From Flavihumibacter fluminis (GTDB lineage: Bacteria > Bacteroidota > Bacteroidia > Chitinophagales > Chitinophagaceae): DNA of 64,000 nt. Below, one piece after another: positions 1 through 64,000 of the stretch (position 1 is its first letter; each line of letters begins with the position of its first letter). Position numbers and translations under genes: made by a program. The stretch spans positions 62,001-126,000 of the forward strand of contig NZ_JAKEVY010000001.1 of NCBI RefSeq assembly GCF_021491375.1, in the 5' to 3' direction. The notes under the pieces were generated by a model. The model worked only from the letters and a program-made list of their open reading frames with translations. It had not been told where the DNA came from and searched no databases.

Positions 1-1
1 C

Positions 2-196
2 CTGATTATGATGATTTTAGGTGGAGCCGTTATTCCACCTTTGCAGGGGGTGCTCGGAGATATTAAGGATATGCATTTTTCTTATTTATTAGCGGCTGCC
101 TGTTTTGCATTCCTTGCTTATCTTGCGATCAAACTTAAAAACGTATTAACCTCCCAGGGGCTGGATTTCGACAGCCAAATTGGTGGTGGACATTAA
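2..196 (+). CDS. Sugar MFS transporter (FucP/GluP-like), C-terminal fragment
   Basis: The reading frame is open at the left edge, so only the last ~64 residues are seen. They contain a glycine/proline-rich helix (ILGGAVIPPLQGVLGD), a second hydrophobic helix and a short cytoplasmic tail, which matches the end of the FucP/glucose-galactose branch of the major facilitator superfamily (inner membrane sugar:proton symport). The ROK sugar kinase follows after 12 bases, suggesting uptake and phosphorylation of one sugar. The substrate cannot be read from this fragment. Confidence 0.75.
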   Translation: MIMMILGGAVIPPLQGVLGDIKDMHFSYLLAAACFAFLAYLAIKLKNVLTSQGLDFDSQIGGGH

Positions 197-208
197 TTGC
201 AAGCGAAC

Positions 209-1204
209 ATGAGCATGACTAAAATTCCTTTAGAATACGCCATTGGTGTGGATATCGGCGGTACCAATACCAAGTGTGGTATTGTGAATCGTCGTGGTGA
301 AGTACTGCAGTATGAACAGTTATCAACACCGGAATATGAAAGTCCGGAAGCCTTTGTGGATGCGCTTTGTGTGCGGCTGAATCTGATGATTGAAAAAGTC
401 GGAGGAATTGAGCTGATCAAGGGTATTGGCATTGGTGCGCCGAACGGTAATTATTACACCGGAACGATTGAATACGCTCCGAATCTGCGTTGGGTGGGCG
501 TAGTTCCCCTGGCAGATATGGTTAGCCAGCGCATGGGCCTGGCAACTGCGCTTACCAACGATGCCAATGCGGCAGCAGTGGGTGAAATGCAATATGGAGC
601 GGCCAAAGGCATGCGCGATTTCATCACCATTACGCTGGGTACCGGTGTTGGAAGTGGCATTGTGGCAAACGGTCAGCTTATTTATGGCCACGATGGTTTT
701 GCCGGCGAATTGGGACATACGATTATTCGTCCGGGTGGCCGACCACACTGGTCAACCCAACTCAAAGGTTCCCTGGAAGCCTATGCTTCCGCTACAGGTG
801 TGGTATTAACTGCCAAAGAAATGCTGCAGAATGAACCGGAGAAACCCAGTATGCTGCGTAAGTACAATTTGGAGGAGTTAACCAGTAAGCAAATCTTCGA
901 TTGTGCTATGCAGGGAGATGAGATTTCACAATCGGTGTATCGGTTTACCGGACAGATCCTGGGTGAATCCCTGGCCAATTTTGTAATGTTTTCTTCCCCG
1001 GAAGCGATCATCCTGTTTGGTGGACTAATCAAAGCAGGTAATCTCATTTTTGATCCAACGATTGAGCATATGGAGCGGAACCTGCTGCCAATCTTCAAGA
1101 ATAAAGTGAAGGTTATCAAGAGTGATCTTCATGAGGCCGATGCCGCCATTCTGGGAGCGAGCGCATTGGTATGGGAGATGAAGCAGAGTAGTTCGTCGCT
1201 GTGA
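209..1204 (+). CDS. ROK family sugar kinase (glucokinase-like), zinc cysteines missing
   Basis: ROK kinases phosphorylate hexoses with ATP in the cytoplasm. Visible are the N-terminal phosphate loop (GVDIGGTNTK), the catalytic-Asp segment (NDANAAA), a glycine loop (LGTGVGSGIV) and GHDGFAGELGH with the conserved His. The usual ROK zinc motif (CxCGxxGCxE) is replaced by a stretch with no Cys (GGRPHWSTQLKGSLEAY). Length (~331 aa) is normal. A TTG at 197 is possible, but the ATG codons at 209 or 215 are more likely and leave a 12-18 base gap after the transporter stop. The gene ends with the TGA that opens a heptad repeat array. Family assignment is firm; sugar and catalytic competence are not. 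Confidence 0.88.
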   Translation: MSMTKIPLEYAIGVDIGGTNTKCGIVNRRGEVLQYEQLSTPEYESPEAFVDALCVRLNLMIEKVGGIELIKGIGIGAPNGNYYTGTIEYAPNLRWVGVVPLADMVSQRMGLATALTNDANAAAVGEMQYGAAKGMRDFITITLGTGVGSGIVANGQLIYGHDGFAGELGHTIIRPGGRPHWSTQLKGSLEAYASATGVVLTAKEMLQNEPEKPSMLRKYNLEELTSKQIFDCAMQGDEISQSVYRFTGQILGESLANFVMFSSPEAIILFGGLIKAGNLIFDPTIEHMERNLLPIFKNKVKVIKSDLHEADAAILGASALVWEMKQSSSSL

Positions 1205-1284
1205 GGAAGATGTGAGATGTGAGACGTCAGACGTGAAAAGTGAAAAGTGAACGGTGAAAGATTGTGAAAGGAAAAAAGTGAAAA
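1201..1284 (+). repeat. Heptad repeat array (GTGARAN), plus orientation
   Basis: About ten copies of a degenerate 7-base unit (GTGAGAT, GTGAGAC, GTCAGAC, GTGAAAA, GTGAAAG) run directly from the TGA stop of the ROK gene, which lies inside the first unit. Two short irregular insertions interrupt the 7-base register. A mirror array lies at 1529-1593, with a hairpin terminator between them. Confidence 0.85.
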
Positions 1285-1317
1285 AGGAGCCGGGATTTGC
1301 GGCTCAGATTCAAATAA

Positions 1318-1348
1318 AATCCCGGTCAAATTTAATTTGACCGGGATT
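1318..1348. terminator. Bidirectional hairpin terminator
   Basis: Perfect inverted repeat: AATCCCGGTCAAAT arm, short loop, complementary arm, flanked by A-rich sequence on the left and a T run on the right. It can serve the ROK gene on the plus strand and, with A/T flanks on both sides, the minus-strand neighbour. Confidence 0.8.
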
Positions 1349-1353
1349 TTTTA

Positions 1354-1434
1354 TTAATAAGGTCCAAAATCACCCACTCTTTCCAGATTTTTATTGGTGG
1401 TAATATGAATCAGCTTCCAAGCATAGGATTGCCT
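1354..1434 (-). pseudogene. Possible 26-codon gene remnant in the intergenic gap
   Basis: The 371-base gap 1205-1575 holds two heptad arrays, one terminator and this open minus-strand stretch. It reads like protein (SYAWKLIHITTNKNLERV, then GDFGPY and a stop), is closed upstream by an in-frame TAG and has no start codon. The W-K-L-I-H-I pattern resembles the last strand of NTF2/SnoaL-like proteins such as the one at 45734-46186, but this is a weak impression. It may be chance. Confidence 0.2.
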
Positions 1435-1528
1435 CTAAGTGACGATACTAGTTGTATAATTTTGTAGGGTATAATTACAATTGTTTCTGGTGTTTGAACT
1501 TGATAAGGCATCTCAAAGGCTTGATTTC

Positions 1529-1593
1529 TTCTCACATCTCACATCTCACGTTTCACCTTTCACCATTTTCACCTTTCACTTCTCACCTTTCAC
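1529..1593 (-). repeat. Heptad repeat array (GTGARAN), minus orientation
   Basis: Seen on the plus strand as ATCTCAC, GTTTCAC, CTTTCAC and TTCTCAC units, nine in all, one of them 9 bases long. It is the inverted partner of the array at 1201-1284. The right end runs into the coding sequence of the next minus-strand gene, whose final codons and TGA stop (1576-1578) are made of repeat units. Confidence 0.85.
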
Positions 1594-2619
1594 CTTCCAT
1601 ACCATCGCTGCCGGTACTGCCCGTTGACCCTCTTTATCGGATGGCCGGATGGTTTCCTTTCCGTTGACCAGCATACAGGAACTACCGCCTCCATCCAGGT
1701 TGAGCGCTTCCATACAGCCCAATTGAACAAGAATTGCTGCTGTTTCGGTAAGGGTGGCACCTGCTGCAATACCAGGATTTCTGCCCTCGATGACCAGCAC
1801 AATTAGTTTGCCTTCTTTTGTATAACCAATAGCTGTTCGGGGATGAGCATCGTTGATTGCATTTCCGGCAAATTTTCGCTCCTGGTTATTGGTAATGTTT
1901 ATTGTGCTGTTTTGAACCAGCACAGGGCCTCCTCCAATTACCGTTTGCATTTTCCATCGGTGGAGTTGAGTACTGAATGAAGAATGATTGACAATGGTGG
2001 TTGAGCTTTTCGCATTGGTCAATAAAAATGTAGTACTGCTATCTTTGATTAATGGAGGAGCCCATTGCGTCGCATATGGTTTTCGTTTGTTCTTCGCTGT
2101 GAAAGTCCAGGCAACGTCCATTTCTCCTTTCTTATTAATTCCAAGCGCACTTACAAATGGATGATAGTATAACCCGCTGTCAACTCCCCTGCCTGCTATG
2201 GTATGCTGATTATAAGCCAGCAATCTGCCCCTATTAACAATAATGTTCAGGTTCAGATTGTCTTTAAAGGAAAAGAAACTGGTATTTACGACGAGTACCG
2301 GATGATTGTTTTTCTCATAAAACCCGGCCGGACTGAGCCGCCGGTTTTGGGTGGTATCATGCTCAATCTGCAATATACCGGAACGTGGATCAGCAATCAC
2401 ATAAAATGCACGGAAGGGTTTGTTCTGATACATCCCTTCAAATGAATATACGTCCATACCAGGTGGTAATGGACCGAAATCAGATGTCCTGTTTTGCCAG
2501 TTAATCGAGCTATTGTTTTGGGAATCAGTATCACTTGTAATACTACTTACATCCTGGGCATTGGCAGTGAATGGAAAAAATAAAAGGCCGGTTAAGGCCT
2601 TTAAAAAAATATTACTCAT
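1576..2619 (-). CDS. Secreted phosphodiester glycosidase-like protein (NAGPA/DUF2233)
   Basis: 347 aa with a Sec signal peptide (MSNIFLKALTGLLFFPFTANAQ region). The C-terminal half carries the motif LNLDGGGSSCMLVNG, the hallmark of the NAGPA/DUF2233 fold, which in characterised members cleaves GlcNAc from phosphodiesters. Also present are an ATNPRTAIG-like segment (AHPRTAIGYT) and VIEGRNPG, typical of this family. Likely periplasmic or surface-exposed; a role in exopolysaccharide or phosphodiester sugar turnover is inferred. The last residues (KVKGEK) are encoded by the heptad array, so this C-terminus is probably not functionally constrained. Confidence 0.8.
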   Translation of the reverse strand: MSNIFLKALTGLLFFPFTANAQDVSSITSDTDSQNNSSINWQNRTSDFGPLPPGMDVYSFEGMYQNKPFRAFYVIADPRSGILQIEHDTTQNRRLSPAGFYEKNNHPVLVVNTSFFSFKDNLNLNIIVNRGRLLAYNQHTIAGRGVDSGLYYHPFVSALGINKKGEMDVAWTFTAKNKRKPYATQWAPPLIKDSSTTFLLTNAKSSTTIVNHSSFSTQLHRWKMQTVIGGGPVLVQNSTINITNNQERKFAGNAINDAHPRTAIGYTKEGKLIVLVIEGRNPGIAAGATLTETAAILVQLGCMEALNLDGGGSSCMLVNGKETIRPSDKEGQRAVPAAMVWKVKGEK

Positions 2620-2675
2620 GCTATTAACTTGAGAGTTGAATTCAATGTTAGTTCAGTGAGGAAAAAACTGTTACA

Positions 2676-3623
2676 TCAGGAAGCTTTATAAACTTCCATA
2701 CCCTCCTTTTCTTCCATCCATTTCTGCTTTCCATACCCGGGAATAACATGACGCTCGGAGTGATAAGAAGAACGCACCAGCGGACCACTTTCCACGTAAT
2801 CAAGTCCCATGTTATAACCGATTTCACGGTACTCAGCAAATTCATCCGGGTGCACAAACCGATCTACCGGTAAATGCTTTTTAGTAGGCTGAAGATATTG
2901 CCCTATTGTTACTACATCCACTCCGTTATCGCGCAAATCGGTCAGTGTCTGGATTACTTCTTCTTTGGTCTCTCCCAATCCAAGCATAATACCACTTTTT
3001 ACACGCATACCACCTTCTTTCAATGTTCTCAGCACTTCCATGCTTCTCCAGTATTTTGCCTGGATACGAACGCGTTTGGTAAGTCGCTCTACAGTTTCAA
3101 TATTATGCGAAACCACTTCCGGGGCGGCATCAATTACCCGCTGAATCTGGTCTTTTATGCCCTTAAAATCGGGGATCAGGGTTTCCAGGGTGGTTTCGGG
3201 GTTCAACTGCTTCACAGCTTTAATGGTATTGTACCAAATAGTAGAACCTCCATCTTTCAGTTCATCCCGGTCTACAGAAGTGATAACCGCATGTTTCACT
3301 TTCATCAGATAGATAGCTTCCGCTACCCGCTGGGGTTCATCCCAGTCAACCGGGTCAGGCCGTCCGGTAGCTACTGCACAAAAGCCGCAACTCCGGGTAC
3401 AGGTATTGCCAAGGATCATAAAAGTGGCAGTGCCTTCGCCCCAGCACTCTCCCATATTGGGACAGTTACCGCTTTCACATATTGTATGAAGCTTATGTGT
3501 ATCTACAAGAGAACGAACATGTTTATAACTTTCCCCGGTGGGAAGTTTAACTCTAAGCCAATTTGGCTTTTTGATAGCAGACTCAGATTTCGGAACAGCT
3601 GCAACTACGGGTAATTCCTGCAT
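2676..3623 (-). CDS. lipA: Lipoyl synthase
   Basis: 315 aa, normal length. Radical SAM enzyme that inserts two sulfurs into protein-bound octanoyl groups to make lipoate for the pyruvate and 2-oxoglutarate dehydrogenase and glycine cleavage complexes. The auxiliary cluster motif is complete (C49, C54, C60 in [12 protein letters not shown]) and so is the radical SAM CxxxCxxC (C75, C79, C82). The downstream [11 protein letters not shown] and [17 protein letters not shown] segments are also diagnostic. It lies 17 bases downstream of the outer-membrane protein gene at 3641 and may be cotranscribed with it. No lipB is visible. Confidence 0.97.
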
Positions 3624-3640
3624 AATGGAACAAAATTACA

Positions 3641-4450
3641 TTACTTACGCTTACCAAAGAGTACGGTTACGTAAGCATTAAAAAACAGGTTCCTTTCTTT
3701 ATTGTTCACCATCTGCAGTACCGACTGGCTATAATATTCAAGGTTAACCCCTGCTTCAATTGCGGAAACCACTTCATTGAAGCGGCCATAATCAAAGCGA
3801 AGTGCTGCTTTAGCATGTGCACCCGGATTGAATTTTACCTCTCCCCATCCTACTGTAAAACCGGAAGCTCCCAGGTAAGCATACTGGCGGAAATCGTCAA
3901 TTTCTGTAAAACGTTTACGGCTTCTTTCCTCGGTGGTACGATCCACTACATCTACATAGTACGGCTTCTCTAGTCCGAAGCTGATGCCACCTGCCCAGAT
4001 GCCGGTTACAGATACCCCGTTTTTATTGCTTTTTCCACCAATCAGGTATTGCTGACCGTAAGCTCCTTTTAATTGATAAAAATTATTAGCTTTCCCAAAA
4101 ACATATTGATTCACGTTCCCGGTGAACAAATCAATACTTCCGGCATCCTTATCTTCCTTGGGATGTTTTTTTTCGTTGAATTCAATCTGAATTAACCTCG
4201 TTTTGCGTGGTGTGATAAATTTCCCCTTTTCAAAAAAGATTCCCCAGCCATCACTATTGAGTCTTAATCCGAATACATTGTGTTTATCGAAAATCAATTG
4301 CCCTTCTTCTTCCATCTTCAACAAGGCATTGATTCTTTCTTTTTTTTCAGCTTTCTTATCCTTCCTGGAGGACGCGGGATTGGATTGGGCCCATACCATG
4401 GTTGTCATCACAATTCCTATCGGTAATAACAAGATTTTTTTCACAGTCAT
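3641..4450 (-). CDS. Predicted outer-membrane beta-barrel protein, unknown function
   Basis: 269 aa with a clear signal peptide (KKILLLPIGIVMTTMVWAQ) followed by a Lys/Glu-rich linker (residues ~28-45). The rest alternates polar and hydrophobic residues with many aromatic residues, ending in a strand (LFFNAYVTVLFGKRK) typical of a small barrel. Motifs such as NVFGLRLNSDGWG, YLGASGFTVGWGEVKFNPGAHAKAALRFDYG and GVNLEYYSQ recur in uncharacterised Bacteroidota proteins; I do not recognise a named function. A TAnnTTTG-like box (4482-4489, minus strand) sits about 30 bases upstream. Confidence 0.7.
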   Translation of the reverse strand: MTVKKILLLPIGIVMTTMVWAQSNPASSRKDKKAEKKERINALLKMEEEGQLIFDKHNVFGLRLNSDGWGIFFEKGKFITPRKTRLIQIEFNEKKHPKEDKDAGSIDLFTGNVNQYVFGKANNFYQLKGAYGQQYLIGGKSNKNGVSVTGIWAGGISFGLEKPYYVDVVDRTTEERSRKRFTEIDDFRQYAYLGASGFTVGWGEVKFNPGAHAKAALRFDYGRFNEVVSAIEAGVNLEYYSQSVLQMVNNKERNLFFNAYVTVLFGKRK

Positions 4451-4494
4451 TTTTTTAGGTACCTGCTAGCGTAAATTTATACAAAAATAACAGC

Positions 4495-4899
4495 ATGACA
4501 GCATCCGTTGTTTACGAAGGACATTTACGTTGTAAGGCCACACACCTGCAGAGCGGTACCTCTATTGAAACTGATGCCCCAACAGATAACAGGGGAAAAG
4601 GAGAGCGTTTTTCACCTACAGATATGGTTTGCGTAGCGCTTGGAACCTGCGCCATTACTACAATGGGCATTAAAGCACAGGATATGGGAATTGAACTGGC
4701 TGGTACTACCATTGATATTCAAAAACACATGGTCAGTGACCCCAGAAGAATAGATAAAATTGATGTTATACTGCGTTTCCCACAAACGTTAAACCTAAGT
4801 GAAAAAGATCGGGTCATCCTGGAAAGGGTTGGAAACAACTGCCCGGTGTTTAAAAGTTTGTCTCCGGATGTTAACATGAACCTGGTTTACGAATGGTAA
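4495..4899 (+). CDS. OsmC/Ohr family protein
   Basis: 134 aa, typical of the OsmC family of thiol-dependent peroxidases in the cytoplasm. The two conserved cysteines are present, one in VALGTCAITTMG and one in GNNCPVFKSL, the latter followed by the usual C-terminal strand. The N-terminal strand VVYEGHLRCKATH and the GERFSPTDM segment also fit. The gene is convergent with the DUF2851 gene and overlaps its 3' end by 13 bases. Substrate (organic hydroperoxide) is inferred from the family. Confidence 0.9.
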   Translation: MTASVVYEGHLRCKATHLQSGTSIETDAPTDNRGKGERFSPTDMVCVALGTCAITTMGIKAQDMGIELAGTTIDIQKHMVSDPRRIDKIDVILRFPQTLNLSEKDRVILERVGNNCPVFKSLSPDVNMNLVYEW

Positions 4900-6158
4900 G
4901 GTTCTTTTAATAAATAGCGACCAATAGAACAATCCAGGCAGCGTCTTGCCTCGCAGTAATACTTCTTAAGTTCAATCAGGGCCTGGCTTTCAAGTGCCGT
5001 TTCGGAAGTGGCTCCCGCACGTTGCCACTGTTTAATCAGCGCATTTCGCTCAGCTGGCAGACTGCCAATCCAGTTGATTGCTTTTTGCTGAAGAGCCGGC
5101 TGCTGTTGGTGAACTCCTGCTGCATACAGGTAAGGAATAATCACATTTATGAGTAGCTGCTGGATCAGTTCTTCACCCGTATGCTTTGGCTGATAGGGAG
5201 AAGCTTCATCAAGCGTAAAATGATAATGCCAGAAATCATTGGCGGTTATATCGAGTGTTCTTGTTATATCTGACAGTTTTTCTGCTTCCAGCCAACTCCT
5301 GCTGAACATACCCTGCTGGTGCCAGAGCATGGCCAATTGTGCCAGCCGTACTTCCGGAAATGCAGTCGGACGCATGCGTAGTTTCTGCATTCTGCCATGT
5401 AATTCCGGTAATTGATACTTATGTTGCAGATACTGATATTCGCGTTGTAATAACTGCACATAAGGATCAGGGTTGGATTCCTTTAACAGGTTTGCCTGCC
5501 CCAGTAATAACGCCTCGAGTTGTATCACCTGGTCCTTGTGTCTTGCCATGATACGGGAAGGCAAACTCTTAGCTACCTGCTCAAAAAAATCACCGTTCAC
5601 TACTGAGCCCATATACCGGGCCATCCAACACCAGCAGGCATCGTTCCAGTTATGATTGCAGGATTTGTATAAATTGAGTAAATCCTTTGCCTTGCGCTGA
5701 ATCCGTTCCCGTATCAATTGCTGCTTCCAGCCTGCCCAGTAATCAGCAGTTATTTCCGGTAGCCATTCCTGGCAAACCAATTGCCCACCCGATTGCATTA
5801 GCTGTTCATACCTGTCTAACAGGATGGCCGATACCCGGTGGTGCAAAACCAGGGTCGGCAAACTGGCCGATAAGCGTGGTGCATCATTTTCCCAAACTAC
5901 GTGCAGGATTACGTTGTTGTAAGCTGGATCTGTTTGGTGGCGATGCTGGTACCATTGCGAGCTTTTTACATGTATCTCTACATTTCCCGCCCAGGTGGTT
6001 CCATCCAGCAGAATTCGCGCATTGAGAAAATCAGGTCCCTGGTCGTGATTCCAGGTCCCGGGATCACGGATGATCAACTGTTCACCGCTTTCCAGCACGA
6101 GATCATTCAACTGGAAATATTTTTCCTGCCAGATAAACTGCAAGAGTCGCTCTTTCAT
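4887..6158 (-). CDS. DUF2851 family protein
   Basis: 423 aa. The N-terminus (ERLLQFIWQEKYF) and the segment GTWNHDQGPDFLNARILLDGTTWAGNVEIHVKSSQW are the signature of DUF2851, a family almost restricted to Bacteroidota. The C-terminus has a Cys cluster (CEARRCLDCSIG) that could bind a metal. No function has been established to my knowledge. It is the last gene of a minus-strand run kdsC, prenyltransferase, maf, DUF2851, 43 bases after maf, and its 3' end overlaps osmC. Confidence 0.85.
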   Translation of the reverse strand: MKERLLQFIWQEKYFQLNDLVLESGEQLIIRDPGTWNHDQGPDFLNARILLDGTTWAGNVEIHVKSSQWYQHRHQTDPAYNNVILHVVWENDAPRLSASLPTLVLHHRVSAILLDRYEQLMQSGGQLVCQEWLPEITADYWAGWKQQLIRERIQRKAKDLLNLYKSCNHNWNDACWCWMARYMGSVVNGDFFEQVAKSLPSRIMARHKDQVIQLEALLLGQANLLKESNPDPYVQLLQREYQYLQHKYQLPELHGRMQKLRMRPTAFPEVRLAQLAMLWHQQGMFSRSWLEAEKLSDITRTLDITANDFWHYHFTLDEASPYQPKHTGEELIQQLLINVIIPYLYAAGVHQQQPALQQKAINWIGSLPAERNALIKQWQRAGATSETALESQALIELKKYYCEARRCLDCSIGRYLLKEPYHS

Positions 6159-6201
6159 TTTTTTGTTGAAAACTAAGCTCCTCTCGTTTGCCGGTCAAGC
6201 G

Positions 6202-6771
6202 TTAAAACACCTGAGTTTGCAGGGTTTGAACAACACGACTAACTGGCAATCCCATTACATTGTAGAAATCACCTGTAATGGAATGAATTCCAACCACGCC
6301 TATCCATTCCTGGATGGCATAGGCGCCGGCTTTATCATATGGACGATAATGGTCTACATAATAAGTAATCTGCTCCAGTGTCAACGGATGAAACTGTACC
6401 CTGGTGATGTCTGAAAATGACCATTCCTTCTCTCCTTTCCGTATAACCACGCCCGTTATTACCTGGTGCGTTTCGCCGGAAAGGGCACTTAAAATATTTA
6501 TTGCATCCTCCCGGTCTTTAGGTTTTCCAATGATTTGTTTGTCCAGTACCACAATGGTATCCGCAGCCAGCACAAGTCTTTCTTCTAACAATTCTTCCTG
6601 TATTACCCTGGCTTTTTCTCTTGCTATGAAGATGGGCACTTCTTCCATAGCTAAATCAGGAGGAAAGGTTTCAGCTGTTTCTTTCACTTTTATTTCAAAC
6701 GGGATCTCTGCCCATTCCAATAATTGTTTTCTTCTTGGAGATTGCGAAGCGAGTATAATTTTTTCCATCAT
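6202..6771 (-). CDS. maf: Maf-like nucleoside triphosphate pyrophosphatase
   Basis: About 189 aa. Maf proteins hydrolyse dTTP/UTP and modified nucleotides to monophosphates. Present are the N-terminal phosphate-binding motif ASQSPRRKQLL, the AREKA segment, AADTIVV with the catalytic Asp, and GKPKDREDAINIL. A start at 6780 is open, but the ATG at 6771 forms the common ATGA overlap with the stop of the upstream prenyltransferase gene, which decides the start. Translational coupling within the operon is likely. Confidence 0.93.
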   Translation of the reverse strand: MMEKIILASQSPRRKQLLEWAEIPFEIKVKETAETFPPDLAMEEVPIFIAREKARVIQEELLEERLVLAADTIVVLDKQIIGKPKDREDAINILSALSGETHQVITGVVIRKGEKEWSFSDITRVQFHPLTLEQITYYVDHYRPYDKAGAYAIQEWIGVVGIHSITGDFYNVMGLPVSRVVQTLQTQVF

Positions 6772-7700
6772 AAATACCACTTAAAAAACAGCAGTGTCAG
6801 TATGCCTGCAAGCATAATAACTTTTATTAAAGTACTGAGCCGGTGAAAATCGGCTGGGGTTTGCGCTTTTTTCAAATCCAGCAGAAACCTGATTAAAGGA
6901 AGGATGACGGCTAATAAGGAAAACAATACTCCAATCCACCAGCCTTTAAACAACCCGATCACCTGAATAATGACCATGCTGGCCAGTAATACAATTGTCC
7001 AGATGCCGACAAATAATTTACTTGCTTGCAGTCCCCATACAATAGGCATGGTTTTGCAGCCATACCGGTCGTCTCCTTCCCGGTCTTCCATATCTTTTAC
7101 CACTTCCCGGATCAACGAAATAATAAATGCAAACCCACTATACAAAACCGCGTATTTAAATACATTCTTGAACGCCAGGATATAATCAGGATCATCAAAT
7201 CGGCTGATACGCATCTCGGCAAAATACAGAACAAGAATCACCCAGGCAGTTAATAAGGATATCAGGATATTACCAATGAGCAATTGTTTCTTAAATGTGG
7301 TACTGTATAACCATAACAGGATCACACAACCGAAATTGGCAAATCCAATGATCGGATTTCGCAGTTCCCAGGATACATAAAAAGCAAGTACGATACCAAT
7401 ACTGGAAAATATAAAATGCCAGAAGATCGCCCAGCGCCTGCTTATAAAACGCTGCACTACGATTGCGTCCGGTTTGTTAACCTGGTCAATATTCAGATCG
7501 AAATAGTCATTGATGATATAACCGGCTGCAGCTATCAGCACCGATGAAAGCCCTAGCATACCAAATATCGGCAGGCTCAGCTTCAGGTTTACTCCGATGG
7601 TTGGCTGCAGAATGCAATAGTAAAATAACAGCTGGGTTACTACAATAAAAACCAGGTTAGGCCAGCGAACCAGTCGGAGAAATGCAGCGATTGTTTTCAA
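6768..7700 (-). CDS. UbiA-family prenyltransferase
   Basis: 310 aa integral membrane enzyme with about eight or nine hydrophobic segments. Both Asp-rich motifs of the UbiA superfamily are visible: NDYFDLNIDQVNKP (N64-D68-D72) and the second DMEDREGDDRYGCKTMP, which bind prenyl diphosphate through magnesium. It resembles the geranylgeranylglycerol-phosphate geranylgeranyltransferase-like branch often annotated in Bacteroidota, but the acceptor (quinone precursor, haem, lipid) cannot be told from sequence. It lies between kdsC and maf with tight spacing. Confidence 0.88.
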   Translation of the reverse strand: MKTIAAFLRLVRWPNLVFIVVTQLLFYYCILQPTIGVNLKLSLPIFGMLGLSSVLIAAAGYIINDYFDLNIDQVNKPDAIVVQRFISRRWAIFWHFIFSSIGIVLAFYVSWELRNPIIGFANFGCVILLWLYSTTFKKQLLIGNILISLLTAWVILVLYFAEMRISRFDDPDYILAFKNVFKYAVLYSGFAFIISLIREVVKDMEDREGDDRYGCKTMPIVWGLQASKLFVGIWTIVLLASMVIIQVIGLFKGWWIGVLFSLLAVILPLIRFLLDLKKAQTPADFHRLSTLIKVIMLAGILTLLFFKWYL

Positions 7701-7723
7701 GTTTACGCTTTCAGTTTTTCAAT

Positions 7724-8245
7724 TTATTTGCTTGATACGGTAGTATCGATCTGCCAGTCGCCTTTTAATTTCATAATTTTTTCCAATACATCCCTAACGC
7801 AGCCCTCTCCTCCCTTTTGCTGACTTATATAAGCGGCTACCTGCAAGATTTCCGGAGCTGCATCTGCAGGAGCACAGGGTAATCCAACCAGCTGCATCAC
7901 TGAAAAATCCGGAATATCGTCACCCATAAAGAGGATCTCTTCCCACTGTAACTGCTGCCTGTTTCTGTATTCTTCCAATAAAGCAGCTTTGTTCTCCACT
8001 TTGAGATAAACCTCCTGTATACCGAGTTTCTGTAAGCGTTCCCGTACGGCTTCTGACTGACCGCCAGAAATGATAACTACCCGATAACCCTTCTTTACCG
8101 CCAGTTGCAATGCATAGCCGTCCTTGATGTTCATGCGACGTACCATTTGTCCGTCTTCCATCAACCACAGGGTTCCATCGGTTAATACGCCATCAACATC
8201 CAGGACAATAGTGGTGATCTTGCGAAACTGATCCAGAAGGTTCAT
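7724..8245 (-). CDS. kdsC: KdsC-like HAD phosphatase (KDO-8-phosphate phosphatase)
   Basis: 173 aa, the size of the capless C0 HAD phosphatases. The nucleophile motif is VLDVDGVLTDG (D16, D18), followed by IKDGYALQLAVKKGY and IISGGQS (Thr/Ser motif), a Lys in EVYLKVENK and the acidic motif MGDDIPDFSVM. The C-terminal GGEGCVRDVLEKI matches the KdsC tail that reaches the neighbouring active site. It would dephosphorylate KDO-8-P for lipid A core synthesis. First gene of the minus-strand run. Confidence 0.9.
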   Translation of the reverse strand: MNLLDQFRKITTIVLDVDGVLTDGTLWLMEDGQMVRRMNIKDGYALQLAVKKGYRVVIISGGQSEAVRERLQKLGIQEVYLKVENKAALLEEYRNRQQLQWEEILFMGDDIPDFSVMQLVGLPCAPADAAPEILQVAAYISQQKGGEGCVRDVLEKIMKLKGDWQIDTTVSSK

Positions 8246-8357
8246 GATAATTTGATTTCAGCGGACAATTAATTTATTTACGGGTAGCGAGCAAAACTAG
8301 CAAATGGTGCTTAGACTAACAGGATTTTCACTACTTTAATAGTCCTAAAACCAACAT

Positions 8358-9374
8358 ATGAAAAGGGGAATCCGCATTTTGATCTGGATTGCGGCAATCT
8401 TAGGTCTTTTATTACTGATTGGCGCTTTCCTGCCCGGATCCGTTACTGTCTCAAGATCTACCAGTATCAAGGCACCGGCTTCAACTGTTTATGGACTTCT
8501 TACCGATCTTACTACTTACGATGCCTGGATGCCATGGAACCAAATCGATTCCAATATGAAAAAGACTTTTGGTCCTGTTACCAAAGGAAAAGGAGCCTGG
8601 TATTCCTGGTCAAGTGAAAATTGGAAAGTAGGTGAAGGTAAACTGGAAATTTCAGCTGTGGTGCCAAATCAGTCAGTTACTACCGATCTTGTTTTTGGCG
8701 GTTCGGATGAAATCAATAAAGCCGAATGGACACTGGAGCCGGATGGAAATGATACAAAGATTACCTGGACCATGCATGCTCATTTCGGTCATAATCCCAT
8801 CAGTCGCTGGTTTGGTTTATTTGGCGAATCCATGATAGCGCCAGATTTTGAAAAAGGACTTGCTCAACTAAAGCAAAAAATTGAGACGGGTGAACTCCGT
8901 TTGCCAGAACCTAAAATGATGGTTGAAACCATTAAAACGGCCCCTTTCCAGGTATTAACCATTCTGGACACAGCAGCTGTACAGTCGGATATCGGTCCGG
9001 TTTTGCAAAAGGCCTATGGAGAAATTGGCGAATTGATCAATAAAGATCAGCTGACTTTTACAAGCGCCCCCCTGGCCTGGTTTTATTCCAACTCAGCACC
9101 TTATGTATTGGAGGCGGCCATCCCCGTAAATAAGGCTCCGGGCAATACAGCTGGGCGGATCAAATACAAAACGGTTCCTGCTGAAAATGCCGTTGTGGTG
9201 CATTTTTACGGTCCTTATGAAGAAACAAATCTGGCGTATGCCAAAATTCAGGATTGGCTGAAAGCCAATAATAAAAAGGCAAAAGGTACTCCCTACGATG
9301 TTTATATGGATGATCCAACTACAAAAAAATCCATGTACGAAGTCCGTACCGATATCATTCAGCCTTTTGAGTAA
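8358..9374 (+). CDS. SRPBCC domain plus GyrI-like effector-binding domain protein
   Basis: 338 aa. One N-terminal membrane helix (residues ~5-25, IRILIWIAAILGLLLLIGAFL), then a polyketide-cyclase/START-like SRPBCC domain (~30-180, VSRSTSIKAPASTVYGLLTDL) and a C-terminal GyrI/AraC-type small-molecule-binding domain (~190-335, ending YEVRTDIIQPF). The architecture suggests a membrane-anchored ligand binder; no substrate can be named. Its 3' end overlaps the convergent DUF2520 gene by 20 bases. Confidence 0.82.
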   Translation: MKRGIRILIWIAAILGLLLLIGAFLPGSVTVSRSTSIKAPASTVYGLLTDLTTYDAWMPWNQIDSNMKKTFGPVTKGKGAWYSWSSENWKVGEGKLEISAVVPNQSVTTDLVFGGSDEINKAEWTLEPDGNDTKITWTMHAHFGHNPISRWFGLFGESMIAPDFEKGLAQLKQKIETGELRLPEPKMMVETIKTAPFQVLTILDTAAVQSDIGPVLQKAYGEIGELINKDQLTFTSAPLAWFYSNSAPYVLEAAIPVNKAPGNTAGRIKYKTVPAENAVVVHFYGPYEETNLAYAKIQDWLKANNKKAKGTPYDVYMDDPTTKKSMYEVRTDIIQPFE

Positions 9375-10164
9375 TGGTTTCCAGAACCTGTGATTTGTAG
9401 GAGATGATTTCTTCCGTGAGGTGCTCATACAGATCTTTCCAGTCGGGGTGCGGACTCATCAGCTCCAGGTGCCTGCGAATAGTAGAATGATCTTCCCGCA
9501 TAGCAGGACCTGTTTGCCAGTTGAAGGGATCTTTTACAGGTTCATTGTCTGGTTCCAGCCGCATAATGGTTTCTCTTATCAATGGTAAGAGCAATTCAAA
9601 GGAAAGCTGGTGTTCCTGGCATAAACGATAGGCGATACTAAACATTAGGTTGGGAAAATTATTCACCCATACCGCACTAACATGCATACGTAAACGCTGC
9701 TGATCGCTGACTGACTGGCAGGAATTTCCTATGGACAGTACGAGTTTCTCTAATTGATCCAGGTCATCTGCATGGGCTGCCTGTATCAGAAAGGGCACGG
9801 AACCGCTTGCTGGTAGGGTCCCTTTTAAACTTTGTAAGGGATACAGCACTCCACAACGTGTCGACACTCCCTGCAATACAGCCATTGGTACAGTTCCTGC
9901 TGTATGTACTACGAGCCGGTTATGCAGTTGCCATTTCAACATCAGTTCCGGCAGCGCGCGATCCGCCAGGGCTACAATATAAAGATCGGCATCAGGTGTA
10001 ATGGATGAAAATTCAGCCGTGAATCCGGCTCCAAGTTCCCTGGCTAAAGCCTCCCCTTTTTCCTTTGTCCGGTTCATCACCTGCAGGATCTGGTGACCCT
10101 TTTGAACAAAGATTCTGCCTAACGTTCCTGCCACATTTCCTGCACCGATCAAAACAATTTTCAT
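9355..10164 (-). CDS. Rossmann/DUF2520 domain oxidoreductase-like protein
   Basis: 269 aa. The N-terminal NAD(P)-binding fold starts MKIVLIGAGNVAGTLGRIF and continues with a beta-strand ending YIVALADRALPEL and VVHTAGTVPM, as in ProC/F420 reductase-like proteins. The C-terminal helical DUF2520 domain contains HVSAVWVNNFPNLMFS and the DPFNWQTGPAMREDHSTI signature. It is divergent from the alpha/beta hydrolase gene (16 bases between starts). Function unassigned; members often sit near panC/cell-wall genes, which is not the case here. Confidence 0.85.
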   Translation of the reverse strand: MKIVLIGAGNVAGTLGRIFVQKGHQILQVMNRTKEKGEALARELGAGFTAEFSSITPDADLYIVALADRALPELMLKWQLHNRLVVHTAGTVPMAVLQGVSTRCGVLYPLQSLKGTLPASGSVPFLIQAAHADDLDQLEKLVLSIGNSCQSVSDQQRLRMHVSAVWVNNFPNLMFSIAYRLCQEHQLSFELLLPLIRETIMRLEPDNEPVKDPFNWQTGPAMREDHSTIRRHLELMSPHPDWKDLYEHLTEEIISYKSQVLETITQKAE

Positions 10165-10180
10165 ATCGTAACTTTACAGC

Positions 10181-11023
10181 ATGAAATTAGCACAAAAGCT
10201 GGCCCTGAATTACCTCCGGGCTAAATTGAATTTTACAGCCGTGTTTTCCAAACGCAAGGCTGCGGAAATGGCTTTTGAGATTTTTGCCACTCCTTTTCGT
10301 CGCTCAAAGAAGAAGGAAGCTCCTGTTTTTCAGAAGGCAGACAGGCTCTTTGTTCAGGTGGAAGGCAAGCGCGTAGCTGTTTACAGATGGAATAAGGGGG
10401 GCATACGAAAAGCGATGATCCTGCATGGATTTGAATCCTCCTCCTGGAATTTTGATCGTTATATTGGTCCGCTTATTAAAAAGGGATACGAAGTCATTGC
10501 CGCAGATGCTCCTGCACATGGTGCTTCGGAAGGAACCCAGATCACATTGCCACTTTATGTTAAAACCATTGCTACTATCTACCAGGAGTTTGGTCCTATT
10601 CATAGCTTTATGGCACATTCATTTGGAGGTCTCGCGATCGTGCATTTTCTGGAACAGGTGCCACACGACGACCAGGTTCGGGTTGCATTGATTGCGCCTG
10701 CTACAGAAACAACAACAGCCATAAAAAGCCTGTACAAAATGCTGCAACTGGATGAAAAAGTTCAGGAGTCATTTGAGGAGATTGTTCTTGAAAGAGGTGG
10801 TGTGGCTTCTTCCTATTATTCAATACCCCGGGCACTGCAGCATATTCACGCTTCGATTTTATGGATTCATGATGAAGACGATGATGTAACTCCCCTCAAA
10901 GATGTAAAACCAATTATCAAAAAAGCACCAGCTAATATAGAATTCATGATCACCAAAGAGCTGGGGCATCGGAAAATCTACCGCGAAAATAAAGTAGTGA
11001 AAAAAGTAGTGGAGTTTCTTTAA
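10181..11023 (+). CDS. Alpha/beta hydrolase
   Basis: 280 aa cytoplasmic hydrolase. Motifs: oxyanion strand MILHGFESSSWNFDRYI, a beta-turn ADAPAHGASEG, the nucleophile elbow MAHSFGGLA (Ser in HSFGG), an acid strand ILWIHDEDDDVTP and a terminal His (ELGHRKIYRE). The catalytic triad is therefore complete. Substrate unknown. The stop overlaps the convergent pcm gene by 4 bases. Confidence 0.88.
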   Translation: MKLAQKLALNYLRAKLNFTAVFSKRKAAEMAFEIFATPFRRSKKKEAPVFQKADRLFVQVEGKRVAVYRWNKGGIRKAMILHGFESSSWNFDRYIGPLIKKGYEVIAADAPAHGASEGTQITLPLYVKTIATIYQEFGPIHSFMAHSFGGLAIVHFLEQVPHDDQVRVALIAPATETTTAIKSLYKMLQLDEKVQESFEEIVLERGGVASSYYSIPRALQHIHASILWIHDEDDDVTPLKDVKPIIKKAPANIEFMITKELGHRKIYRENKVVKKVVEFL

Positions 11024-11679
11024 GTTCCTTCCCGTCCACCGAGCATGGGCACAAAGGAAAAATTATCAAAAACCTCTTCACTGTAACTGCCATCTGCTTT
11101 TTTCGTGAGGCGCAGCATGCGTTGTACCACACCCTCACCAACCGGTATTACCATTTTACCGCCGGTTTTAAGCTGGGAAATGAGTTTCTCCGGAATAAAA
11201 GGTGCCGCTGCTGTTACAATTACTTTATCGAAAGGGGCATATGTAGGCAGGCCTTCAAATCCATCCCCATAGAAGAATTTGATGTTGGGATATTTTTTCA
11301 GGTAACTGAATCCCCTGTTCTGATCAAACAGGGCTTTCTGTCGCTCGATGGTAAATACCTGTGCACCCATTTCCGCCAATACGCAGGCCTGGTAGGCACT
11401 TCCGGTTCCGATCTCCAGCACTTTATCGAATGGTTTGATCTCCAGCAACTGTGATTGATAGGCAACCGTGTAAGGTTGGGAAATGGTTTGACCTACCGCA
11501 ATCGGAAAGGCTTTGTCTTCATACGCTTTATCATCAAACGCTGAATCCAGGAAATAATGACGCGGTAATTGGAGAATGGCATCCAGCACGCGTTCGTCTG
11601 TGATGCCCTTCTCCTTTAAATGATCTACCAGTTTTTTCCGAAGTCCTTTATGGCGATACGTATCTTCAAATCTTCTCAT
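11020..11679 (-). CDS. pcm: Protein-L-isoaspartate O-methyltransferase
   Basis: 219 aa, normal length. SAM-dependent methylation of isoaspartyl residues begins repair of damaged proteins. Visible are the PCMT-specific PRHYFLDSAFDDKAYEDKAFPIAVGQTISQPYTV-type region (DKAFPIAVGQTISQP), SAM motif I VLEIGTGSAYQACVLA, and the post-motifs FFYGDGFEGLP and VIVTAAAPFIPEKLISQL. It is transcribed after the phosphosugar mutase (44-base gap). Confidence 0.95.
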   Translation of the reverse strand: MRRFEDTYRHKGLRKKLVDHLKEKGITDERVLDAILQLPRHYFLDSAFDDKAYEDKAFPIAVGQTISQPYTVAYQSQLLEIKPFDKVLEIGTGSAYQACVLAEMGAQVFTIERQKALFDQNRGFSYLKKYPNIKFFYGDGFEGLPTYAPFDKVIVTAAAPFIPEKLISQLKTGGKMVIPVGEGVVQRMLRLTKKADGSYSEEVFDNFSFVPMLGGREGT

Positions 11680-11723
11680 ACCGCCCGCAAGTTATTGAAA
11701 AGGATCGGATGCCAAACCATCGC

Positions 11724-13448
11724 TTATAATTTCATGTCGCTGATAATGCCTTTGATTTTAGCATCCAGTTCAGCTTCCTTAGCTGCAAAGGCTGCGCTGT
11801 CTGGAAGCTTTGTAGATACGCTGAAGTAAAACTTGATTTTTGGTTCGGTACCACTGGGCCTTGCTGAAATCTTGCTGCCATCAGCCAATATAAATTGCAA
11901 CACATTGCTTTTGGGCAGAGCGATTTTCCATTCTTCTCCTGTTTGCAGATTTTTACCCTGCTGCAATTCATAATCCAGTAACTGCACTACTGCAGAACCA
12001 TTTATCGTTTTTGGAGGATTGGAGCGATACCCTTCCATCATAGCAGCAATCTGCTGCTGCCCATCCATACCTTTTTTGGTAATGGAAATCAAATGCTCCT
12101 TGAAGAATCCATATTGTACATAGAGGTCGATCAGTTTCTGATACAGACTTCTTCCCTTGTCTTTTTCATAGGCAGCCATCTCACAGAGAAGCGCAACCGC
12201 ACTTACGGCATCCTTATCACGTAACTGAGGGCCAATCATCAAACCATAACTTTCTTCCCCACCAATCACATAATTTTCTTTTCCTTCTTTTTCCTTGATG
12301 AGTTCTGCGATCCATTTAAAGCCGGTCAGAACATTGTAGCAGGCGATATTGTTCTGTTTCGCAATTTCATCAATCAGTTCGGTGGTAACAATGGTTTTTA
12401 CTACCATATCATTGGGCTGTGCCAGGCCTTTCGCTTTTCTGGCTTCAATCATGTAATTGAATGCCAGCACGGCAGTTTGGTTGCCATTCATCAGCACCCA
12501 GTTGCCATTGCTGTCTTTCACACCAATGCCTACCCGATCTGCATCCGGATCAGTTCCCAGGAGAATATCAGCATCGATTTCTTTTGCTTTTTTCAACCCA
12601 AGCGCCATTGCATCGGCTTCTTCAGGATTGGGATAATTTACCGTAGGGAAATTTCCATTGGGTTCAATTTGTTCCTTCACGATGGTAACATTTGTGAAAC
12701 CAAAATCCGCCAGTACATCCGGAACCAGTTTAATACCTGTTCCATGGATGGGGGTGTAAACAATTTTCAGGTCTTTCTGGCGGGCGATAACATCCGGATA
12801 AATGCTCAGATTTTTTACCATTTTCCGATAGGCGGTATCCATTTCTGCTCCGATCAGGGTAATATTGGCTTCACCGCCAGACCATTTTACTTCATCTACA
12901 GAAGCGATTTTTTCTACCTCCTTGATCACATTTTTATCGTGTGGTGGTACCAGTTGTCCGCCATCGTTCCAATAGGCTTTGTAACCATTGTATTCTTTGG
13001 GGTTATGCGAAGCGGTACAAACCACTCCACCCTGGCAGCCCAGGTGACGGATACTGAAACTCAGTTCCGGAGTGGGGCGCAGGGCTTCAAATAAATATAC
13101 TTTGATACCATTGGCCGCAAACACATTGGCTGTGGTTTCAGCAAAAAAGCGGCTGTTATTGCGACTGTCATGTGCAATGGCCACTTTGATTTCAGTATTC
13201 GGAAAAGAGGCTTTCAGGTAATTGGAAAAACCCTGCGTAGCCATGCCTACCGTGTATTTGTTCATCCGATTGGAACCCACTCCCATAATACCCCGGAGGC
13301 CGCCGGTTCCGAATTCCAGACTGCGGTAAAAAGAATCAGTCAGTTCAGTTGGATTGTTTTTGATAAGGTCTTCAATGCTGGCTTTGGTTTCGGCGTCGTA
13401 ATTGCCATTCAGCCACTGGTCTACTTTTGCTTGTATTGCTGCATCCAT
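11724..13448 (-). CDS. Phosphoglucomutase/phosphomannomutase (alpha-D-phosphohexomutase)
   Basis: 574 aa, the length of the PgcA-like bacterial class. The phosphoserine loop is TASHNPKEYNGYKAYW; the metal loop is GTDPDADRVGIG; the sugar-specificity loop is GGEESYGLMIG; the C-terminal phosphate loop is ARPSGTEPKIKFYF. It interconverts glucose- or mannose-1- and 6-phosphates, feeding nucleotide-sugar and envelope glycan synthesis. The N-terminal ~40 residues carry the NNPTELTDSFYRSLEFGTGGLRG motif typical of this subclass. Confidence 0.95.
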   Translation of the reverse strand: MDAAIQAKVDQWLNGNYDAETKASIEDLIKNNPTELTDSFYRSLEFGTGGLRGIMGVGSNRMNKYTVGMATQGFSNYLKASFPNTEIKVAIAHDSRNNSRFFAETTANVFAANGIKVYLFEALRPTPELSFSIRHLGCQGGVVCTASHNPKEYNGYKAYWNDGGQLVPPHDKNVIKEVEKIASVDEVKWSGGEANITLIGAEMDTAYRKMVKNLSIYPDVIARQKDLKIVYTPIHGTGIKLVPDVLADFGFTNVTIVKEQIEPNGNFPTVNYPNPEEADAMALGLKKAKEIDADILLGTDPDADRVGIGVKDSNGNWVLMNGNQTAVLAFNYMIEARKAKGLAQPNDMVVKTIVTTELIDEIAKQNNIACYNVLTGFKWIAELIKEKEGKENYVIGGEESYGLMIGPQLRDKDAVSAVALLCEMAAYEKDKGRSLYQKLIDLYVQYGFFKEHLISITKKGMDGQQQIAAMMEGYRSNPPKTINGSAVVQLLDYELQQGKNLQTGEEWKIALPKSNVLQFILADGSKISARPSGTEPKIKFYFSVSTKLPDSAAFAAKEAELDAKIKGIISDMKL

Positions 13449-13546
13449 ATGGTTCGCTTTTTTAATCGGGGTTGAAGATATAGAATCTGAATGGAATCTG
13501 TTTAGCCGGGTAAAACGTATTTTTAGGGCTGAAATGATATAATCTG

Positions 13547-14581
13547 TTGAGCTATCTTAAAATATACATCCGTCCGTTTTTGATTTTGTTCTGTTTACTC
13601 AATGTTGTACCTATTCTAATGGCACAGGAAAAGAATGGAATAGATGTTGCAGGCAGTTTGGACTCCAGCCGCTATGACTCAATAATCAAAAACGCACCAC
13701 CATTAGTTGGATCCATAAAGTGTTTTTTGTATACACCAATCCCTCCCTCCCGCAAATGGTGGGTGGCCGGGGGGCATGCAGCTGTTTGGGCAGGCACCTA
13801 TATTGCACTCAATAAAGCCTGGTACGATGGTTATGAACGCCAGGGCTTCCACCTCTTTGATGATGGTAAGGAATGGAACCAGATGGATAAAGCCGGACAT
13901 ATCTGGACCACCTATCAGTTGGGCCGTTTATCAGGTGAGGTTTGGAAATGGGCGGGATTGAGGCATAACCAGGCAGTATGGCTGGGCGGCGCCAGTGCCA
14001 TGGCTTTCCAGAGCATCATCGAATTACAGGATGCCTATTCCGCTAAATGGGGTTTCAGTTGGTGGGATATCGCTGCCAATACAGTGGGGGCAGCTGCCTA
14101 TGTTTCACAGGAATTAGGCTGGAAAGAACAGCGCATCCAGATTAAAATGGGTTATTTCCCTTATCGTTATCCGTCAGAACTGAAAAATCGGCAGAAAGAA
14201 TTGTTCGGTGCCGGCTTTGCAGAAAGAATACTCAAAGACTATAATGGACAAACCTATTGGCTGAGTGCTAATCTGGACCGGTTTTTCCCGGCAGCGAAAC
14301 TCCCCAAATGGCTGAATGTATCGCTTGGCTATAGCAGTGACCTGATGTTGGGAGGAATGAGCAACAACTGGACAGAAGCCGATGGTACTCCTGTGAACCG
14401 GAATGATATTGCCCGTGTCAGAAGATATTATCTTTCGGCGGATGTAGACTTAACGCGGATACCTACCCGAAAAAAATGGGTGCGCACCATTTTTACTGCC
14501 CTTAACGCTATTAAGATACCCGCTCCTGCCCTGGAATACAACAATGGTGGAGGTTTCCGCTTCCACTGGCTGCACCAGTAA
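13547..14581 (+). CDS. DUF2279 family exported protein
   Basis: 344 aa. A TTG start at 13547 is chosen because it supplies a complete signal peptide (PFLILFCLLNVVPILMAQ); the first in-frame ATG lies at its cleavage site. The DUF2279 core follows (GGHAAVWAGTYIALNKAWY, then DDGKEWNQMDKAGHIWTTYQLGR) with three or four hydrophobic segments, and the C-terminal half has outer-membrane-like strands. Function unknown. It stops 2 bases before the convergent PRTase gene. Confidence 0.75.
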   Translation: MSYLKIYIRPFLILFCLLNVVPILMAQEKNGIDVAGSLDSSRYDSIIKNAPPLVGSIKCFLYTPIPPSRKWWVAGGHAAVWAGTYIALNKAWYDGYERQGFHLFDDGKEWNQMDKAGHIWTTYQLGRLSGEVWKWAGLRHNQAVWLGGASAMAFQSIIELQDAYSAKWGFSWWDIAANTVGAAAYVSQELGWKEQRIQIKMGYFPYRYPSELKNRQKELFGAGFAERILKDYNGQTYWLSANLDRFFPAAKLPKWLNVSLGYSSDLMLGGMSNNWTEADGTPVNRNDIARVRRYYLSADVDLTRIPTRKKWVRTIFTALNAIKIPAPALEYNNGGGFRFHWLHQ

Positions 14582-14583
14582 TC

Positions 14584-15087
14584 TTACTCCAGGTAGGCTC
14601 CGCTCACCGTATCCCCTTCCACCGTTACATAAATATGATCCTGCATTGTAGTTGCAAGGCTGATGCCTACATAATCCGCTTTTACCGGATACGCTTTATG
14701 AGTGCGTTCTACCAATGTCAGAATCTGGATCCTTTCAGGATGATGAGCCAGAAACGGCTGCATGGCATATAAAATGGTTTTACCACTATTGGTTACATCA
14801 TCCACGAGTACGATCGTACGATTGGAAAAATTCATTTCCTTGCTAAGGGTGATGGTAGTTGGGTGACGTTTATCAAGACTTACTTCAATAATATCAGAAG
14901 GTATTTCCGCAATCTCATGAATCAGTTTCGCCAGCAGGCGGGCCATCACTACACCATTGTCGCGTATTCCGGCTATAATGATGGGTTCCCTGGTTCCAAT
15001 CAGTTCTTCTGCCATTTCATAGGCCATTCTTTCCAGTTTCTTGGCTGCCGCCGGGGCATCCAGAATATATTTTCGATTCGCAGACAT
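14584..15087 (-). CDS. PyrR-like phosphoribosyltransferase
   Basis: 167 aa. The PRPP loop is VVLVDDVTNSGKTILYAM and the order of elements (ILDAPAAAKKLERMAYE, IAGIRDNGVVMARLLAKLI, SLDKRHPT) matches the PyrR/uracil PRTase-like group. PyrR of Firmicutes both regulates pyr operons by RNA binding and has weak UPRTase activity; whether either holds here is unknown. A dihydroorotase-like gene lies 4 kb away on the other strand, too far to call a shared operon. Confidence 0.85.
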   Translation of the reverse strand: MSANRKYILDAPAAAKKLERMAYEMAEELIGTREPIIIAGIRDNGVVMARLLAKLIHEIAEIPSDIIEVSLDKRHPTTITLSKEMNFSNRTIVLVDDVTNSGKTILYAMQPFLAHHPERIQILTLVERTHKAYPVKADYVGISLATTMQDHIYVTVEGDTVSGAYLE

Positions 15088-15123
15088 AGTTGAATTTCAG
15101 GGCGAAAAATTACAACAAATCAT

Positions 15124-15151
15124 TGAGCCTGTGCGAAATCACTTAATTTAG
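15124..15151 (+). promoter_or_regulatory. Candidate promoter of the Fe-S protein gene
   Basis: TTG at 15124-15126, 17-base spacer, TAATTTAG at 15144-15151 (one mismatch to the Bacteroidota -7 box TAnnTTTG), 19 bases upstream of the ATG at 15170. Confidence 0.45.
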
Positions 15152-15169
15152 TTCCACAATACCGATCTT

Positions 15170-16486
15170 ATGCATTACCTGCAACAAATTGCTTTTGTAT
15201 TGTTACTGCTTGCTGCTGTCTGGTTTTTTTCCAGGCAGGTCAAATTCATTCGCCGCAATATCCTGCTGGGTAAGGATGAAAACTTTAGTGATCATCCCGA
15301 CAAAAGATGGAAAAATGTATTGCTACTGGCTTTTGGCCAGAAGAAAATGTTTAAAAACTCACTGGTTGCCATCCTGCACTTTATAATTTATGCCGGATTC
15401 ATCATCATCAACCTGGAAGTCCTGGAAATTGTCTTGGATGGTATCCTTGGTACGCACCGACTCTTTACGGAATTCCTTGGAATGGGATTCTATCGCTTTC
15501 TGATCAACAGTTTTGAATGGCTGGCTTTGGGGGTACTCGTGGTTTGTGTGATTTTCCTGGCCAGGAGAAATATGCTGAAGATCCGGCGATTTATTTCACA
15601 TGACCTGGATGGATGGCCACGCTCGGACGCAAATTATATTTTGATTACCGAGATCATCCTGATGCTGCTTTTCCTCACTATGAATGCCGCGGATGTGGTA
15701 TTACAGGAACGTGGTGTGTCAGGTTATACGGAGCATGCAACAGGTGCATTTGCTGTATCCTCCTTTATTCAGCCCCTGTTAACCAGCTGGAGTGATAACA
15801 GTATTATATTATTGGAACGTATTTGCTGGTGGTTGCATATTGCCGGTATTCTTTCTTTTCTGAATTATCTGCCTTTCTCCAAACACCTGCATATTCTGCT
15901 CGCTTTTCCCAATGCCTATTATGCACGATTGGAAGAGCAGGGTAAAATGAAAAATATGCCGGCTATTCAGAATGAAGTGTTATATGCCATGCAGCCGGAA
16001 CTGGCTCCTACAGAGGCTGGTGAAGCTCCTTCTTTTGGTGCCAAAGATGTAATGGACCTGAGCTGGAGAAACCTGCTCGATGCGTACAGCTGTACCGAAT
16101 GCGGTCGTTGTTCAGCTGCCTGTCCGGCTAATATTACGGGAAAATTATTATCTCCCCGCAAAATTATGATGGACACCCGAGATCGCCTGGAAGAAGTGGG
16201 GAAAAATATTGATAAGAACGGAGCGTTTGTTCCGGATGGAAAGTCACTTCTGAACGATTATATCACTACCGAGGAATTAAGAGCCTGCACTACCTGTAAT
16301 GCCTGTGTGGAAGCTTGTCCGGTTAGCATCAGTCCATTGGAGATTATCCTGGAGCTGCGTCGCTCGCTGATCATGGAAGCCAGCAATGCTCCCCAGGAAT
16401 GGAATGCTATGTTCTCCAACGTGGAAAACAATTTCGCTCCCTGGAAATTTAGTCCGGATGAGCGGGATGCCTGGACTCAAAATTAA
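15170..16486 (+). CDS. Membrane 4Fe-4S dicluster protein (HdrC/GlpC-related)
   Basis: 438 aa. Five or so membrane helices occupy residues ~1-270, followed by a cytoplasmic domain with two [4Fe-4S] motifs, CTECGRCSAACP (~residue 307) and CTTCNACVEACP (~372). This is the membrane subunit type that passes electrons between quinone and a CCG-domain partner. In other Bacteroidota that I know, a ~260-aa CCG-domain Fe-S protein follows immediately; here an SDR gene does. Function inferred only as redox electron transfer. Confidence 0.85.
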   Translation: MHYLQQIAFVLLLLAAVWFFSRQVKFIRRNILLGKDENFSDHPDKRWKNVLLLAFGQKKMFKNSLVAILHFIIYAGFIIINLEVLEIVLDGILGTHRLFTEFLGMGFYRFLINSFEWLALGVLVVCVIFLARRNMLKIRRFISHDLDGWPRSDANYILITEIILMLLFLTMNAADVVLQERGVSGYTEHATGAFAVSSFIQPLLTSWSDNSIILLERICWWLHIAGILSFLNYLPFSKHLHILLAFPNAYYARLEEQGKMKNMPAIQNEVLYAMQPELAPTEAGEAPSFGAKDVMDLSWRNLLDAYSCTECGRCSAACPANITGKLLSPRKIMMDTRDRLEEVGKNIDKNGAFVPDGKSLLNDYITTEELRACTTCNACVEACPVSISPLEIILELRRSLIMEASNAPQEWNAMFSNVENNFAPWKFSPDERDAWTQN

Positions 16487-16494
16487 GTACCGAC

Positions 16495-16513
16495 CTGATT
16501 CTTATCAGTTTTT
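16495..16513 (+). terminator. Weak hairpin terminator
   Basis: CTGAT, 4-base loop, ATCAG, then five T residues, 9 bases after the stop of the Fe-S protein gene. The stem is short, so some readthrough into the SDR gene is likely. Confidence 0.4.
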
Positions 16514-16552
16514 CCCGTACCTCAACCACGTAGTTTTATAAAAAAATCAATT

Positions 16553-17305
16553 ATGGCTATACTGGAAAACAAAGTTGCTATTGTAACTGGTGCCGGATCA
16601 GGAATTGGAAGAGCGATTGCCCGTTTTTATGCCCGCGAAGGCGCCAAAGTAGTGGTATCCGATATCAACCAAGCAGGTGGTGAAGAAACGGTGAAAGAGA
16701 TCCATGCTGACGGAGGTATTGCTCTTTTTTTTAAAGCGGATACTTCATCCATTGAAGACAATCGCCTGCTGGTAGAGAAAGCTGTTCAGGAATTTGGTGG
16801 TTTACATATTGCCTGCAACAACGCTGGCATTGGTGGGCCGATGGGGCCTACGGCCGACTATCCGATTGATGGCTGGAACAAAGTGATTGGTATCAACCTG
16901 AGTGGTGTTTTTTATGGCATGCATTTCCAGGTAGCAGCTATGTTGAAATCCGGTGGTGGAGCCATTGTTAATATTGCCTCTATTTTAGGTGCGGTGGGCA
17001 CCCGGTTTTCTCCCGCTTATGTGGCAGCTAAACATGGAGTGGTTGGGCTCACCAAAGCCACTGCGCTTGAGTATGCCAGTCAGGGGGTTCGGGTGAACAG
17101 TATTGGTCCGGGTTATATACTAACACCACTACTCACTAATGCTTTGGATGAAGCCGCAATGGAACAGGTGAAATCGCTGCACCCCATTGGCCGACTGGGT
17201 ACATCGGAAGAAGTAGCTGAACTCGCACTCTGGCTGAGTTCGGATAAAGCTTCTTTCGTAACGGGATCTTATTATGCGGTAGACGGAGGATATCTTGCAC
17301 AATAA
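16553..17305 (+). CDS. Short-chain dehydrogenase/reductase (classical SDR)
   Basis: 250 aa. NAD(P) loop TGAGSGIGRAIARF, DINQ after strand 2 (Asp favours NAD), NNAG (CNNAGIGG), catalytic Ser in NIASILGAVG, YxxxK as YVAAKHG, and the C-terminal ASFVTGSYYAVDGGYLAQ. Resembles glucose dehydrogenase/FabG-like members; substrate not identifiable. Followed without a gap by an SGNH hydrolase gene, suggesting cotranscription. Confidence 0.93.
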   Translation: MAILENKVAIVTGAGSGIGRAIARFYAREGAKVVVSDINQAGGEETVKEIHADGGIALFFKADTSSIEDNRLLVEKAVQEFGGLHIACNNAGIGGPMGPTADYPIDGWNKVIGINLSGVFYGMHFQVAAMLKSGGGAIVNIASILGAVGTRFSPAYVAAKHGVVGLTKATALEYASQGVRVNSIGPGYILTPLLTNALDEAAMEQVKSLHPIGRLGTSEEVAELALWLSSDKASFVTGSYYAVDGGYLAQ

Positions 17306-17306
17306 T

Positions 17307-17900
17307 ATGATCCGTTATCTCGCATTGGGTGATTCTTACACGATTGGTGAGCAGGTGTTGCTTACCGAATCTTTTCCCTATCAGTTGGTTCAACTGGCAA
17401 GGCGGCAGGGACTGGACCTGGCTGCTCCGGAAATCATTGCCCGAACGGGTTGGACTACCGATGAATTGCAGGCAGCAATGGAAACCTATCAATTTCAGCC
17501 ACCCTATGATTTTGTCAGCCTGCTCATAGGGGTAAACAATCAATACCGGGGACGCACAGCCGAAGAATATGCCCACCAGTTTAAGCAACTCCTGGTTCAC
17601 GCGATTGAATTGGCCGGTGGGGTGCATCAGCAGGTTGTTGTGTTATCTATTCCCGACTGGGGAGTTACTCCTTTTGCGGCAGATCGTAACAGGGAGGAGA
17701 TTTCAGCAGCCATCAATTGTTTTAATGAAATAAACCAACAGCTTGCTAAAGAGCAGGCTGTTGGCTATATCGATATTACTCCAGGTACCCGGGAGGCTGC
17801 TACCGACAGCAGCTTACTTGCCGCCGATGCACTTCACCCTTCTGCTAAAGAATACCGGCGTTGGGCGGAACGACTGCTTCCTTATCTCTCCCAGAAGTAA
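17307..17900 (+). CDS. SGNH/GDSL-family hydrolase
   Basis: ~197 aa. Block I is YLALGDSYTIGEQV (catalytic Ser), block III is LLIGVNNQYRG (Gly/Asn) and block V is DALHPSAKEY (Asp-His). This gives a complete esterase/lipase-type active site. A TTG at 17295 is open, but the ATG at 17307, immediately after the SDR stop at 17305, is the better start. The 3' end overlaps the convergent DinB gene by 19 bases. No signal peptide is evident. Confidence 0.88.
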   Translation: MIRYLALGDSYTIGEQVLLTESFPYQLVQLARRQGLDLAAPEIIARTGWTTDELQAAMETYQFQPPYDFVSLLIGVNNQYRGRTAEEYAHQFKQLLVHAIELAGGVHQQVVVLSIPDWGVTPFAADRNREEISAAINCFNEINQQLAKEQAVGYIDITPGTREAATDSSLLAADALHPSAKEYRRWAERLLPYLSQK

Positions 17901-18382
17901 GGAGGCTCAATTCCCAGCGACCGCAGGTAAACATAGCCCTGTCCGCGGTGATGAATCTCATTATCGATCAGGTAAAGAATAGTGCTCAGGTTGGTTCCTT
18001 CATACTGGCCAAATGCCATTTCCACGATTGAAAATCTGGCGGGATTAATTGACGGCCATTTGGCATTCATCTCTTCTGTTACGGCATCCCAGAAATCCAG
18101 CAGTTCTTCTTTGGTTTTGGGACGCTTTGCGCCACCGGTGTGATCAACTGCCGGCCAGGTTCCGGTGGCCACACCTTCGATGGCGGGAACGGCCAGGGTA
18201 GCCATCTCCATTACAAGTTCAAAGAAAGGACGCATCCCTCCTAGAGAAAATTCAAATAATTCTTTTTCGGGGAAAGCAAGGATTGTCTTTCGGGTCAGGC
18301 GGCGATGTCCCTGCCAGTGCTCCAGTAATTCGGTGGCTGATAGGATCTCCATTTTGACAGGATGGTTCATAGTTGCATTCAT
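17882..18382 (-). CDS. DinB-family protein (putative metal-dependent enzyme)
   Basis: 166 aa, four-helix DinB fold. The three expected His positions can be seen: HWQGHRRLT near the N-terminus, and EIHHRGQGYVYLRSLGIEPPYFW near the C-terminus, which is the strongest signature. Some family members are bacillithiol- or mycothiol-type S-transferases, but no substrate can be assigned here. Starts 65 bases upstream of a heptad array. Confidence 0.85.
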   Translation of the reverse strand: MNATMNHPVKMEILSATELLEHWQGHRRLTRKTILAFPEKELFEFSLGGMRPFFELVMEMATLAVPAIEGVATGTWPAVDHTGGAKRPKTKEELLDFWDAVTEEMNAKWPSINPARFSIVEMAFGQYEGTNLSTILYLIDNEIHHRGQGYVYLRSLGIEPPYFWER

Positions 18383-18447
18383 GGTAAACTTATTTTAGTG
18401 ATGAAGCAAAGAAAAGAGGGGGTTGTGACAACAGTATGTCAGGAGAA

Positions 18448-18499
18448 GTGAAAGGTGAAAGGTGAAAAGTGAAAAATAGTGAATGGTGAGAAGTGAAAA
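18448..18499 (+). repeat. Heptad repeat array (GTGARAN), unpaired
   Basis: Seven units (GTGAAAG, GTGAAAA, GTGAATG, GTGAGAA) in exact 7-base register except for one 3-base insertion. It abuts a hairpin terminator (18500-18519). There is no inverted partner: the flanking genes, tRNA-Pro and DinB, are both on the minus strand. Confidence 0.85.
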
Positions 18500-18519
18500 A
18501 GGCAGCCAGAGGGCTGCCT
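18500..18519 (-). terminator. Hairpin terminator of tRNA-Pro (bidirectional)
   Basis: AGGCAGCC, AGAG loop, GGCTGCCT, flanked by A5 on the left and T5 on the right, so it reads as an intrinsic terminator on either strand. It lies 14 bases downstream of the tRNA 3' end. Confidence 0.8.
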
Positions 18520-18532
18520 TTTTGTATGAATG

Positions 18533-18606
18533 TCGGGACGACTGGATTCGAACCAGCGACCTCTTGCACCCCATGCAAACGCGCTACCGGGCTGCGCTAC
18601 GTCCCG
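18533..18606 (-). tRNA. tRNA-Pro, anticodon GGG
   Basis: A cloverleaf folds on the minus strand: acceptor CGGGACG/CGTCCCG, D-stem GCGC/GCGC, anticodon stem TTTGC/GCAAG with loop ATGGGGT (anticodon GGG), and a T-arm with GGTTCGAATCC. 74 bases including discriminator A. The 3' CCA is not encoded and must be added enzymatically. Confidence 0.97.
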
Positions 18607-18652
18607 AACTTTACAACTGCTTAACGCTCAGCGTTTTTCAATTGCGGGGTGG

Positions 18653-18681
18653 CAAAAGTACACCAAAATTTGATTTCACAA
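18653..18681 (-). promoter_or_regulatory. Promoter of tRNA-Pro
   Basis: On the minus strand: TTG (18681-18679), 18-base spacer, TACTTTTG (18660-18653), a perfect Bacteroidota sigma-A-type TAnnTTTG box, 46 bases upstream of the tRNA 5' end. Confidence 0.75.
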
Positions 18682-18721
18682 AAATGAAATAACAATCCTA
18701 ATTTCGCAGCATTCTACGCTG

Positions 18722-19987
18722 ATGAAACACTTATTAGAACAGGTTGTAATCAACGATCCCCGCTCTCCATTTAACGGTTCCCGACAAGATATTCTCATCC
18801 AGGATGGACAAATCACCGCTATTGGTCAAGGCCTGATTGCCGATGATGCCCACCTTATACAGATGGATGGACTGGTCGTGAGTCCAGGTTGGGTAGATCC
18901 TTTCGCCCACTTCAATGATCCGGGATCAGAACACAAGGAAACACTGGAATCCGGTGCTGCTGCTGCATCCGCCGGAGGCTTTACCCGGGTTTTCGTAGTA
19001 CCAAATACCAAACCGGCCATCGATGCGAAAACGCAAGTTGAATACATTATGGCAAAATCTGCAGGACTTCCGGTGCAGGTACTGCCCCTCGGAGCCATTA
19101 CCAAAGGAACCGAAGGCAAGGAACTGGCTGAAATGTATGATATGCAGGCGAGTGGTGCCATTGCTTTCAGCGATGGCCTTAAACCGGTGCAATCATCCGG
19201 CCTGCTGGTGAAGGCCCTGCAGTATGTAAAAGCTTTTGACGGACTGGTAATCCAGATCCCTGATGATACCAGTCTGGCTCCCCATGGACTCATAAACGAA
19301 GGAATTATTTCCACGCAATTGGGCCTTCCCGGTAAACCAATGATGGCAGAAGAACTGATGGTAGCCAGAGACATCAAATTGGCCCGATATACCGGAAGCC
19401 GCCTCCATTTTACAGCAGTAAGCTCACCTAAATCACTCGAATACATCCGCAGAGCCAAAGAAAGCGGACTGGATATTACCTGTTCCATTACACCCTATCA
19501 TCTTTTCTTTTGCGATGAGGACCTGGTGCACTATGATACCAATCTGAAAGTGAACCCTCCCCTACGCACCGCAGCTGATCGGGATGCTTTGAGAAAAGCG
19601 GTACTGGAAGGCTCGATTGATTGCATTGCCACGCATCACCAGCCACATGATTATGATGCCAAGATTCTTGAATTCGAATATGCAAAGTTTGGAATGATTG
19701 GTCTTGAATCTGCTTTTAGTGTGGTTAAAAAGGCATTGCCAGAACTGAAAGAGGAGCAACTGGTGAAGCTGTTCTCCCTGAATGCAAGAACTATCTTCAG
19801 ATTGCCTGAGGCAATCGTCAGGGAAGGAGCCTGTGCAGATCTTACACTTTTCCAACCGGATCAGGAGTACGAATTTTCAAAGGAGATGATCCGGTCCAAA
19901 TGCAGTAACAGTCCTTTTATTGGCCAACAATTCAAAGGAAAAGTAGTCGGAACCATCCTGGGTACTAAAATCAGTCTGAACAATTGA
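18722..19987 (+). CDS. Dihydroorotase-like protein, metal ligands lost
   Basis: 421 aa amidohydrolase related to class I dihydroorotase (pyrimidine synthesis). The fold is complete (VVSPGWVDPFAHFNDPG, VPNTKPAIDAKTQVEY, GAIAFSDGLKPVQ, GLESAFSVV), but active-site residues are changed: the HxH pair is FAH (F61, H63), the His usually found in QHCED is Ile (QIPDD, I179), and the catalytic Asp of ATDHAPH is His (ATHHQPH, H305). It therefore probably does not bind the zinc pair, like the non-catalytic PyrC homologues known elsewhere. It may have a structural role with aspartate transcarbamoylase. First gene of a run with glycan genes. NCBI-style naming would still be dihydroorotase. Confidence 0.85.
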   Translation: MKHLLEQVVINDPRSPFNGSRQDILIQDGQITAIGQGLIADDAHLIQMDGLVVSPGWVDPFAHFNDPGSEHKETLESGAAAASAGGFTRVFVVPNTKPAIDAKTQVEYIMAKSAGLPVQVLPLGAITKGTEGKELAEMYDMQASGAIAFSDGLKPVQSSGLLVKALQYVKAFDGLVIQIPDDTSLAPHGLINEGIISTQLGLPGKPMMAEELMVARDIKLARYTGSRLHFTAVSSPKSLEYIRRAKESGLDITCSITPYHLFFCDEDLVHYDTNLKVNPPLRTAADRDALRKAVLEGSIDCIATHHQPHDYDAKILEFEYAKFGMIGLESAFSVVKKALPELKEEQLVKLFSLNARTIFRLPEAIVREGACADLTLFQPDQEYEFSKEMIRSKCSNSPFIGQQFKGKVVGTILGTKISLNN

Positions 19988-20505
19988 AAACGATCTACGC
20001 TTCTGCCCTGCCGACAGGAACCCTGCTCGGCCTTTTGTTTACAGGTATCCTGTTTTTCAGCTGGAAGCAGGGAATTGATTTCATGGTAAGCTTTCATAAG
20101 TATTATGCATTGCTGCCGCTTGTTTTTCTGTCAGTATTGGGAGCCGCCTATTTCATAGAGCAGAAACAGAACTGGTCCATCGACTGGAAACTAATCATCC
20201 GGTTTGCTTTTCTCAGCTATATCATTTTTGAAATCTTTTACGCATTGGCGAATTACCTCCTGTTTGACATAGTTGATCCGTCGGCTTATCTTCGCATGGT
20301 TGACACCCTGAACCAGGAAGACGTGCAGCGCTTAAAAGAGGCAAATGCTCCCGAAGAGAAAATCAAAGAGCTGATCAAAATGGGTGAATATGCCAAACAG
20401 CCAATCACCTGGATACAGCGACTGGTTGCGATCGGGCAAAACCTGATCCTCGATTTCATAAAATCTGTACTGATCGGCTTTATAATTAAACAGGTAAAAC
20501 GCTAA
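19984..20505 (+). CDS. DUF4199 family membrane protein
   Basis: 173 aa. The TTG start overlaps the preceding stop by 4 bases (TTGA), implying coupling. Four hydrophobic helices (around residues 8-28, 40-58, 72-94 and 145-165) with a charged stretch between the last two (LNQEDVQRLKEANAPEEKIKEL) match DUF4199, a Bacteroidota family of unknown function. In other Bacteroidota I know it also tends to precede a GT2 gene, as here. Confidence 0.85.
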   Translation: MKTIYASALPTGTLLGLLFTGILFFSWKQGIDFMVSFHKYYALLPLVFLSVLGAAYFIEQKQNWSIDWKLIIRFAFLSYIIFEIFYALANYLLFDIVDPSAYLRMVDTLNQEDVQRLKEANAPEEKIKELIKMGEYAKQPITWIQRLVAIGQNLILDFIKSVLIGFIIKQVKR

Positions 20506-20514
20506 AGATATTAC

Positions 20515-21462
20515 ATGGATCTTTCAATTGTGATACCCTTACTCAATGAAGAGGAGTCCCTTCCGGAACTAACGGAGTGGATTAAACGCGTCATGGTTGA
20601 AAATGGATTCAGTTATGAAATCCTGTATATAGATGACGGTAGTACAGATCATTCCTGGGAGATAATTTCCAGGTTACGGCAAGGAGATCCCGAACATATC
20701 AAAGGCATCAAATTCCAACGTAACTATGGTAAATCAGCCGCGCTCAATGAAGGCTTCAAAGCAGCAAAGGGCGAGGTAATCATAACCATGGATGCGGATT
20801 TACAGGACTCTCCGGATGAAATTCCAGGCCTTCGAAACATGATTCTGAATGAGAATTATGACCTGGTGAGCGGTTGGAAAAAAATCCGGTATGATAATAC
20901 ACTTACTAAAAATCTGCCCTCCAAATTATTCAACGCGGCCACTCGAAAGGTATCAGGTATTTACCTGCATGATTTCAATTGCGGATTAAAAGCCTACCGG
21001 AAGAAGGTGGTGAAAAGCATAGAAGTTTATGGTGAAATGCATCGCTATATACCTGTGATTGCCAAATGGTCTGGTTTCAGGAAAATTGGAGAAAAAGTAG
21101 TGGAACACCGCCCCCGTAAATATGGTGTTACCAAGTTTGGACTCAGCCGTTTTATTAATGGTTTCCTGGATCTTGCATCTATCACGTTTGTGGGGAAATA
21201 TGGCAAAAGACCCATGCATTTCTTTGGATCCTGGGGCAGCCTGAGTTTTGGAATCGGCTTTGTTTCCATTATTTATTTATTGGTTGCCAAAATCATGAAC
21301 CCGGAAGTAAGTCTGAGTAACCGGCCTGCTTTTTATATCGGACTAACGGCGATGATCATTGGTTCTCAGTTGTTTCTTGCCGGATTCCTGGGAGAACTTA
21401 TTTCCAGAAACTCTCCCGGTAGAAATCATTACCTGGTAGAAGAAAAAATCGGATTGGATTAA
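20515..21462 (+). CDS. Glycosyltransferase family 2 (DPM1/GtrB-like)
   Basis: 315 aa. The GT-A domain begins LSIVIPLLNEEESLPELTEW with DDGSTD and the metal-binding MDADLQDSPDEI. Two C-terminal helices (~residues 235-258 and 270-295) anchor it in the inner membrane, as in polyprenyl-phosphate glycosyltransferases. It probably loads a sugar on a lipid carrier for surface glycan assembly. Ten bases separate it from DUF4199 and nine from the GT4 gene. Confidence 0.92.
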   Translation: MDLSIVIPLLNEEESLPELTEWIKRVMVENGFSYEILYIDDGSTDHSWEIISRLRQGDPEHIKGIKFQRNYGKSAALNEGFKAAKGEVIITMDADLQDSPDEIPGLRNMILNENYDLVSGWKKIRYDNTLTKNLPSKLFNAATRKVSGIYLHDFNCGLKAYRKKVVKSIEVYGEMHRYIPVIAKWSGFRKIGEKVVEHRPRKYGVTKFGLSRFINGFLDLASITFVGKYGKRPMHFFGSWGSLSFGIGFVSIIYLLVAKIMNPEVSLSNRPAFYIGLTAMIIGSQLFLAGFLGELISRNSPGRNHYLVEEKIGLD

Positions 21463-21471
21463 ACGGCGGAA

Positions 21472-22608
21472 ATGGCCTTGCAAATTGTAATACTCGGACC
21501 GGCGCATCCATTCAGAGGAGGTGGTATTACCACCTTTAATGAACGATTGGCAAGAGGTTTACAGGAAGTAGGTCACCGGGTGGAAATTCTCAATTTCACA
21601 GTGCAATATCCGTCATTTTTATTCCCGGGAAAATCGCAAACAACCAATGAGGCAGCACCTACAGATCTTACTATTGAACAGCGGCTGCATTCTATGAACC
21701 CCTTTAACTGGTGGGCCACCGGTGAATACCTTCGCAAGAAAAAGCCTGATCTTGTTCTGGTACGTTACTGGCTTCCATTTATGGGCCCTGCATTTGGAAC
21801 GGTATTAAGAAGGGTTCGTAAAAATCACCATACCAAAATCATTGCGCTTACGGATAATGTACAACCGCATGAAAAGCGTTTGGGCGATCAACTCTTTACC
21901 CGCTATTTTCTCCCGGCCTGCGATGCGTTTATAACCATGAGTAAAAAAGTGGAGCTGGACCTCCGGGCATTTGTTGATAATAAACCTATTCTCCAGGTTC
22001 GGCATCCGTTGTATGATAATTTTGGGTTGCCTGTTGAGAAGGATAGAGCAAGAAAACAGTTAGACATTCCATCTGAAAGCAAAGTCCTTCTTTTCTTTGG
22101 ATTCATCCGGGCCTATAAGGGACTGGACCTGCTCCTTAAAGCCATGCCTTTCATTCGCGAACACAATATTCTTCTGTTGGTGGCAGGTGAATTCTACGAA
22201 GATCCGGCTGCTTATCACAAACTAATAAAAGAGCTTGGAATTGAAACTAAGGTAAAGCTGATGGCCGATTTTATTCCCTCCGACCAGGTTCGGTATTATT
22301 TCAGTGCAGCGGATCTGGTAGTGCAGCCCTATCGAAATGCCACACAAAGCGGCGTAACACCTCTGGCTTATCATTTTGATAAACCTATGGTAGTTACTAA
22401 TGTGGGTGGATTGCCTGATTATGTGGAGAATGAGGTAACCGGCCTCATTGCAGAACCGGAACCAGCGTCACTGGCAAATGCTATCAACCGGTTTTTTGAA
22501 TTTGGGGAAGACCGGTTTAGCGCGCAAATTCGTGAAAAGAAAAAAGAACTCAGCTGGTCTGCCTTTATCAACCAGGTGATGGATTTATTCAATTCTCTTA
22601 AAAAATAA
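21472..22608 (+). CDS. Glycosyltransferase family 4 (GT-B)
   Basis: 378 aa. N-terminal Rossmann domain with the acceptor loop GPAHPFRGGGITTFNERLARGL; C-terminal domain with LLFFGFIRAYKGLDLLLKA, PYRNATQSGVTPLAYHFDKPMVVTNVGG and the nucleotide-sugar motif LPDYVENEVTGLIAEPEP (E-x7-E). Cytoplasmic. Within the glycan operon, just before gmhA-like. Donor sugar not identifiable. Confidence 0.92.
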   Translation: MALQIVILGPAHPFRGGGITTFNERLARGLQEVGHRVEILNFTVQYPSFLFPGKSQTTNEAAPTDLTIEQRLHSMNPFNWWATGEYLRKKKPDLVLVRYWLPFMGPAFGTVLRRVRKNHHTKIIALTDNVQPHEKRLGDQLFTRYFLPACDAFITMSKKVELDLRAFVDNKPILQVRHPLYDNFGLPVEKDRARKQLDIPSESKVLLFFGFIRAYKGLDLLLKAMPFIREHNILLLVAGEFYEDPAAYHKLIKELGIETKVKLMADFIPSDQVRYYFSAADLVVQPYRNATQSGVTPLAYHFDKPMVVTNVGGLPDYVENEVTGLIAEPEPASLANAINRFFEFGEDRFSAQIREKKKELSWSAFINQVMDLFNSLKK

Positions 22609-22612
22609 CACA

Positions 22613-23188
22613 ATGAAAAATATAATCCAGGAATCTGTCCAAGCTTCGATCCAGGTGAAGAAATCCATCTTATTGGATGATGAGTTTCTGCAACGAATCG
22701 AGGAGGCGGTAAATAGTATACTGCTTGCATTTCAACAGGGAAAGCGCATTTATTTCTGTGGTAATGGAGGTAGCGCTGCTGATGCTCAACACCTGGCAGC
22801 AGAATTCAGCGGACGTTTTTATAAAAACAGAAGAGCTCTTCCGGCAGAAGCCTTGCATTGCAATACTTCCTATCTCACTGCTGTGGCCAACGATTTTGGC
22901 TACGATGAAATTTACGCACGGATAGTTGAAGGCATATTGGAACCAGGTGATGTATTGATTGGGTTATCCACTTCCGGCAATTCTCCCAATATTGTAAAAG
23001 CATTTGAATCGGCGAGGCTACGCTCCATAACAACGATTGGATTTACCGGAAGAAAAGGTGGACAGCTGGCAGCCTTAAGCGATCTTCTTTTTAATGTGCC
23101 CTCTGATGATACACCGAGAATTCAGGAAAGTCATATTATGGTGGGACATATCATTTGCCAGTTAGTGGAAGCAAAATTTTTCGCCTGA
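22613..23188 (+). CDS. gmhA: Sedoheptulose-7-phosphate isomerase-like SIS protein
   Basis: 191 aa, the length of GmhA. SIS fold with CGNGGSAADAQHLAAEFSGRF (zinc His and Glu), LHCNTSYLTAVANDFGYD, LSTSGNSPNIVKAFE and the C-terminal TPRIQESHIMVGHIICQLVE (zinc Gln and His). It would make D-glycero-D-manno-heptose 7-phosphate. Four bases after GT4; the phosphatase gene overlaps its stop codon. No heptose kinase or nucleotidyltransferase gene lies nearby. Confidence 0.9.
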   Translation: MKNIIQESVQASIQVKKSILLDDEFLQRIEEAVNSILLAFQQGKRIYFCGNGGSAADAQHLAAEFSGRFYKNRRALPAEALHCNTSYLTAVANDFGYDEIYARIVEGILEPGDVLIGLSTSGNSPNIVKAFESARLRSITTIGFTGRKGGQLAALSDLLFNVPSDDTPRIQESHIMVGHIICQLVEAKFFA

Positions 23189-23751
23189 TGGATTGGTTAA
23201 AGCCGGATAAAACCTGGACGCTCTTTCTGGATCGCGATGGTGTAATTAATTACGAGAAAGTAAATGATTATATCTACAACCCGGGTGAATTTAAGTTTTA
23301 CGAAGGTGTATTGGAAGCCATGCATATTTTCCGTCAGCTATTTGGCAGGATCATCCTGGTAACCAACCAGCGTGGAATTGAAAAAGGGCTGATGACTGTG
23401 CAAAATCTGGAAGATATCCACCACTATATGCAGTCAGAACTGTCAAAAGTTGACGGCGTTATTGATGCCATATTTTACTGCAGTTCGCTGGATGATCAGC
23501 ATCCCAATCGCAAGCCGCAGCCTGGAATGGCTTACCAGGCCCGGGAAAAGTATCCTGAGATAGATTTCACCAGGTCTGTAATGGTGGGCAACAACCTGAG
23601 TGATATGTATTTCGGCAGAAATACAGGAATGAAAACCGTTTATGTTCAAACGACCCATCCTGATCTCCCTCTCCCCCACCCTGCGGTAGACCTCGCGTGC
23701 AAGGACCTGTTAAATTTTGCGAAGTTGCTGGAGCCGGCATTAAAATGGTAA
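23188..23751 (+). CDS. gmhB: D,D-heptose 1,7-bisphosphate phosphatase-like HAD protein
   Basis: 187 aa HAD phosphatase. Nucleophile motif FLDRDGVINYE, LVTNQRGIEKGLMT, the sugar-proximal RKPQPGMAYQA and GNNLSDMYFGRNTGMKTV. The upstream in-frame ATG at 23155 lies inside gmhA; the ATG at 23188 forms a TGATG overlap with the gmhA stop and is chosen. The usual GmhB zinc Cys-x-His loop is only partly present (CSSLDDQHPNRKP). Likely acts on a heptose bisphosphate with the preceding isomerase. Confidence 0.82.
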   Translation: MDWLKPDKTWTLFLDRDGVINYEKVNDYIYNPGEFKFYEGVLEAMHIFRQLFGRIILVTNQRGIEKGLMTVQNLEDIHHYMQSELSKVDGVIDAIFYCSSLDDQHPNRKPQPGMAYQAREKYPEIDFTRSVMVGNNLSDMYFGRNTGMKTVYVQTTHPDLPLPHPAVDLACKDLLNFAKLLEPALKW

Positions 23752-23771
23752 CTTAGACGGGTCTGAGAAAT

Positions 23772-24803
23772 ATGAAAAAACTGATAATTATAGCCGTATT
23801 AGCATTTGGTAGTGTTCAGCTAAACGCACAACGTACATTTTCTGAAAACGAGCTGAATCAACTTCAGGCAAGGGAAGACAGCCTGCGTATTCAGGCAGAT
23901 AGTATGATCAATGCCCTGAGTCCGGGTAAACGTTTTTTAAGCGATAGTGTTTTTGTGCGCATGCTGGTTCGTGCATTGAGAATACCTCATTCTTTCCAAT
24001 ATTCATTTGACTCCCTTCAGACCATATCAAGATTGTATGCACCGGACAGCAGTTTTCGGATCTTCACCTGGCAGTTGAAAAAGGATGAATACTTCTATTA
24101 CCAGAAAGGAGCTATTCAGTTGCGGACAAAAGATGGATCACTACGGCTTTATCCCCTTTTTGATGCTTCCATGTTCACCAGTAATCCGCTGGATTCCGTT
24201 CGCAGCAGAAATAACTGGATAGGTGCTATTTATTACAAAGTGATACAGAAAACCTGGAATGGTAAAAACTACTATACCTTACTTGGCTTTGACGGATTCA
24301 CAGTGGGCAGTAACCGAAAATGGATGGAAGTGCTGACTTTTGATGAGTCCACTGGTGAACCTCGGTTTGGCGGACCATTTTTTAAAGTGAAACATGATAC
24401 GGCCAAGGCTGAACAGGTACTGAACAGGTTTGTGATTGAGTATAAAAAGGAGGCCAGTACCACGTTCAATTACAATCCTGAAATGGATATGGTCATTGTT
24501 GACCACCTGATCTCGGAAACACAGGAACCCCATCGCCCGGAGACCTATATTCCTGATGGTGATTTTGAGGGTTTCCAATGGAAAAACGGGATTTGGGTGC
24601 ATGTACCCAAGGTGTTCACCGATGTGCCTGACGAATTCAAACGAATCGATCCATTGTTGGGTAATGCGCCTGCAGAGGATGCCATACGTGATAAAGATGG
24701 CACCATCAATGAAAAGAAGCTGGAAGAACGCTCCAGGAAAAACATAGAAAAAGCGGCCGAGAAAGAGAAACCCAAACCGAAGAAACCGGGTGGCGGACAA
24801 TAA
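23772..24803 (+). CDS. Secreted protein of unknown function
   Basis: 343 aa. Signal peptide KKLIIIAVLAFGSVQLNAQ, then a short coiled-coil-like segment (ENELNQLQAREDSLRIQADSM), a mainly beta region (FRIFTWQLKKDEYFYYQKG; ITLLGFDG-type strands) and a Lys/Pro-rich tail (EKPKPKKPGGGQ). I recognise it only as a type recurring in Chitinophagaceae-like genomes. It sits inside the glycan run between gmhB and the flippase, and overlaps the flippase gene by 14 bases. Confidence 0.65.
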   Translation: MKKLIIIAVLAFGSVQLNAQRTFSENELNQLQAREDSLRIQADSMINALSPGKRFLSDSVFVRMLVRALRIPHSFQYSFDSLQTISRLYAPDSSFRIFTWQLKKDEYFYYQKGAIQLRTKDGSLRLYPLFDASMFTSNPLDSVRSRNNWIGAIYYKVIQKTWNGKNYYTLLGFDGFTVGSNRKWMEVLTFDESTGEPRFGGPFFKVKHDTAKAEQVLNRFVIEYKKEASTTFNYNPEMDMVIVDHLISETQEPHRPETYIPDGDFEGFQWKNGIWVHVPKVFTDVPDEFKRIDPLLGNAPAEDAIRDKDGTINEKKLEERSRKNIEKAAEKEKPKPKKPGGGQ

Positions 24804-26241
24804 CAGCAAAATACCGTTCAGGCAACTACTGCTGCAGTATAGCAATACTGCTATCAATATTCTTTTCCCACTGATTCTTTTCCCTTATATGACCCGAACA
24901 CTCGGTCCTGAGGGATATGGTATTATTGGTTTTTACGAATCGCTGATGTCGGTGGTAATCGTTCTTTCAGCCTTCGGTGTTCGATATTATGGATTACGAC
25001 TACTTAGTAAATCAGCCATCGGCGACTCAAAACAGGCTAACACCATCCTCCATTTGGTGTTGATCAACCTGACAATGGCATTTATTGGTGTAGTTTGTTA
25101 TACTATTTACCTGCTTTCCAAACCTGTATTAATTGGTTCAGGTACAATCGCTGTTTTATATGGTTTTATAATGCTACAGTATATGCTTCATATGGATTGG
25201 TATTTTCAATCCCAGGAGCGTTATCAACTATTGTTTGCAAGAACCCTTATTGCCCGTTTGTTAGTGTTGGTTGCCTCTATTGTTCTTGTGAGAAAACCAG
25301 ACGACCTTATTTACTATATTATTATTTCCGCCTGTAATTATTTGCTTATATCTGGTGTTGCCATCTACCATATCAGGGATTTGTTCAAATACTGGCAGTG
25401 GGATTTTGCGCTGTTTAAAAAGTTGTTGAGCGCACTTGCCCCCTTTGCCCTTTTGGGTGTATTGGGGTCCATCTATTTTGCATTTGATACGATTTTATTG
25501 GCAAGGTTGGGACAGTTGGATGAGCTTGGCTATTATACGGTAGCCGCGAAGGTTGTACGAATCGGTATTAGTGTATTTTCCGGGGCTTCGGTAGTATTCT
25601 TTGTAAAACTGTTTCGTTCATCTGTAAATAAAACGTTGCAGGCAGACAGTCTGCTCACCACGATTCATCTAAGTTATCCTATTGGCGCCATTTTATTTTT
25701 TTTTGCAGAGGCTGTGATATTATTCGTTTCAGGTGCTGAATATCAACCATCTGTCCATCTCTTGCAAATTTTCTCTCTTTTATGGCTTGTAGTACCTCTT
25801 CATGATTTTTTCACCATGCAGGTATTGGTTTTGAATTACAGAGAAAAGTGGGTTTTGTTTATTTATCTGGCTGCCACCATTGTTTCGTTACTGCTGAACC
25901 TGTTACTCATACCGATCTGGTTTAGCGCCGGTGCTGCTTGGGCCATTGTCCTTTCAGAAACTCTTGTATTTGTTTTAGGGATTTATCTTTCCAGGAATTA
26001 TTTTTCTATCAACAAACAGCAATGGTTGGAAATTGTGGGTGTGTTGGTAGTTTTTCCAATCGCATATGGAGTTTTTAAACTAACGAATCATTTGTTCAGT
26101 TCTCCTTTGTTGAAAATCATATCAGGAACAGGCAGCACGCTGGCCTTCCATATTCTACTACAGATAACAGTATTTAAAAGCCGAATCTGGAATATTGGCT
26201 GGATGGCATTTAAAGCAAGAATAAATCGGATGGCCGCCTGA
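24790..26241 (+). CDS. Polysaccharide flippase (Wzx/MATE-like, MOP superfamily)
   Basis: 483 aa with about 12-14 predicted membrane helices. The N-terminus LQYSNTAINILFPLILFPYMTRTLGPEGYGIIGFYESL is the classic polysaccharide biosynthesis protein signature. A GTG start at 24790 within the previous gene is used; no ATG fits better. It would flip lipid-linked oligosaccharide across the inner membrane, closing the run of glycosyltransferases. Base composition is visibly more AT-rich than its neighbours. The stop abuts the convergent lepA stop. Confidence 0.9.
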   Translation: MADNNSKIPFRQLLLQYSNTAINILFPLILFPYMTRTLGPEGYGIIGFYESLMSVVIVLSAFGVRYYGLRLLSKSAIGDSKQANTILHLVLINLTMAFIGVVCYTIYLLSKPVLIGSGTIAVLYGFIMLQYMLHMDWYFQSQERYQLLFARTLIARLLVLVASIVLVRKPDDLIYYIIISACNYLLISGVAIYHIRDLFKYWQWDFALFKKLLSALAPFALLGVLGSIYFAFDTILLARLGQLDELGYYTVAAKVVRIGISVFSGASVVFFVKLFRSSVNKTLQADSLLTTIHLSYPIGAILFFFAEAVILFVSGAEYQPSVHLLQIFSLLWLVVPLHDFFTMQVLVLNYREKWVLFIYLAATIVSLLLNLLLIPIWFSAGAAWAIVLSETLVFVLGIYLSRNYFSINKQQWLEIVGVLVVFPIAYGVFKLTNHLFSSPLLKIISGTGSTLAFHILLQITVFKSRIWNIGWMAFKARINRMAA

Positions 26242-28035
26242 TTAATCGTCCAGTTTAAGAACAGCCAGGAAAGCTTCCTGGGGTACTTCCACCGCACCGA
26301 TTTGACGCATCCGCTTTTTACCTTCTTTCTGCTTTTCCAGAAGTTTACGTTTCCGGCTGATATCACCACCATAACATTTGGCAGTAACATCTTTCCGCAT
26401 AGCGCTGATATTTTCGCGCGCCACAATTTTGGCTCCAATGGCTGCCTGGATGGCGATCAGGAATTGCTGGCGGGGCAATAGTTCTTTGAGTTTTTCACAA
26501 AGCTTGCGACCGAAATCATTGGCCCTGCCCCGGTGAATCAGAGCACTCAAGGCGTCCACTCTTTCTGCATTAAGCAGAATATCCATTTTTACGATATCTG
26601 CTTCCCTGTAACCGATTGGATGATAGTCGAAGGAGGCGTAACCTCTGGTCTGGCTCTTCAGCTTATCATAAAAATCAAAAACGATCTCAGTAAGCGGCAT
26701 TTCAAAAATCAGCTCCACACGTGTCTGCGTCAGGTAACTCTGATTGATCAGGATACCTCTTTTGCCGAGACAGAGTGTCATGATATTTCCGATATACTCA
26801 GGTTTGGTAATGATCTGCGCTTTGATAAAGGGCTCTTCAATCCGGTCGATCCGGCTTGGATCCGGCATTTCAGTAGGGTTATTAACAATTACCTTTTCTC
26901 CTTTACTGGTATAGGCAATAAAACTTACGTTCGGAACTGTAGTGATTACAGTTTGATTGAACTCCCGTTCCAAACGCTCCTGGATAATTTCCATGTGCAG
27001 CATTCCCAGGAATCCACATCGGAAACCAAAACCCAGGGCCTGGGATGTTTCCAGTTCGTAGGTAAGGGATGCATCATTGAGCTGAAGTTTATCCATGCAA
27101 TCCCGCAGTTCTTCAAACTGGTCTGTTTCCACAGGGAAAATGCCAGCGAATACCATAGGTTTAACCTCTTCAAACCCTCTGATTTGCTCTGGAGTGGGGT
27201 TGTTCGACAGTGTGATGGTATCACCTACTTTCACTTCCTTGGCGTTTTTAATTCCTGTGATGATATAACCCACATCTCCCGCGGAAACTTCTTTGCGCTC
27301 AGTCATTTTGAGTTTCAGAATCCCGATTTCATCAGCGAAGTATTCCTGGTTGGTTGATACAAATTTTACTTTATCGCCCTTGCGGATAGTTCCATTCAGA
27401 ATCCGATAATACACAATTATGCCGCGGAAACTGTTGAACACACTGTCAAAAATTAATGCCTGTAAAGGGGCCTCCGGATCACCTTTGGGAGCCGGGATTT
27501 TTTCCACAATTGCTTCCAGAATTTTATCTACGCCCAGACCTGTTCGTCCACTGGCTAGCAGAATCTCTTCTGGTTTGCATCCGATCAATTCCACAATCTG
27601 GTCCTTTACCTCTTCAATCATGGCTCCATCCATATCAATTTTATTGATAACAGGAATGATTTCGAGATCGTTGTCAATGGCCAGGTACAAATTACTGATG
27701 GTTTGCGCTTGGATGCCCTGGGTGGCATCCACCAAAAGCAAAGCTCCTTCGCAAGCGGCCAGTGCACGACTCACTTCGTAACTGAAATCGACGTGACCAG
27801 GTGTATCAATCAGGTTTAATGTATAGTCCTGATTATCAGTATGTTTATAATTGATCTGGATCGCGTGACTTTTAATTGTGATGCCTTTTTCCCTTTCCAG
27901 GTCCATATCATCCAGCACCTGGTCCATCATATCCCGTTCACTGATGGTATTGGTGGATTGTAATAGTCGGTCTGCCAGGGTACTCTTTCCGTGGTCAATA
28001 TGAGCGATGATGCAAAAATTCCGGATATTCTTCAT
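26242..28035 (-). CDS. lepA: Elongation factor 4 (LepA)
   Basis: ~597 aa, the normal LepA length when started at [23 protein letters not shown] (28035); the longer frame to 28113 adds an unrelated leader. Translation GTPase with G1 [10 protein letters not shown]3 DTPGHVDF, G4 NKID, and the LepA-specific C-terminal domain ending with [26 protein letters not shown]-type sequence ([15 protein letters not shown]). It back-translocates or remodels stalled ribosomes. A CAAATTTA (TAAATTTG on the minus strand) lies at 28057-28064 upstream. Confidence 0.97.
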
Positions 28036-28113
28036 GTATTCAACTGAATAAGGGGGCAAATTTAGCGAAAAGCAGGCAGATAGCAGCGTTCGGTAGAGGC
28101 TTTCGCCAAACAA

Positions 28114-28144
28114 TTTGGAGATGTATAAAAATCGGTTAGATTCG
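28114..28144 (+). promoter_or_regulatory. Promoter of the acyl-CoA-binding protein gene
   Basis: TTTG at 28114-28117, 19-base spacer, TAGATTCG at 28137-28144 (one mismatch to TAnnTTTG). The ATG at 28164 would follow a very short leader, which argues against the upstream TTG at 28152 as start. Confidence 0.55.
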
Positions 28145-28163
28145 CTGAAAATTGACGCAAAAT

Positions 28164-28418
28164 ATGGAGCTTACCCAACAATTTGAGCAGGCTGTTGCAG
28201 ATAGTAAGAATCTGTCTGAAAGACCGAGTAATGAAACCCTGCTTCAATTATATTCTCTTTATAAGCAAGCAACCGAAGGCGATGTAAATGGGGATGCTCC
28301 CAATATGTTTGATTTTGTTGCAAAAGCAAAATATGAAGCCTGGTCATCATTGCAGGGAAAATCAAAGGAGGATGCCCAGCGTGAGTACATTGAACTTGTT
28401 CGCAAGCTTAAGTCCTGA
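28164..28418 (+). CDS. Acyl-CoA-binding protein (ACBP)
   Basis: 84 aa, the canonical ACBP size. Four-helix bundle with [22 protein letters not shown] and the signature [19 protein letters not shown], ending in [12 protein letters not shown]. Binds medium/long-chain acyl-CoA and buffers the cytoplasmic pool. ACBP is mostly eukaryotic but occurs in several Bacteroidota. The 3' end overlaps the convergent glycosyltransferase gene by 11 bases. Confidence 0.93.
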
Positions 28419-29430
28419 TAAGCTTATTAATGGCTCCAGGGAGATGCTCCCCTCTACATATTTCCTGCTGCAGCGAAAGGATTTTTTTTCTAACGTGATG
28501 ATAGGCTGTTTCGTCGATGGTAGGAAGCAGTTCTGGCAGTTCTTCCAAACTGTTAATTAACCACCCTATACCCATTGAACTGATGTATTCGGCCGATCCA
28601 CCAAAATTGGGAGCAATTACCGGCATTCCAGCTAGGATATAAAGTGATAGTTTATGGGGAAATATGTATTGCTGATAATTGCCAATGGCTCCGGATGGTC
28701 CATCTGCACCTTCTCCATCCCAAATCAACCCGAAACTTCCAACGATTGCAGAAGGAAGTCCATAGGGGTCATACACTCCATGATAATGAATTCTGGAGTT
28801 ATCCAAACAACCTATTGGTGGATCTTCCCCGTACAGATGGTATACAATGCTTTCAGACTGCGGAAGGTGGACAAGAAAACCACTTTTAGACAAATTTCCT
28901 GCAAAGCATATGGATGGTTGGAGTAGTCTCTTTTCCTGGCATGGGGTAGCCAGGAAATCAAAGGGTCCAAGCTGTACAATTTTTGCTGTTCCGGCTTCAG
29001 GAAGGTTTTCAAGCAACCATCTCTGCATAGGGCCGCCATGAACAATAAAATGAGTGCATAGTTTTAATAATTTAAGTTCTTTTTGCAGTATTTGCTCATT
29101 GTTTGTTTTAAGTCCATCAATATCAGAAAGAATTACCAGGAGTTTCACCTTTTTTTTAGCCAACAGGTACGTCATTATCCTAAACATGCGCGGATAAACC
29201 GGAAATTGAAAGGCGACCAGAGAATTTGGCTTAATTTTCCAAACCCATGATGCCATCACGATTAAACGCATAATAAATTTAATAGGTAAAAATCTTTCGG
29301 GCAGTCGGATTGGCAAAAAACCATCCTTTTTTAAGATAGTTTCAATATCCTTGTTCCCTACCCCTCCGTGATGAAATTCATGTGGGTAATAGACTTCGAA
29401 AAAATATTTTTCAGATTCGGTTAATTTCAA
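28408..29430 (-). CDS. Gtf3-like glycosyltransferase
   Basis: 340 aa GT-B enzyme. FPVYPRMFRIMTYLL, VILSDIDGLK, LENLPEAGTAKIVQLGPFDF, and the C-terminal GNYQQYIFPHKLSLYILAG followed by MPVIAPNFGGSAEYI match the Gtf3/GlfT-type family of processive or branching sugar transferases. A TATATTTG box on the minus strand (29465-29458) lies just upstream. It is divergent from another glycosyltransferase with only 38 bases between starts; both are AT-rich relative to flanking housekeeping genes. Confidence 0.8.
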   Translation of the reverse strand: MKLTESEKYFFEVYYPHEFHHGGVGNKDIETILKKDGFLPIRLPERFLPIKFIMRLIVMASWVWKIKPNSLVAFQFPVYPRMFRIMTYLLAKKKVKLLVILSDIDGLKTNNEQILQKELKLLKLCTHFIVHGGPMQRWLLENLPEAGTAKIVQLGPFDFLATPCQEKRLLQPSICFAGNLSKSGFLVHLPQSESIVYHLYGEDPPIGCLDNSRIHYHGVYDPYGLPSAIVGSFGLIWDGEGADGPSGAIGNYQQYIFPHKLSLYILAGMPVIAPNFGGSAEYISSMGIGWLINSLEELPELLPTIDETAYHHVRKKILSLQQEICRGEHLPGAINKLIRT

Positions 29431-29468
29431 ATCGATTTATTGATTTTTGGAGTAATACAAATATATAC

Positions 29469-30599
29469 ATGAATGTAGGAATCCAGGAAGTTGAACATGT
29501 TGAAAACCTTTATCCTCTGATTCGTTTATTCGATACTGGATATAACAGGATTTTCCTTTTTGTTCCACGTACTACCTATCTTCAGATAGATGAAATGCTA
29601 CACGGCGAAATGCACCGTTATCATTGGGTTTTACAAGAAGAAGGTGAATCAACCTGGACCTATTGTAACAGAATATTCCGAACAGTTCAGCAGCAAGAAA
29701 TTTCACTTTTGTACTTAAATACGATTTCGAAACACCATCTGCTTTTTGCATTTCTTGTTTTTCGGTTGTCCTGTAAAGTTATACTTACTGTGCATGATGT
29801 GAATTGTCTGTTTAGACCGACCTTCTCACTTCGAGCAAGATTATTGATGCAGTATATTGGGAAAAAGGCTTTAACGGTTGTTGTTAAAGAGTTTAATACG
29901 ATTTCTTCGACTGTTGAGCCCGCCCTTCAACTGGCTGCCGGAACCAACAAAAAAGTATGGGTAATTCCAGGTGGTTTTTTTGAAGAAACCATTGCTGCCG
30001 GAACCAATACAGCTCCTTCAGCAATGGATATTTTCAATATTGTGGTGCCTGGAACATTAGATACCAAACGGAGGAATTATGAAGCTGTCTTTGAGTTGCT
30101 CAATCAGATAAAAAAAATGCCAATAAGAATTACACTACTTGGTGGTGGATCAGATGAAGTGGCCGATCTTATCCGGAACAGAGCGTTGGAGTTTGGCAAT
30201 CAACTTGTTTTCTACAAGGAATCAACTGTTACACAGGCCGAATTTGATAAGGTAATGACACAGGCACATTTAATATGGATGCCTTTGGTAATTCATACCC
30301 GAATTTGCGGGTCCATTCCGGAAATTTATGGTAAAACAAAATCCTCGGGAATAATATTTGACATCGTTAAGTATGCCAGGCCGTTTTTGTATCCTGCAGA
30401 TTTGACCATACCTGATTTGTTGAAAAGTTCTGGAATTGGATATTCCAGCCTTGCTGATTTGAAAGTTACATTGGCGGACTTGGTTCATAAGCCTGAAAGT
30501 CTGTTGGAGCTCCAACAATTAGCAAAAAAAAATTCAGCACATTTCACCATTGAAAAGATAAGGAGAGCCAATTATCCACTGTTTGAAAATATGGATTAG
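29469..30599 (+). CDS. Glycosyltransferase-like protein
   Basis: ~376 aa. GT-B shape: N-terminal sugar-acceptor half (FRLSCKVILTVHDVNCLF) and a C-terminal half with VVPGTLDTKRRNYEAVFELL, ITLLGGGSDEVADLI and GSIPEIYGKTKSSGIIFDIVKY. I do not recognise a named family. The ATG at 29469 is preferred to 29382, which would overlap the divergent gene's coding sequence. With the preceding GT it forms a small glycan island. Stop lies 2 bases from the convergent kefC stop. Confidence 0.7.
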   Translation: MNVGIQEVEHVENLYPLIRLFDTGYNRIFLFVPRTTYLQIDEMLHGEMHRYHWVLQEEGESTWTYCNRIFRTVQQQEISLLYLNTISKHHLLFAFLVFRLSCKVILTVHDVNCLFRPTFSLRARLLMQYIGKKALTVVVKEFNTISSTVEPALQLAAGTNKKVWVIPGGFFEETIAAGTNTAPSAMDIFNIVVPGTLDTKRRNYEAVFELLNQIKKMPIRITLLGGGSDEVADLIRNRALEFGNQLVFYKESTVTQAEFDKVMTQAHLIWMPLVIHTRICGSIPEIYGKTKSSGIIFDIVKYARPFLYPADLTIPDLLKSSGIGYSSLADLKVTLADLVHKPESLLELQQLAKKNSAHFTIEKIRRANYPLFENMD

Positions 30600-30601
30600 C
30601 G

Positions 30602-32476
30602 TTAAAGGTCTTTCATTTCCTCTATCAGGCTTTCTTCATCCCACCCTTTTTGCTGACCAATATCGGAAGCATGAGTGTCGGTTTGAATAATTCGTTCCAA
30701 CTCATCTATAAATTCTCTTGATATATTGATATATTGTTTAGGATCGCGGATAGATGATAGTTTTTTCATGGCTAGTTCGTCGTAACGAAGGAAAGTTTGT
30801 GCAGCTCTGGTGGCGGTATATGTTCTCCGCCCCATTAAACGGAGTGTATCTACTCCCATGCGCAGCGAGCTATCCAGGTTTTCCCGGTAGATATGAAGCA
30901 TTCCCGCATTCATCTGGTCATAGGCATCCGTGCGGTCAGCAGCTCTTACCATCATTTGCAGGTGAGGAAAGTGTTTTTTGATGGTTTCGATCATTTCGAG
31001 TCTTTTTTCATTATCCCCGATAGTAATCAAAATAATTTTGGCATCTGCTGCGCCTGCTGCATGTAACAGATCATGACGGGATGCATCTCCATAATACACG
31101 TTGAATCCAAATTTGCGCAGAAAATCAACTCTGTCAGAGTCGATATCCAATACTGTGCAGCCAATTCCATTAGCCCTTAGAAATCGACCCACTGTATTTC
31201 CAAAATGACCAAAACCGGCAATGATAACCGGATTTTTTTCATGGATAGCATCCGGAGCTTTTTCGATCGCCTGTTTGGTACCAACTCTGGGCTGAATAAT
31301 TCGTTCAAATAAGAGGAAAAGGATGGGGGTAAGCGCCATGCTTAAAGCAACAGCCGCCATAATTAGATCTGTAATTTCATTGCTGATAAGTTGTTCCTGC
31401 CGCGAAAACGAGAGCAGTACAAAAGCAAATTCCCCCACTTGGCAAAGTCCCAGTGAAAAGAGTAGATTCTGATCTGTGCCTAAACGAAAGAAACGACCCA
31501 GCACGAACAAAACCAGCCCTTTTACTATCATCAGTCCTAATACAATTCCCAGTAATAATACAGGAAGATTCATCAGTAATTGAAAATTAATACTGGCCCC
31601 GATGGCTATGAAAAACAGACCCAGCAACATTCCTTTAAAGGGTTCGATGTCGCTTTCCAATTCATGCCGGTATTCTGAATCGGCCAGCACCACCCCTGCC
31701 AGAAAGGTTCCAAGCGCAGGACTTAATCCAACCTGTGTCATCAACAGGGTTATACCAATTACCAGTAAAAGCGCAGTTGCTGTGAATACTTCTCTTACCC
31801 TGGCAGCTGCTACCATGCGTAAAAGGGGGCGTACCAGTTTCCGGCCTGCGAAAATGATAAAAACAACAGCAGCCAATACCAGCAGGGTCTGGATCCAGGC
31901 AGGTTGGTGATCAATCCATGCTGAAGATTGGTGAGTTCCATTTGTGGTGTTTGCGGGTCCTGACCCCAAAAGGGGCAGTATGGCCAGCATGGGAATAACA
32001 GCGATATCCTGAAATAGTAATACAGAGAAGCTGCTTTGACCGGCTTCTGATTTCATCAGGCCTTTTTCCTGCAGTGTTTGTAATACGATGGCAGTTGAAC
32101 TGGGAGCAACAATCATCCCAATAGCAAGTGCAATTTTCCAGTCGTAACCCATCGTCATGGCAAGCACCATCACTATCGCCATGGTACAGAGTACCTGCAA
32201 GCCACCTAAGCCCAAGATGGGTTTTCTCATTTTCCAGAGTAACCTTGGCTCCAGTTCAAGGCCAATAACAAAAAGCATTAATACCACTCCGAACTCAGCT
32301 GCGTGCATGACATCGGAGCTATCTCCTACCAGGTTAAGAAAAGCTGGTCCGATCAGCATACCTGCTACCAGGTAGCCCAGGACAGATCCAAGGCCGGCTT
32401 TTTTAGCCAATGGAACTAATAATACAGCTGCGGTTAGATAAACAAGTGCCTGGTATAGAAAGGAACTTTGATCCAT
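30602..32476 (-). CDS. kefC: Kef-type potassium/proton antiporter (CPA2)
   Basis: 624 aa. About 12 membrane helices (~1-390) of the CPA2 exchanger fold (GLGSVLGYLVAGMLIGP, ALAIGMIVAPSSTAIVLQTL), then a TrkA-N/RCK domain (~415-530: VIIAGFGHFGNTVGRFLRANG, VYYGDASRHDLLHAAG) that binds nucleotide/glutathione in characterised Kef proteins. Located 3 bases downstream of a KefF-like gene, the same pairing that protects E. coli from electrophiles through potassium efflux and cytoplasmic acidification. Confidence 0.92.
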   Translation of the reverse strand: MDQSSFLYQALVYLTAAVLLVPLAKKAGLGSVLGYLVAGMLIGPAFLNLVGDSSDVMHAAEFGVVLMLFVIGLELEPRLLWKMRKPILGLGGLQVLCTMAIVMVLAMTMGYDWKIALAIGMIVAPSSTAIVLQTLQEKGLMKSEAGQSSFSVLLFQDIAVIPMLAILPLLGSGPANTTNGTHQSSAWIDHQPAWIQTLLVLAAVVFIIFAGRKLVRPLLRMVAAARVREVFTATALLLVIGITLLMTQVGLSPALGTFLAGVVLADSEYRHELESDIEPFKGMLLGLFFIAIGASINFQLLMNLPVLLLGIVLGLMIVKGLVLFVLGRFFRLGTDQNLLFSLGLCQVGEFAFVLLSFSRQEQLISNEITDLIMAAVALSMALTPILFLLFERIIQPRVGTKQAIEKAPDAIHEKNPVIIAGFGHFGNTVGRFLRANGIGCTVLDIDSDRVDFLRKFGFNVYYGDASRHDLLHAAGAADAKIILITIGDNEKRLEMIETIKKHFPHLQMMVRAADRTDAYDQMNAGMLHIYRENLDSSLRMGVDTLRLMGRRTYTATRAAQTFLRYDELAMKKLSSIRDPKQYINISREFIDELERIIQTDTHASDIGQQKGWDEESLIEEMKDL

Positions 32477-32479
32477 TAA

Positions 32480-33043
32480 TCAAATTTGTATGGTGTTAAG
32501 TGAAACAGGTTTTTCGGTCAGTAGATTGAGCAATAGCTGCCGATAATTAATTGCTTCTCTGTGAATCATTTCAGGATCCAGCCTGTGAGTTCCGTAAATC
32601 ACATACGGATTCCGGTAGTTCATATTGCAAAGGCGGGCAGATTGTTCAAACGGGTAACAGAATTCCTCCACTGTATGGCGGTTTTTTCCCTGTGGCTGAT
32701 AGGCTTCAACACTACCTCCGCAGGTAATGATATTCATCCAAATTTTGCCACTTAGTGCAGTTCCCTTTTTGCCATAGGCCCATCCATGTTCAAGAACCAG
32801 TTCCATCCAGTGTTTGAGTAAAGCAGGTGCGCTATACCAGTAGAATGGAAATTGAAACAGGATGAAATCATGTTCCAATAACAGCCTCTTTTCTTTGTGA
32901 ACATCAATTAGGAAATCAGGATAGGTTTCGTATAGATCGTGAAAAGTAATTGCTTCCTGTCGGGGGATTTGATTAAGAAACTCCCGGTGCACCCTTGAAT
33001 TTTCCAGTACCGGATGCGCAAATAGCAGTAAAATTCTGGCCAT
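32480..33043 (-). CDS. kefF: KefF-like NAD(P)H:quinone oxidoreductase
   Basis: 187 aa flavodoxin-fold protein: ILLLFAHPVLENSRVHREFL (FMN phosphate loop), LLEHDFILFQFPFYWYSAPALLKHWMELVLEHGWAYG and ITCGGSVEAYQPQG. In the Kef system this protein is the cytoplasmic ancillary subunit needed for full antiporter activity and also reduces quinones. The 3-base spacing to kefC strongly supports that role here. Confidence 0.9.
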   Translation of the reverse strand: MARILLLFAHPVLENSRVHREFLNQIPRQEAITFHDLYETYPDFLIDVHKEKRLLLEHDFILFQFPFYWYSAPALLKHWMELVLEHGWAYGKKGTALSGKIWMNIITCGGSVEAYQPQGKNRHTVEEFCYPFEQSARLCNMNYRNPYVIYGTHRLDPEMIHREAINYRQLLLNLLTEKPVSLNTIQI

Positions 33044-33083
33044 GCCTGAATTTACTGAAATAGTAGTAATTGAGGGGAATGGG

Positions 33084-33551
33084 TTATTCCCAGAACTTAA
33101 CGGGATAGGTATTGCAGATGGCGCTGTGCTGGTTGTCCTGCAATTGAAGTTGGTTTAATTGCTCTGCAGAAAGATTGGTTTCCAGAGAAGGGAAAACAAT
33201 CCGTTCTTCAAATCGAACATGTTGTTCCAGCTGATCAGCAAGGTCTCCAAGAAGGCGGTGTGTAACATTGGCCTGATCAAGATGAGTCATGGCCGTACGC
33301 CAAAGTTCATGGTCACGTAGAATGGCCTCTGCATAATTATTTCCCTCTGGATAAGTTCTTAAGGCCGGAATAAGACTGCGCTCTTCCTGGTCAAAATGTG
33401 GTTTAATTTCCTGTTGCCAGCACTTCAGCAGAAAATCAGCCATTACGGATATGGATGCCTGTTTACTGACTCCTTTGCGAATCAATAAACAGGTCATTAA
33501 GGAAGATTTGTGTTGCCTTGACAATGGCTGCAGGCTAACCGCTCTTTGCAT
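33084..33551 (-). CDS. Hemerythrin HHE-domain protein
   Basis: 155 aa. Helical, with the non-haem di-iron ligand pattern: RQHKSSLM, KPHFDQEERSLIPAL, LRDHELWRTAM and QHVRFEERIVFPSLE. This pattern binds a diiron centre used for oxygen, nitric oxide or iron sensing and storage. Four bases downstream of tpiA, so likely cotranscribed, although no functional link is obvious. Confidence 0.88.
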   Translation of the reverse strand: MQRAVSLQPLSRQHKSSLMTCLLIRKGVSKQASISVMADFLLKCWQQEIKPHFDQEERSLIPALRTYPEGNNYAEAILRDHELWRTAMTHLDQANVTHRLLGDLADQLEQHVRFEERIVFPSLETNLSAEQLNQLQLQDNQHSAICNTYPVKFWE

Positions 33552-33554
33552 ATC

Positions 33555-34319
33555 TTATTTTTTTAGTGCCTTGATAATGGCTGTGAATTCCGCCGCCACG
33601 AGGGAAGCACCACCCACCAGGCCGCCATCCACATCAGGTTGGGAGAAGATGTCTACGGCATTTGCAGCTTTTACACTTCCTCCATACAAAATGGATATTT
33701 CATTCGCCACATCCGCACCGTATTGTTTACTTAACACCTGCCTGATATGAGCATGCATTTCCTGGGCCTGGTCAGAGCTAGCTGTTTTGCCGGTGCCAAT
33801 TGCCCAGATCGGTTCATAGGCAATTACAACTTTTTTCAATTGGCTTGCTTCCAGGTAAAACAGGCTTTCTTTTAATTGAACTTCCACATACTGATTCTGC
33901 TCGCCTGCCTCACGTACTGATAACGGTTCTCCACAACAAAAAATTGGCTGAATCTCCTGTTCCAGCAATAAATTTAGTTTTTCAGCCAATTCTTGATTGG
34001 ATTCATTGAAATACTCCCTGCGCTCGCTATGCCCAATCACACAAAAAGGAATTCCAATGGAATGAAGCATTTCTGCCGCAATTTCACCGGTATAGGCACC
34101 CGATTTTTTATGGTGACAGTTTTGTGCAGCGATAAAATAGTTCTGCTCATTGGCAACCGCACTCTTAGCCATGATGAGGTATGGAAAGGGAACAGCAAAA
34201 ACAACCTGCTGATCTTGTTTCAAAGCTATTTTTTCATGTAAAATTTCATCCAGTAGTTTTTCACCCTGTTGGTAGGTAAGATTCATTTTCCAGTTGGCCG
34301 CTGCGATTTGTTTTCTCAT
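33555..34319 (-). CDS. tpiA: Triosephosphate isomerase
   Basis: 254 aa, normal length. AAANWKMN (catalytic Lys), CVIGHSERREYF (catalytic His), VVIAYEPIWAIGTGKTA (catalytic Glu and mobile loop), ILYGGSVKAANA and VDGGLVGGASL. Interconverts dihydroxyacetone phosphate and glyceraldehyde 3-phosphate in glycolysis. Fourteen bases downstream of the GlmU-like gene. Confidence 0.98.
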   Translation of the reverse strand: MRKQIAAANWKMNLTYQQGEKLLDEILHEKIALKQDQQVVFAVPFPYLIMAKSAVANEQNYFIAAQNCHHKKSGAYTGEIAAEMLHSIGIPFCVIGHSERREYFNESNQELAEKLNLLLEQEIQPIFCCGEPLSVREAGEQNQYVEVQLKESLFYLEASQLKKVVIAYEPIWAIGTGKTASSDQAQEMHAHIRQVLSKQYGADVANEISILYGGSVKAANAVDIFSQPDVDGGLVGGASLVAAEFTAIIKALKK

Positions 34320-34333
34320 TCTTTCAGACTGAT

Positions 34334-35521
34334 TTAAAAATTATCGTAAATATATCTAAGGATATTCTGTTCTCTCGGACTAATAGTGGAATTTTTCCAT
34401 TTCTTCCAGTTCTCCAGGTCTCTCAACGCCCTGGAAAATTCATACCTGCGGATACCTTCAGCTCCCCAGGAAAAATGAGGAATGTATTTGGGAAGGAGTC
34501 CATTTCCAAATACACTGGAACAAATGCCCACAACTGTACCGGTATTGAAGGACGTGTTGATGGCAGCGCGACTATAATCGCCCATTATGAGTCCGCATTT
34601 GGTACCTACCGCAGCCTTGCCTCCTTCACTGGCCGGTGAATAGACAAGAATAGGGCCTGCACTGTTTTTAACATTCGACGCGGAGGTGCCGGCGCCCAGG
34701 TTACACCACTCTCCTATCACGGCATCACCAAGATACCCATCATGCGCTTTATTGGAGTAACCCATAAGTACCGCGTTTTTGATTTCTCCACCTGCAATGC
34801 AATGAGGGCCGATGGTAGTGCCTCCATAAATTCGGGTTCCCATTTTGACTATGGCATGTTCACCGATAGCAACAGGACCGCGAATACAGGTTCCTTCCAT
34901 GATTTCGGCATTCCTGCCAATATATACGGGACCTTCTGTTACATTGATGATACAGCCCTCCAATTGTGCACCTTCTTCCAGGAATACCGGGAACTGACCG
35001 ATTATCTGATTGCTGACGGAAACTGTTTGAGAATTCCTGCCCTTTGTTAGCAGCTCAAAATCTTCGCGAATGGCGCGGTCATTTATTTTAAAAATGTCCC
35101 ATGGGAATTTTATGGCAAGTAATTCACCTTCATATGGAATGGTGTCTTTAACCTTTATCCGATGAAGGCCGGTAACATCTTCCGCATTAAAATGGAGGGC
35201 TATGGCACCCGCGTCAGCGTGAATCAGTGTCTGACCACTTTGCAGTTTTTGAATGGCTTCAACCAATTCAGAAGTTGGAAGTATGTTGGCATGAAGTAAG
35301 AGATAATCTCCTTGCTCCAGGTTTGAGTCAATAATCCTTGATCGATCCGATTCCTTATAGTCCCCTTCCCATTTGTCAAAGGAGGAAAGCTGCAATGCTT
35401 TTTCCCATTTTTCCCGGATAGTGAGAATACCCAACCGGATATCCTGGAGGTGACGGGTAAGATGAAACGGGTAAAGGTTTTCCGGTTGACAATATTCAGC
35501 AGAGAAAATAATGCATTGCAT
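34334..35521 (-). CDS. GlmU-like family protein (degenerate nucleotidyltransferase plus left-handed beta helix)
   Basis: 395 aa. The C-terminal half (residues ~175-320) is a left-handed beta helix of hexapeptide repeats (VYIGRNAEIMEGTCIRGPVAIG, MGYSNKAHDGYLGDAVIGEWCNLGAGT) as in GlmU acetyltransferases. The N-terminal half aligns in position with a nucleotidyltransferase, but its start IIFSAEYCQPENLYPF lacks the canonical LAAGxGTRM pyrophosphorylase loop. This Bacteroidota family is usually named putative sugar nucleotidyltransferase; uridylyl transfer by this protein is doubtful. Confidence 0.8.
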   Translation of the reverse strand: MQCIIFSAEYCQPENLYPFHLTRHLQDIRLGILTIREKWEKALQLSSFDKWEGDYKESDRSRIIDSNLEQGDYLLLHANILPTSELVEAIQKLQSGQTLIHADAGAIALHFNAEDVTGLHRIKVKDTIPYEGELLAIKFPWDIFKINDRAIREDFELLTKGRNSQTVSVSNQIIGQFPVFLEEGAQLEGCIINVTEGPVYIGRNAEIMEGTCIRGPVAIGEHAIVKMGTRIYGGTTIGPHCIAGGEIKNAVLMGYSNKAHDGYLGDAVIGEWCNLGAGTSASNVKNSAGPILVYSPASEGGKAAVGTKCGLIMGDYSRAAINTSFNTGTVVGICSSVFGNGLLPKYIPHFSWGAEGIRRYEFSRALRDLENWKKWKNSTISPREQNILRYIYDNF

Positions 35522-35542
35522 GCATTAAAGATAATAAATAAA

Positions 35543-35564
35543 AAAGCCGGCACTTGCCGGCTTT
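35543..35564 (-). terminator. Hairpin terminator after rpmE2
   Basis: Perfect 10-bp stem AAAGCCGGCA/TGCCGGCTTT with a 2-base loop, followed on the minus strand by further T residues; four bases after the L31 stop codon. Confidence 0.8.
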
Positions 35565-35568
35565 CTGA

Positions 35569-35817
35569 TTATTTCTTTGCGTACTTCTTTTTGAATTTGT
35601 CGATACGTCCAGCTGTATCCAGCATCACGTTCTTACCTGTGAAGAAAGGATGGGAGGTGTTGGAAATTTCAAGTTTGATAAGCGGATACTCGTTTCCGTC
35701 TTCCCACTGAATGGTTTCTTTTGAAGAGGCAGTTGATTTGCTCAGAAAAGCAAAACCATTACTCATGTCCTTGAACACTACAAAGCGATAATTCTGCGGA
35801 TGGATACCTTGTTTCAT
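35569..35817 (-). CDS. rpmE2: Ribosomal protein L31 type B
   Basis: 82 aa: [26 protein letters not shown], then [12 protein letters not shown] and [10 protein letters not shown]. This is the long type B (C-minus) form without the CxxC zinc ribbon, part of the 50S subunit central protuberance. A small hairpin sits 20 bases upstream in the leader. Confidence 0.97.
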
Positions 35818-35836
35818 AATTTCTATTTTTAAGGCC

Positions 35837-35854
35837 GTACGGATTTTGCCGTAC
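35837..35854 (-). promoter_or_regulatory. Leader hairpin upstream of rpmE2
   Basis: GTACGG/CCGTAC six-bp stem with a 6-base loop, 20 bases before the L31 start codon. Could be an autoregulatory leader or the end of a yajQ terminator without a T run. Purely positional inference. Confidence 0.3.
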
Positions 35855-35947
35855 TGTTTTAATTTTTTGGAACTGCAAAATTAGAACTTTCCGATGGATT
35901 TTGAGCAGTGTGCTCAAAAAAAGATTTTAATTATAACCGACTGAAAA

Positions 35948-36442
35948 TCAGCTTTTCATATTGATATATTGCAAAGGAATCGCCAGATTCCAGGTTTTGC
36001 TTGCCTGAATGACAGCCTGGAGATCATCGATCTTTTTGCCCGTTACCCGAACGATATCATCCATAATGGCCGCCTGCACTTTCAAATCGCTGTCTTTGAT
36101 CAGCTTCACGATCTTCTTGGCATCTTCCTGCTTGAGGCCATTCCTGACAGGAATTTCCTTTTTCCAGTTCTTTCCGCTTTGATAGCCATCCTTCGCTTCG
36201 AAATCGTAAATATTGGCGTCCAGCCCTTGTTTGATAGAGCGACTGATCAATACATCCAGCACCTGGTTCAGTTTCATTTCACTTTCCACTTCAATAGTTA
36301 GGCGAAATTCCTTTTTATTCAAATCAATCTCAACCGGGGAGCCCTTAAAGTCAAATCGGTTGGTTATTTCCTTTTTTACCGTATTTACAGCATTATCCAG
36401 GGTTTGGATGTCCACTTTACTAACAATGTCAAATGATGCCAT
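35948..36442 (-). CDS. YajQ-family nucleotide-binding protein
   Basis: 164 aa. Starts MASFDIVSKVDIQTLDNAVN and ends ATWNL-type (SKTWNLAIPLQYINM); the core KEITNRFDFKGSPVEIDLNKKEF and QDAKKIVKLIKDSDLKVQAAI-like segments are standard YajQ. Some homologues bind cyclic di-GMP. Independent transcription unit between two terminators or leaders. Confidence 0.95.
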   Translation of the reverse strand: MASFDIVSKVDIQTLDNAVNTVKKEITNRFDFKGSPVEIDLNKKEFRLTIEVESEMKLNQVLDVLISRSIKQGLDANIYDFEAKDGYQSGKNWKKEIPVRNGLKQEDAKKIVKLIKDSDLKVQAAIMDDIVRVTGKKIDDLQAVIQASKTWNLAIPLQYINMKS

Positions 36443-36477
36443 GGCTTGATATTTTCATTACAAGTACAAATGTAAAA

Positions 36478-36503
36478 AAACGTCCTGTAGAAACAGGACG
36501 TTT
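36478..36503 (-). terminator. Strong terminator of the 36.5-39.0 kb receptor gene
   Basis: 11-bp perfect stem AAACGTCCTGT/ACAGGACGTTT with a 4-base loop, followed on the minus strand by an uninterrupted T run, 31 bases after the receptor stop codon. Confidence 0.9.
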
Positions 36504-36534
36504 GAACCTTAAACTAACACTCATAGAGAAAAAA

Positions 36535-38991
36535 CTATTGCTGACTGTTGTTTCCAACACGATTTTGTTCATCTGTTGCACTGCCTGTGCGCCTTCTTTG
36601 AGGGCCTCCATTCGCTTTTCCAAACCGGTAGCTGAAGTTCAATGCGACCCTTCTGTTATCCCACCGGGCGTTAATCCGGGTATCGATATTTCCAAATTGG
36701 GTATAACCGCTGAATCGCATAACAAAAAACGGATCCGTTACGGAAAGTTTGAGTGTACCCTTTGATTTCAGTACCTGCTTGGACAGGCCAAATGAAAACA
36801 TACCCATTGGCCTGGCAATGATCAGGCCGCCATCCTGCATTTTGGTGCGATAAAATCCACTTAGTTCAGCACCCCAGGTTTTGGCGAATTTGAACTGGTT
36901 GTTCACATTGCCCATAAAAGAGGTAATAGATGCATCCAGGGGCGTATTATTTACAAATCCCTCGAAATAGTTGTTAAACAGGTTACCATAGAGAGAAACC
37001 GTCCACCACTTGGTAAGAGGTTGATTGTAGCTGATCGCGATACCAATATTTCTCCGGGTTGCAATATTTTCTTTGGTCTGGAAAGTGACTTTGGTAGTAT
37101 CATTCTGCTTCAGGATATCGTTGATCACATCGGTAGTTCGGGTATAGTTTAATGTAGTATTGATGATTCCTTTATAGTTGTGAGAGAGTTCCACATTATG
37201 AGTGAATTGCGGCTGCAGGTTGGGGTTACCCATCCGGAATGTGTACTGATCAAGGAAAAACTGGAAAGGATTCATGTCCTGGTAATTGGGCCGCTCAATC
37301 CTTCTTCCGTAGTTCGCGGTGAGGGTATTTTTCTCATTTAGTTTATAACTCGCAAATATGGTAGGAAACAGTTGTACGTAGTTTCTTATAAACCGATCAT
37401 TGTTCACGATCTGTTTACCTTTTGCATACGTGTGTTCAAGGCGCAGGCCAGTTTGCAGTGCCCATTTTTTAAACTCTTTGTTATAATTAACATAGGCTGC
37501 ATTAATATTTTCTTCGTAGATAAACTGGTTGGATCTGGAAAGATCCGTTACCCAATCCTTACCGTGATTATCCCATATTCTGAAAGCAGCTTCATTATCG
37601 GTTGTAACATAACTTGATTTAATTCCTGCTTCCAGTTTGGAAGTTTTATTCAATGGATGCACATAATCCGTTTTGAAGCTATAGATCCGGATATCTGAAG
37701 GCAGATCTCCTCTTAATAAAAAGGAATCAGAAACTGTATTCTGTGGGAGTAAATAAGTAAAGTTATCAGAAGTTTGTAAGGCATTGGTACCATACCAGAT
37801 AAAGTCAAGATCTGCTGTAAGTTCACGACCGGTTGTATCCAATCGCTTGCGGAAATTAAAATTGGATCCGAAATTTTTCCAGGTATCCTTATTCAGGCTG
37901 GAGGCAACATTGGATGATTCGGGATCCGATCCGCCATTGTAAATCAACGCCACACTCTTTGCTTTGAATTCTCGCGGATTGTAGGTTCCATTCACCTGAA
38001 AGCCAATGGTCGTCTTTTTGTTTATGGAATATTCCATTCCGGTGCGGAGACTCAGGTTATGGCTATGAAATTTACCTTTGGAAGTCTGATCAAAGACTGA
38101 ACCGATTGTTTCATTCGCTTTAGGCGAAAATTTGCGAACCAGGTCGAGATCATTGAAACCTGCCCAGTAAGAATAACTTAGCGTGCTGAAGATTGTCAGC
38201 TTATCTTTTTTATAGTTGATATTGATGCTATTCGGTGATTTTGGATATACACCCTGCACAAAACCAAGATTGATCGATCCATTAAATCCATTCTGACGAC
38301 CTTTTTTTGTTCTGATATTGATAATGCCGCTGTTACCGGAAGCATCGTATTTGGCAGAGGGCTGGGTCATGATCTCTACGGTTTCCAATTGATTGGATGG
38401 AGTGTTACGCAGCAGGTTAGCCAGATCCTGTCCTCCTAAGTAAGTTTGTTTTCCATCAACCAAAACAATTACTCCCTGCTTGCCTTTAAGACTGATGTTT
38501 CCATCCCGATCAACGGAAACTCCAGGTGCTTTTTCCAACACATCCAGGGCCGTTCCTCCGGCATTTGAAATAAAAGCATCTACATTCACGACGGTTTTAT
38601 CGGCTTTTACTTCCACCATGGGTTTGCGGGCGGTTACTGTTACACCCTGCAGGTTTTTTTCGGCTGCTTTCAGTTGAACTGCTGGCAACTCTACAATTGC
38701 ATTATCGCTTAATTTAACTTCATTGCTGTTAAAGGATTCAAATCCTATAGCTGATACCTGCACTAATATGGCTGCTGCCGGTAATTGAATAATTTCAAAG
38801 TTCCCTTCTTTATCAGTAGTGCCGATTTTTATCAGTTTTTTGGAATTGCTTTCCAGTAAGGTAATGGTAGCCGCTTCAACAGGCTGTCCGGTTGGATCCT
38901 TTACGTTGCCTTTCAATGTGGTTCCCTGCTGGGCCATTACGGTTGTAACAGTAGCCAGGAAAAAAAAGAGGGATTGTATAAATTTTTTCAT
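36535..38991 (-). CDS. TonB-dependent receptor-like outer-membrane beta-barrel protein
   Basis: 818 aa. Signal peptide (IQSLFFFLATVTTVMAQ), a carboxypeptidase-regulatory-like domain (~24-110, LKGNVKDPTGQPVEAATITLL), a plug domain (~115-230, VLEKAPGVSVDRDGNISLKG, then QPSAKYDASGNSGIINI) and an outer-membrane barrel of the OMP_b-brl_3 type ending in VALNFSYRFGKANGG. The short C-terminal extension after the barrel is unusual for a terminal-strand signal. No SusD partner is adjacent, so it is not a SusCD pair. Paralogous to 39212-41692. Confidence 0.9.
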   Translation of the reverse strand: MKKFIQSLFFFLATVTTVMAQQGTTLKGNVKDPTGQPVEAATITLLESNSKKLIKIGTTDKEGNFEIIQLPAAAILVQVSAIGFESFNSNEVKLSDNAIVELPAVQLKAAEKNLQGVTVTARKPMVEVKADKTVVNVDAFISNAGGTALDVLEKAPGVSVDRDGNISLKGKQGVIVLVDGKQTYLGGQDLANLLRNTPSNQLETVEIMTQPSAKYDASGNSGIINIRTKKGRQNGFNGSINLGFVQGVYPKSPNSININYKKDKLTIFSTLSYSYWAGFNDLDLVRKFSPKANETIGSVFDQTSKGKFHSHNLSLRTGMEYSINKKTTIGFQVNGTYNPREFKAKSVALIYNGGSDPESSNVASSLNKDTWKNFGSNFNFRKRLDTTGRELTADLDFIWYGTNALQTSDNFTYLLPQNTVSDSFLLRGDLPSDIRIYSFKTDYVHPLNKTSKLEAGIKSSYVTTDNEAAFRIWDNHGKDWVTDLSRSNQFIYEENINAAYVNYNKEFKKWALQTGLRLEHTYAKGKQIVNNDRFIRNYVQLFPTIFASYKLNEKNTLTANYGRRIERPNYQDMNPFQFFLDQYTFRMGNPNLQPQFTHNVELSHNYKGIINTTLNYTRTTDVINDILKQNDTTKVTFQTKENIATRRNIGIAISYNQPLTKWWTVSLYGNLFNNYFEGFVNNTPLDASITSFMGNVNNQFKFAKTWGAELSGFYRTKMQDGGLIIARPMGMFSFGLSKQVLKSKGTLKLSVTDPFFVMRFSGYTQFGNIDTRINARWDNRRVALNFSYRFGKANGGPQRRRTGSATDEQNRVGNNSQQ

Positions 38992-39120
38992 GTGAAAGGT
39001 TTAATGCGGTTCCGAAATCGAAATTGATATTTCTGTGTAGCTTAAAAAAGTGAATTGGTGCGAACGGTTTAAATCAAGTACGAAAGCGTACGTATTGAAC
39101 TTATCTTGTGAGTAAAGGTT

Positions 39121-39156
39121 TTGTTAAACGCTCCGCTAATGCGGAACGTTTAACAA
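39121..39156 (-). terminator. Hairpin after the upstream receptor gene
   Basis: Ten-bp outer stem TTGTTAAACG/CGTTTAACAA enclosing CCGC/GCGG with a TAAT loop. It lies 56 bases after the stop of the 39212 gene on the minus strand and touches a heptad array. No strong T run, so it may be an RNA-stabilising or weak termination structure. The rest of 38992-39211 shows only a GTACG/CGTAC mini-palindrome near 39079. Confidence 0.6.
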
Positions 39157-39157
39157 A

Positions 39158-39185
39158 GTGAGACGTGAGATGTGAGACGTGAAAA
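39158..39185 (+). repeat. Short heptad array (four units), unpaired
   Basis: GTGAGAC, GTGAGAT, GTGAGAC, GTGAAAA in perfect register, immediately right of the hairpin at 39121-39156. Unlike the other arrays it does not touch a stop codon (the neighbouring stop is TAA at 39212) and points away from the hairpin. Confidence 0.8.
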
Positions 39186-39211
39186 GGTTTAATGGTAATG
39201 GATGAATTCGG

Positions 39212-41692
39212 TTAATTGCTGCCGCCCATTTTTACTCGGTTTAGCTCATCATTGGCTCCACCGATTTTACGACGGGGTTGTGTTCCTTTGATTGGTTTTC
39301 CAAAACGATAAACAAACGAAAGGTTTACTACACGGGTATCACGAAGGTTCATAAAGCTCGCATTGGTTGTCTGGAAATTGATGGTTCCTTTTACTTTCTG
39401 TGTATAGAACATATCTCTTACATTCAGCTTCAGCGTACCTTTTGATTTTAATACCTGTTTGGAAATTCCTGCAGCTGCAGCACCCAGTGGATCAATCAGG
39501 ATTTGTCCCTCTACCCCTTTGCTTCTGTACCAGCCACTGAGTTCCGCACTCCAGCCTTTCTTAAACTTGAACTGGTTGTTGATATTGGCCATGAAAGTAC
39601 CTGCTGATACATCAATGGTTTCATTGTTGAGTTCCCCCTTGAATTGGTTGTAATTATAGTTGGTGTATACAATTGCTGTCCACCATTTTTGAACCGGAAT
39701 TTGCGCGCTCACTGAAATGCCCGCATTCTGACGGGAACCGATATTTCCCTGGCGAACGATTGTTGCATACTCAGGTTCATTGAACTGTGGGTTTCCCTGC
39801 GAAAAGGTTTCACTGAAGAAATCTTTTGTATAACTATAGTTCAGGGTGGTTGTCAGAAAACTGTTATAGGTATGCGTAAATTCTATGTTCTGTGTGAACT
39901 GCGGTTGCAGATAAGGGTTACCACGACCATAAGTATATTTATCCAGGAAAAACAGGAAGGGGTTCAGGTCCTGATAAGCCGGACGATCAATTCTTCTGCC
40001 ATAAGACATTGCCAGTTGGTTTTTATCATTGGCTGCATAACTTACAAACAGTGTAGGAAACAAGCTGCCATAGTTGCGCCTGAAGCTGGAGTCTGCTCTT
40101 TGAGGGTTCCCAAACTGGTAACCTTCATAACTGGTATGTTCGTACCGAAGGCCGGCCTGGATGCCAAATTTTTTGATTTGGCGATTGTAGTTCAGATAAC
40201 CTGCAATAATATTTTCCTTGTAGTCGAAATTATTTGATTTGTCATAATCCGGTACCCATCCACCATTAACCAGGTTCGTATAACCAGCAACGTTATTAGT
40301 ATTTACATAACTGGTTTTTAATCCGGCTTCCATTTTTGCGCCTTTTTTCAATGGCTGGGAATAGTCGATTTTGGCGGAATAAATATCAATATCAATCGGC
40401 AGGCGGCCTCTCAGGTTTTCAACTGTTTTGGGAGACCAGTTAGGGTCATATATGGTGTTTACAAATAACTGTTCGCTATTGGATCCGTAAGTAACATAGT
40501 CCAGGTCAGCAGTCAATTCCCTACCGGTTGAGTCAAACTGATGACGCATGTTCACGTTGATGCTTTTGTTTTTCCAGAGATCCCTGTTGGAACTGGTTGC
40601 AGTTATGATGGAGTCATTCTGGGCAGCGGCATTCATCATGTAGCTGGTATTGAGGCCGGCTTGTTTCTCCGGACTAAAGTTCCCGTTGAGTACGATGCCC
40701 AGTGTAGTTTTCTTACTCAGGAAATAATCCGCACCAATTTTCATGTTATAGTTCTTATTCTCATTCTTCATGAATGAGGTTTGCTCAAAAATGGCGGTTA
40801 GTTCTTTTGAACTGGCATCCGAAAATTTCCGATTGATGTTCAATTCCTGGAAACTGTTCCAGATGCTGTATCCCCCATTGGCAAAAAAATTGAACTTGCC
40901 GGTGCGGTAGTTAAGGTTCAAACTGTTATTTGTTTTCCAGTAAGCACCCTGGCCATAATTAAGGGTTAAGGTGCCATTAAAACCTTTCTGCTTGTTCTTT
41001 TTGGTTTTAATGTTGATAATTCCGGAATTACCGGCTGCATCATATTTGGCAGAAGGATTGGTTACGAGTTCAATCTGATCAATGGAACTGGCTGGCATGG
41101 ATTTCAATAAATTAGCCAGTTGTTCACCGGTAAGATAAGTTGGACGGCCATCCATCATTACCATTACGCTTTGTTTTCCTTTCAGACTGATATTACCGTC
41201 CTTATCGACCATGACACCGGGTGATTTTTCTAGTACTTCCAATGCAGTTGCGCCAACATTGGTAACAGCAGCATCCACATTTACAATAATTTTGTCTATT
41301 TTCTGCTCAATGAACGGTTTGCGATGAACAACCGTAACACCTTGCATTTCACTGGAAGCAGGGTTGAGTTGAACCGATGGCAGTTGAATCGCAGCATTAG
41401 CAGCACTTAATTCAAATTCGGCTGAATACGCTTTTTCATGACCAACAGCTGAATAGAGCAGCAGGTAACGGCCAAAGGACAGGTCCAGGAATTCAAAATT
41501 CCCGGACTTGTCAGTTGATTGCAGCTTCACTGCGGAAGAGTCTTTTGCCTGCAGCACGGTAATGGTAACAGCTTCTGCCGGCTTTTGCTGTTTGTCCGTC
41601 ACATTCCCCTTAACCGAGGTATTGCTTTGGCCCATGCTGACAAAGGATAAGGTGGATAAGGCAACTGTCAGCAGAAAGAGTGTCTTTTTCAT
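39212..41692 (-). CDS. TonB-dependent receptor-like outer-membrane beta-barrel protein (paralogue)
   Basis: 826 aa with the same architecture as its downstream neighbour: signal peptide (LFLLTVALSTLSFVSMGQ), regulatory-like domain (VKGNVTDKQQKPAEAVTITVL), plug (VLEKSPGVMVDKDGNISLKG, NPSAKYDAAGNSGIINIKTK) and barrel (GRRIDRPAYQDLNPFLFFLD; VVNLSFVYRFGKP). The two share whole motifs in order, so they arose by tandem duplication. Ligand unknown. A TACTTTTG box on the minus strand (41749-41742) lies upstream but lacks a well-placed -33 TTG. Confidence 0.9.
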   Translation of the reverse strand: MKKTLFLLTVALSTLSFVSMGQSNTSVKGNVTDKQQKPAEAVTITVLQAKDSSAVKLQSTDKSGNFEFLDLSFGRYLLLYSAVGHEKAYSAEFELSAANAAIQLPSVQLNPASSEMQGVTVVHRKPFIEQKIDKIIVNVDAAVTNVGATALEVLEKSPGVMVDKDGNISLKGKQSVMVMMDGRPTYLTGEQLANLLKSMPASSIDQIELVTNPSAKYDAAGNSGIINIKTKKNKQKGFNGTLTLNYGQGAYWKTNNSLNLNYRTGKFNFFANGGYSIWNSFQELNINRKFSDASSKELTAIFEQTSFMKNENKNYNMKIGADYFLSKKTTLGIVLNGNFSPEKQAGLNTSYMMNAAAQNDSIITATSSNRDLWKNKSINVNMRHQFDSTGRELTADLDYVTYGSNSEQLFVNTIYDPNWSPKTVENLRGRLPIDIDIYSAKIDYSQPLKKGAKMEAGLKTSYVNTNNVAGYTNLVNGGWVPDYDKSNNFDYKENIIAGYLNYNRQIKKFGIQAGLRYEHTSYEGYQFGNPQRADSSFRRNYGSLFPTLFVSYAANDKNQLAMSYGRRIDRPAYQDLNPFLFFLDKYTYGRGNPYLQPQFTQNIEFTHTYNSFLTTTLNYSYTKDFFSETFSQGNPQFNEPEYATIVRQGNIGSRQNAGISVSAQIPVQKWWTAIVYTNYNYNQFKGELNNETIDVSAGTFMANINNQFKFKKGWSAELSGWYRSKGVEGQILIDPLGAAAAGISKQVLKSKGTLKLNVRDMFYTQKVKGTINFQTTNASFMNLRDTRVVNLSFVYRFGKPIKGTQPRRKIGGANDELNRVKMGGSN

Positions 41693-41760
41693 GTCTAAGG
41701 TTCTTTAATTAGTTTGGTACCGTTTAAGGTTAATTACAAGTCAAAAGTAGGTACTATGTT

Positions 41761-41889
41761 ATGCAATGTACATTGTTTTGTGTTGGATGGCTGATTTTAC
41801 TGATTTACGGCAAAAGGCCACATGAACATTGGACGATTGACCCTGGATTTGGTTACAACGTTTTGGGAATTCCTGATGAATGGTGGTAA
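41761..41889 (+). CDS. Small membrane protein, 42 aa
   Basis: ATG to TAA, 42 codons. Residues ~4-16 form a hydrophobic helix (TLFCVGWLILLIY), then a basic turn (GKRPHE) and a strongly protein-like tail (HWTIDPGFGYNVLGIPDEWW). The composition (four Trp, PDEWW end) is improbable for random sequence, and the stop codon overlaps the stem of a strong symmetrical terminator (41888-41927), as expected for a real gene. It is divergent from the receptor gene and convergent with lgt. I do not recognise the family. Confidence 0.55.
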   Translation: MQCTLFCVGWLILLIYGKRPHEHWTIDPGFGYNVLGIPDEWW

Positions 41890-41927
41890 AACAGGAAGAG
41901 CGGCCAAATGACCGCTCTTCCTGTTTT
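41888..41927. terminator. Strong bidirectional terminator
   Basis: 16-bp perfect stem starting AAAACAGGAAGAGCGG, 8-base loop, ending in a T run on the plus strand and, after the complementary A run, on the minus strand. Serves lgt (minus) and the 42-aa ORF (plus). Confidence 0.9.
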
Positions 41928-41940
41928 TGATAAGAATAAA

Positions 41941-43101
41941 TTAGTTCCTGAGCTTTGATGGGTGGGTCTGCTGGTATTTTTTAGCCCAGAACCAGATTAT
42001 AATTCCGGTAATCACCAGCAGGGAAGAGATGATCTCAGCCTGGGTGGGCTGAAATCCGAAAATGTTATACTTGGTATTTACTCTGATTTTTTCAATAAAA
42101 AATCGTTCAATGCCATTGAGCGCCAGGTAAAGTCCAAAAAGTCGCCCTGGAACAGGTATTTTCTTTCTGATGCTCCATAATAGTGCAAATAGTACCAAAC
42201 AGGCGATTGTTTCATAAAACGCGGTAGGATATACGGGTAGAGGCAGTTCGTTGCAATAATTGCCTTCACATCCCGGAATCGGCACTCCTGCATTGATAAC
42301 GTTATGTGGGTAGGTATATGACCATACCCAATCAGGCAACCAGGAATAAGGATTGGGCCGATTGTTAACAATACCCCAGTCACCATCTCCCGCAACCTGG
42401 CAACCAATTCTCCCTATTCCATATGAAAGCATTAGCGCGGGTGCAGCTGAATCACAAAGATGCCGGATGCCGATTTTATGTTTTCGTGCATACCATATAA
42501 TAGCAATAGCAGCACAGATCAAACCCCCATAAAAGGTTAGCCCGCTAAAGGAGAGTAAGGCGCCGATTGGATCGGCTACAAATTCGTTCCAGTTTTCAAG
42601 GTTGTGAAAAATCTTGGCACCGGCAAACCCAAAGAGCGCAGCAAATACCACAAAATCACCAACCCTGTCATGTGGCCAGATTCGTATCACTCTTTTTTCA
42701 GGCTTGGGTAAACGCTGTTTCTGCTTTTCTCTCCATTTTAACCCGGCAAACAATAATCCCAGTAATATGCCCGAGCCCACTGAACCTTGTGAGGAAAATA
42801 TAAACTCCTGGGGATCCTCCGGTCCAAGTACAAAGGCGCCAATGATTTTATACCCCAATAAAAAACCCAGAATAAAATTGGTGATCAATTCCGCAATACT
42901 GGCGGGCTCCCCCACTGTGATAGTTGTTTCTTCATACTGAAGATGTCCCTCCCTGCTTTTTCGTTTAAGCTCAAGAGTTAGTATCCAGGCAGCTCCCAGA
43001 AAAGCAAGCGCAACAAAGAAACCAAAGGAATTGATGAATCGTAATCCGGGCAGATTTACTCCAAACAGATCCTTAAAAGCGTAGTATAAATTGGGATACA
43101 T
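41941..43101 (-). CDS. lgt: Prolipoprotein diacylglyceryl transferase-like
   Basis: 386 aa, longer than the ~290 aa of E. coli Lgt. Seven or more membrane helices; SGLTFYGGLICAAIAIIWYARKH (the H-containing LSFYGG region) and YGIGRIGCQVAGDGDWG correspond to the Lgt signature, and GIERFFIEKIRVN to the C-terminal Arg/Glu motif. The signature is divergent: Asn and Glu of GRxGNFxNGE are replaced (GCQVAGDGD). This form is common in Bacteroidota. Transfers diacylglycerol from phosphatidylglycerol to lipoprotein Cys in the inner membrane. Confidence 0.85.
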   Translation of the reverse strand: MYPNLYYAFKDLFGVNLPGLRFINSFGFFVALAFLGAAWILTLELKRKSREGHLQYEETTITVGEPASIAELITNFILGFLLGYKIIGAFVLGPEDPQEFIFSSQGSVGSGILLGLLFAGLKWREKQKQRLPKPEKRVIRIWPHDRVGDFVVFAALFGFAGAKIFHNLENWNEFVADPIGALLSFSGLTFYGGLICAAIAIIWYARKHKIGIRHLCDSAAPALMLSYGIGRIGCQVAGDGDWGIVNNRPNPYSWLPDWVWSYTYPHNVINAGVPIPGCEGNYCNELPLPVYPTAFYETIACLVLFALLWSIRKKIPVPGRLFGLYLALNGIERFFIEKIRVNTKYNIFGFQPTQAEIISSLLVITGIIIWFWAKKYQQTHPSKLRN

Positions 43102-43165
43102 GAAATGTTGATTAATGGCCTATTTCTGCGCAATGATAAGAAATATGGAGCCGGCAAAAAAATAA

Positions 43166-43185
43166 CCCCTCCTTTTGAGGAGGGG
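43166..43185 (-). terminator. Hairpin terminator after the bacilliredoxin gene
   Basis: CCCCTCC/GGAGGGG stem, 6-base loop; on the minus strand it is followed by a T-rich stretch. Lies 22 bases after the stop codon at 43208. Confidence 0.75.
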
Positions 43186-43207
43186 CTATCTGATATTTTC
43201 TGAAAGC

Positions 43208-43621
43208 TTAACAATATTGCTCAAATGCTGCAATCAGGTTATGGGCAATCATTTGTGCAGAACGACCTTCAATCATATGCCTTTCAATAAAATGCACCAA
43301 CTGGCCATCTTTGAACAAGGCAACTGAAGGGGACGATGGCGGATAGGGCAATAAATGCTCTCTTAATTTGCGAACAGCATCAATATCGAATCCTGCAAAA
43401 CTGGTTGCGAGGTAATCCGGCTTTTTGGGACTGTTATGTACGGCCATTAAAACGCCCGGACGGGCTGTTCCTGCCGAACAACCGCATACGGAGTTAACTA
43501 CCACCAGGGTTGTTCCGGCCTTTTTTAACTGGCTATCTACTTCTTCCGGAGTAAGTAACTCAACAAATCCCTGTTCAGTTAACTCCTCTTTCATGGGCAT
43601 TACTATGTCTGCTGGATACAT
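43208..43621 (-). CDS. BrxA/BrxB-family bacilliredoxin (YphP-like)
   Basis: 137 aa. The CGC active site (C46-G47-C48 in VVVNSVCGCSAGTARPG) and SPSVALFKDGQLVHFIERHMIEGRSAQMIAHNL are diagnostic of the DUF1094/bacilliredoxin family, which reduces mixed disulfides between proteins and bacillithiol. Bacillithiol is known in Bacteroidota. Monocistronic, with its own terminator. Confidence 0.94.
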   Translation of the reverse strand: MYPADIVMPMKEELTEQGFVELLTPEEVDSQLKKAGTTLVVVNSVCGCSAGTARPGVLMAVHNSPKKPDYLATSFAGFDIDAVRKLREHLLPYPPSSPSVALFKDGQLVHFIERHMIEGRSAQMIAHNLIAAFEQYC

Positions 43622-43839
43622 TATGTTGTTTTTTGAATTTGCAAATCTACTTTAAAAACATAAGAATGCTTATTTGGTTTAAATATGTCAATATGGCTGT
43701 TCCTTGTATGTGTTAAGTGTCAAAATGTCCTTTTTGATTTCTTATCTTCTACGGTTGTTTCCAGGAATGGCAGAAAAAAGTGGATGGTATGCGAATTGAT
43801 TACTACTCTTCAAACACAAAAACAATAAAACTAAATAAA

Positions 43840-44274
43840 ATGACTAGAGTAAAATTCAATCAGCCGGCACGTCCTTTCTTTCATTTACTGGATGACTGGT
43901 TCCAGGATTTTCCAGCCCGGAATCCTCGCGAAATGGCAAATGGCGTTCACGCTGTACCGGTTAATATTCTGGAAACTTCTGATGCATACCACCTTGAGTT
44001 AAATGCTCCTGGCAGATTAAAAGAAGAATTTAAAATTCAGGTGGAGAATGGTCTTCTGACTGTTTCCTATGATCAGAAAGAAAGCAAGGAGCAGGAAGGT
44101 GTAAAGCAAATCCGCCGTGAGTTTTCACAGCTTTCGTTCAAACGCAGTTTTACCCTGGACGACAAAATTGATGAAAATGGAATTCAGGCAAAATATGAGC
44201 AGGGCTTACTGAAACTCTATCTTCCTAAAAAGGAAATAGTGGCCAATCAGCCCAAGCAAATTTCAATTCAATAA
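43840..44274 (+). CDS. Small heat-shock protein (Hsp20/alpha-crystallin)
   Basis: 144 aa when started at the ATG at 43840; a longer frame from 43780 adds 20 residues without family character. Alpha-crystallin domain ~35-130: VPVNILETSDAYHLELNAPGRLKEEFKI, VENGLLTVSYDQ, and the conserved GILxxxxPK variant as QGLLKLYLPKK. ATP-independent chaperone. The 218-base upstream gap holds no recognisable TAnnTTTG promoter; a TGTCAAAATGTC imperfect repeat near 43718 could be an operator. Confidence 0.93.
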   Translation: MTRVKFNQPARPFFHLLDDWFQDFPARNPREMANGVHAVPVNILETSDAYHLELNAPGRLKEEFKIQVENGLLTVSYDQKESKEQEGVKQIRREFSQLSFKRSFTLDDKIDENGIQAKYEQGLLKLYLPKKEIVANQPKQISIQ

Positions 44275-44304
44275 GTGTTTCTCATAAGCAGTTGGTTTTG
44301 GTAT

Positions 44305-44330
44305 AGTCCCGATGTTTCTACATCGGGACT
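44305..44330 (+). terminator. Terminator after hsp20
   Basis: Perfect 10-bp stem AGTCCCGATG/CATCGGGACT with a 6-base loop and a following T5, 30 bases after the stop codon. Confidence 0.9.
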
Positions 44331-44416
44331 TTTTCTAACATACTGTTAAACCTATCTCACCGCAAAATGATTTAATATTGCCACGATTTTCAGCATGATC
44401 CTTAAATAACCAGAGA

Positions 44417-45733
44417 ATGTTAAGACGAATTTCCGCAATTTTGGTGCTGAACATTTTTATTCTGCTTGGGCAGGGTAAATTGTACGCACAGGTAACTGAT
44501 ACTCTTCCTAAAAAGGATCCCCTCCGGACAATGGACACCATTCCTTTGGGGCCAGACAGTTTACCAATAGCGCCTGTTGATACTACGCTCCGGATTCTTA
44601 ACCTTAACCCTTACATGACGCTTCATGTGGATTCCTCCATCAACTATCAGTTGGAGATCAACCGGGTACCTGGTAATTATTTCTGGTATTTGAGAAATGC
44701 TCCGGTAGGCCTTAAAATCGGTAAGGATGATGGCCGCCTCACATTTAAGGCTGAAAAGTCCCTGTTTTTATCTGGCCGTCTGAAGTACGACCAGGAATAT
44801 AAAGTACAAATGGGCGTCCAAAATCTTTCTGATCCAAAAGAAAGAATCGATACATTTTTTACCCTCATGTTTTATAACACGGAAATAGTTATATCCCGAC
44901 TCAAGCCGGGTGTTAGTGAAACAATCTTTATTGACGAGGGGGATACGCTTTCCATTCCGGTTCAGTGCGAGCGCGGAAGCTTTCCTATAGAAACAATTTC
45001 AACTTTGACGGATGCTTCACTCAAAGGATATGAATCGGTACGCAAATGCGATGATATTTTCAAATGGGCTGTTCCTTATGATTTTGTGAAAGACGGGGAT
45101 AAGGAAAAGCAGAAAACCTTCCATATAACCTTTGTTGGAGCGGATAAGTTTTATAACCGGGATACTGCAAAAATCACTGTAGTGGTACGCGATGCACTCA
45201 ATTATCCCTTCCGGAAAGATGAATATGGCCGGGTAGTGAAGGAAATTCAACGTTACATATTACAATTGAAGTTCAGCTTTAAAGAGCTGGATAAAAATGT
45301 AAAACGTACCAAAGGTACCCGTACGGGTTTTGATCTGATGTCAGGTTCCTCCGCCCTTGCTGGAACGGTTCTGTCTACCAGCTCTGCTGATGCGGATAAA
45401 AACATCGGTAAGGTTATGCCCAGTGTAGGTGTTGCACTGGTACCAGTGAAGGAAGCAGTTAGTCCGGTTAAAGCCTACGAATCAAACTCCGCGGCACAGG
45501 TGAGAACAAGTATCAAACGACTTGAATACAGCCTCTCTGATAATGCGCTTGTTGGCGAAACAGACCCTGAGATTCTTACCAAACTTGCTAAACTACGCAG
45601 CGATCTGAAACAGGTACAAACTCAGTTGATTGACGTACCAATGGTAGATACCGGAGGCATGAGTGAAGAAGAACTCAACCAGTATTTCAATAGTCCGCGT
45701 GTAAACAAAAAATATAAGCTTACCCGTAACTAA
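44417..45733 (+). CDS. Secreted protein of unknown function
   Basis: 438 aa. Signal peptide (ISAILVLNIFILLGQGKLYAQ), Pro/Asp-rich linker (TLPKKDPLRTMDTIPLGPDSLP), two Ig-like beta segments (~70-250, with VPGNYFWYLRNAPVGLKIGK and a cadherin-like strand pattern), then a helical C-terminus (EYSLSDNALVGETDPEILTKLAKLRSDLKQ). No catalytic motif is seen. Probably periplasmic or cell-surface. The stop directly abuts the convergent NTF2-like gene. Confidence 0.65.
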   Translation: MLRRISAILVLNIFILLGQGKLYAQVTDTLPKKDPLRTMDTIPLGPDSLPIAPVDTTLRILNLNPYMTLHVDSSINYQLEINRVPGNYFWYLRNAPVGLKIGKDDGRLTFKAEKSLFLSGRLKYDQEYKVQMGVQNLSDPKERIDTFFTLMFYNTEIVISRLKPGVSETIFIDEGDTLSIPVQCERGSFPIETISTLTDASLKGYESVRKCDDIFKWAVPYDFVKDGDKEKQKTFHITFVGADKFYNRDTAKITVVVRDALNYPFRKDEYGRVVKEIQRYILQLKFSFKELDKNVKRTKGTRTGFDLMSGSSALAGTVLSTSSADADKNIGKVMPSVGVALVPVKEAVSPVKAYESNSAAQVRTSIKRLEYSLSDNALVGETDPEILTKLAKLRSDLKQVQTQLIDVPMVDTGGMSEEELNQYFNSPRVNKKYKLTRN

Positions 45734-46186
45734 TCACTGACAACCTTCTTTACGACGGGTGTCGATGATATATTGAATCTTCCAGGTTCCATTCAGCTTT
45801 ACGAGTTGAAAGGAATTCACGCCGCAGTGACTGAACCGGCTCCCCAAATAAAATTGATAGGGCGTCCATGCTGTGGCGAGAGGACCGTCTATCAGGATGG
45901 TTCCAAATTCAATGCGTTCATCGAGTACCTCTTTACCAGGCGTTCCAACCGATTTAATGAAGCCTTCAATAGATTCGGTACGAACCTCAGTTGTCCCATC
46001 CTTACTTCTTCCAATGGTTTGAAGAACGGCCGTAGATGCAAAAGCATCACGTAACTGAACAGTATCACGGTTTCGCATAGCCGAAAATAACTGGTTGATG
46101 GTGGTTTTGATGCCGGTTTCATCAGTTGTTTGTGCCCAGGCAGACAAACTAACAAGTGTTAATATCAAGCCAAACAGCGCTTTCAT
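45734..46186 (-). CDS. Secreted NTF2/SnoaL-like protein
   Basis: 150 aa: signal peptide (MKALFGLILTLVSLSAWAQ), then one NTF2-like alpha+beta cone domain (IKTTINQLFSAMRNRDTVQLRDAFASTAVLQTI; TAWTPYQFYLG; FQLVKLNGTWKIQYIIDTRRKEGC). Such domains bind small ligands or act as light-weight enzymes; no substrate is evident. Stop codon abuts that of the preceding plus-strand gene with no terminator. Confidence 0.82.
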   Translation of the reverse strand: MKALFGLILTLVSLSAWAQTTDETGIKTTINQLFSAMRNRDTVQLRDAFASTAVLQTIGRSKDGTTEVRTESIEGFIKSVGTPGKEVLDERIEFGTILIDGPLATAWTPYQFYLGSRFSHCGVNSFQLVKLNGTWKIQYIIDTRRKEGCQ

Positions 46187-46243
46187 TTGCTTACTCTTTT
46201 AAACGGTTATTTTTTATTCCAGTCTACTAATGTATAACCAAAA

Positions 46244-46675
46244 ATGATCCCTATGTTAAGAATTGTACCAGCGGTTATACTGACCGCAACCATTGGTCTG
46301 ACCAGTCTCTCCACACAGGCGCAGGGCCCCTGGAATCAGCATCGTTCCAACACAACGGTTATTGTAATAGATGACGATGACTGGCATGAAAGAGGACCTC
46401 ATTACAGAAAAAATAAAAAGGGGAAACATTCCCGCCATTGGGAACATCCGGGAAACCGGAGAGGAAGGATCAGTCATCCCCCACTGGTAATTATGGATAC
46501 ACGCCACCTGCCAATTCGTAGATACAATAATAACAGGTATTACTATCGCAGCCAGGCCGGTTTACACTATTGGCTAGGTCGAAATGGCTACCTATACCTG
46601 GATGTCAAGTACGTAAACCGGAACCAGTGTACCGACCGTGAGTATGCGTATTGGGAAAGAGGGTATGGATGGTGA
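46244..46675 (+). CDS. Small secreted basic/aromatic protein
   Basis: 143 aa. Signal peptide (RIVPAVILTATIGLTSLSTQAQ), then a His/Arg/Trp/Tyr-rich chain (HERGPHYRKNKKGKHSRHW; YYYRSQAGLHYWLGRNGYLYLD). Starts at 46244 or 46253. His clusters might bind metal, but no family is recognised. Ends with TGA followed by the purine-rich heptad array. Confidence 0.6.
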   Translation: MIPMLRIVPAVILTATIGLTSLSTQAQGPWNQHRSNTTVIVIDDDDWHERGPHYRKNKKGKHSRHWEHPGNRRGRISHPPLVIMDTRHLPIRRYNNNRYYYRSQAGLHYWLGRNGYLYLDVKYVNRNQCTDREYAYWERGYGW

Positions 46676-46680
46676 ATCAC

Positions 46681-46785
46681 GGGAAGAATGGAGGAGGGAG
46701 GAATGGAAGGGGAGGAAAGGAAGAGGGGGTGTTCATCCCATCCTCCATTCCCCCTTTCCTCCCTCTTCCCCTCTTCCCTACCCCA
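46681..46785. repeat. Inverted pair of purine-rich heptad arrays
   Basis: Left arm 46681-46729 consists of seven 7-base units (GGGAAGA, AGGGAGG, GGGGAGG type); the right arm (~46738-46785) is the pyrimidine mirror (TCTTCCC, CCTCCCT type). It lies between two convergent genes and the arms can pair. It looks like a GTGAGAC array in which T and C have turned into G/A, as also seen in the right half of the 51672 array. The right arm runs to the TAG stop at 46778. Confidence 0.7.
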
Positions 46786-47845
46786 CAACTTCCATCTTAG
46801 GGCTGGTATCCTGCTCGCGGGCAATGGATTTTTCAAGCTGGTGCATGGGCACCAGTTCTTCTTTCGCAATAGCAATATCATAAGGACCGACGGGCAGTAG
46901 TAGTTTAGCCAGAATGGGGGCTGTTTCCAATAAAATAATCAATATGGTGATCAGCAGGTTCGCCATAAATACACTGTCTTCCCGATCAGATAAACTTTGC
47001 AGGGCTTTGTTCCGGGCCAGAAATCCGATATTCGAATAAGCAGTTTGGGCATACTTTTCCTGATCGGATTTAAGCTCCATTGCAGCATTCTCAAGAAATC
47101 TGGTCTGCCTGGCCAGCGCAGTATCCAGTCCGGGAAAAAGCTGCGCATAATTGCTGGCGGTTTGCTCATAAGCGCCCTGTTTAAGCCGGGTAATCCGTTC
47201 AATCCCTCTCCTTCCTGACCCACCGGTACCATCGGCCTCCATCAGGTAAGCCTGTTGCAATTTAAGCAGTGTATCCTGCATTGATGCTCTTCGCTGCAGT
47301 AGTAGGTTTCTTTCCTGCATTGCTGCAGCCACCCGGGCTTCGTAAATCGTATCCAGTTTCAGATTAAAGGCCTTGATTTGTTCCTGGATATGCGATTCAA
47401 CCTCTACATTGATCTCTTTTTCAAAGAGCTTCAATTCCAGCGGTCTGGCAATCGTAACTCCAATAAATAGGGCCAGTAATATGCGCGGAAAGGCAACCTT
47501 CCATTGACTGGAAGAGGACATTCCATATTTACGGATAGTGGACACCATGAACCGGTCAAGATTGAATATGATTGCTCCCCAAAGCAGGGCAAAAGCAACT
47601 GCCCATCCAATATGTTGGAAAATGGTATAAAAAGCATATCCGGAGGAAAGAGCCGCAAGAACAAACGTGGCCAGTAATACCCCACCCAGTGTATGGTATT
47701 TGGGGTGTTCCGTTGGATATTGCGCCAGCGTTGGTTGATGTACCCCGGCACACCACCACAAAAAATGGGAGTTATTACCTTTACTACCAGAAAATGATTC
47801 ATAACCGGAAATAGTGGTTTCCGGCGCGTCTGTTGGCTTCGCCAT
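46778..47845 (-). CDS. DUF4407 family membrane protein
   Basis: 355 aa. Three N-terminal helices (HTLGGVLLATFVLAALSSGYAFYTI, IGWAVAFALLWGAIIFNLDRF, ILLALFIGVTIARPLELKLF), a long charged coiled coil (~140-285) and a C-terminal helix (NLLITILIILLETAPILAKLL). The FNLDRFMVSTIRK motif is the DUF4407 signature. Possibly a membrane scaffold; no function known. Faces topA divergently. Confidence 0.88.
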   Translation of the reverse strand: MAKPTDAPETTISGYESFSGSKGNNSHFLWWCAGVHQPTLAQYPTEHPKYHTLGGVLLATFVLAALSSGYAFYTIFQHIGWAVAFALLWGAIIFNLDRFMVSTIRKYGMSSSSQWKVAFPRILLALFIGVTIARPLELKLFEKEINVEVESHIQEQIKAFNLKLDTIYEARVAAAMQERNLLLQRRASMQDTLLKLQQAYLMEADGTGGSGRRGIERITRLKQGAYEQTASNYAQLFPGLDTALARQTRFLENAAMELKSDQEKYAQTAYSNIGFLARNKALQSLSDREDSVFMANLLITILIILLETAPILAKLLLPVGPYDIAIAKEELVPMHQLEKSIAREQDTSPKMEVVG

Positions 47846-47956
47846 AGCGTTATTCAGTTAAGGAATCAAAAAAAGGTAGAAGTGGAACGACACAAATAAC
47901 GACTATTTGAGCATAGTATTTCTTAAAGCTTTGGTAAGACGCAGAAATTTCCTGAA

Positions 47957-47987
47957 TTGGTATTTTCGGTCTTATACTGTAAACTTG
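47957..47987 (+). promoter_or_regulatory. Candidate promoter of topA
   Basis: TTG at 47957-47959, 20-base spacer, TAAACTTG at 47980-47987 (one mismatch to TAnnTTTG), 40 bases before the topA ATG. Confidence 0.5.
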
Positions 47988-48026
47988 CAAGGACTGGATC
48001 TACTTTTTAAAACGATTTATTGATAC

Positions 48027-50636
48027 ATGGCTAAGAATTTATTGATAGTGGAGTCGCCGGCGAAAGCCAAAACCATTGAGAAAATCCTCGGGAAGGATTT
48101 TGAGGTGAAGAGCTGTTATGGCCATATCCGCGACCTGGAAAAGGGTGAAATGGGAATCGACATTAATAACCAGTACAAGCCTCGCTATATAGTTCCTGAT
48201 GAGAAAGAAAAGGTGGTGAAGGAATTAAAACAACTGGCTAAAAAAAGTGATGAAGTATGGCTGGCAACGGATGAGGACCGTGAAGGAGAAGCCATCAGCT
48301 GGCATTTGTGTGAAGTACTCGGTTTAGATCCAGGCAGTACCAAGCGGATCGTTTTTCATGAAATCACCAAACCTGCTATTCAGAAAGCGGTTCAGTCGCC
48401 CCGTACAGTAAACATGAATCTGGTAAATGCCCAACAGGCGCGAAGGGTGCTCGACCGGATCGTGGGTTTTGAACTTAGCCCCGTTCTCTGGCGCAAAATG
48501 AGCATGGGTACTTCCCTGAGTGCCGGTCGGGTTCAATCAGTTGCGGTTCGGCTGATCGCAGAACGCGAACGCGAGATCAATGCCTTCAAGTCTCAGAGTC
48601 ATTTCCGTATTGATGCCTTTTTTACGGCCAATGATCTGTCCAATAAACCGGTTCTTTTCAAGGCTGAGGGACAAAAATACAATGAGCAGGAGGATGCGGA
48701 GAAGTTCCTGGAGTCCTGTAAGGGGGCCAGTTATACGGTAACAGATATCCAGGTGCGTCCGGGTAAGAAATCACCCGCTGCCCCGTTCACAACTTCCACC
48801 CTGCAACAGGAAGCCAGCCGTAAACTTGGTTATTCTGTCAGTAAGACCATGCTGTTGGCGCAGAAACTCTATGAAAGTGGTAATATCACTTATATGCGTA
48901 CGGATAGTGTAAATCTGAGTGATACAGCCATGGATGGAATCCGTCAGCAGGTTACCGGGCAATATGGTCAGCGTTATTTCCAACCGCGCAAATTCAAAAA
49001 CAAAAATGAATCTGCTCAGGAAGCGCATGAAGCCATCCGCCCAACCTATATGGAAAACAGTACGGTGGATGATCCGGAAACCAAACGCTTATATGAGCTG
49101 ATCTGGAAACGTACCATGGCCTCACAGATGGCTGATGCCGAATTGGAAAAAACCACTGCAAAAATTTCAATTTCAACCAATAAGGAGGAACTCACGGCAA
49201 CCGGTGAGGTGTTGAAATTTGATGGCTTTTTGAAAGTGTATCGGGAGGATCGGGATGATGATGACCTGACCGAGGAAGATGGCAATGATAGCATGTTACC
49301 TCCTTTGCAGGTAAAACAGGTGTTGCCGTTAAAAGAAATGACAGCCACTGAACGATTCAATCGGGCAGCCCCCCGTTACACAGAAGCATCACTTGTTAAG
49401 AAACTGGAAGAGTTGGGAATTGGTCGTCCTTCTACCTATGCCCCTACTATAACAACCATCCTCAAACGAGGATATGTTGAGAAGCGCGACAAAGAAGGCA
49501 TTCGCAGAGATTTCAGGATACTGAAACTGGTAAAGGATCAGATCAAAAAAGAAATGTCGCAGGAAACAACAGGAGCTGAAAAATCAAAACTGTTTCCGAC
49601 TGATTTGGGACTGGTTGTTACAGACTTCCTGAATCAGTATTTCAATGATGTAATGGATTATGGTTTCACGGCCAAAATTGAGGAAGAATTTGATGAAGTT
49701 GCCAATGGAAAACGGCAATGGCATAAAATGATTGATGCTTTTTACAATCCCTTCAAAAAGGATGTAGATAAAACCATCGAAACGGCAGAACGGATTAAAG
49801 GTGAACGTGAACTGGGAACAGATCCTGAAACGGGTCGTAAAGTTGTTGCAAGGATGGGTCGTTATGGTCCGATGGTACAAATTGGAGATGCCAGTGAAGA
49901 AGAGAAACCAAAATTCGCCCGGCTCAAATCCGGCCAGAGTATTGAAACCATCTCCTATGAAGAGGCGATGGAATTATTCAAATTGCCCTTAACCATTGGA
50001 GAATACGAAGGCCAGGAAGTATCTGTGAATGTTGGCCGGTTTGGTCCCTATGTGAAATGGGGTGAGGAGTTTGTATCTATTCCAAGAGGTGAAGAGCCGC
50101 TGACTGTGGATCTGGAAAGAGCAATTGAGCTCATTAACGAGAAAAAGCAGGCTGATGCACCGATCGCAACGTATGAAGGACTTCCAGTTACAAAAGGCAA
50201 AGGCAGATTTGGACCTTTTATCAAATGGAATAACCTGTTTATCAATGTTCCGAAGGCATATAATTTTGATGCACTCAAACAGTCTGATTGCAATGAATTG
50301 ATTCAGAAAAAACTGGAGAAAGAAGCCAATCGCTTTATCCAGCAATGGCCTGCTGAAAAGATTTCTCTGGAAAACGGGCGCTGGGGGCCTTTCATCCGTT
50401 TTGGCAAAAAAATGCTAAAGATGGGGCGAAAGGCGGACGGTTCAAAATTTGCAGAAGAAGAGTTAACCGGAATTTCACTTGAGGAAATCAAAAAAATGAT
50501 CGAAGCAGAAATTCCGGGAGCATTTGAAAAAGCAGCTAAAAAAGCACCTGCAAAAAAAGCAGCAACCAAGAAAGCTCCGGCTAAAAAAGCCGCGCCAAAA
50601 AAGACAGCAAAAAAATCGACACCCGGGAAAAAATAG
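48027..50636 (+). CDS. topA: DNA topoisomerase I
   Basis: 869 aa type IA topoisomerase that relaxes negative supercoils. Toprim domain at the N-terminus (KNLLIVESPAKAKTIEKILG; ATDEDREGEAISWHL), catalytic Tyr Y289 in GNITYMRTDSVNLS, then Topo_C repeats (GRYGPMVQIG, GRFGPYVKWG, GRFGPFIKWN, GRWGPFIRFGKK) instead of the Cys4 zinc fingers of E. coli. The last ~35 residues are a Lys/Ala/Pro tail (AKKAPAKKAATKKAPAKKAA), probably a disordered DNA-binding extension. Confidence 0.97.
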   Translation: MAKNLLIVESPAKAKTIEKILGKDFEVKSCYGHIRDLEKGEMGIDINNQYKPRYIVPDEKEKVVKELKQLAKKSDEVWLATDEDREGEAISWHLCEVLGLDPGSTKRIVFHEITKPAIQKAVQSPRTVNMNLVNAQQARRVLDRIVGFELSPVLWRKMSMGTSLSAGRVQSVAVRLIAEREREINAFKSQSHFRIDAFFTANDLSNKPVLFKAEGQKYNEQEDAEKFLESCKGASYTVTDIQVRPGKKSPAAPFTTSTLQQEASRKLGYSVSKTMLLAQKLYESGNITYMRTDSVNLSDTAMDGIRQQVTGQYGQRYFQPRKFKNKNESAQEAHEAIRPTYMENSTVDDPETKRLYELIWKRTMASQMADAELEKTTAKISISTNKEELTATGEVLKFDGFLKVYREDRDDDDLTEEDGNDSMLPPLQVKQVLPLKEMTATERFNRAAPRYTEASLVKKLEELGIGRPSTYAPTITTILKRGYVEKRDKEGIRRDFRILKLVKDQIKKEMSQETTGAEKSKLFPTDLGLVVTDFLNQYFNDVMDYGFTAKIEEEFDEVANGKRQWHKMIDAFYNPFKKDVDKTIETAERIKGERELGTDPETGRKVVARMGRYGPMVQIGDASEEEKPKFARLKSGQSIETISYEEAMELFKLPLTIGEYEGQEVSVNVGRFGPYVKWGEEFVSIPRGEEPLTVDLERAIELINEKKQADAPIATYEGLPVTKGKGRFGPFIKWNNLFINVPKAYNFDALKQSDCNELIQKKLEKEANRFIQQWPAEKISLENGRWGPFIRFGKKMLKMGRKADGSKFAEEELTGISLEEIKKMIEAEIPGAFEKAAKKAPAKKAATKKAPAKKAAPKKTAKKSTPGKK

Positions 50637-50667
50637 CAAGGGAATTCGTTAACTGGCAGTACTTCCG

Positions 50668-50689
50668 CTTATCCACAGAAGTGGATAAG
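50668..50689. promoter_or_regulatory. Two inverted DnaA-box-like sequences
   Basis: TTATCCACA (50669-50677) is a perfect DnaA box on the plus strand; its mirror on the minus strand reads TTATCCACT (50688-50680), 2 bases apart, forming a 9-bp palindrome CTTATCCAC/GTGGATAAG. A further inverted repeat AATAACAAT/ATTGTTATT (50736-50744, 50771-50779) follows in AT-rich DNA. It could be a topA terminator stem or a DnaA-responsive site. No T run follows the stem. Confidence 0.45.
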
Positions 50690-50799
50690 TATCGGGGCAT
50701 TATACCTGCTTTCCAGCGAAATTTATTGACGGAACAATAACAATATTTTGAGTGATTTAAACGTCCTAAGATTGTTATTAATCTGAACCCAACCCAGGT

Positions 50800-51675
50800 A
50801 TGGAAGAAACCCGAGAAATATCAGCCCTTTTTCATCTCATTGATGACCCCGATATCGAGGTGTTTTCGACAGTGAGCGACCGGATTATCTCACTTGGAAC
50901 CAATATTATTCCAAACCTGGAACATTTGTGGGAAACTACTCCTGATGAGGCTGTTCAGGAGCGGATTGAAATGCTTATTCATCGTCTGCACTATTGTGAG
51001 TTAACCAATGATTTTCAACGATGGAAAGCACAACCTGCTCCTGATCTGCTGGGTGGAGCCTTATTGGTTTGTAAATTTCAATATCCGGATCTTAATGTCA
51101 GTGCTATTCTGCAGGATATTGAAAAAATGCGTCGTAATATCTGGTTGGAGCTGAATAATTACCTAACACCGCTGGAACAAACCAATGTACTCACCACTAT
51201 TCTCTATAATTATTATCACCTGAAGGGGTCTGAGATCAATTATTCCGAACCGCATGATTTTCTATTAAATAAAGTCCTGGAAACCAAAAAAGGAAATGCC
51301 ATTAGCAACGGTATCTTATACCTGGTATTATGTGATTTACTGGATATTCCTATACGGGCGGTTCCCATCCCCCGGCAGTTTATCCTCGCCTATTTTGATA
51401 TGGAACCGGGTGTATGGCAGGAACCTGCTTCTAACCCGATGCATCAAATTCAATTCTACATTGATCCCATGAGCGGCCAGGTGTTTACACAAAAGGATGT
51501 GGATACCTATTTCAAGCGGATATCAGTTCCGCCTACGGCTTCCTTCTTCAAACCAATGAATACCATCCGCATCATTCAGCATTTATTGGAAGAATTCTCA
51601 CGTTGCTTTGAGTCTGATAAAGATGGATATAAACAGGAGGAACTGATGAAATTGGCGCAGCTGTTGGAGACGTGA
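50800..51675 (+). CDS. SirB1/transglutaminase-like family protein
   Basis: 291 aa. N-terminal helical repeats (~1-75), then the SirB1-type transglutaminase-like core (GNAISNGILYLVLCDLLDIPIRAVPIPRQFILAYFD; FYIDPMSGQVFTQKDV). The position of the catalytic Cys is Ile/Ser and the core His position in PxHF is Gln (PRQF), so protease or transglutaminase activity is unlikely. Function unknown. The TGA stop lies in the first unit of a heptad array. Confidence 0.82.
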   Translation: MEETREISALFHLIDDPDIEVFSTVSDRIISLGTNIIPNLEHLWETTPDEAVQERIEMLIHRLHYCELTNDFQRWKAQPAPDLLGGALLVCKFQYPDLNVSAILQDIEKMRRNIWLELNNYLTPLEQTNVLTTILYNYYHLKGSEINYSEPHDFLLNKVLETKKGNAISNGILYLVLCDLLDIPIRAVPIPRQFILAYFDMEPGVWQEPASNPMHQIQFYIDPMSGQVFTQKDVDTYFKRISVPPTASFFKPMNTIRIIQHLLEEFSRCFESDKDGYKQEELMKLAQLLET

Positions 51676-51748
51676 GATGTCAGACGTCATATGTGAGACG
51701 TGAGAAGGGAGACAGGAGAAGGGAGACGGAAGACGGAAGACGGGGAAG
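51672..51748 (+). repeat. Heptad repeat array, 11 perfect-register units
   Basis: Eleven consecutive 7-base units without a single indel, starting with GTGAGAT, which contains the TGA stop of the SirB1-like gene. Units drift along the array from GTGAGAC through GGGAGAC to GGAAGAC. Mirror array at 51819-51897. Confidence 0.92.
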
Positions 51749-51773
51749 TTTAAGGATCAAAATATAAAATGGA

Positions 51774-51798
51774 AAAACCCGCATTTCTGCGGGCTTTT
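51774..51798. terminator. Hairpin terminator between the two arrays
   Basis: CCCGCA/TGCGGG stem with a TTTC loop, extended by A4 on the left and T4 on the right, so it can work in both directions for the convergent pair. Confidence 0.85.
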
Positions 51799-51818
51799 AT
51801 TTTAGAGCTTTGTTTTAC

Positions 51819-51897
51819 TTCTCACTTTTCACGTTTCACTTTTCACTTTTCACTTCTCACGTTTCACCTTTCACGTCTGACGTCTCACGTTCCTCAC
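51819..51897 (-). repeat. Heptad repeat array, minus orientation
   Basis: Ten 7-base units (TTTTCAC, GTTTCAC, CTTTCAC, GTCTGAC, GTCTCAC on the plus strand) plus one 9-base unit. The last unit contains the TGA stop of the minus-strand Gfo/Idh gene (51894-51896). Inverted partner of 51672-51748. Confidence 0.92.
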
Positions 51898-53315
51898 AGT
51901 TCCCAGCCCTTCCTTCTTTCACGTTTCACGAACTGGTTGGCTTCTTCGAAATTGGTGATTTTCATATTCTTAGCATCCCATAACAATTTCTTACGGCCCA
52001 GGTATTTATCGTTCCAGCCTTTCAGGTTGGGATTTTTCATCATCCAGCTGCGAATCGCCAGGTTACCAATAAGGATGCTTTCCGTAAAGGGACCTGCATA
52101 TTCAAACGGAGAACTGGTTTTGCCTTTGCCATGACCTGCGATACAAGCATATACCCATTGCGCATAATGTCCTTCTGGTACTCTTGCGATGGTTGGCGCT
52201 GGCAGGCTTTCCTGCATTTTGGTTGTTGGCAACAAACGTGGATTTTCACCATAACAATCTGCCAATAGTTTTCCTTTGGTTCCCTCAAAGAGGATTCCAC
52301 CATCCCAGTTGCCAAATGCTTCTCCCGGCAACAATTCATCCGGACGGTTCGGTAGCAGGCCACCATCGTACCAGGAAATTTTAATATTACCTTTTCCATC
52401 CGTTCTGGGGTAATCCAGGTGAATAATAGAGGATGGAGGACATCCATCAGGATTGGAGCTTTCAACCCACATATCCTGCCAGATATTGGCAACACTGCAC
52501 TCTACTGAACTTGGATAAAGAATGGGCAATATCCGGAATGCCGGATCTAGAATATGACAGGCCATGTCACCCAGTGCACCTGTTCCGAAAGCCCACCAGC
52601 CTCTCCAGTTAAAGGGCAGATATGCAGGATTGTAATCTATATGCTGGGCAGGTCCAAGCCAGAGATCCCAATTTAGTTCTTTTGGAATCTCATGTTTACC
52701 GGAAGGTGTAGGAATACCTTGTGGCCAAACGGGACGATTGGTCCAGGCATGTACAGTATGAACATCTCCAATCATGCCCGCGTCAATCAGTTCTTTTGCC
52801 CTGCGAACACCATCGCCACTTCCCCCCTGGTTTCCCATTTGGGTTACAACCTTGTATTTTTTGGCAGCTTCGGTAAGTAAACGGGCTTCATAAATATCGT
52901 GGGTCAGTGGTTTCTGTGTATAAACATGCTTTCCTAACTGCATCGCTGCAAGGGTAGCATTGGCATGTGTATGGTCGGGAGTAGAAATAGAAACCGCATC
53001 GATCTGGTTCTTGTGTTTTTCCAGCATGTCCCGGAAATCCTTGTAATAAGGAGCTTTGGGATGTGCCTGGCGTGATTTGGCCGCTGCTCTGTCATCCACA
53101 TCGCAGAGCGCAACAATATTTACTTTGCCGGTTTTATAAAACTCTGCAAGGTCGCTGGTGCCTTTACCTCCGGCACCAATTCCGGCAACATTCAGTGTGT
53201 CGCTGGGCGCAACAAAGCCTTTTCCTAAAACATGGCGGGGTACAATAAAAAAACCTGCGGCCGCGGCAGTTGAGTTCCGAAGGAATTTTCTACGCGATGG
53301 CGATAAACGGGGCAT
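51894..53315 (-). CDS. Gfo/Idh/MocA family oxidoreductase, Tat-exported
   Basis: ~473 aa. The start MPRLSPSRRKFLRNSTAAAAGF (53315) gives a twin-arginine signal (SRRKFLRNS) and is preferred to the frame extending to 53393. NAD-binding core VAGIGAGGKGTSDLAEF, catalytic-region QKPLTHDIYEARLL (usual EKP), HTVHAWTNRPVWPQG and a C-terminal GPFTESILIGNLAIRSW. Periplasmic oxidoreductases of this type in Bacteroidota act on sugars or their derivatives; the substrate is unknown. Confidence 0.9.
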   Translation of the reverse strand: MPRLSPSRRKFLRNSTAAAAGFFIVPRHVLGKGFVAPSDTLNVAGIGAGGKGTSDLAEFYKTGKVNIVALCDVDDRAAAKSRQAHPKAPYYKDFRDMLEKHKNQIDAVSISTPDHTHANATLAAMQLGKHVYTQKPLTHDIYEARLLTEAAKKYKVVTQMGNQGGSGDGVRRAKELIDAGMIGDVHTVHAWTNRPVWPQGIPTPSGKHEIPKELNWDLWLGPAQHIDYNPAYLPFNWRGWWAFGTGALGDMACHILDPAFRILPILYPSSVECSVANIWQDMWVESSNPDGCPPSSIIHLDYPRTDGKGNIKISWYDGGLLPNRPDELLPGEAFGNWDGGILFEGTKGKLLADCYGENPRLLPTTKMQESLPAPTIARVPEGHYAQWVYACIAGHGKGKTSSPFEYAGPFTESILIGNLAIRSWMMKNPNLKGWNDKYLGRKKLLWDAKNMKITNFEEANQFVKRERRKGWEL

Positions 53316-53429
53316 AATTACAATCGGTTTGATAAAAATTAATAGATGCCTGAATTTACGGTAGGTTTGTTTACCGATTGCGCATTGCATCAAAAAAAAT
53401 CTATCATTTTGCGTTAATATCTTGGAAAT

Positions 53430-53762
53430 ATGTTCATTAACTGGTCAGACTTTGAAAAAATAGACATTCGCGTTGGAACCATTCTGGAGGTAAAGGATTT
53501 CCCAAAAGCGAGAAAACCAGCCTTCCAGTTAGTTATCGATTTTGGGGAATGCGGTATAAAAAAATCTTCCGCCCAGATTACAGAACTGTATTCAAAAGAG
53601 GAATTACCTGGCCGGCAGGTAATAGCCATCCTTAATTTTCCTCCCAAACAAATTGCCAATTTCACCAGTGAATGCCTGGTTTTGGGAGTATACGCTGAAA
53701 ACAAAGAGGTGATATTATTACAACCAGATCGTCCGGTAAAAAATGGTTGGAAAATCGGATAG
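53430..53762 (+). CDS. csaA: tRNA-binding domain protein (CsaA-like)
   Basis: 110 aa, a stand-alone OB-fold EMAP-type domain: FEKIDIRVGTILEVKDFPKARKPAFQLVIDFG, SSAQITELYSKEELPGRQVIAILNFPPKQIANFTSECLVLG. CsaA homologues bind tRNA or unfolded proteins and act as export chaperones. Stop lies 3 bases from the convergent cytidine deaminase stop. Confidence 0.93.
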   Translation: MFINWSDFEKIDIRVGTILEVKDFPKARKPAFQLVIDFGECGIKKSSAQITELYSKEELPGRQVIAILNFPPKQIANFTSECLVLGVYAENKEVILLQPDRPVKNGWKIG

Positions 53763-53765
53763 TGC

Positions 53766-54257
53766 TCAACCTTTATTTAATTCCTCCCCTGTAAAACTAA
53801 AGGGCAATAAATGACTCACTGAACTAATGACTAGTATACGTCCAACCTGTCCGCCTAATATTATTCTCATAGGAAACTGCTGCCTTTTTTCCTGCTCAAT
53901 CAGTGATTGCCTACAAATACCGCAGGGGGAAATGGGGTGGTTACTTTCCGTTCCTGCTGAATGAAAACTAATCGCCATGGCATTGATTACAGCCCCAGGA
54001 TAAACAGAAGAAACAGCAGCCAGTACCGTTCGTTCTGCACAAAGTCCGGCAGGAAAGGAAGCGTTTTCCTGGTTCGTTCCACTTAACAATTGTCCATTGT
54101 CCAATTTTACTGTTGCCCCTACAAAGAACCTGGAATAGGGTGCATAAGCCTGAGCCGTTACCTTACGGGCAGCATCCAGCAAAGCGGCATCTCCCTGCTG
54201 CAATTCCTCAATGGAACCGTAAACATCATAAGAAAATTCAAAGGAGTTGGCTTTCAT
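53766..54257 (-). CDS. cdd: Cytidine deaminase
   Basis: 163 aa. Zinc motifs: FPAGLCAERTVLAA (Cys and catalytic Glu) and PISPCGICRQSLIE (PCxxC). AYAPYSRFFVGATVKLDNGQLLSGTNQENASF is the usual substrate loop. Deaminates (deoxy)cytidine to (deoxy)uridine for pyrimidine salvage. Downstream of signal peptidase on the same strand (31-base gap). Confidence 0.94.
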   Translation of the reverse strand: MKANSFEFSYDVYGSIEELQQGDAALLDAARKVTAQAYAPYSRFFVGATVKLDNGQLLSGTNQENASFPAGLCAERTVLAAVSSVYPGAVINAMAISFHSAGTESNHPISPCGICRQSLIEQEKRQQFPMRIILGGQVGRILVISSVSHLLPFSFTGEELNKG

Positions 54258-54288
54258 ACTGTTCGTTTTGGATTGCGATCCGGTTAGT

Positions 54289-55845
54289 TTAGTGAATCGT
54301 TCTGAAAAGGCGATTCCAGCGTATTCCCTTGTTCAGGCTCATCCAAATGATCCAGGCCTCTCCCACTACATGATCTTCGGGAACAAAGCCCCAAAAACGG
54401 CTATCCTGTGATTGGTGGCGGTTATCCCCCATCATCCAGAAATAATTCATCTTAAAGGTATATTGATTGGTGGACTGTCCATTAATAATAAACTGATCCC
54501 CCTGTCTTTCCAACTGGTTGCCTTCAAAAACCCGGATCGCTCTTTCGTAGATGGAATAATTATCCGCCGTTAGTGTAATTGTTGCCCCTTTTTTGGGTAT
54601 CCAGATCGGACCATAAAAATCTTCTGTCCATTTATGCTTTCCATCATGCGGATAAATATCAATGGTGAATTTGGTTGGAGGCACTGCATCCGGACGAATC
54701 AGTAGTGGTGTTATCCTTTTTACCAACCCGCTTTTTTGTAATTTTTCGACTGCTTCTGCAGTGAGTAACATATTGAATACATTGCCACTGAGTCTTGCAA
54801 ACTCCTGTTCATCGTTGATGTCGATATCGTATTCATCTTTCATGAACTCCGCATTCAGCGGCTGTCCGTTGGTTTCAATTTCATATAGCAACTGCGATTT
54901 GGGGGGAACAAATCCCGGCTCCCCATTTATATACACACGTCCTTCCCGAACCTCCAGGGTATCACCTGCGATTGCTACACATCGTTTGATATAATTTTCA
55001 CGCTTATCTACTGGTCTTATTACCAGTGGATAGGTTTCAGGATCGCTGAGGATCATTTGTCTTCCCAAATCCATATTGCCGTTTCCAAATTGACGGGCAA
55101 CATTGTAATATGGATACATCGACTGAAACTCCGGTTTATTGATAACAGTATCTCCATCCGGAAAATTAAATACAACTACATCGTTTCTTTTGACAGGACT
55201 GGCAAACCATCTGCTGTATGGCAATTTGATAAGTTCAGAATAGGATTTAGTGGTACTACCAGGTAATGAATGATGTACAAAGGGAACTGCGAGCGGTGTA
55301 TTTGGAATCCTGGGCCCATAGCTTAATTTACTAACAAAGAGGAAGTCATTTACCAACAGTGTCTTTTCCATTGAACCGGTTGGAATCGTATATGCTTCAA
55401 AAATGAAGGTGCGGATCAGTGTGGCGGCTACAATTGCGAATATGCCGGCATCCACCCATTCCCGTACGGGTGTTTTTTTATAATGTTTTACTCCCTCCGG
55501 ACCAATGAAACGGGTTTTTTGATCCATTCCGATCATTGGAAAATAAACGAATGGCAGCAAACAGGTTAATGTATGTTCCCAAAAGCTGAACTTATTAAAA
55601 CACTTTACAAATTCAATCAGGATACCCATTGTAACGAACCATCCTACCACCGGAATAAATTGCCAGAAAAACCAGTGTTTCGGACGTTTGGCTATTTCCA
55701 GCATGGTCCAGGTATTGTAAAAGGGAACAAAGGCTTTCCATGCAGGCACTCCTGCTTTCTGAAAAAGTTTCGAAAGGCCAAAAGCCGGTAACATCACCAG
55801 TAAAAGGGAAATCAGGGATACGATCAAAATCTGATTCGTTGTCAT
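54289..55845 (-). CDS. lepB: Signal peptidase I
   Basis: 518 aa, the long Bacteroidota form. Two or three N-terminal helices including AFGLSKLFQKAGVPAWKAFVPFY, a membrane anchor (~131-150), catalytic Ser158 in YTIPTGSMEKTLLVNDFLFV, general-base Lys287 in NYIKRCVAIAGDTL, and box E FWMMGDNRHQSQDSRFWGFVPED. A ~120-residue insertion lies between the Lys region and box E. Cleaves signal peptides at the periplasmic face. Confidence 0.95.
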   Translation of the reverse strand: MTTNQILIVSLISLLLVMLPAFGLSKLFQKAGVPAWKAFVPFYNTWTMLEIAKRPKHWFFWQFIPVVGWFVTMGILIEFVKCFNKFSFWEHTLTCLLPFVYFPMIGMDQKTRFIGPEGVKHYKKTPVREWVDAGIFAIVAATLIRTFIFEAYTIPTGSMEKTLLVNDFLFVSKLSYGPRIPNTPLAVPFVHHSLPGSTTKSYSELIKLPYSRWFASPVKRNDVVVFNFPDGDTVINKPEFQSMYPYYNVARQFGNGNMDLGRQMILSDPETYPLVIRPVDKRENYIKRCVAIAGDTLEVREGRVYINGEPGFVPPKSQLLYEIETNGQPLNAEFMKDEYDIDINDEQEFARLSGNVFNMLLTAEAVEKLQKSGLVKRITPLLIRPDAVPPTKFTIDIYPHDGKHKWTEDFYGPIWIPKKGATITLTADNYSIYERAIRVFEGNQLERQGDQFIINGQSTNQYTFKMNYFWMMGDNRHQSQDSRFWGFVPEDHVVGEAWIIWMSLNKGIRWNRLFRTIH

Positions 55846-55993
55846 TCAGGCAATTTTAGATGTGGGCAAAAATACCATTATAAGGTAATAATACTAGTTT
55901 CCTGCTCTATTTGTAACTGTTTTATGTAAATTATGACAGCGTAGCCCCCAAATTTTTGTTAATCGGAATATTTACCGCATTCTTGCAACCGTA

Positions 55994-56899
55994 ATGAACA
56001 GGTTCAGCATTCGTGATATTGAAAAGCTTACAGGCATTAAAGCACATACTCTCAGGGTATGGGAGCAGCGGTACCAGTATGATTTCTCGAAGCGAAAAGA
56101 GGGTGGGCATCGATATTACGACGGGGAGGATTTAAAGAAAATACTACGACTATCCTTCTTATACAAAAGAGGAAACAAGATTTCATCCTTGCTGGAAATT
56201 GATCAGGAGCAATTGGCTTCTTATTGCCTGCAGGATTTAAACGCAGGCATTCATGCTGAGCCTTTCCGCCAACTATTGGAATCCGTTTCCAATTTTGACG
56301 AGGAAACGTTTAACCAGGTAGTTCATTTGCAGGTGCTTCACAATGGTCTTCAAAAGACGATGCTGGAAATCCTTTTTCCATTACTGAACCTGATCGGAAA
56401 TAATTGGCTTTGCGACCGGGTAATTCCTGCCCAGGAGCACTTTTGCAGTGAGCTTGTAATGAAAAAGTTATTGCTTGCAATAGACGGATTAGAACCGGTA
56501 TATGCTGAAAATAACAGAACCGTTTTATTATTTACACCTATTGGGGAATCTCATGAAATTCCTATTCTTTTTATGCAGTATCTGTTAAAAAAGAATGGTT
56601 CAAAATGTGTTTATTATGGCAAAAATGCAGATATCCAAGTGTTAAAGGATATTTGCGAAGTGCACCATCCTTCCCATTTGTATTTTCACCTGATCACACA
56701 CCTGGATGACTGTCCGCTGGAAAAATACCTTCAGGAATTACTCAGCCATTTTCCTGACAAGAAAATAGTTGCCGCCGGGCCTGCCATGGAAAACCAATCG
56801 CTTCCTTCTCAACCATCTTTTACCTGGTTAAAAGACTGTGAGGCAATGTTGAAATTTGCAGCAGCTGACCAGGTTAATTCCTGGGTACCACATTATTGA
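55994..56899 (+). CDS. MerR-family regulator with B12-binding-like domain (CarH-like)
   Basis: 301 aa. MerR HTH ~4-70 (FSIRDIEKLTGIKAHTLRVWEQRYQY), helical bundle with the light-sensing signature W-x9-EH (W138, E148, H149 in NWLCDRVIPAQEHF), then a cobalamin-type Rossmann domain. The cobalt-ligand motif DxHxxG is changed to ESHEIP (E185, H187, P190): His kept, Gly lost. CarH uses adenosylcobalamin to sense light and derepress carotenoid genes. No carotenoid gene is nearby. The 3' end overlaps the response regulator gene by 26 bases. Confidence 0.85.
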   Translation: MNRFSIRDIEKLTGIKAHTLRVWEQRYQYDFSKRKEGGHRYYDGEDLKKILRLSFLYKRGNKISSLLEIDQEQLASYCLQDLNAGIHAEPFRQLLESVSNFDEETFNQVVHLQVLHNGLQKTMLEILFPLLNLIGNNWLCDRVIPAQEHFCSELVMKKLLLAIDGLEPVYAENNRTVLLFTPIGESHEIPILFMQYLLKKNGSKCVYYGKNADIQVLKDICEVHHPSHLYFHLITHLDDCPLEKYLQELLSHFPDKKIVAAGPAMENQSLPSQPSFTWLKDCEAMLKFAAADQVNSWVPHY

Positions 56900-58037
56900 C
56901 AACATCTTCCTTCACGATTGTTTTGCCGGATAGAATAACCAGTCGCTCTACTACATTTCTCAATTCCCGGATATTACCTGTCCAGTTGTAATCGCGAAGC
57001 GCTTCCAGTGCATCTGCATCAATTTCTTTTTTGGCGATACCGTATTCCATACAGATATTCTCCAGGAATTTATCTACAAGCAGCGGGATATCATCTCTTC
57101 TATCATTAAGAGATGGAACATGAATCAGGATTACACTCAATCGATGATACAGATCGAGCCGGAAGTTTTTTTCTTCCACTTCTTTAAGCAGGTCCTTATT
57201 TGTTGCAGCTACCACACGAACGTCTACAGAAATTTCTTTATCACCCCCTACCCTTGTGATTTTTCCTTCCTGTAAAGCCCTCAATACTTTTGCCTGTGCA
57301 GATAAACTCATGTCTCCAATTTCATCCAGAAACAAAGTGCCTCCACTGGCCTGTTCAAATTTCCCAATCCGTTGTTTAATAGCGGATGTAAAGGATCCTT
57401 TTTCGTGACCAAAAAGTTCACTTTCGATTAGTTCGCCAGGGATTGCAGCACAGTTTACTTCCACTAACGGACCGGAAGAGCGATTGCTTTTCTCATGGAG
57501 CCAGCGGGCTACCAACTCTTTTCCTACACCATTTTCCCCGGTGATCAATACCCGGGCATCAGTAGGAGCTACTTTCTCAATCGTGTCTTTGATCCGCTGA
57601 ATAGCAGGAGAATTCCCGATCATTTCCTGCACCTTACCTACCTTCCTTTTTAATACTTTGGTTTCCGTAACAAGGGAGGTTTTATCCATTGCATTTCGCA
57701 ATGTAATTAATAGGCGATTCAGGTCTGGTGGCTTGGAAATATAATCAAAGGCACCTTTTTTAACTGCCTCAACAGCGGTTTCAATAGTGCCGTGACCAGA
57801 GATCATTATTATGGGTATATCCGGATTCGCTTCCCTTGCTTTATCCAGAAATTCGATACCATCCAGTTTCGGCATTTTGATATCACAGAGTACTACATCG
57901 AAATTCTTTTCCTTAAATTTTTTCAATCCTTCTTCCCCATCCGATGCTTCTTCGACCTTGTATCCCTCATAGGATAAAATTTCTCCCAATGTTTTGCGAA
58001 TGGCTCTTTCGTCGTCGATAATTAATATTTGGGACAT
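56874..58037 (-). CDS. NtrC-type sigma-54 response regulator without Fis HTH
   Basis: 387 aa. Receiver domain (~1-120, D52 in VVLCDIKMPKLDG), AAA+ domain (~145-375) with Walker A GENGVGKELVARWLH, the sigma-54 contact loop as GSFTSA (usual GAFTGA), Walker B LFLDEIGDMS and the R-finger region. The chain ends after NIRELRNVVERLVILSGKTIVKEDVVNNVVPRN-type sequence, so the C-terminal Fis-type DNA-binding helix-turn-helix (~60-80 aa) is absent. It may act from solution or through a partner. No sensor kinase gene is adjacent. Confidence 0.9.
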   Translation of the reverse strand: MSQILIIDDERAIRKTLGEILSYEGYKVEEASDGEEGLKKFKEKNFDVVLCDIKMPKLDGIEFLDKAREANPDIPIIMISGHGTIETAVEAVKKGAFDYISKPPDLNRLLITLRNAMDKTSLVTETKVLKRKVGKVQEMIGNSPAIQRIKDTIEKVAPTDARVLITGENGVGKELVARWLHEKSNRSSGPLVEVNCAAIPGELIESELFGHEKGSFTSAIKQRIGKFEQASGGTLFLDEIGDMSLSAQAKVLRALQEGKITRVGGDKEISVDVRVVAATNKDLLKEVEEKNFRLDLYHRLSVILIHVPSLNDRRDDIPLLVDKFLENICMEYGIAKKEIDADALEALRDYNWTGNIRELRNVVERLVILSGKTIVKEDVVNNVVPRN

Positions 58038-58117
58038 GTTAAAATCAGTTTATGGTATGGTATCGCTTGTGTAATTGAAATGGTATTGCATCTCAACTGT
58101 ACCAAAAATACCGATTA

Positions 58118-58909
58118 ATGCAATTGCCCCTGATACTGGCAATTATTTTGCCATTTTTTCCACGTGCTGATAAACTTAGTTCAATTGAATCCATTGCTGT
58201 TCCGGAGGGATTTGCCAGGCCGGTTGCTGCAAGAGGTAGCTATACAGACTTTCTACGCAAACTCGCATTAAAGGAAAACAAGACGGTTTATTACTATACC
58301 GGTCAGCCCAAGCCAAACCAGCAGGCTGCTTATGCAGTGCTGGACATACCAGTTCGGAACAATTCCCTGTTACAATGCGCGGATGCAGTTATGCTCATCC
58401 GGGCGACCTGGTTGTTTGACCAGAAGAAATATGAACAGATTCATTTCCTAGCAACCGACGGCACCTGGTTGAACTATATTGAATGGTGCAAGGGTGTTCG
58501 ATATGTACTGAAGGGCAAAAAATTACTAACGGTAAGGCGTAGTGCTCAATCAGTTTCACCGGAATATCGGTCAAACCTGGATCGATTTCTTCAGCAGGTG
58601 TTTGCCTATTGTGGTACAGCTTCTCTTTCAAGGCAAATGAAACGAAAGTCACCCAACTCAAGTCCTGAAACGGGTGACGTATTTCTTCAACCCGGTCATC
58701 CAGGCCATGTAATGCTGGTTGTTGACATGGCAAAGAATGCAAAAGGAGAAGCCGTATTTATCCTGCTGCAGGGTTTCATGCCGGCTCAGGATATTCATCT
58801 GGTTAAATCCGTCCAAACACATTACCCGCAACCCTGGCAGCGCTTTACAGGAGGCAGCTTTCAGACGCCTCAATGGAATTTTCCGGCAGGCAGTCTGTAC
58901 CAGTGGTAA
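58118..58909 (+). CDS. DUF4846 family protein
   Basis: 263 aa. Weak N-terminal signal peptide (LPLILAIILPFFP). YRSNLDRFLQQVFAYCGTASL, GDVFLQPGHPGHVMLVVDMA and LLQGFMPAQDIHLVK are the DUF4846 signatures; the GHPGH..V segment suggests a hydrolase-like His pair. Unknown function, common in Bacteroidota and other phyla. Divergent from the response regulator gene. Confidence 0.9.
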   Translation: MQLPLILAIILPFFPRADKLSSIESIAVPEGFARPVAARGSYTDFLRKLALKENKTVYYYTGQPKPNQQAAYAVLDIPVRNNSLLQCADAVMLIRATWLFDQKKYEQIHFLATDGTWLNYIEWCKGVRYVLKGKKLLTVRRSAQSVSPEYRSNLDRFLQQVFAYCGTASLSRQMKRKSPNSSPETGDVFLQPGHPGHVMLVVDMAKNAKGEAVFILLQGFMPAQDIHLVKSVQTHYPQPWQRFTGGSFQTPQWNFPAGSLYQW

Positions 58910-58957
58910 AGTGAAAACGCTTCGTAATTGTACTAAAAAAAATGGGTAGAACTGTGA

Positions 58958-58988
58958 TTGACAGGAGTTGTAAGGGATTGTATTTTTG
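58958..58988 (+). promoter_or_regulatory. Promoter of the 46-aa protein gene
   Basis: TTG at 58958-58960, 20-base spacer, TATTTTTG at 58981-58988 (perfect TAnnTTTG). The ATG at 59018 follows 29 bases later, giving a short leader; this also excludes the upstream GTG/ATG-like starts of the same frame. Confidence 0.7.
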
Positions 58989-59017
58989 AAGTATCCAAAA
59001 TCCAAAAATATCCACCT

Positions 59018-59158
59018 ATGAACAGACTACGTCACCCTTTGAAAAACACCCGCGAGATCAGCGTGTGGCAATTGACAACCAAACTTGTTTTATTGGCAGG
59101 CGTTTTAATGGCCTATTCGTATTGCTTCCTGCTAACGGTGGGAAGTATGTTAAAGTGA
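59018..59158 (+). CDS. Small membrane protein, 46 aa
   Basis: ATG to TGA, 46 codons. Basic N-terminus (MNRLRHPLKNTREISVW), then one clear membrane helix (residues ~22-42, LVLLAGVLMAYSYCFLLTV) and a short tail. It has its own consensus promoter, and the stop codon lies in the first unit of a heptad array followed by a strong terminator, so it is a complete transcription unit. Orientation is likely N-in. Not recognised as a known family. Confidence 0.65.
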   Translation: MNRLRHPLKNTREISVWQLTTKLVLLAGVLMAYSYCFLLTVGSMLK

Positions 59159-59217
59159 GACGTCAGACGTGAGACGTCAGACGTGAGACGTCAGATATGA
59201 AATGTGAGAAGTGAAAG
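59155..59217 (+). repeat. Heptad repeat array, nine perfect-register units
   Basis: GTGAGAC and GTCAGAC alternate three times, then GTGAGAA and GTGAAAG types; no indel. The first unit contains the TGA stop of the 46-aa gene. Mirror array at 59288-59343. Confidence 0.92.
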
Positions 59218-59245
59218 CCACTTGAATCTAACGCCCTGAAAATTC

Positions 59246-59281
59246 AAAACCCGTAAGAGTATATTCTCCTACGGGTTTTTT
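59246..59281. terminator. Hairpin terminator between arrays
   Basis: AAAACCCGTA/TACGGGTTTT stem with an inner GAG/CTC pairing, T-rich on both transcribed ends. Midway between the convergent 46-aa gene and pdhB. Confidence 0.85.
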
Positions 59282-59287
59282 TATATC

Positions 59288-59343
59288 GTTTCACGTCTCA
59301 CATCTGACGTTTCAACTTTCACCTTTCACCTTTCACCTTTCAC
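59288..59343 (-). repeat. Heptad repeat array, eight perfect-register units
   Basis: Plus-strand units GTTTCAC, GTCTCAC, ATCTGAC and four CTTTCAC. The last contains the TGA stop of pdhB (59340-59342). Inverted partner of 59155-59217. Confidence 0.92.
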
Positions 59344-60329
59344 TTCTTCATATACATCACTTCCTTTACCAGCTTTACTGTTCTTGCTACATCGGGTAAA
59401 GCTGCTGCTACCAGGTTGGGTGCATAGTGCAACGGTGCATCTGCAGCTGTTATCCGGCGAATCGGTGCATCGAGGTAATCAAATCCTTCTTTTTGGATCC
59501 GGTAGGAAATTTCAGAAGAGATTGATGCGAATGGCCACTGTTCTTCAACGATTACCAGACGATTGGTCTTCTTTACACTTTCAAGGATGGTCATCCAGTC
59601 GAGCGGTCGAATGGTTCTAAGGTCAATCACTTCCGCATTTACGCCTTCTTTTTCCAGTTCAGCAGCTGCTCCTAAGGCAACTTTCATCATTTTATTGAAA
59701 GAAACAATGGTAACATCGGATCCTGCTTTTTTTACATCTGCTTTACCAAGAGGGATATAGTATTCTTCTTCCGGAACTTCAGACTTATCACCGTACATCA
59801 ATTCGGATTCCATGAAAATCACGGGATCCTCTTCGTAACGGATGGCTTGCTTCAACAATCCCTTTGCATCATATCCATTAGACGGAGATACTACTTTGAT
59901 ACCCGGAATATTGGCATAATAACTTTCAAATGCAGTAGAGTGCTGGGCTCCTAATTGTCCGGCTGAACCATTGGGTCCACGAAAAACAATCGGGCAGGAA
60001 ACCTGTCCGCCACTCATCGCAAGCATTTTAGAAGCAGTATTCAGGATCTGGTCGAGTGCCAGAACAGCGAAGTTCCAGGTCATAAATTCAACAATGGGAC
60101 GCAGGCCATTCTGAGCTGCACCTACTGCAACTGCAGCAAATCCAAGTTCAGAAATAGGCGTATCGATCACTCGTTTTTCACCAAATTCATCGAGCATACC
60201 CTGGCTTACTTTGTAGGCTCCATTGTATTCAGCCACTTCCTCTCCCATCAGGAATACGCGATCATCGCGACGGAACTCTTCATTCATTGCTTCGCGCAGC
60301 GCTTCTCTAAATGCAATTGATCTTGCCAT
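59340..60329 (-). CDS. pdhB: Pyruvate dehydrogenase E1 component, beta subunit
   Basis: 329 aa when started at MARSIAFREALREAMNEEF (60329); the frame to 60431 crosses the promoter and terminator and is not coding. FLMGEEVAEYNGAYKVSQGML, RVIDTPISELGFAAVAVGAA, FRGPNGSAGQLGAQHS and EEQWPFASISSEISY are E1-beta motifs. With E1-alpha it decarboxylates pyruvate for acetyl-CoA. No pdhA, E2 or E3 gene is adjacent, so the subunit is expressed from its own promoter here. Confidence 0.95.
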   Translation of the reverse strand: MARSIAFREALREAMNEEFRRDDRVFLMGEEVAEYNGAYKVSQGMLDEFGEKRVIDTPISELGFAAVAVGAAQNGLRPIVEFMTWNFAVLALDQILNTASKMLAMSGGQVSCPIVFRGPNGSAGQLGAQHSTAFESYYANIPGIKVVSPSNGYDAKGLLKQAIRYEEDPVIFMESELMYGDKSEVPEEEYYIPLGKADVKKAGSDVTIVSFNKMMKVALGAAAELEKEGVNAEVIDLRTIRPLDWMTILESVKKTNRLVIVEEQWPFASISSEISYRIQKEGFDYLDAPIRRITAADAPLHYAPNLVAAALPDVARTVKLVKEVMYMKK

Positions 60330-60352
60330 TCTTTTGTTTTTATAAGGAGTGG

Positions 60353-60383
60353 CAAATTTATTGGTTACACTCCAAATGCGCAA
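60353..60383 (-). promoter_or_regulatory. Promoter of pdhB
   Basis: On the minus strand: TTG (60383-60381), 20-base spacer, TAAATTTG (60360-60353), a perfect TAnnTTTG box, 24 bases upstream of the pdhB ATG. Confidence 0.75.
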
Positions 60384-60402
60384 AAAATCCCCTATAAATG
60401 CC

Positions 60403-60426
60403 AAAAGCCCCGGCGAGGGGGCTTTT
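60403..60426 (-). terminator. Terminator after the S41 protease gene
   Basis: AAAAGCCCC/GGGGCTTTT 9-bp stem, 6-base loop, 18 bases after the protease stop; separates it from the pdhB promoter. Confidence 0.85.
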
Positions 60427-60443
60427 GACAAAACTATTTTTAC

Positions 60444-61820
60444 TTAATTTTTTAGTTTTTCGGATAGATTATAACGGTCTTCCACCAATACTTTCATTTT
60501 CTTCATCGGCAGCCGCTGATAACTTTCCAGATAATCAGCCGTAAGGCGGCTGGATTCGCGGTTAGCAGCCCTGAAAGATCCGGTAGTCAGATACTTCATG
60601 GCGCTTGCCAAACAGTCTTCAGTCAGATCTCCCCAGGCCTTATCGAGCCCATCTGGAACCTGGCTTTCCGGAATAAATCCATTGAAATAACTTCCCTGAT
60701 TGTTACTGTTCACTGTGCGGAAGCTTACCGGAAGAATATACCAATCTCCTACGGGGATCGGGAAATAACCAACCGGTTTACCATTGGACGCACTCGGACC
60801 AACGATTTTCACCTCTGTATGAGGGGTCAGGCTGTTGATAAGACCTTCACTGGCAGAGGCCGTGTTTTGAGATATGATGAAAACAATTTTTGCTGGGTTG
60901 ACTGTACCTTTTTTCTCGAAATTCACAGTTTCATCAAACTGGCTGGCATATCTGTTGTTGAAACTTTGCCGGTACATTACCTTTCCATTAGCGGCTGTTG
61001 GTGCAAGGTAGTTACCCATTTCTTCCCATAAGGAAACAAATCCACCACCATTGTAGCGCAGATCAACTATTAATTCCGTTACGCCTTGCGCACCAAAATC
61101 TGAAAAAGTGGAAGCCATTGCAGCCTTGATCTGATCCTGATCTCCAAGGAAAGAATTCAAGACTACATATCCGATTTTTTTGCCTCCGTTTGTATATACT
61201 GTATCCAATGCCAGCGGATATTCCTGGTAGGTAACAGGAGTAAGCGTTATCTCCTGGGTGGTTCCGTCTGGTTTTTGAAATTCAACAGTTGCTGCATTTC
61301 CTCCGTAGATCGCATTCACGATAAAATTGATACTTGCATCGGATGTATTGATGCTACTGTTGCCATTGATTTTTAACAGCCTCCAGCTTCTCTGAACACC
61401 TGCTTTTCCAGCAGCTCCGTCTTTTTCAACATAAGTAACCCTCAGGTCATTGTTTGAACGGAAAAAAATACCCATACCCAGGTCAGCGGAAATACCACTG
61501 CTGGCATTGTCCCAGTCGGCTTTTTTAACGGCGAAACTCCAGCGATCAACAGGATTGGTAAAACCTGTTTCCTTACTGAAAGGCCGAATGGCTTCCATAA
61601 TCTTGTTAGGATCTGCATAACTTTGTGCATTGAAGGTTGCCGGTATCTGGTTATACCAGAGGTAAATATCCCTGGTATACAGCATTACGGAATCCTTCAG
61701 TTTTTGTTCAGCTGTAGGAGGGGTAGGTCCGGGTGGGTTTGGTTCCGGGTCGTCCACTTTTTTCTGACAGGCTAAAAGTACCCAACCCGCCATCAGAGAT
61801 AGCAACAGTATACGTTTCAT
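60444..61820 (-). CDS. S41-family peptidase, lipoprotein
   Basis: ~458 aa. Start at 61820 (MKRILLLSLMAGWVLLACQKK) gives a lipoprotein signal with lipobox LLAC; a start at 61856 would bury it. Pro-rich linker (PEPNPPGPTPPTAEQ), PDZ-like domain (VTYVEKDGAAGKAGVQRSWRLLKING), then the S41 catalytic domain with VDLRYNGGGFVS, Ser in SQNTASASEGLINSL and Lys in SNGKPVGYF. Likely periplasm-facing tail-specific protease or carbohydrate-related S41 enzyme on a membrane anchor. Confidence 0.92.
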   Translation of the reverse strand: MKRILLLSLMAGWVLLACQKKVDDPEPNPPGPTPPTAEQKLKDSVMLYTRDIYLWYNQIPATFNAQSYADPNKIMEAIRPFSKETGFTNPVDRWSFAVKKADWDNASSGISADLGMGIFFRSNNDLRVTYVEKDGAAGKAGVQRSWRLLKINGNSSINTSDASINFIVNAIYGGNAATVEFQKPDGTTQEITLTPVTYQEYPLALDTVYTNGGKKIGYVVLNSFLGDQDQIKAAMASTFSDFGAQGVTELIVDLRYNGGGFVSLWEEMGNYLAPTAANGKVMYRQSFNNRYASQFDETVNFEKKGTVNPAKIVFIISQNTASASEGLINSLTPHTEVKIVGPSASNGKPVGYFPIPVGDWYILPVSFRTVNSNNQGSYFNGFIPESQVPDGLDKAWGDLTEDCLASAMKYLTTGSFRAANRESSRLTADYLESYQRLPMKKMKVLVEDRYNLSEKLKN

Positions 61821-61895
61821 ACGGGATTTTATTTTCAATTTACGTTTAAGTTTCACTTTCAGTTGCTCTGTTCAGCGAGAAAATAGGATTTTGGT

Positions 61896-62432
61896 TCAAA
61901 TTTTAACCAAATCCCCCAGTTCCTTAACCATTAACCAGTCAGTTTGGGAATCAGTACCCAACAAAAAGGGGTGATCCCCTTTTCTCTCAAACCCCCATTT
62001 CTGATAAAATCGGATGGCCCTTTCGTTGTGCTCCCAAACTCCAAGCCAAACCTGTTTTACCGTTTTCGATCTGGCAAAATCCAGCGCAAACTGCATCATG
62101 GCTTTTCCAACACCTTTCCCAATGGCAGCCTGGATGGCATATAAGCGGGTTATTTCCACTGTGGGTACTGAAGGCAAACAACTATAGGCCTGTGTTTGCC
62201 AAAACCTCAGTCGCATGTATCCCAAAGGCACTCCATCCTCCCAGGCTATAAAGAAATAATTATCCGGTTCGTCGGGTTCCGCCATTAGCTGGTCCCTGGT
62301 AAATTGTTTGTCCAGAAACAGCTGCATATCTTCCGGCTTGTTGTAAGACGCAAAAGTATCAACAAAGGTTTGCCGGCTCAGATCAGCCAGCAAACCTTTT
62401 TGTTCATTTGTTACAGCTAAGATATCCATCAA
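61896..62432 (-). CDS. GNAT-family N-acetyltransferase
   Basis: 178 aa. Acetyl-CoA loop VEITRLYAIQAAIGKGVGKAMMQFALDFARS (Q/RxxGxG/A as AIGKGVGKA) and VWLGVWEHNERAIRFYQKWGFERKG. The substrate cannot be told. It starts 6 bases downstream of the thiolase stop and is likely cotranscribed with it. Confidence 0.92.
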   Translation of the reverse strand: MMDILAVTNEQKGLLADLSRQTFVDTFASYNKPEDMQLFLDKQFTRDQLMAEPDEPDNYFFIAWEDGVPLGYMRLRFWQTQAYSCLPSVPTVEITRLYAIQAAIGKGVGKAMMQFALDFARSKTVKQVWLGVWEHNERAIRFYQKWGFERKGDHPFLLGTDSQTDWLMVKELGDLVKI

Positions 62433-62438
62433 GGCAAG

Positions 62439-63620
62439 TTATGCCAGATTTTCAATTACCATAGCAGAAGCACCACCTCCGCCGTTGCAAATTCCAGCGG
62501 CACCGTATCTGGCGTTTTTGTCTTTAAGAATATGGATCAGGGTTACCAGAATCCTCGCTCCACTGCACCCCAGAGGATGGCCCAGGGAAACGGCACCACC
62601 ATGAACGTTTACTTTGGCTGGGTCGAGTTGCATACGGCGACTATTCTCTATACCTACCACAGCAAAGGCTTCATTTAGTTCCCAGTAAGCAATGTCCTGC
62701 ATGGACAAGCCTGCTTTTGCTACGGCTTTGGGAACAGCAAGGGAAGGTGTGGTGGTAAACCATTCAGGCGCCTGTTCCGCATCCGCATAAGAGAGAATCC
62801 TGGCAATAGGTTTCAGCCCGAGCTCCTCCAGCTTTTCTTTACTTACCAGGATAAGTGCTGCAGCTCCATCATTCATAGTAGAAGCATTGGCCGCGGTCAC
62901 AGAACCATCTTTCTGAAAGGCCGGTCTCAGTTCCGGGATCTTTTCAAATTTTACATTCCAGGGTTCTTCATCTTTCGAGAAAAGTATTGGCTCACCTTTT
63001 CGTTGCGGAATGGGTACCGGAACAATTTCAGCATCGAATTTGCCTTCGTTCCAGGCTGCCTGGCTTCTTTTATAACTTTCAATCGCGAACTGATCCTGGT
63101 CTTCCCTGCTGATTCCACATTCACGGGCACACTTTTCCGCTGCATTTCCCATAGCAAGGCCATCATACACATCTGTCAGACCGTCTTTTGCCAACCCGTC
63201 AATCAGTGCAGTAGAACCATATTTGTTACCCCAGCGAAGCTGTTCTACATAAAAAGGAACATTGCTCATACTTTCCATACCACCAGCTACCACGATAGAT
63301 GCATCACCCAGCATAATGCTCTGGGCACCCAGTGCAACGGATTTCATACCACTGGCACAAACTTTATTGATGGTAGTACAATTGACAGTATCCGGTAATC
63401 CCGCGAATTTGGCAGCTTGTCGGGCTGGAGCCTGTCCCAGGTTAGCCTGCAAAACAGAGCCCATCAAAACATCTTCTACCTGATCGGCGGACAGGCCGGC
63501 TTTCGCCAGGGCTCCTTTAATGGCAATCGAACCCAATTGGGTAGCATTAAGGTCTTTCAGTGTGCCGCCAAAACTTCCCATGGGAGTACGGACGGCCGCA
63601 ACAACATAAACTTCCTTCAT
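62439..63620 (-). CDS. Acetyl-CoA C-acyltransferase (thiolase)
   Basis: 393 aa, normal thiolase length. Nucleophile Cys88 in TINKVCASGMKSVALGAQ, WELNEAFAVVGIEN, GGAVSLGHPLGCSGARILVTL (catalytic His and Cys) and the C-terminal CNGGGGASAMVIENL. Biosynthetic or degradative (acetoacetyl-CoA or 3-ketoacyl-CoA) role is not decided; no 3-hydroxyacyl-CoA dehydrogenase gene is adjacent. Confidence 0.95.
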   Translation of the reverse strand: MKEVYVVAAVRTPMGSFGGTLKDLNATQLGSIAIKGALAKAGLSADQVEDVLMGSVLQANLGQAPARQAAKFAGLPDTVNCTTINKVCASGMKSVALGAQSIMLGDASIVVAGGMESMSNVPFYVEQLRWGNKYGSTALIDGLAKDGLTDVYDGLAMGNAAEKCARECGISREDQDQFAIESYKRSQAAWNEGKFDAEIVPVPIPQRKGEPILFSKDEEPWNVKFEKIPELRPAFQKDGSVTAANASTMNDGAAALILVSKEKLEELGLKPIARILSYADAEQAPEWFTTTPSLAVPKAVAKAGLSMQDIAYWELNEAFAVVGIENSRRMQLDPAKVNVHGGAVSLGHPLGCSGARILVTLIHILKDKNARYGAAGICNGGGGASAMVIENLA

Positions 63621-63686
63621 ATGGTTTTTTCAGTTGAATGACGAAAATACGGAAACAGGTTCAAATGCTAACACTTGATAGTTTTT

Positions 63687-64000
63687 CTATTTGTCGTCTC
63701 CCAGTAACAATACAAGCGGGGTTCCCCCTTCTATTCTTTCAGCAATTAGTTTAAGGATAGCTGCAAAAGGCACAAAGAGGATCATACCTGCCGCCCCCCA
63801 TAAAATTCCACCCACGATAATGGCGATGATGGTGAAAAGAGTATTTAATTCCAGTTTGCGGGAAACAGCCCAGGGGAAGATAATATTGGCTTCCAGGTAT
63901 TGAACAACACCAAAAACGGCAATCACACCAATCGGATACCAGATGGAATTATAGGTGACCCAGGATAATGTAATGGGGAATAGCGAAGCCGCTAAAATGC
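63687..64000 (-). CDS. AI-2E family transporter, C-terminal part
   Basis: The minus-strand frame is open to the window edge, giving ~103 residues. WYPIGVIAVFGVVQYLEANIIFPWAVSRKLELNTLFTIIAIIVGGILWGAAGMILFVPFAAILK is typical of the last helices of the PerM/YhhT/TqsA family (inner membrane exporters or antiporters). Ends with a short cytoplasmic tail (VLLLGDDK). Confidence 0.88.
   Translation of the reverse strand, partial: ILAASLFPITLSWVTYNSIWYPIGVIAVFGVVQYLEANIIFPWAVSRKLELNTLFTIIAIIVGGILWGAAGMILFVPFAAILKLIAERIEGGTPLVLLLGDDK

Follow-up and report, generated by a model that had tools for sequence, protein, structure and literature searches.

Blocks of four 7-base words at gene edges in Flavihumibacter: a shared layout with species-specific words

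Intergenic arrays of a degenerate 7-base word occur in the genome of Flavihumibacter fluminis and in other members of its genus, and five properties of these arrays were observed directly: a preferred length of four units, a rule of placement relative to genes, sites that stay fixed while their units are rewritten, words that differ between species, and a division of the word into constrained and free positions. Four heptads (28 bp) form the basic block, behind which further blocks are often stacked. The reading favoured here, tentatively and with somewhat less than even confidence, is that of a dispersed four-heptad recognition element at gene edges, which would be read in 7-base steps by a putative co-evolving factor.

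Positions refer to the window, that is, the whole stretch of 64,000 nt that was analysed; the genome to which it belongs (G000) comprises 4,710,176 bp in 41 contigs. Eight arrays built on the same word occur in the window, so that arrays are not peculiar to the focal locus between positions 50800 and 53393. The features of the focal locus and the six remaining arrays are as follows.

50800-51675, plus strand: upstream gene, encoding a Transglut_core2 protein, with its TGA stop within the first array unit
51672-51748, plus strand: left array of 11 heptads, the first of which overlaps the TGA stop (51673-51675) of the upstream gene
51778-51793, no strand assigned: bidirectional intrinsic-terminator-like hairpin CCCGCATTTCTGCGGG with A- and T-tracts, between the arrays and not counted as part of the repeat
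51819-51897, minus strand: right array of ten GTSARAN units and one 9-mer, which contains the stop codon (51894-51896) of the facing gene
51894-53393, minus strand: facing gene, encoding a GFO/IDH/MocA oxidoreductase (ORF limits; start uncertain)
1205-1284, plus strand: array beginning directly behind the stop of gene 197-1204
1529-1600, minus strand: facing partner of 1205-1284, overlapping the end of gene 1576-2619
18441-18499, plus strand: single array between divergent genes
39158-39185, plus strand: single four-unit block between two minus-strand genes
59149-59217, plus strand: array about 240 bp past the end of ORF 58118-58909
59288-59343, minus strand: array that faces 59149-59217 and overlaps the stop codon of ORF 59340-60431

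At the focal locus, two arrays of period 7 lie in opposite orientation between convergent genes with a hairpin between them, as a sequence-only reading of this DNA had described, and its count of ten units plus one 9-mer for the right array was likewise confirmed. For the left array, its claim of 11 units in a strict 7-base register holds throughout, but only three of the 11 units fit GTGARAN exactly; one more reads GTCAGAC, and the last six have drifted to words like GGGAGAC or GGAAGAC with the period kept. The facing gene has a heptad-like C-terminal stretch, which was scored as gene and not as array because it is also coding in the array-free relative G013. RNA of the focal locus folds with -100.2 kcal/mol (z -10.65), a strength that is expected of any facing pair of arrays, and in an Rfam search of positions 51500-52100 all matches (two microRNA-precursor models, a snoRNA, anti-hemB and RsmY) stayed far below the gathering scores. 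At the corresponding place in relatives, G004 has left and right arrays that both differ from those of G000, in G008 the same gene is followed by an array and then by an apparently different neighbour, G003 (71% and 83% protein identity) carries a block of another word, GTTTAAG, at 6 bp from the stop codon of the corresponding facing gene, and G013 and G012 have a 1-bp gap and no array. The loop of the terminator hairpin is inverted between close species, reading CCCGCATTTCTGCGGG here and CCCGCAGAAATGCGGG in the G004 orthologue (L080).

Five base shuffles of the window gave zero arrays over threshold. In the whole of G000, three consecutive GTGARAN units matched 158 times forward and 164 times in reverse compared with 0 matches for the backwards pattern, and the recurrence across the genome is supported. 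A contiguous sample of 800 kb (17% of the genome) was analysed in detail and contained 34 arrays in 25 clusters, compared with none in one shuffle; the reversed 800 kb gave six arrays, every one of them at the place of a real array read backwards. A chance origin of the arrays is excluded. Among tandem periods of 5 to 12 in the same sample, period 7 accounted for 30 segments and each other period for 0 to 3. Not one of the 34 arrays is located within a gene, which agrees with the earlier view that they are non-coding, and the units were found neither at chance level nor mostly in genes or at 5' ends.

The arrays are placed and oriented with respect to gene edges. Of the two ends of an array, the 5' end is the one closer to a gene in 30/34 cases in G000, 15/18 in G004 and 21/23 in G003, where three further arrays at locus ends were left unscored; this edge rule was not significant in G008 (4/6), G001 (4/8) and G041 (11/17). 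Sense arrays behind a gene's 3' end make up 23 of the 34 arrays in G000, and 22 of these 23 either overlap the stop codon or are no more than 10 bp away from it, as against a mean of 5.9 and a maximum of 13 in 2000 draws in which the arrays were placed randomly within their own gaps. TGA is the stop codon of 17/23 genes with a sense array and of 162/602 genes overall (p 2e-6), and arrays often supply the stop codon of the gene. The other 11 arrays have a gene's 5' end behind them and are antisense to that gene; four of them break the edge rule, and seven obey it at the gene's 5' edge, as do seven antisense arrays in G003. All 16 arrays of G000 in gaps called convergent are sense to the nearer gene.

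The 25 clusters divide into 10 convergent, 13 tandem and 2 divergent, where the corresponding shares of intergenic bases are 18, 56 and 26%, and since the gene calls came from a simple caller that missed ORF 58118-58909, one "tandem" cluster is probably convergent. The enrichment between convergent genes that had been anticipated is therefore borne out, and divergent positions are rare. What did not hold up is the inverted pair around a terminator as the unit of the element: more than half of the clusters are in tandem gaps, a single array makes up 16 of 25, and terminators are not clearly enriched. Where arrays are paired in G000, they face each other in 9/9 cases; automated pairing gave 8 + 5 + 1 facing pairs, no diverging pair and one pair labelled same-strand, which by its coordinates (C11:567457/567511) is an overlapping facing pair. 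In gaps of 60-600 bp, terminator-like hairpins were not clearly commoner with arrays than without (convergent 6/10 vs 8/15, tandem 2/11 vs 41/155, divergent 0/2 vs 19/82). Counted within 130 nt, such hairpins lie in front of 10/34 arrays and behind 9/34, compared with 87/500 random intergenic windows. A terminator as a component of the element was rejected, as there is no clear enrichment at arrays. The likeness of two arms was 0.62 within the same locus and 0.62 between different loci (14 vs 76 comparisons, p 0.56), and between the arms of one locus the proportion of A-type units is weakly correlated (0.45, p 0.11); copying of one arm from the other by fold-back is thus unsupported, same-locus arms being no more alike than others.

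From the lengths of maximal GTSARAN runs in the 800 kb of G000, it is evident that four units are preferred: runs of two, three, four, five, six and seven units numbered 8, 3, 21, 5, 4 and 3, with one each of eight, nine and ten, so that four-unit runs account for 21 of 47 runs of at least two units, and the reversed control had no run longer than two units. Similarly, G004 has runs of 2/3/4/7/8 units in numbers of 3/2/15/2/2 (15/24 of four units and none of five or six), G041 has runs of 2/3/4/5/7 units in numbers of 4/2/6/2/1 (6/15), and contiguous stretches of G003 have runs of 2/3/4 units in numbers of 6/4/8 (8/18). The preference is not clear in G008 (runs of 2/4/6/7 units: 6/2/1/1; 2/10 of four units). 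The figure of 21/25 four-unit arrays for G003 includes loci fetched by the four-unit pattern, and run lengths of the G001 loci and of part of the G003 loci, fetched in the same way, were left out of the claim. Within blocks there is a tendency, seen on few blocks, towards an internal register: the GTC variant of the word is found on units 1/2/3/4 in numbers of 0/10/3/0 (G000, 21 four-unit blocks) and 1/4/1/0 (G004, 15 such blocks), together 1/14/4/0 in 36 blocks; with metagenome-assembled genome (MAG) loci added the count is 1/23/4/0 in 49, but these loci were excluded because their fetch pattern itself has GTC at unit 2. Some longer arrays resemble several blocks side by side with small phase shifts between them.

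To describe which positions of the word are held constant, middle units lying between two perfect units were counted with no condition on the middle unit itself. In 121 such units of G000, positions 1, 2, 4 and 6 conform in 119, 118, 119 and 120, position 3 is G in 80, C in 38 and A in 3, position 5 is A in 39, G in 81 and T in 1, and position 7 can be any base. The 195 middle units of G000, G004 and G008, with orthologues counted apart, give the same picture. In 47 middle units of G003, the most variable positions are 3 (T in 31) and 7 (G in 31), and every other position conforms in at least 45; in 25 middle units of G001, there is little variation at position 3 (A 21, G 3, T 1), and G predominates at position 7 (22).

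Within the genus, the sites of the arrays are conserved and their sequences are not. G004 and G008 are identical to G000 over 91.8% and 86.9% of aligned positions; G004 has arrays at the same place in 12/12 clusters of the first 400 kb, and G008 in 5/5 anchored clusters, of which one shows just two clear units, the other 7 of 12 being without an anchor. At shared sites, relatives differ in how many units there are, in their order and in their type. The general pattern GTNNRAN repeated four times has matches in 12/15 genomes of the genus and none in G002, G006 and G012. The word itself is GTGARAN in G000, G004, G005, G008 and G014, GTAAGAN in G001, GTNTAAN in G003, and GTTTGAN in G009, G010 and G011, with only 6, 3 and 2 matches respectively. 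The backwards control of the general pattern is nonzero in the GTGARAN genomes (from 6 + 7 in G000 up to 67 + 29 in G008) because words of this type can match backwards. In G014 (96% complete, with abundant GTGARAN blocks) neither the topA nor the Transglut_core2 protein of the window found a match, and in G005 (55% complete) topA found none. As several members of the genus have few or no arrays, the element is dispensable.

Beyond the genus, four-unit GTGARAN matches occur in 25 of a wider sample of 196 genomes, G000 included; in G100 and G131 the backwards control outnumbers these matches. G100 has 114 + 86 matches to the backwards pattern and also carries a near-perfect 97-bp array of AGTGAAG at a gene end (L182 7786-7883). 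Among records from which those near G000 may be missing, an exact 25-base string was present in 18 DNA stretches, from Flavihumibacter cheonanensis, from a Flavihumibacter MAG and from a single MAG of Flavipsychrobacter.

Two comparisons bear on how the blocks spread. In G003, a tail GTTGCTnCCGC stands behind 19/25 arrays and the motif is found in 1/25 upstream flanks; this common tail speaks for spread by copying. In gaps orthologous between G000 and G001, the array gap is longer in G000 in 6/6 cases (medians 135 vs 46.5 bp), whereas array-free gaps of at least 60 bp in G000 differ little from those of G001 (120.5 vs 100.5). Compared with G006, the array gaps of G000 are not longer (medians 230 vs 308, eight gaps). 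At three places in G003 (L119 1528-2425, L174 1161-1798 and 6358-7469), facing blocks enclose 0.6-1.1 kb in which no gene was called; these enclosed pieces carry their own tandem repeats of other sequence, do not match each other beyond their array-side ends, and in one case have a 215-aa open frame.

Several known repeat systems are comparable. The cyanobacterial STRR sequences, which the sequence-only reading had named as the nearest parallel, are tandem heptamers outside genes made of nearly identical copies of one word, and the Flavihumibacter arrays resemble them in being tandem heptamers that lie outside genes. REP/BIME elements are dispersed, extragenic, often downstream of stop codons and present as inverted pairs, each REP being itself a palindrome. 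The Flavihumibacter blocks are likewise dispersed, extragenic, often situated behind stop codons and found in inverted pairs, but they are not palindromic, and the array-rich G000, G003 and G008 have no match to Y1_Tnp. In the genus as a whole, Y1 transposase matches were obtained in 4/15 genomes (above the cut-off in G014 and G007, under it in G010 and G004) and none in G000, G001, G003, G005 (55% complete) and G008. A RAYT transposase as mobiliser was rejected, there being no consistent association with arrays. With regard to features of MITEs, facing arrays are present, cores differ between loci, and no target-site duplication was visible by eye in the comparison with G001.

A closer parallel than STRR is provided by the GGGNATC heptamers, described by Rehm et al. 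(2015; PMC4692102) as GGGAATC repeats in Xanthomonas and GGGGA(C/T)T repeats in Nostoc. According to that description, the heptads are dispersed genome-wide, are mostly intergenic and show a clear preference for four units; the arrays lie closer to the 5' neighbouring ORF whatever its orientation, are under-represented between divergent ORFs, form 70 and 75 facing inverted pairs in two Xanthomonas genomes and few in Nostoc, and occupy mostly shared sites with variable arrays in two Xanthomonas species. The four units are linked there to G-quadruplexes, and the function is stated as still to be elucidated. The Flavihumibacter arrays share with GGGNATC the period of 7 and the dispersed intergenic occurrence (34 in 800 kb, with 0 in genes), the four-unit preference (in G000, G004, stretches of G003 and G041, not clearly in G008), the 5' end nearer the gene (in G000, G004 and G003, not significantly in G008, G001 and G041), the facing inverted pairs, and the same sites with variable arrays in relatives. 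They differ in that GTGARAN, GTAAGAN, GTNTAAN and GTTTGAN are without GGG and lack the G-tracts of quadruplexes, in that the word changes among species of one genus, in the common tail of the G003 blocks, and in belonging to a different phylum. The layout is thus already known from GGGNATC, and what is new are words free of G-tracts that vary within one genus.

The sequence-only reading knew of no such repeats described in Bacteroidota, but direct TAACTGA repeats are reported from Beggiatoaceae, cyanobacteria and five Bacteroidetes (MacGregor, 2015; PMC4679880). As in that report, the Flavihumibacter heptamers are intergenic and patchily distributed and occur in Bacteroidota. TAACTGA is presented there as one fixed word with near variants rare as repeats, and as located for the most part immediately before start codons in the Beggiatoaceae genome that was examined; in contrast, the words described here are variable and are not forward-oriented before start codons, being sense behind 3' ends or, in the remaining 11 cases of G000, antisense to the gene. 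Searches of open-licence PMC texts by terms other than the words themselves found no paper on GTGARAN, GTNTAAN, GTAAGAN or GTTTGAN arrays.

Taken together, the pattern of constraint, the length of the blocks and the change of word under a fixed layout suggest recognition in 7-base steps, four at once. Under the favoured reading, copies of a dispersed 28-bp element would be kept at gene edges with their G-side against the gene, and a putative nucleic-acid-binding factor, perhaps a tetramer or a four-module protein, would read the element in steps of 7 bases while tolerating change at positions 3 and 7 of the word and in G000 also A or G at position 5. A shift in the specificity of this putative factor along a lineage would shift the word of that genome, and copies might spread and be overwritten through copying or gene conversion between loci. 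Such an element would probably act at the level of DNA, marking or shielding the boundary of a coding segment, and this is likelier than an RNA signal because arrays are oriented by the gene edge, whichever way transcription runs. Several points speak against this reading: copying of blocks only would also yield the register and the four-unit mode, the edge rule is weak or absent in G001, G041 and G008 and is broken by four of the 11 arrays at 5' ends in G000, G008 is without a clear four-unit mode, and G002, G006 and G012 are without arrays, the gaps of G006 not being shorter.

It is also possible, at rather less than an even chance, that the arrays belong to a selfish or neutral mobile repeat with heptad ends that enters compact intergenic gaps, in which case gene edges would be what remains beside it, facing pairs would correspond to both of its ends, and copies in sense orientation behind genes would survive by supplying a stop within a few units. 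Such block copying accounts for the G003 tail, the patchy occurrence within the genus and the shorter gaps of G001 nearly as well as a reader does, and the excess of TGA stops in genes with sense arrays and the weak Y1 transposase matches in the array-rich G014 and G004 are consistent with it. Copying alone would hardly yield position-specific constraint, however, and neither a target-site duplication nor a common core was seen; same-locus arms are no more alike than others, Y1/RAYT is without a match in the array-rich G000, G003 and G008, the gaps of G006 are not shorter, and the sites are stable while the sequences change.

A role in RNA, resting on the pairing of arms that the sequence-only reading pointed out, appears improbable. 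The purine arm of an array at convergent 3' ends might pair with the pyrimidine arm of a read-through or antisense RNA, or might aid termination, and the convergent enrichment of clusters, the very stable hairpin formed when one RNA holds both arms, the start of sense arrays at the stop codon and the hairpins in front of ten arrays point in this direction. Pairing of the arms is feasible at the focal locus, but the arms of a locus have no excess likeness, most clusters hold one array only, the terminator enrichment per gap is not clear, and seven arrays each in G000 and G003 obey the edge rule at a 5' edge, antisense to the gene. Loading of a Rho-type factor on the pyrimidine strand, with YC every 7 nt, would be a further conceivable role.

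Simple replication slippage of the heptamer, giving a long simple sequence repeat, is disfavoured and has only a slight chance of being correct. It has been proposed for heptamers in general on the ground that 7 nt suit the polymerase (Mrazek, 2007, as cited in PMC4679880 and PMC4692102), and in its favour period 7 alone stands out and adjacent units tend to be of the same type. The peak at four units in G000 and G004 and the GTC register (unit 2 in 10/13 cases in G000) are not predicted by slippage alone, and one word recurs at many loci of a genome (25 clusters in 17% of G000). Back-up stop codons in all three frames behind a gene are scarcely credible, for although the respective words contain TGA, TAA, TAA and TGA, period 7 rotates the frame and TGA is enriched as the stop of genes with sense arrays, position 3 is among the free ones, with C in 38 of 121 middle units of G000 giving a stop-less GTCARAN, arrays also sit antisense at 5' edges, and the Xanthomonas word GGGAATC is stop-free in every frame; the free position 3 thus also disfavours a stop-codon array as a conserved function.

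Because a layout like that of GGGNATC is met here by words without a G-tract, quadruplexes are unlikely as its cause in Flavihumibacter and perhaps not its cause in Xanthomonas or Nostoc either. The G-quadruplex account, the only explanation proposed for the four-unit preference, is weakened accordingly, and layout becomes separable from sequence, since the same four-unit preference and edge rule are found with different words. On this basis it is conceivable, but in our estimation unlikely, that unrelated phyla (Bacteroidota; Xanthomonas, Nostoc) have one class of gene-edge mark, consisting of four 7-base words pointing outward and a putative four-module reader of drifting specificity, in which the word would change under a constant layout and the four-unit rule would be set by the reader and not by G-quadruplexes. 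The choice between a reader with four 7-base modules and a block-copying element has become a testable question, and the changes of word within Flavihumibacter offer natural experiments in which related genes carry different words.

Arrays of other words were searched for without a pattern in limited stretches of sequence. Beside GTGARAN blocks or alone, the heptads TTATGAA/GTATGAA, GTAAGAA, GTAGGAA and GTTTGAA were seen in G000 (near C11:129257, 172757, 567457 and 608816) and in G004 (C110:491807 and 574895), and one genome may hold several word families. In G034, which carries GTGARNN arrays as well, a GATGACN word forms facing pairs at L192 11313-11370 and L193 16118-16287, where the genes were called divergent. 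Behind blocks of G000 near C11 positions 464585, 476948, 694216 and 701704 lies a related purine-rich stretch resembling GGAAGAGGGAGGAATGGAAGATGG, which is perhaps another repeat family.
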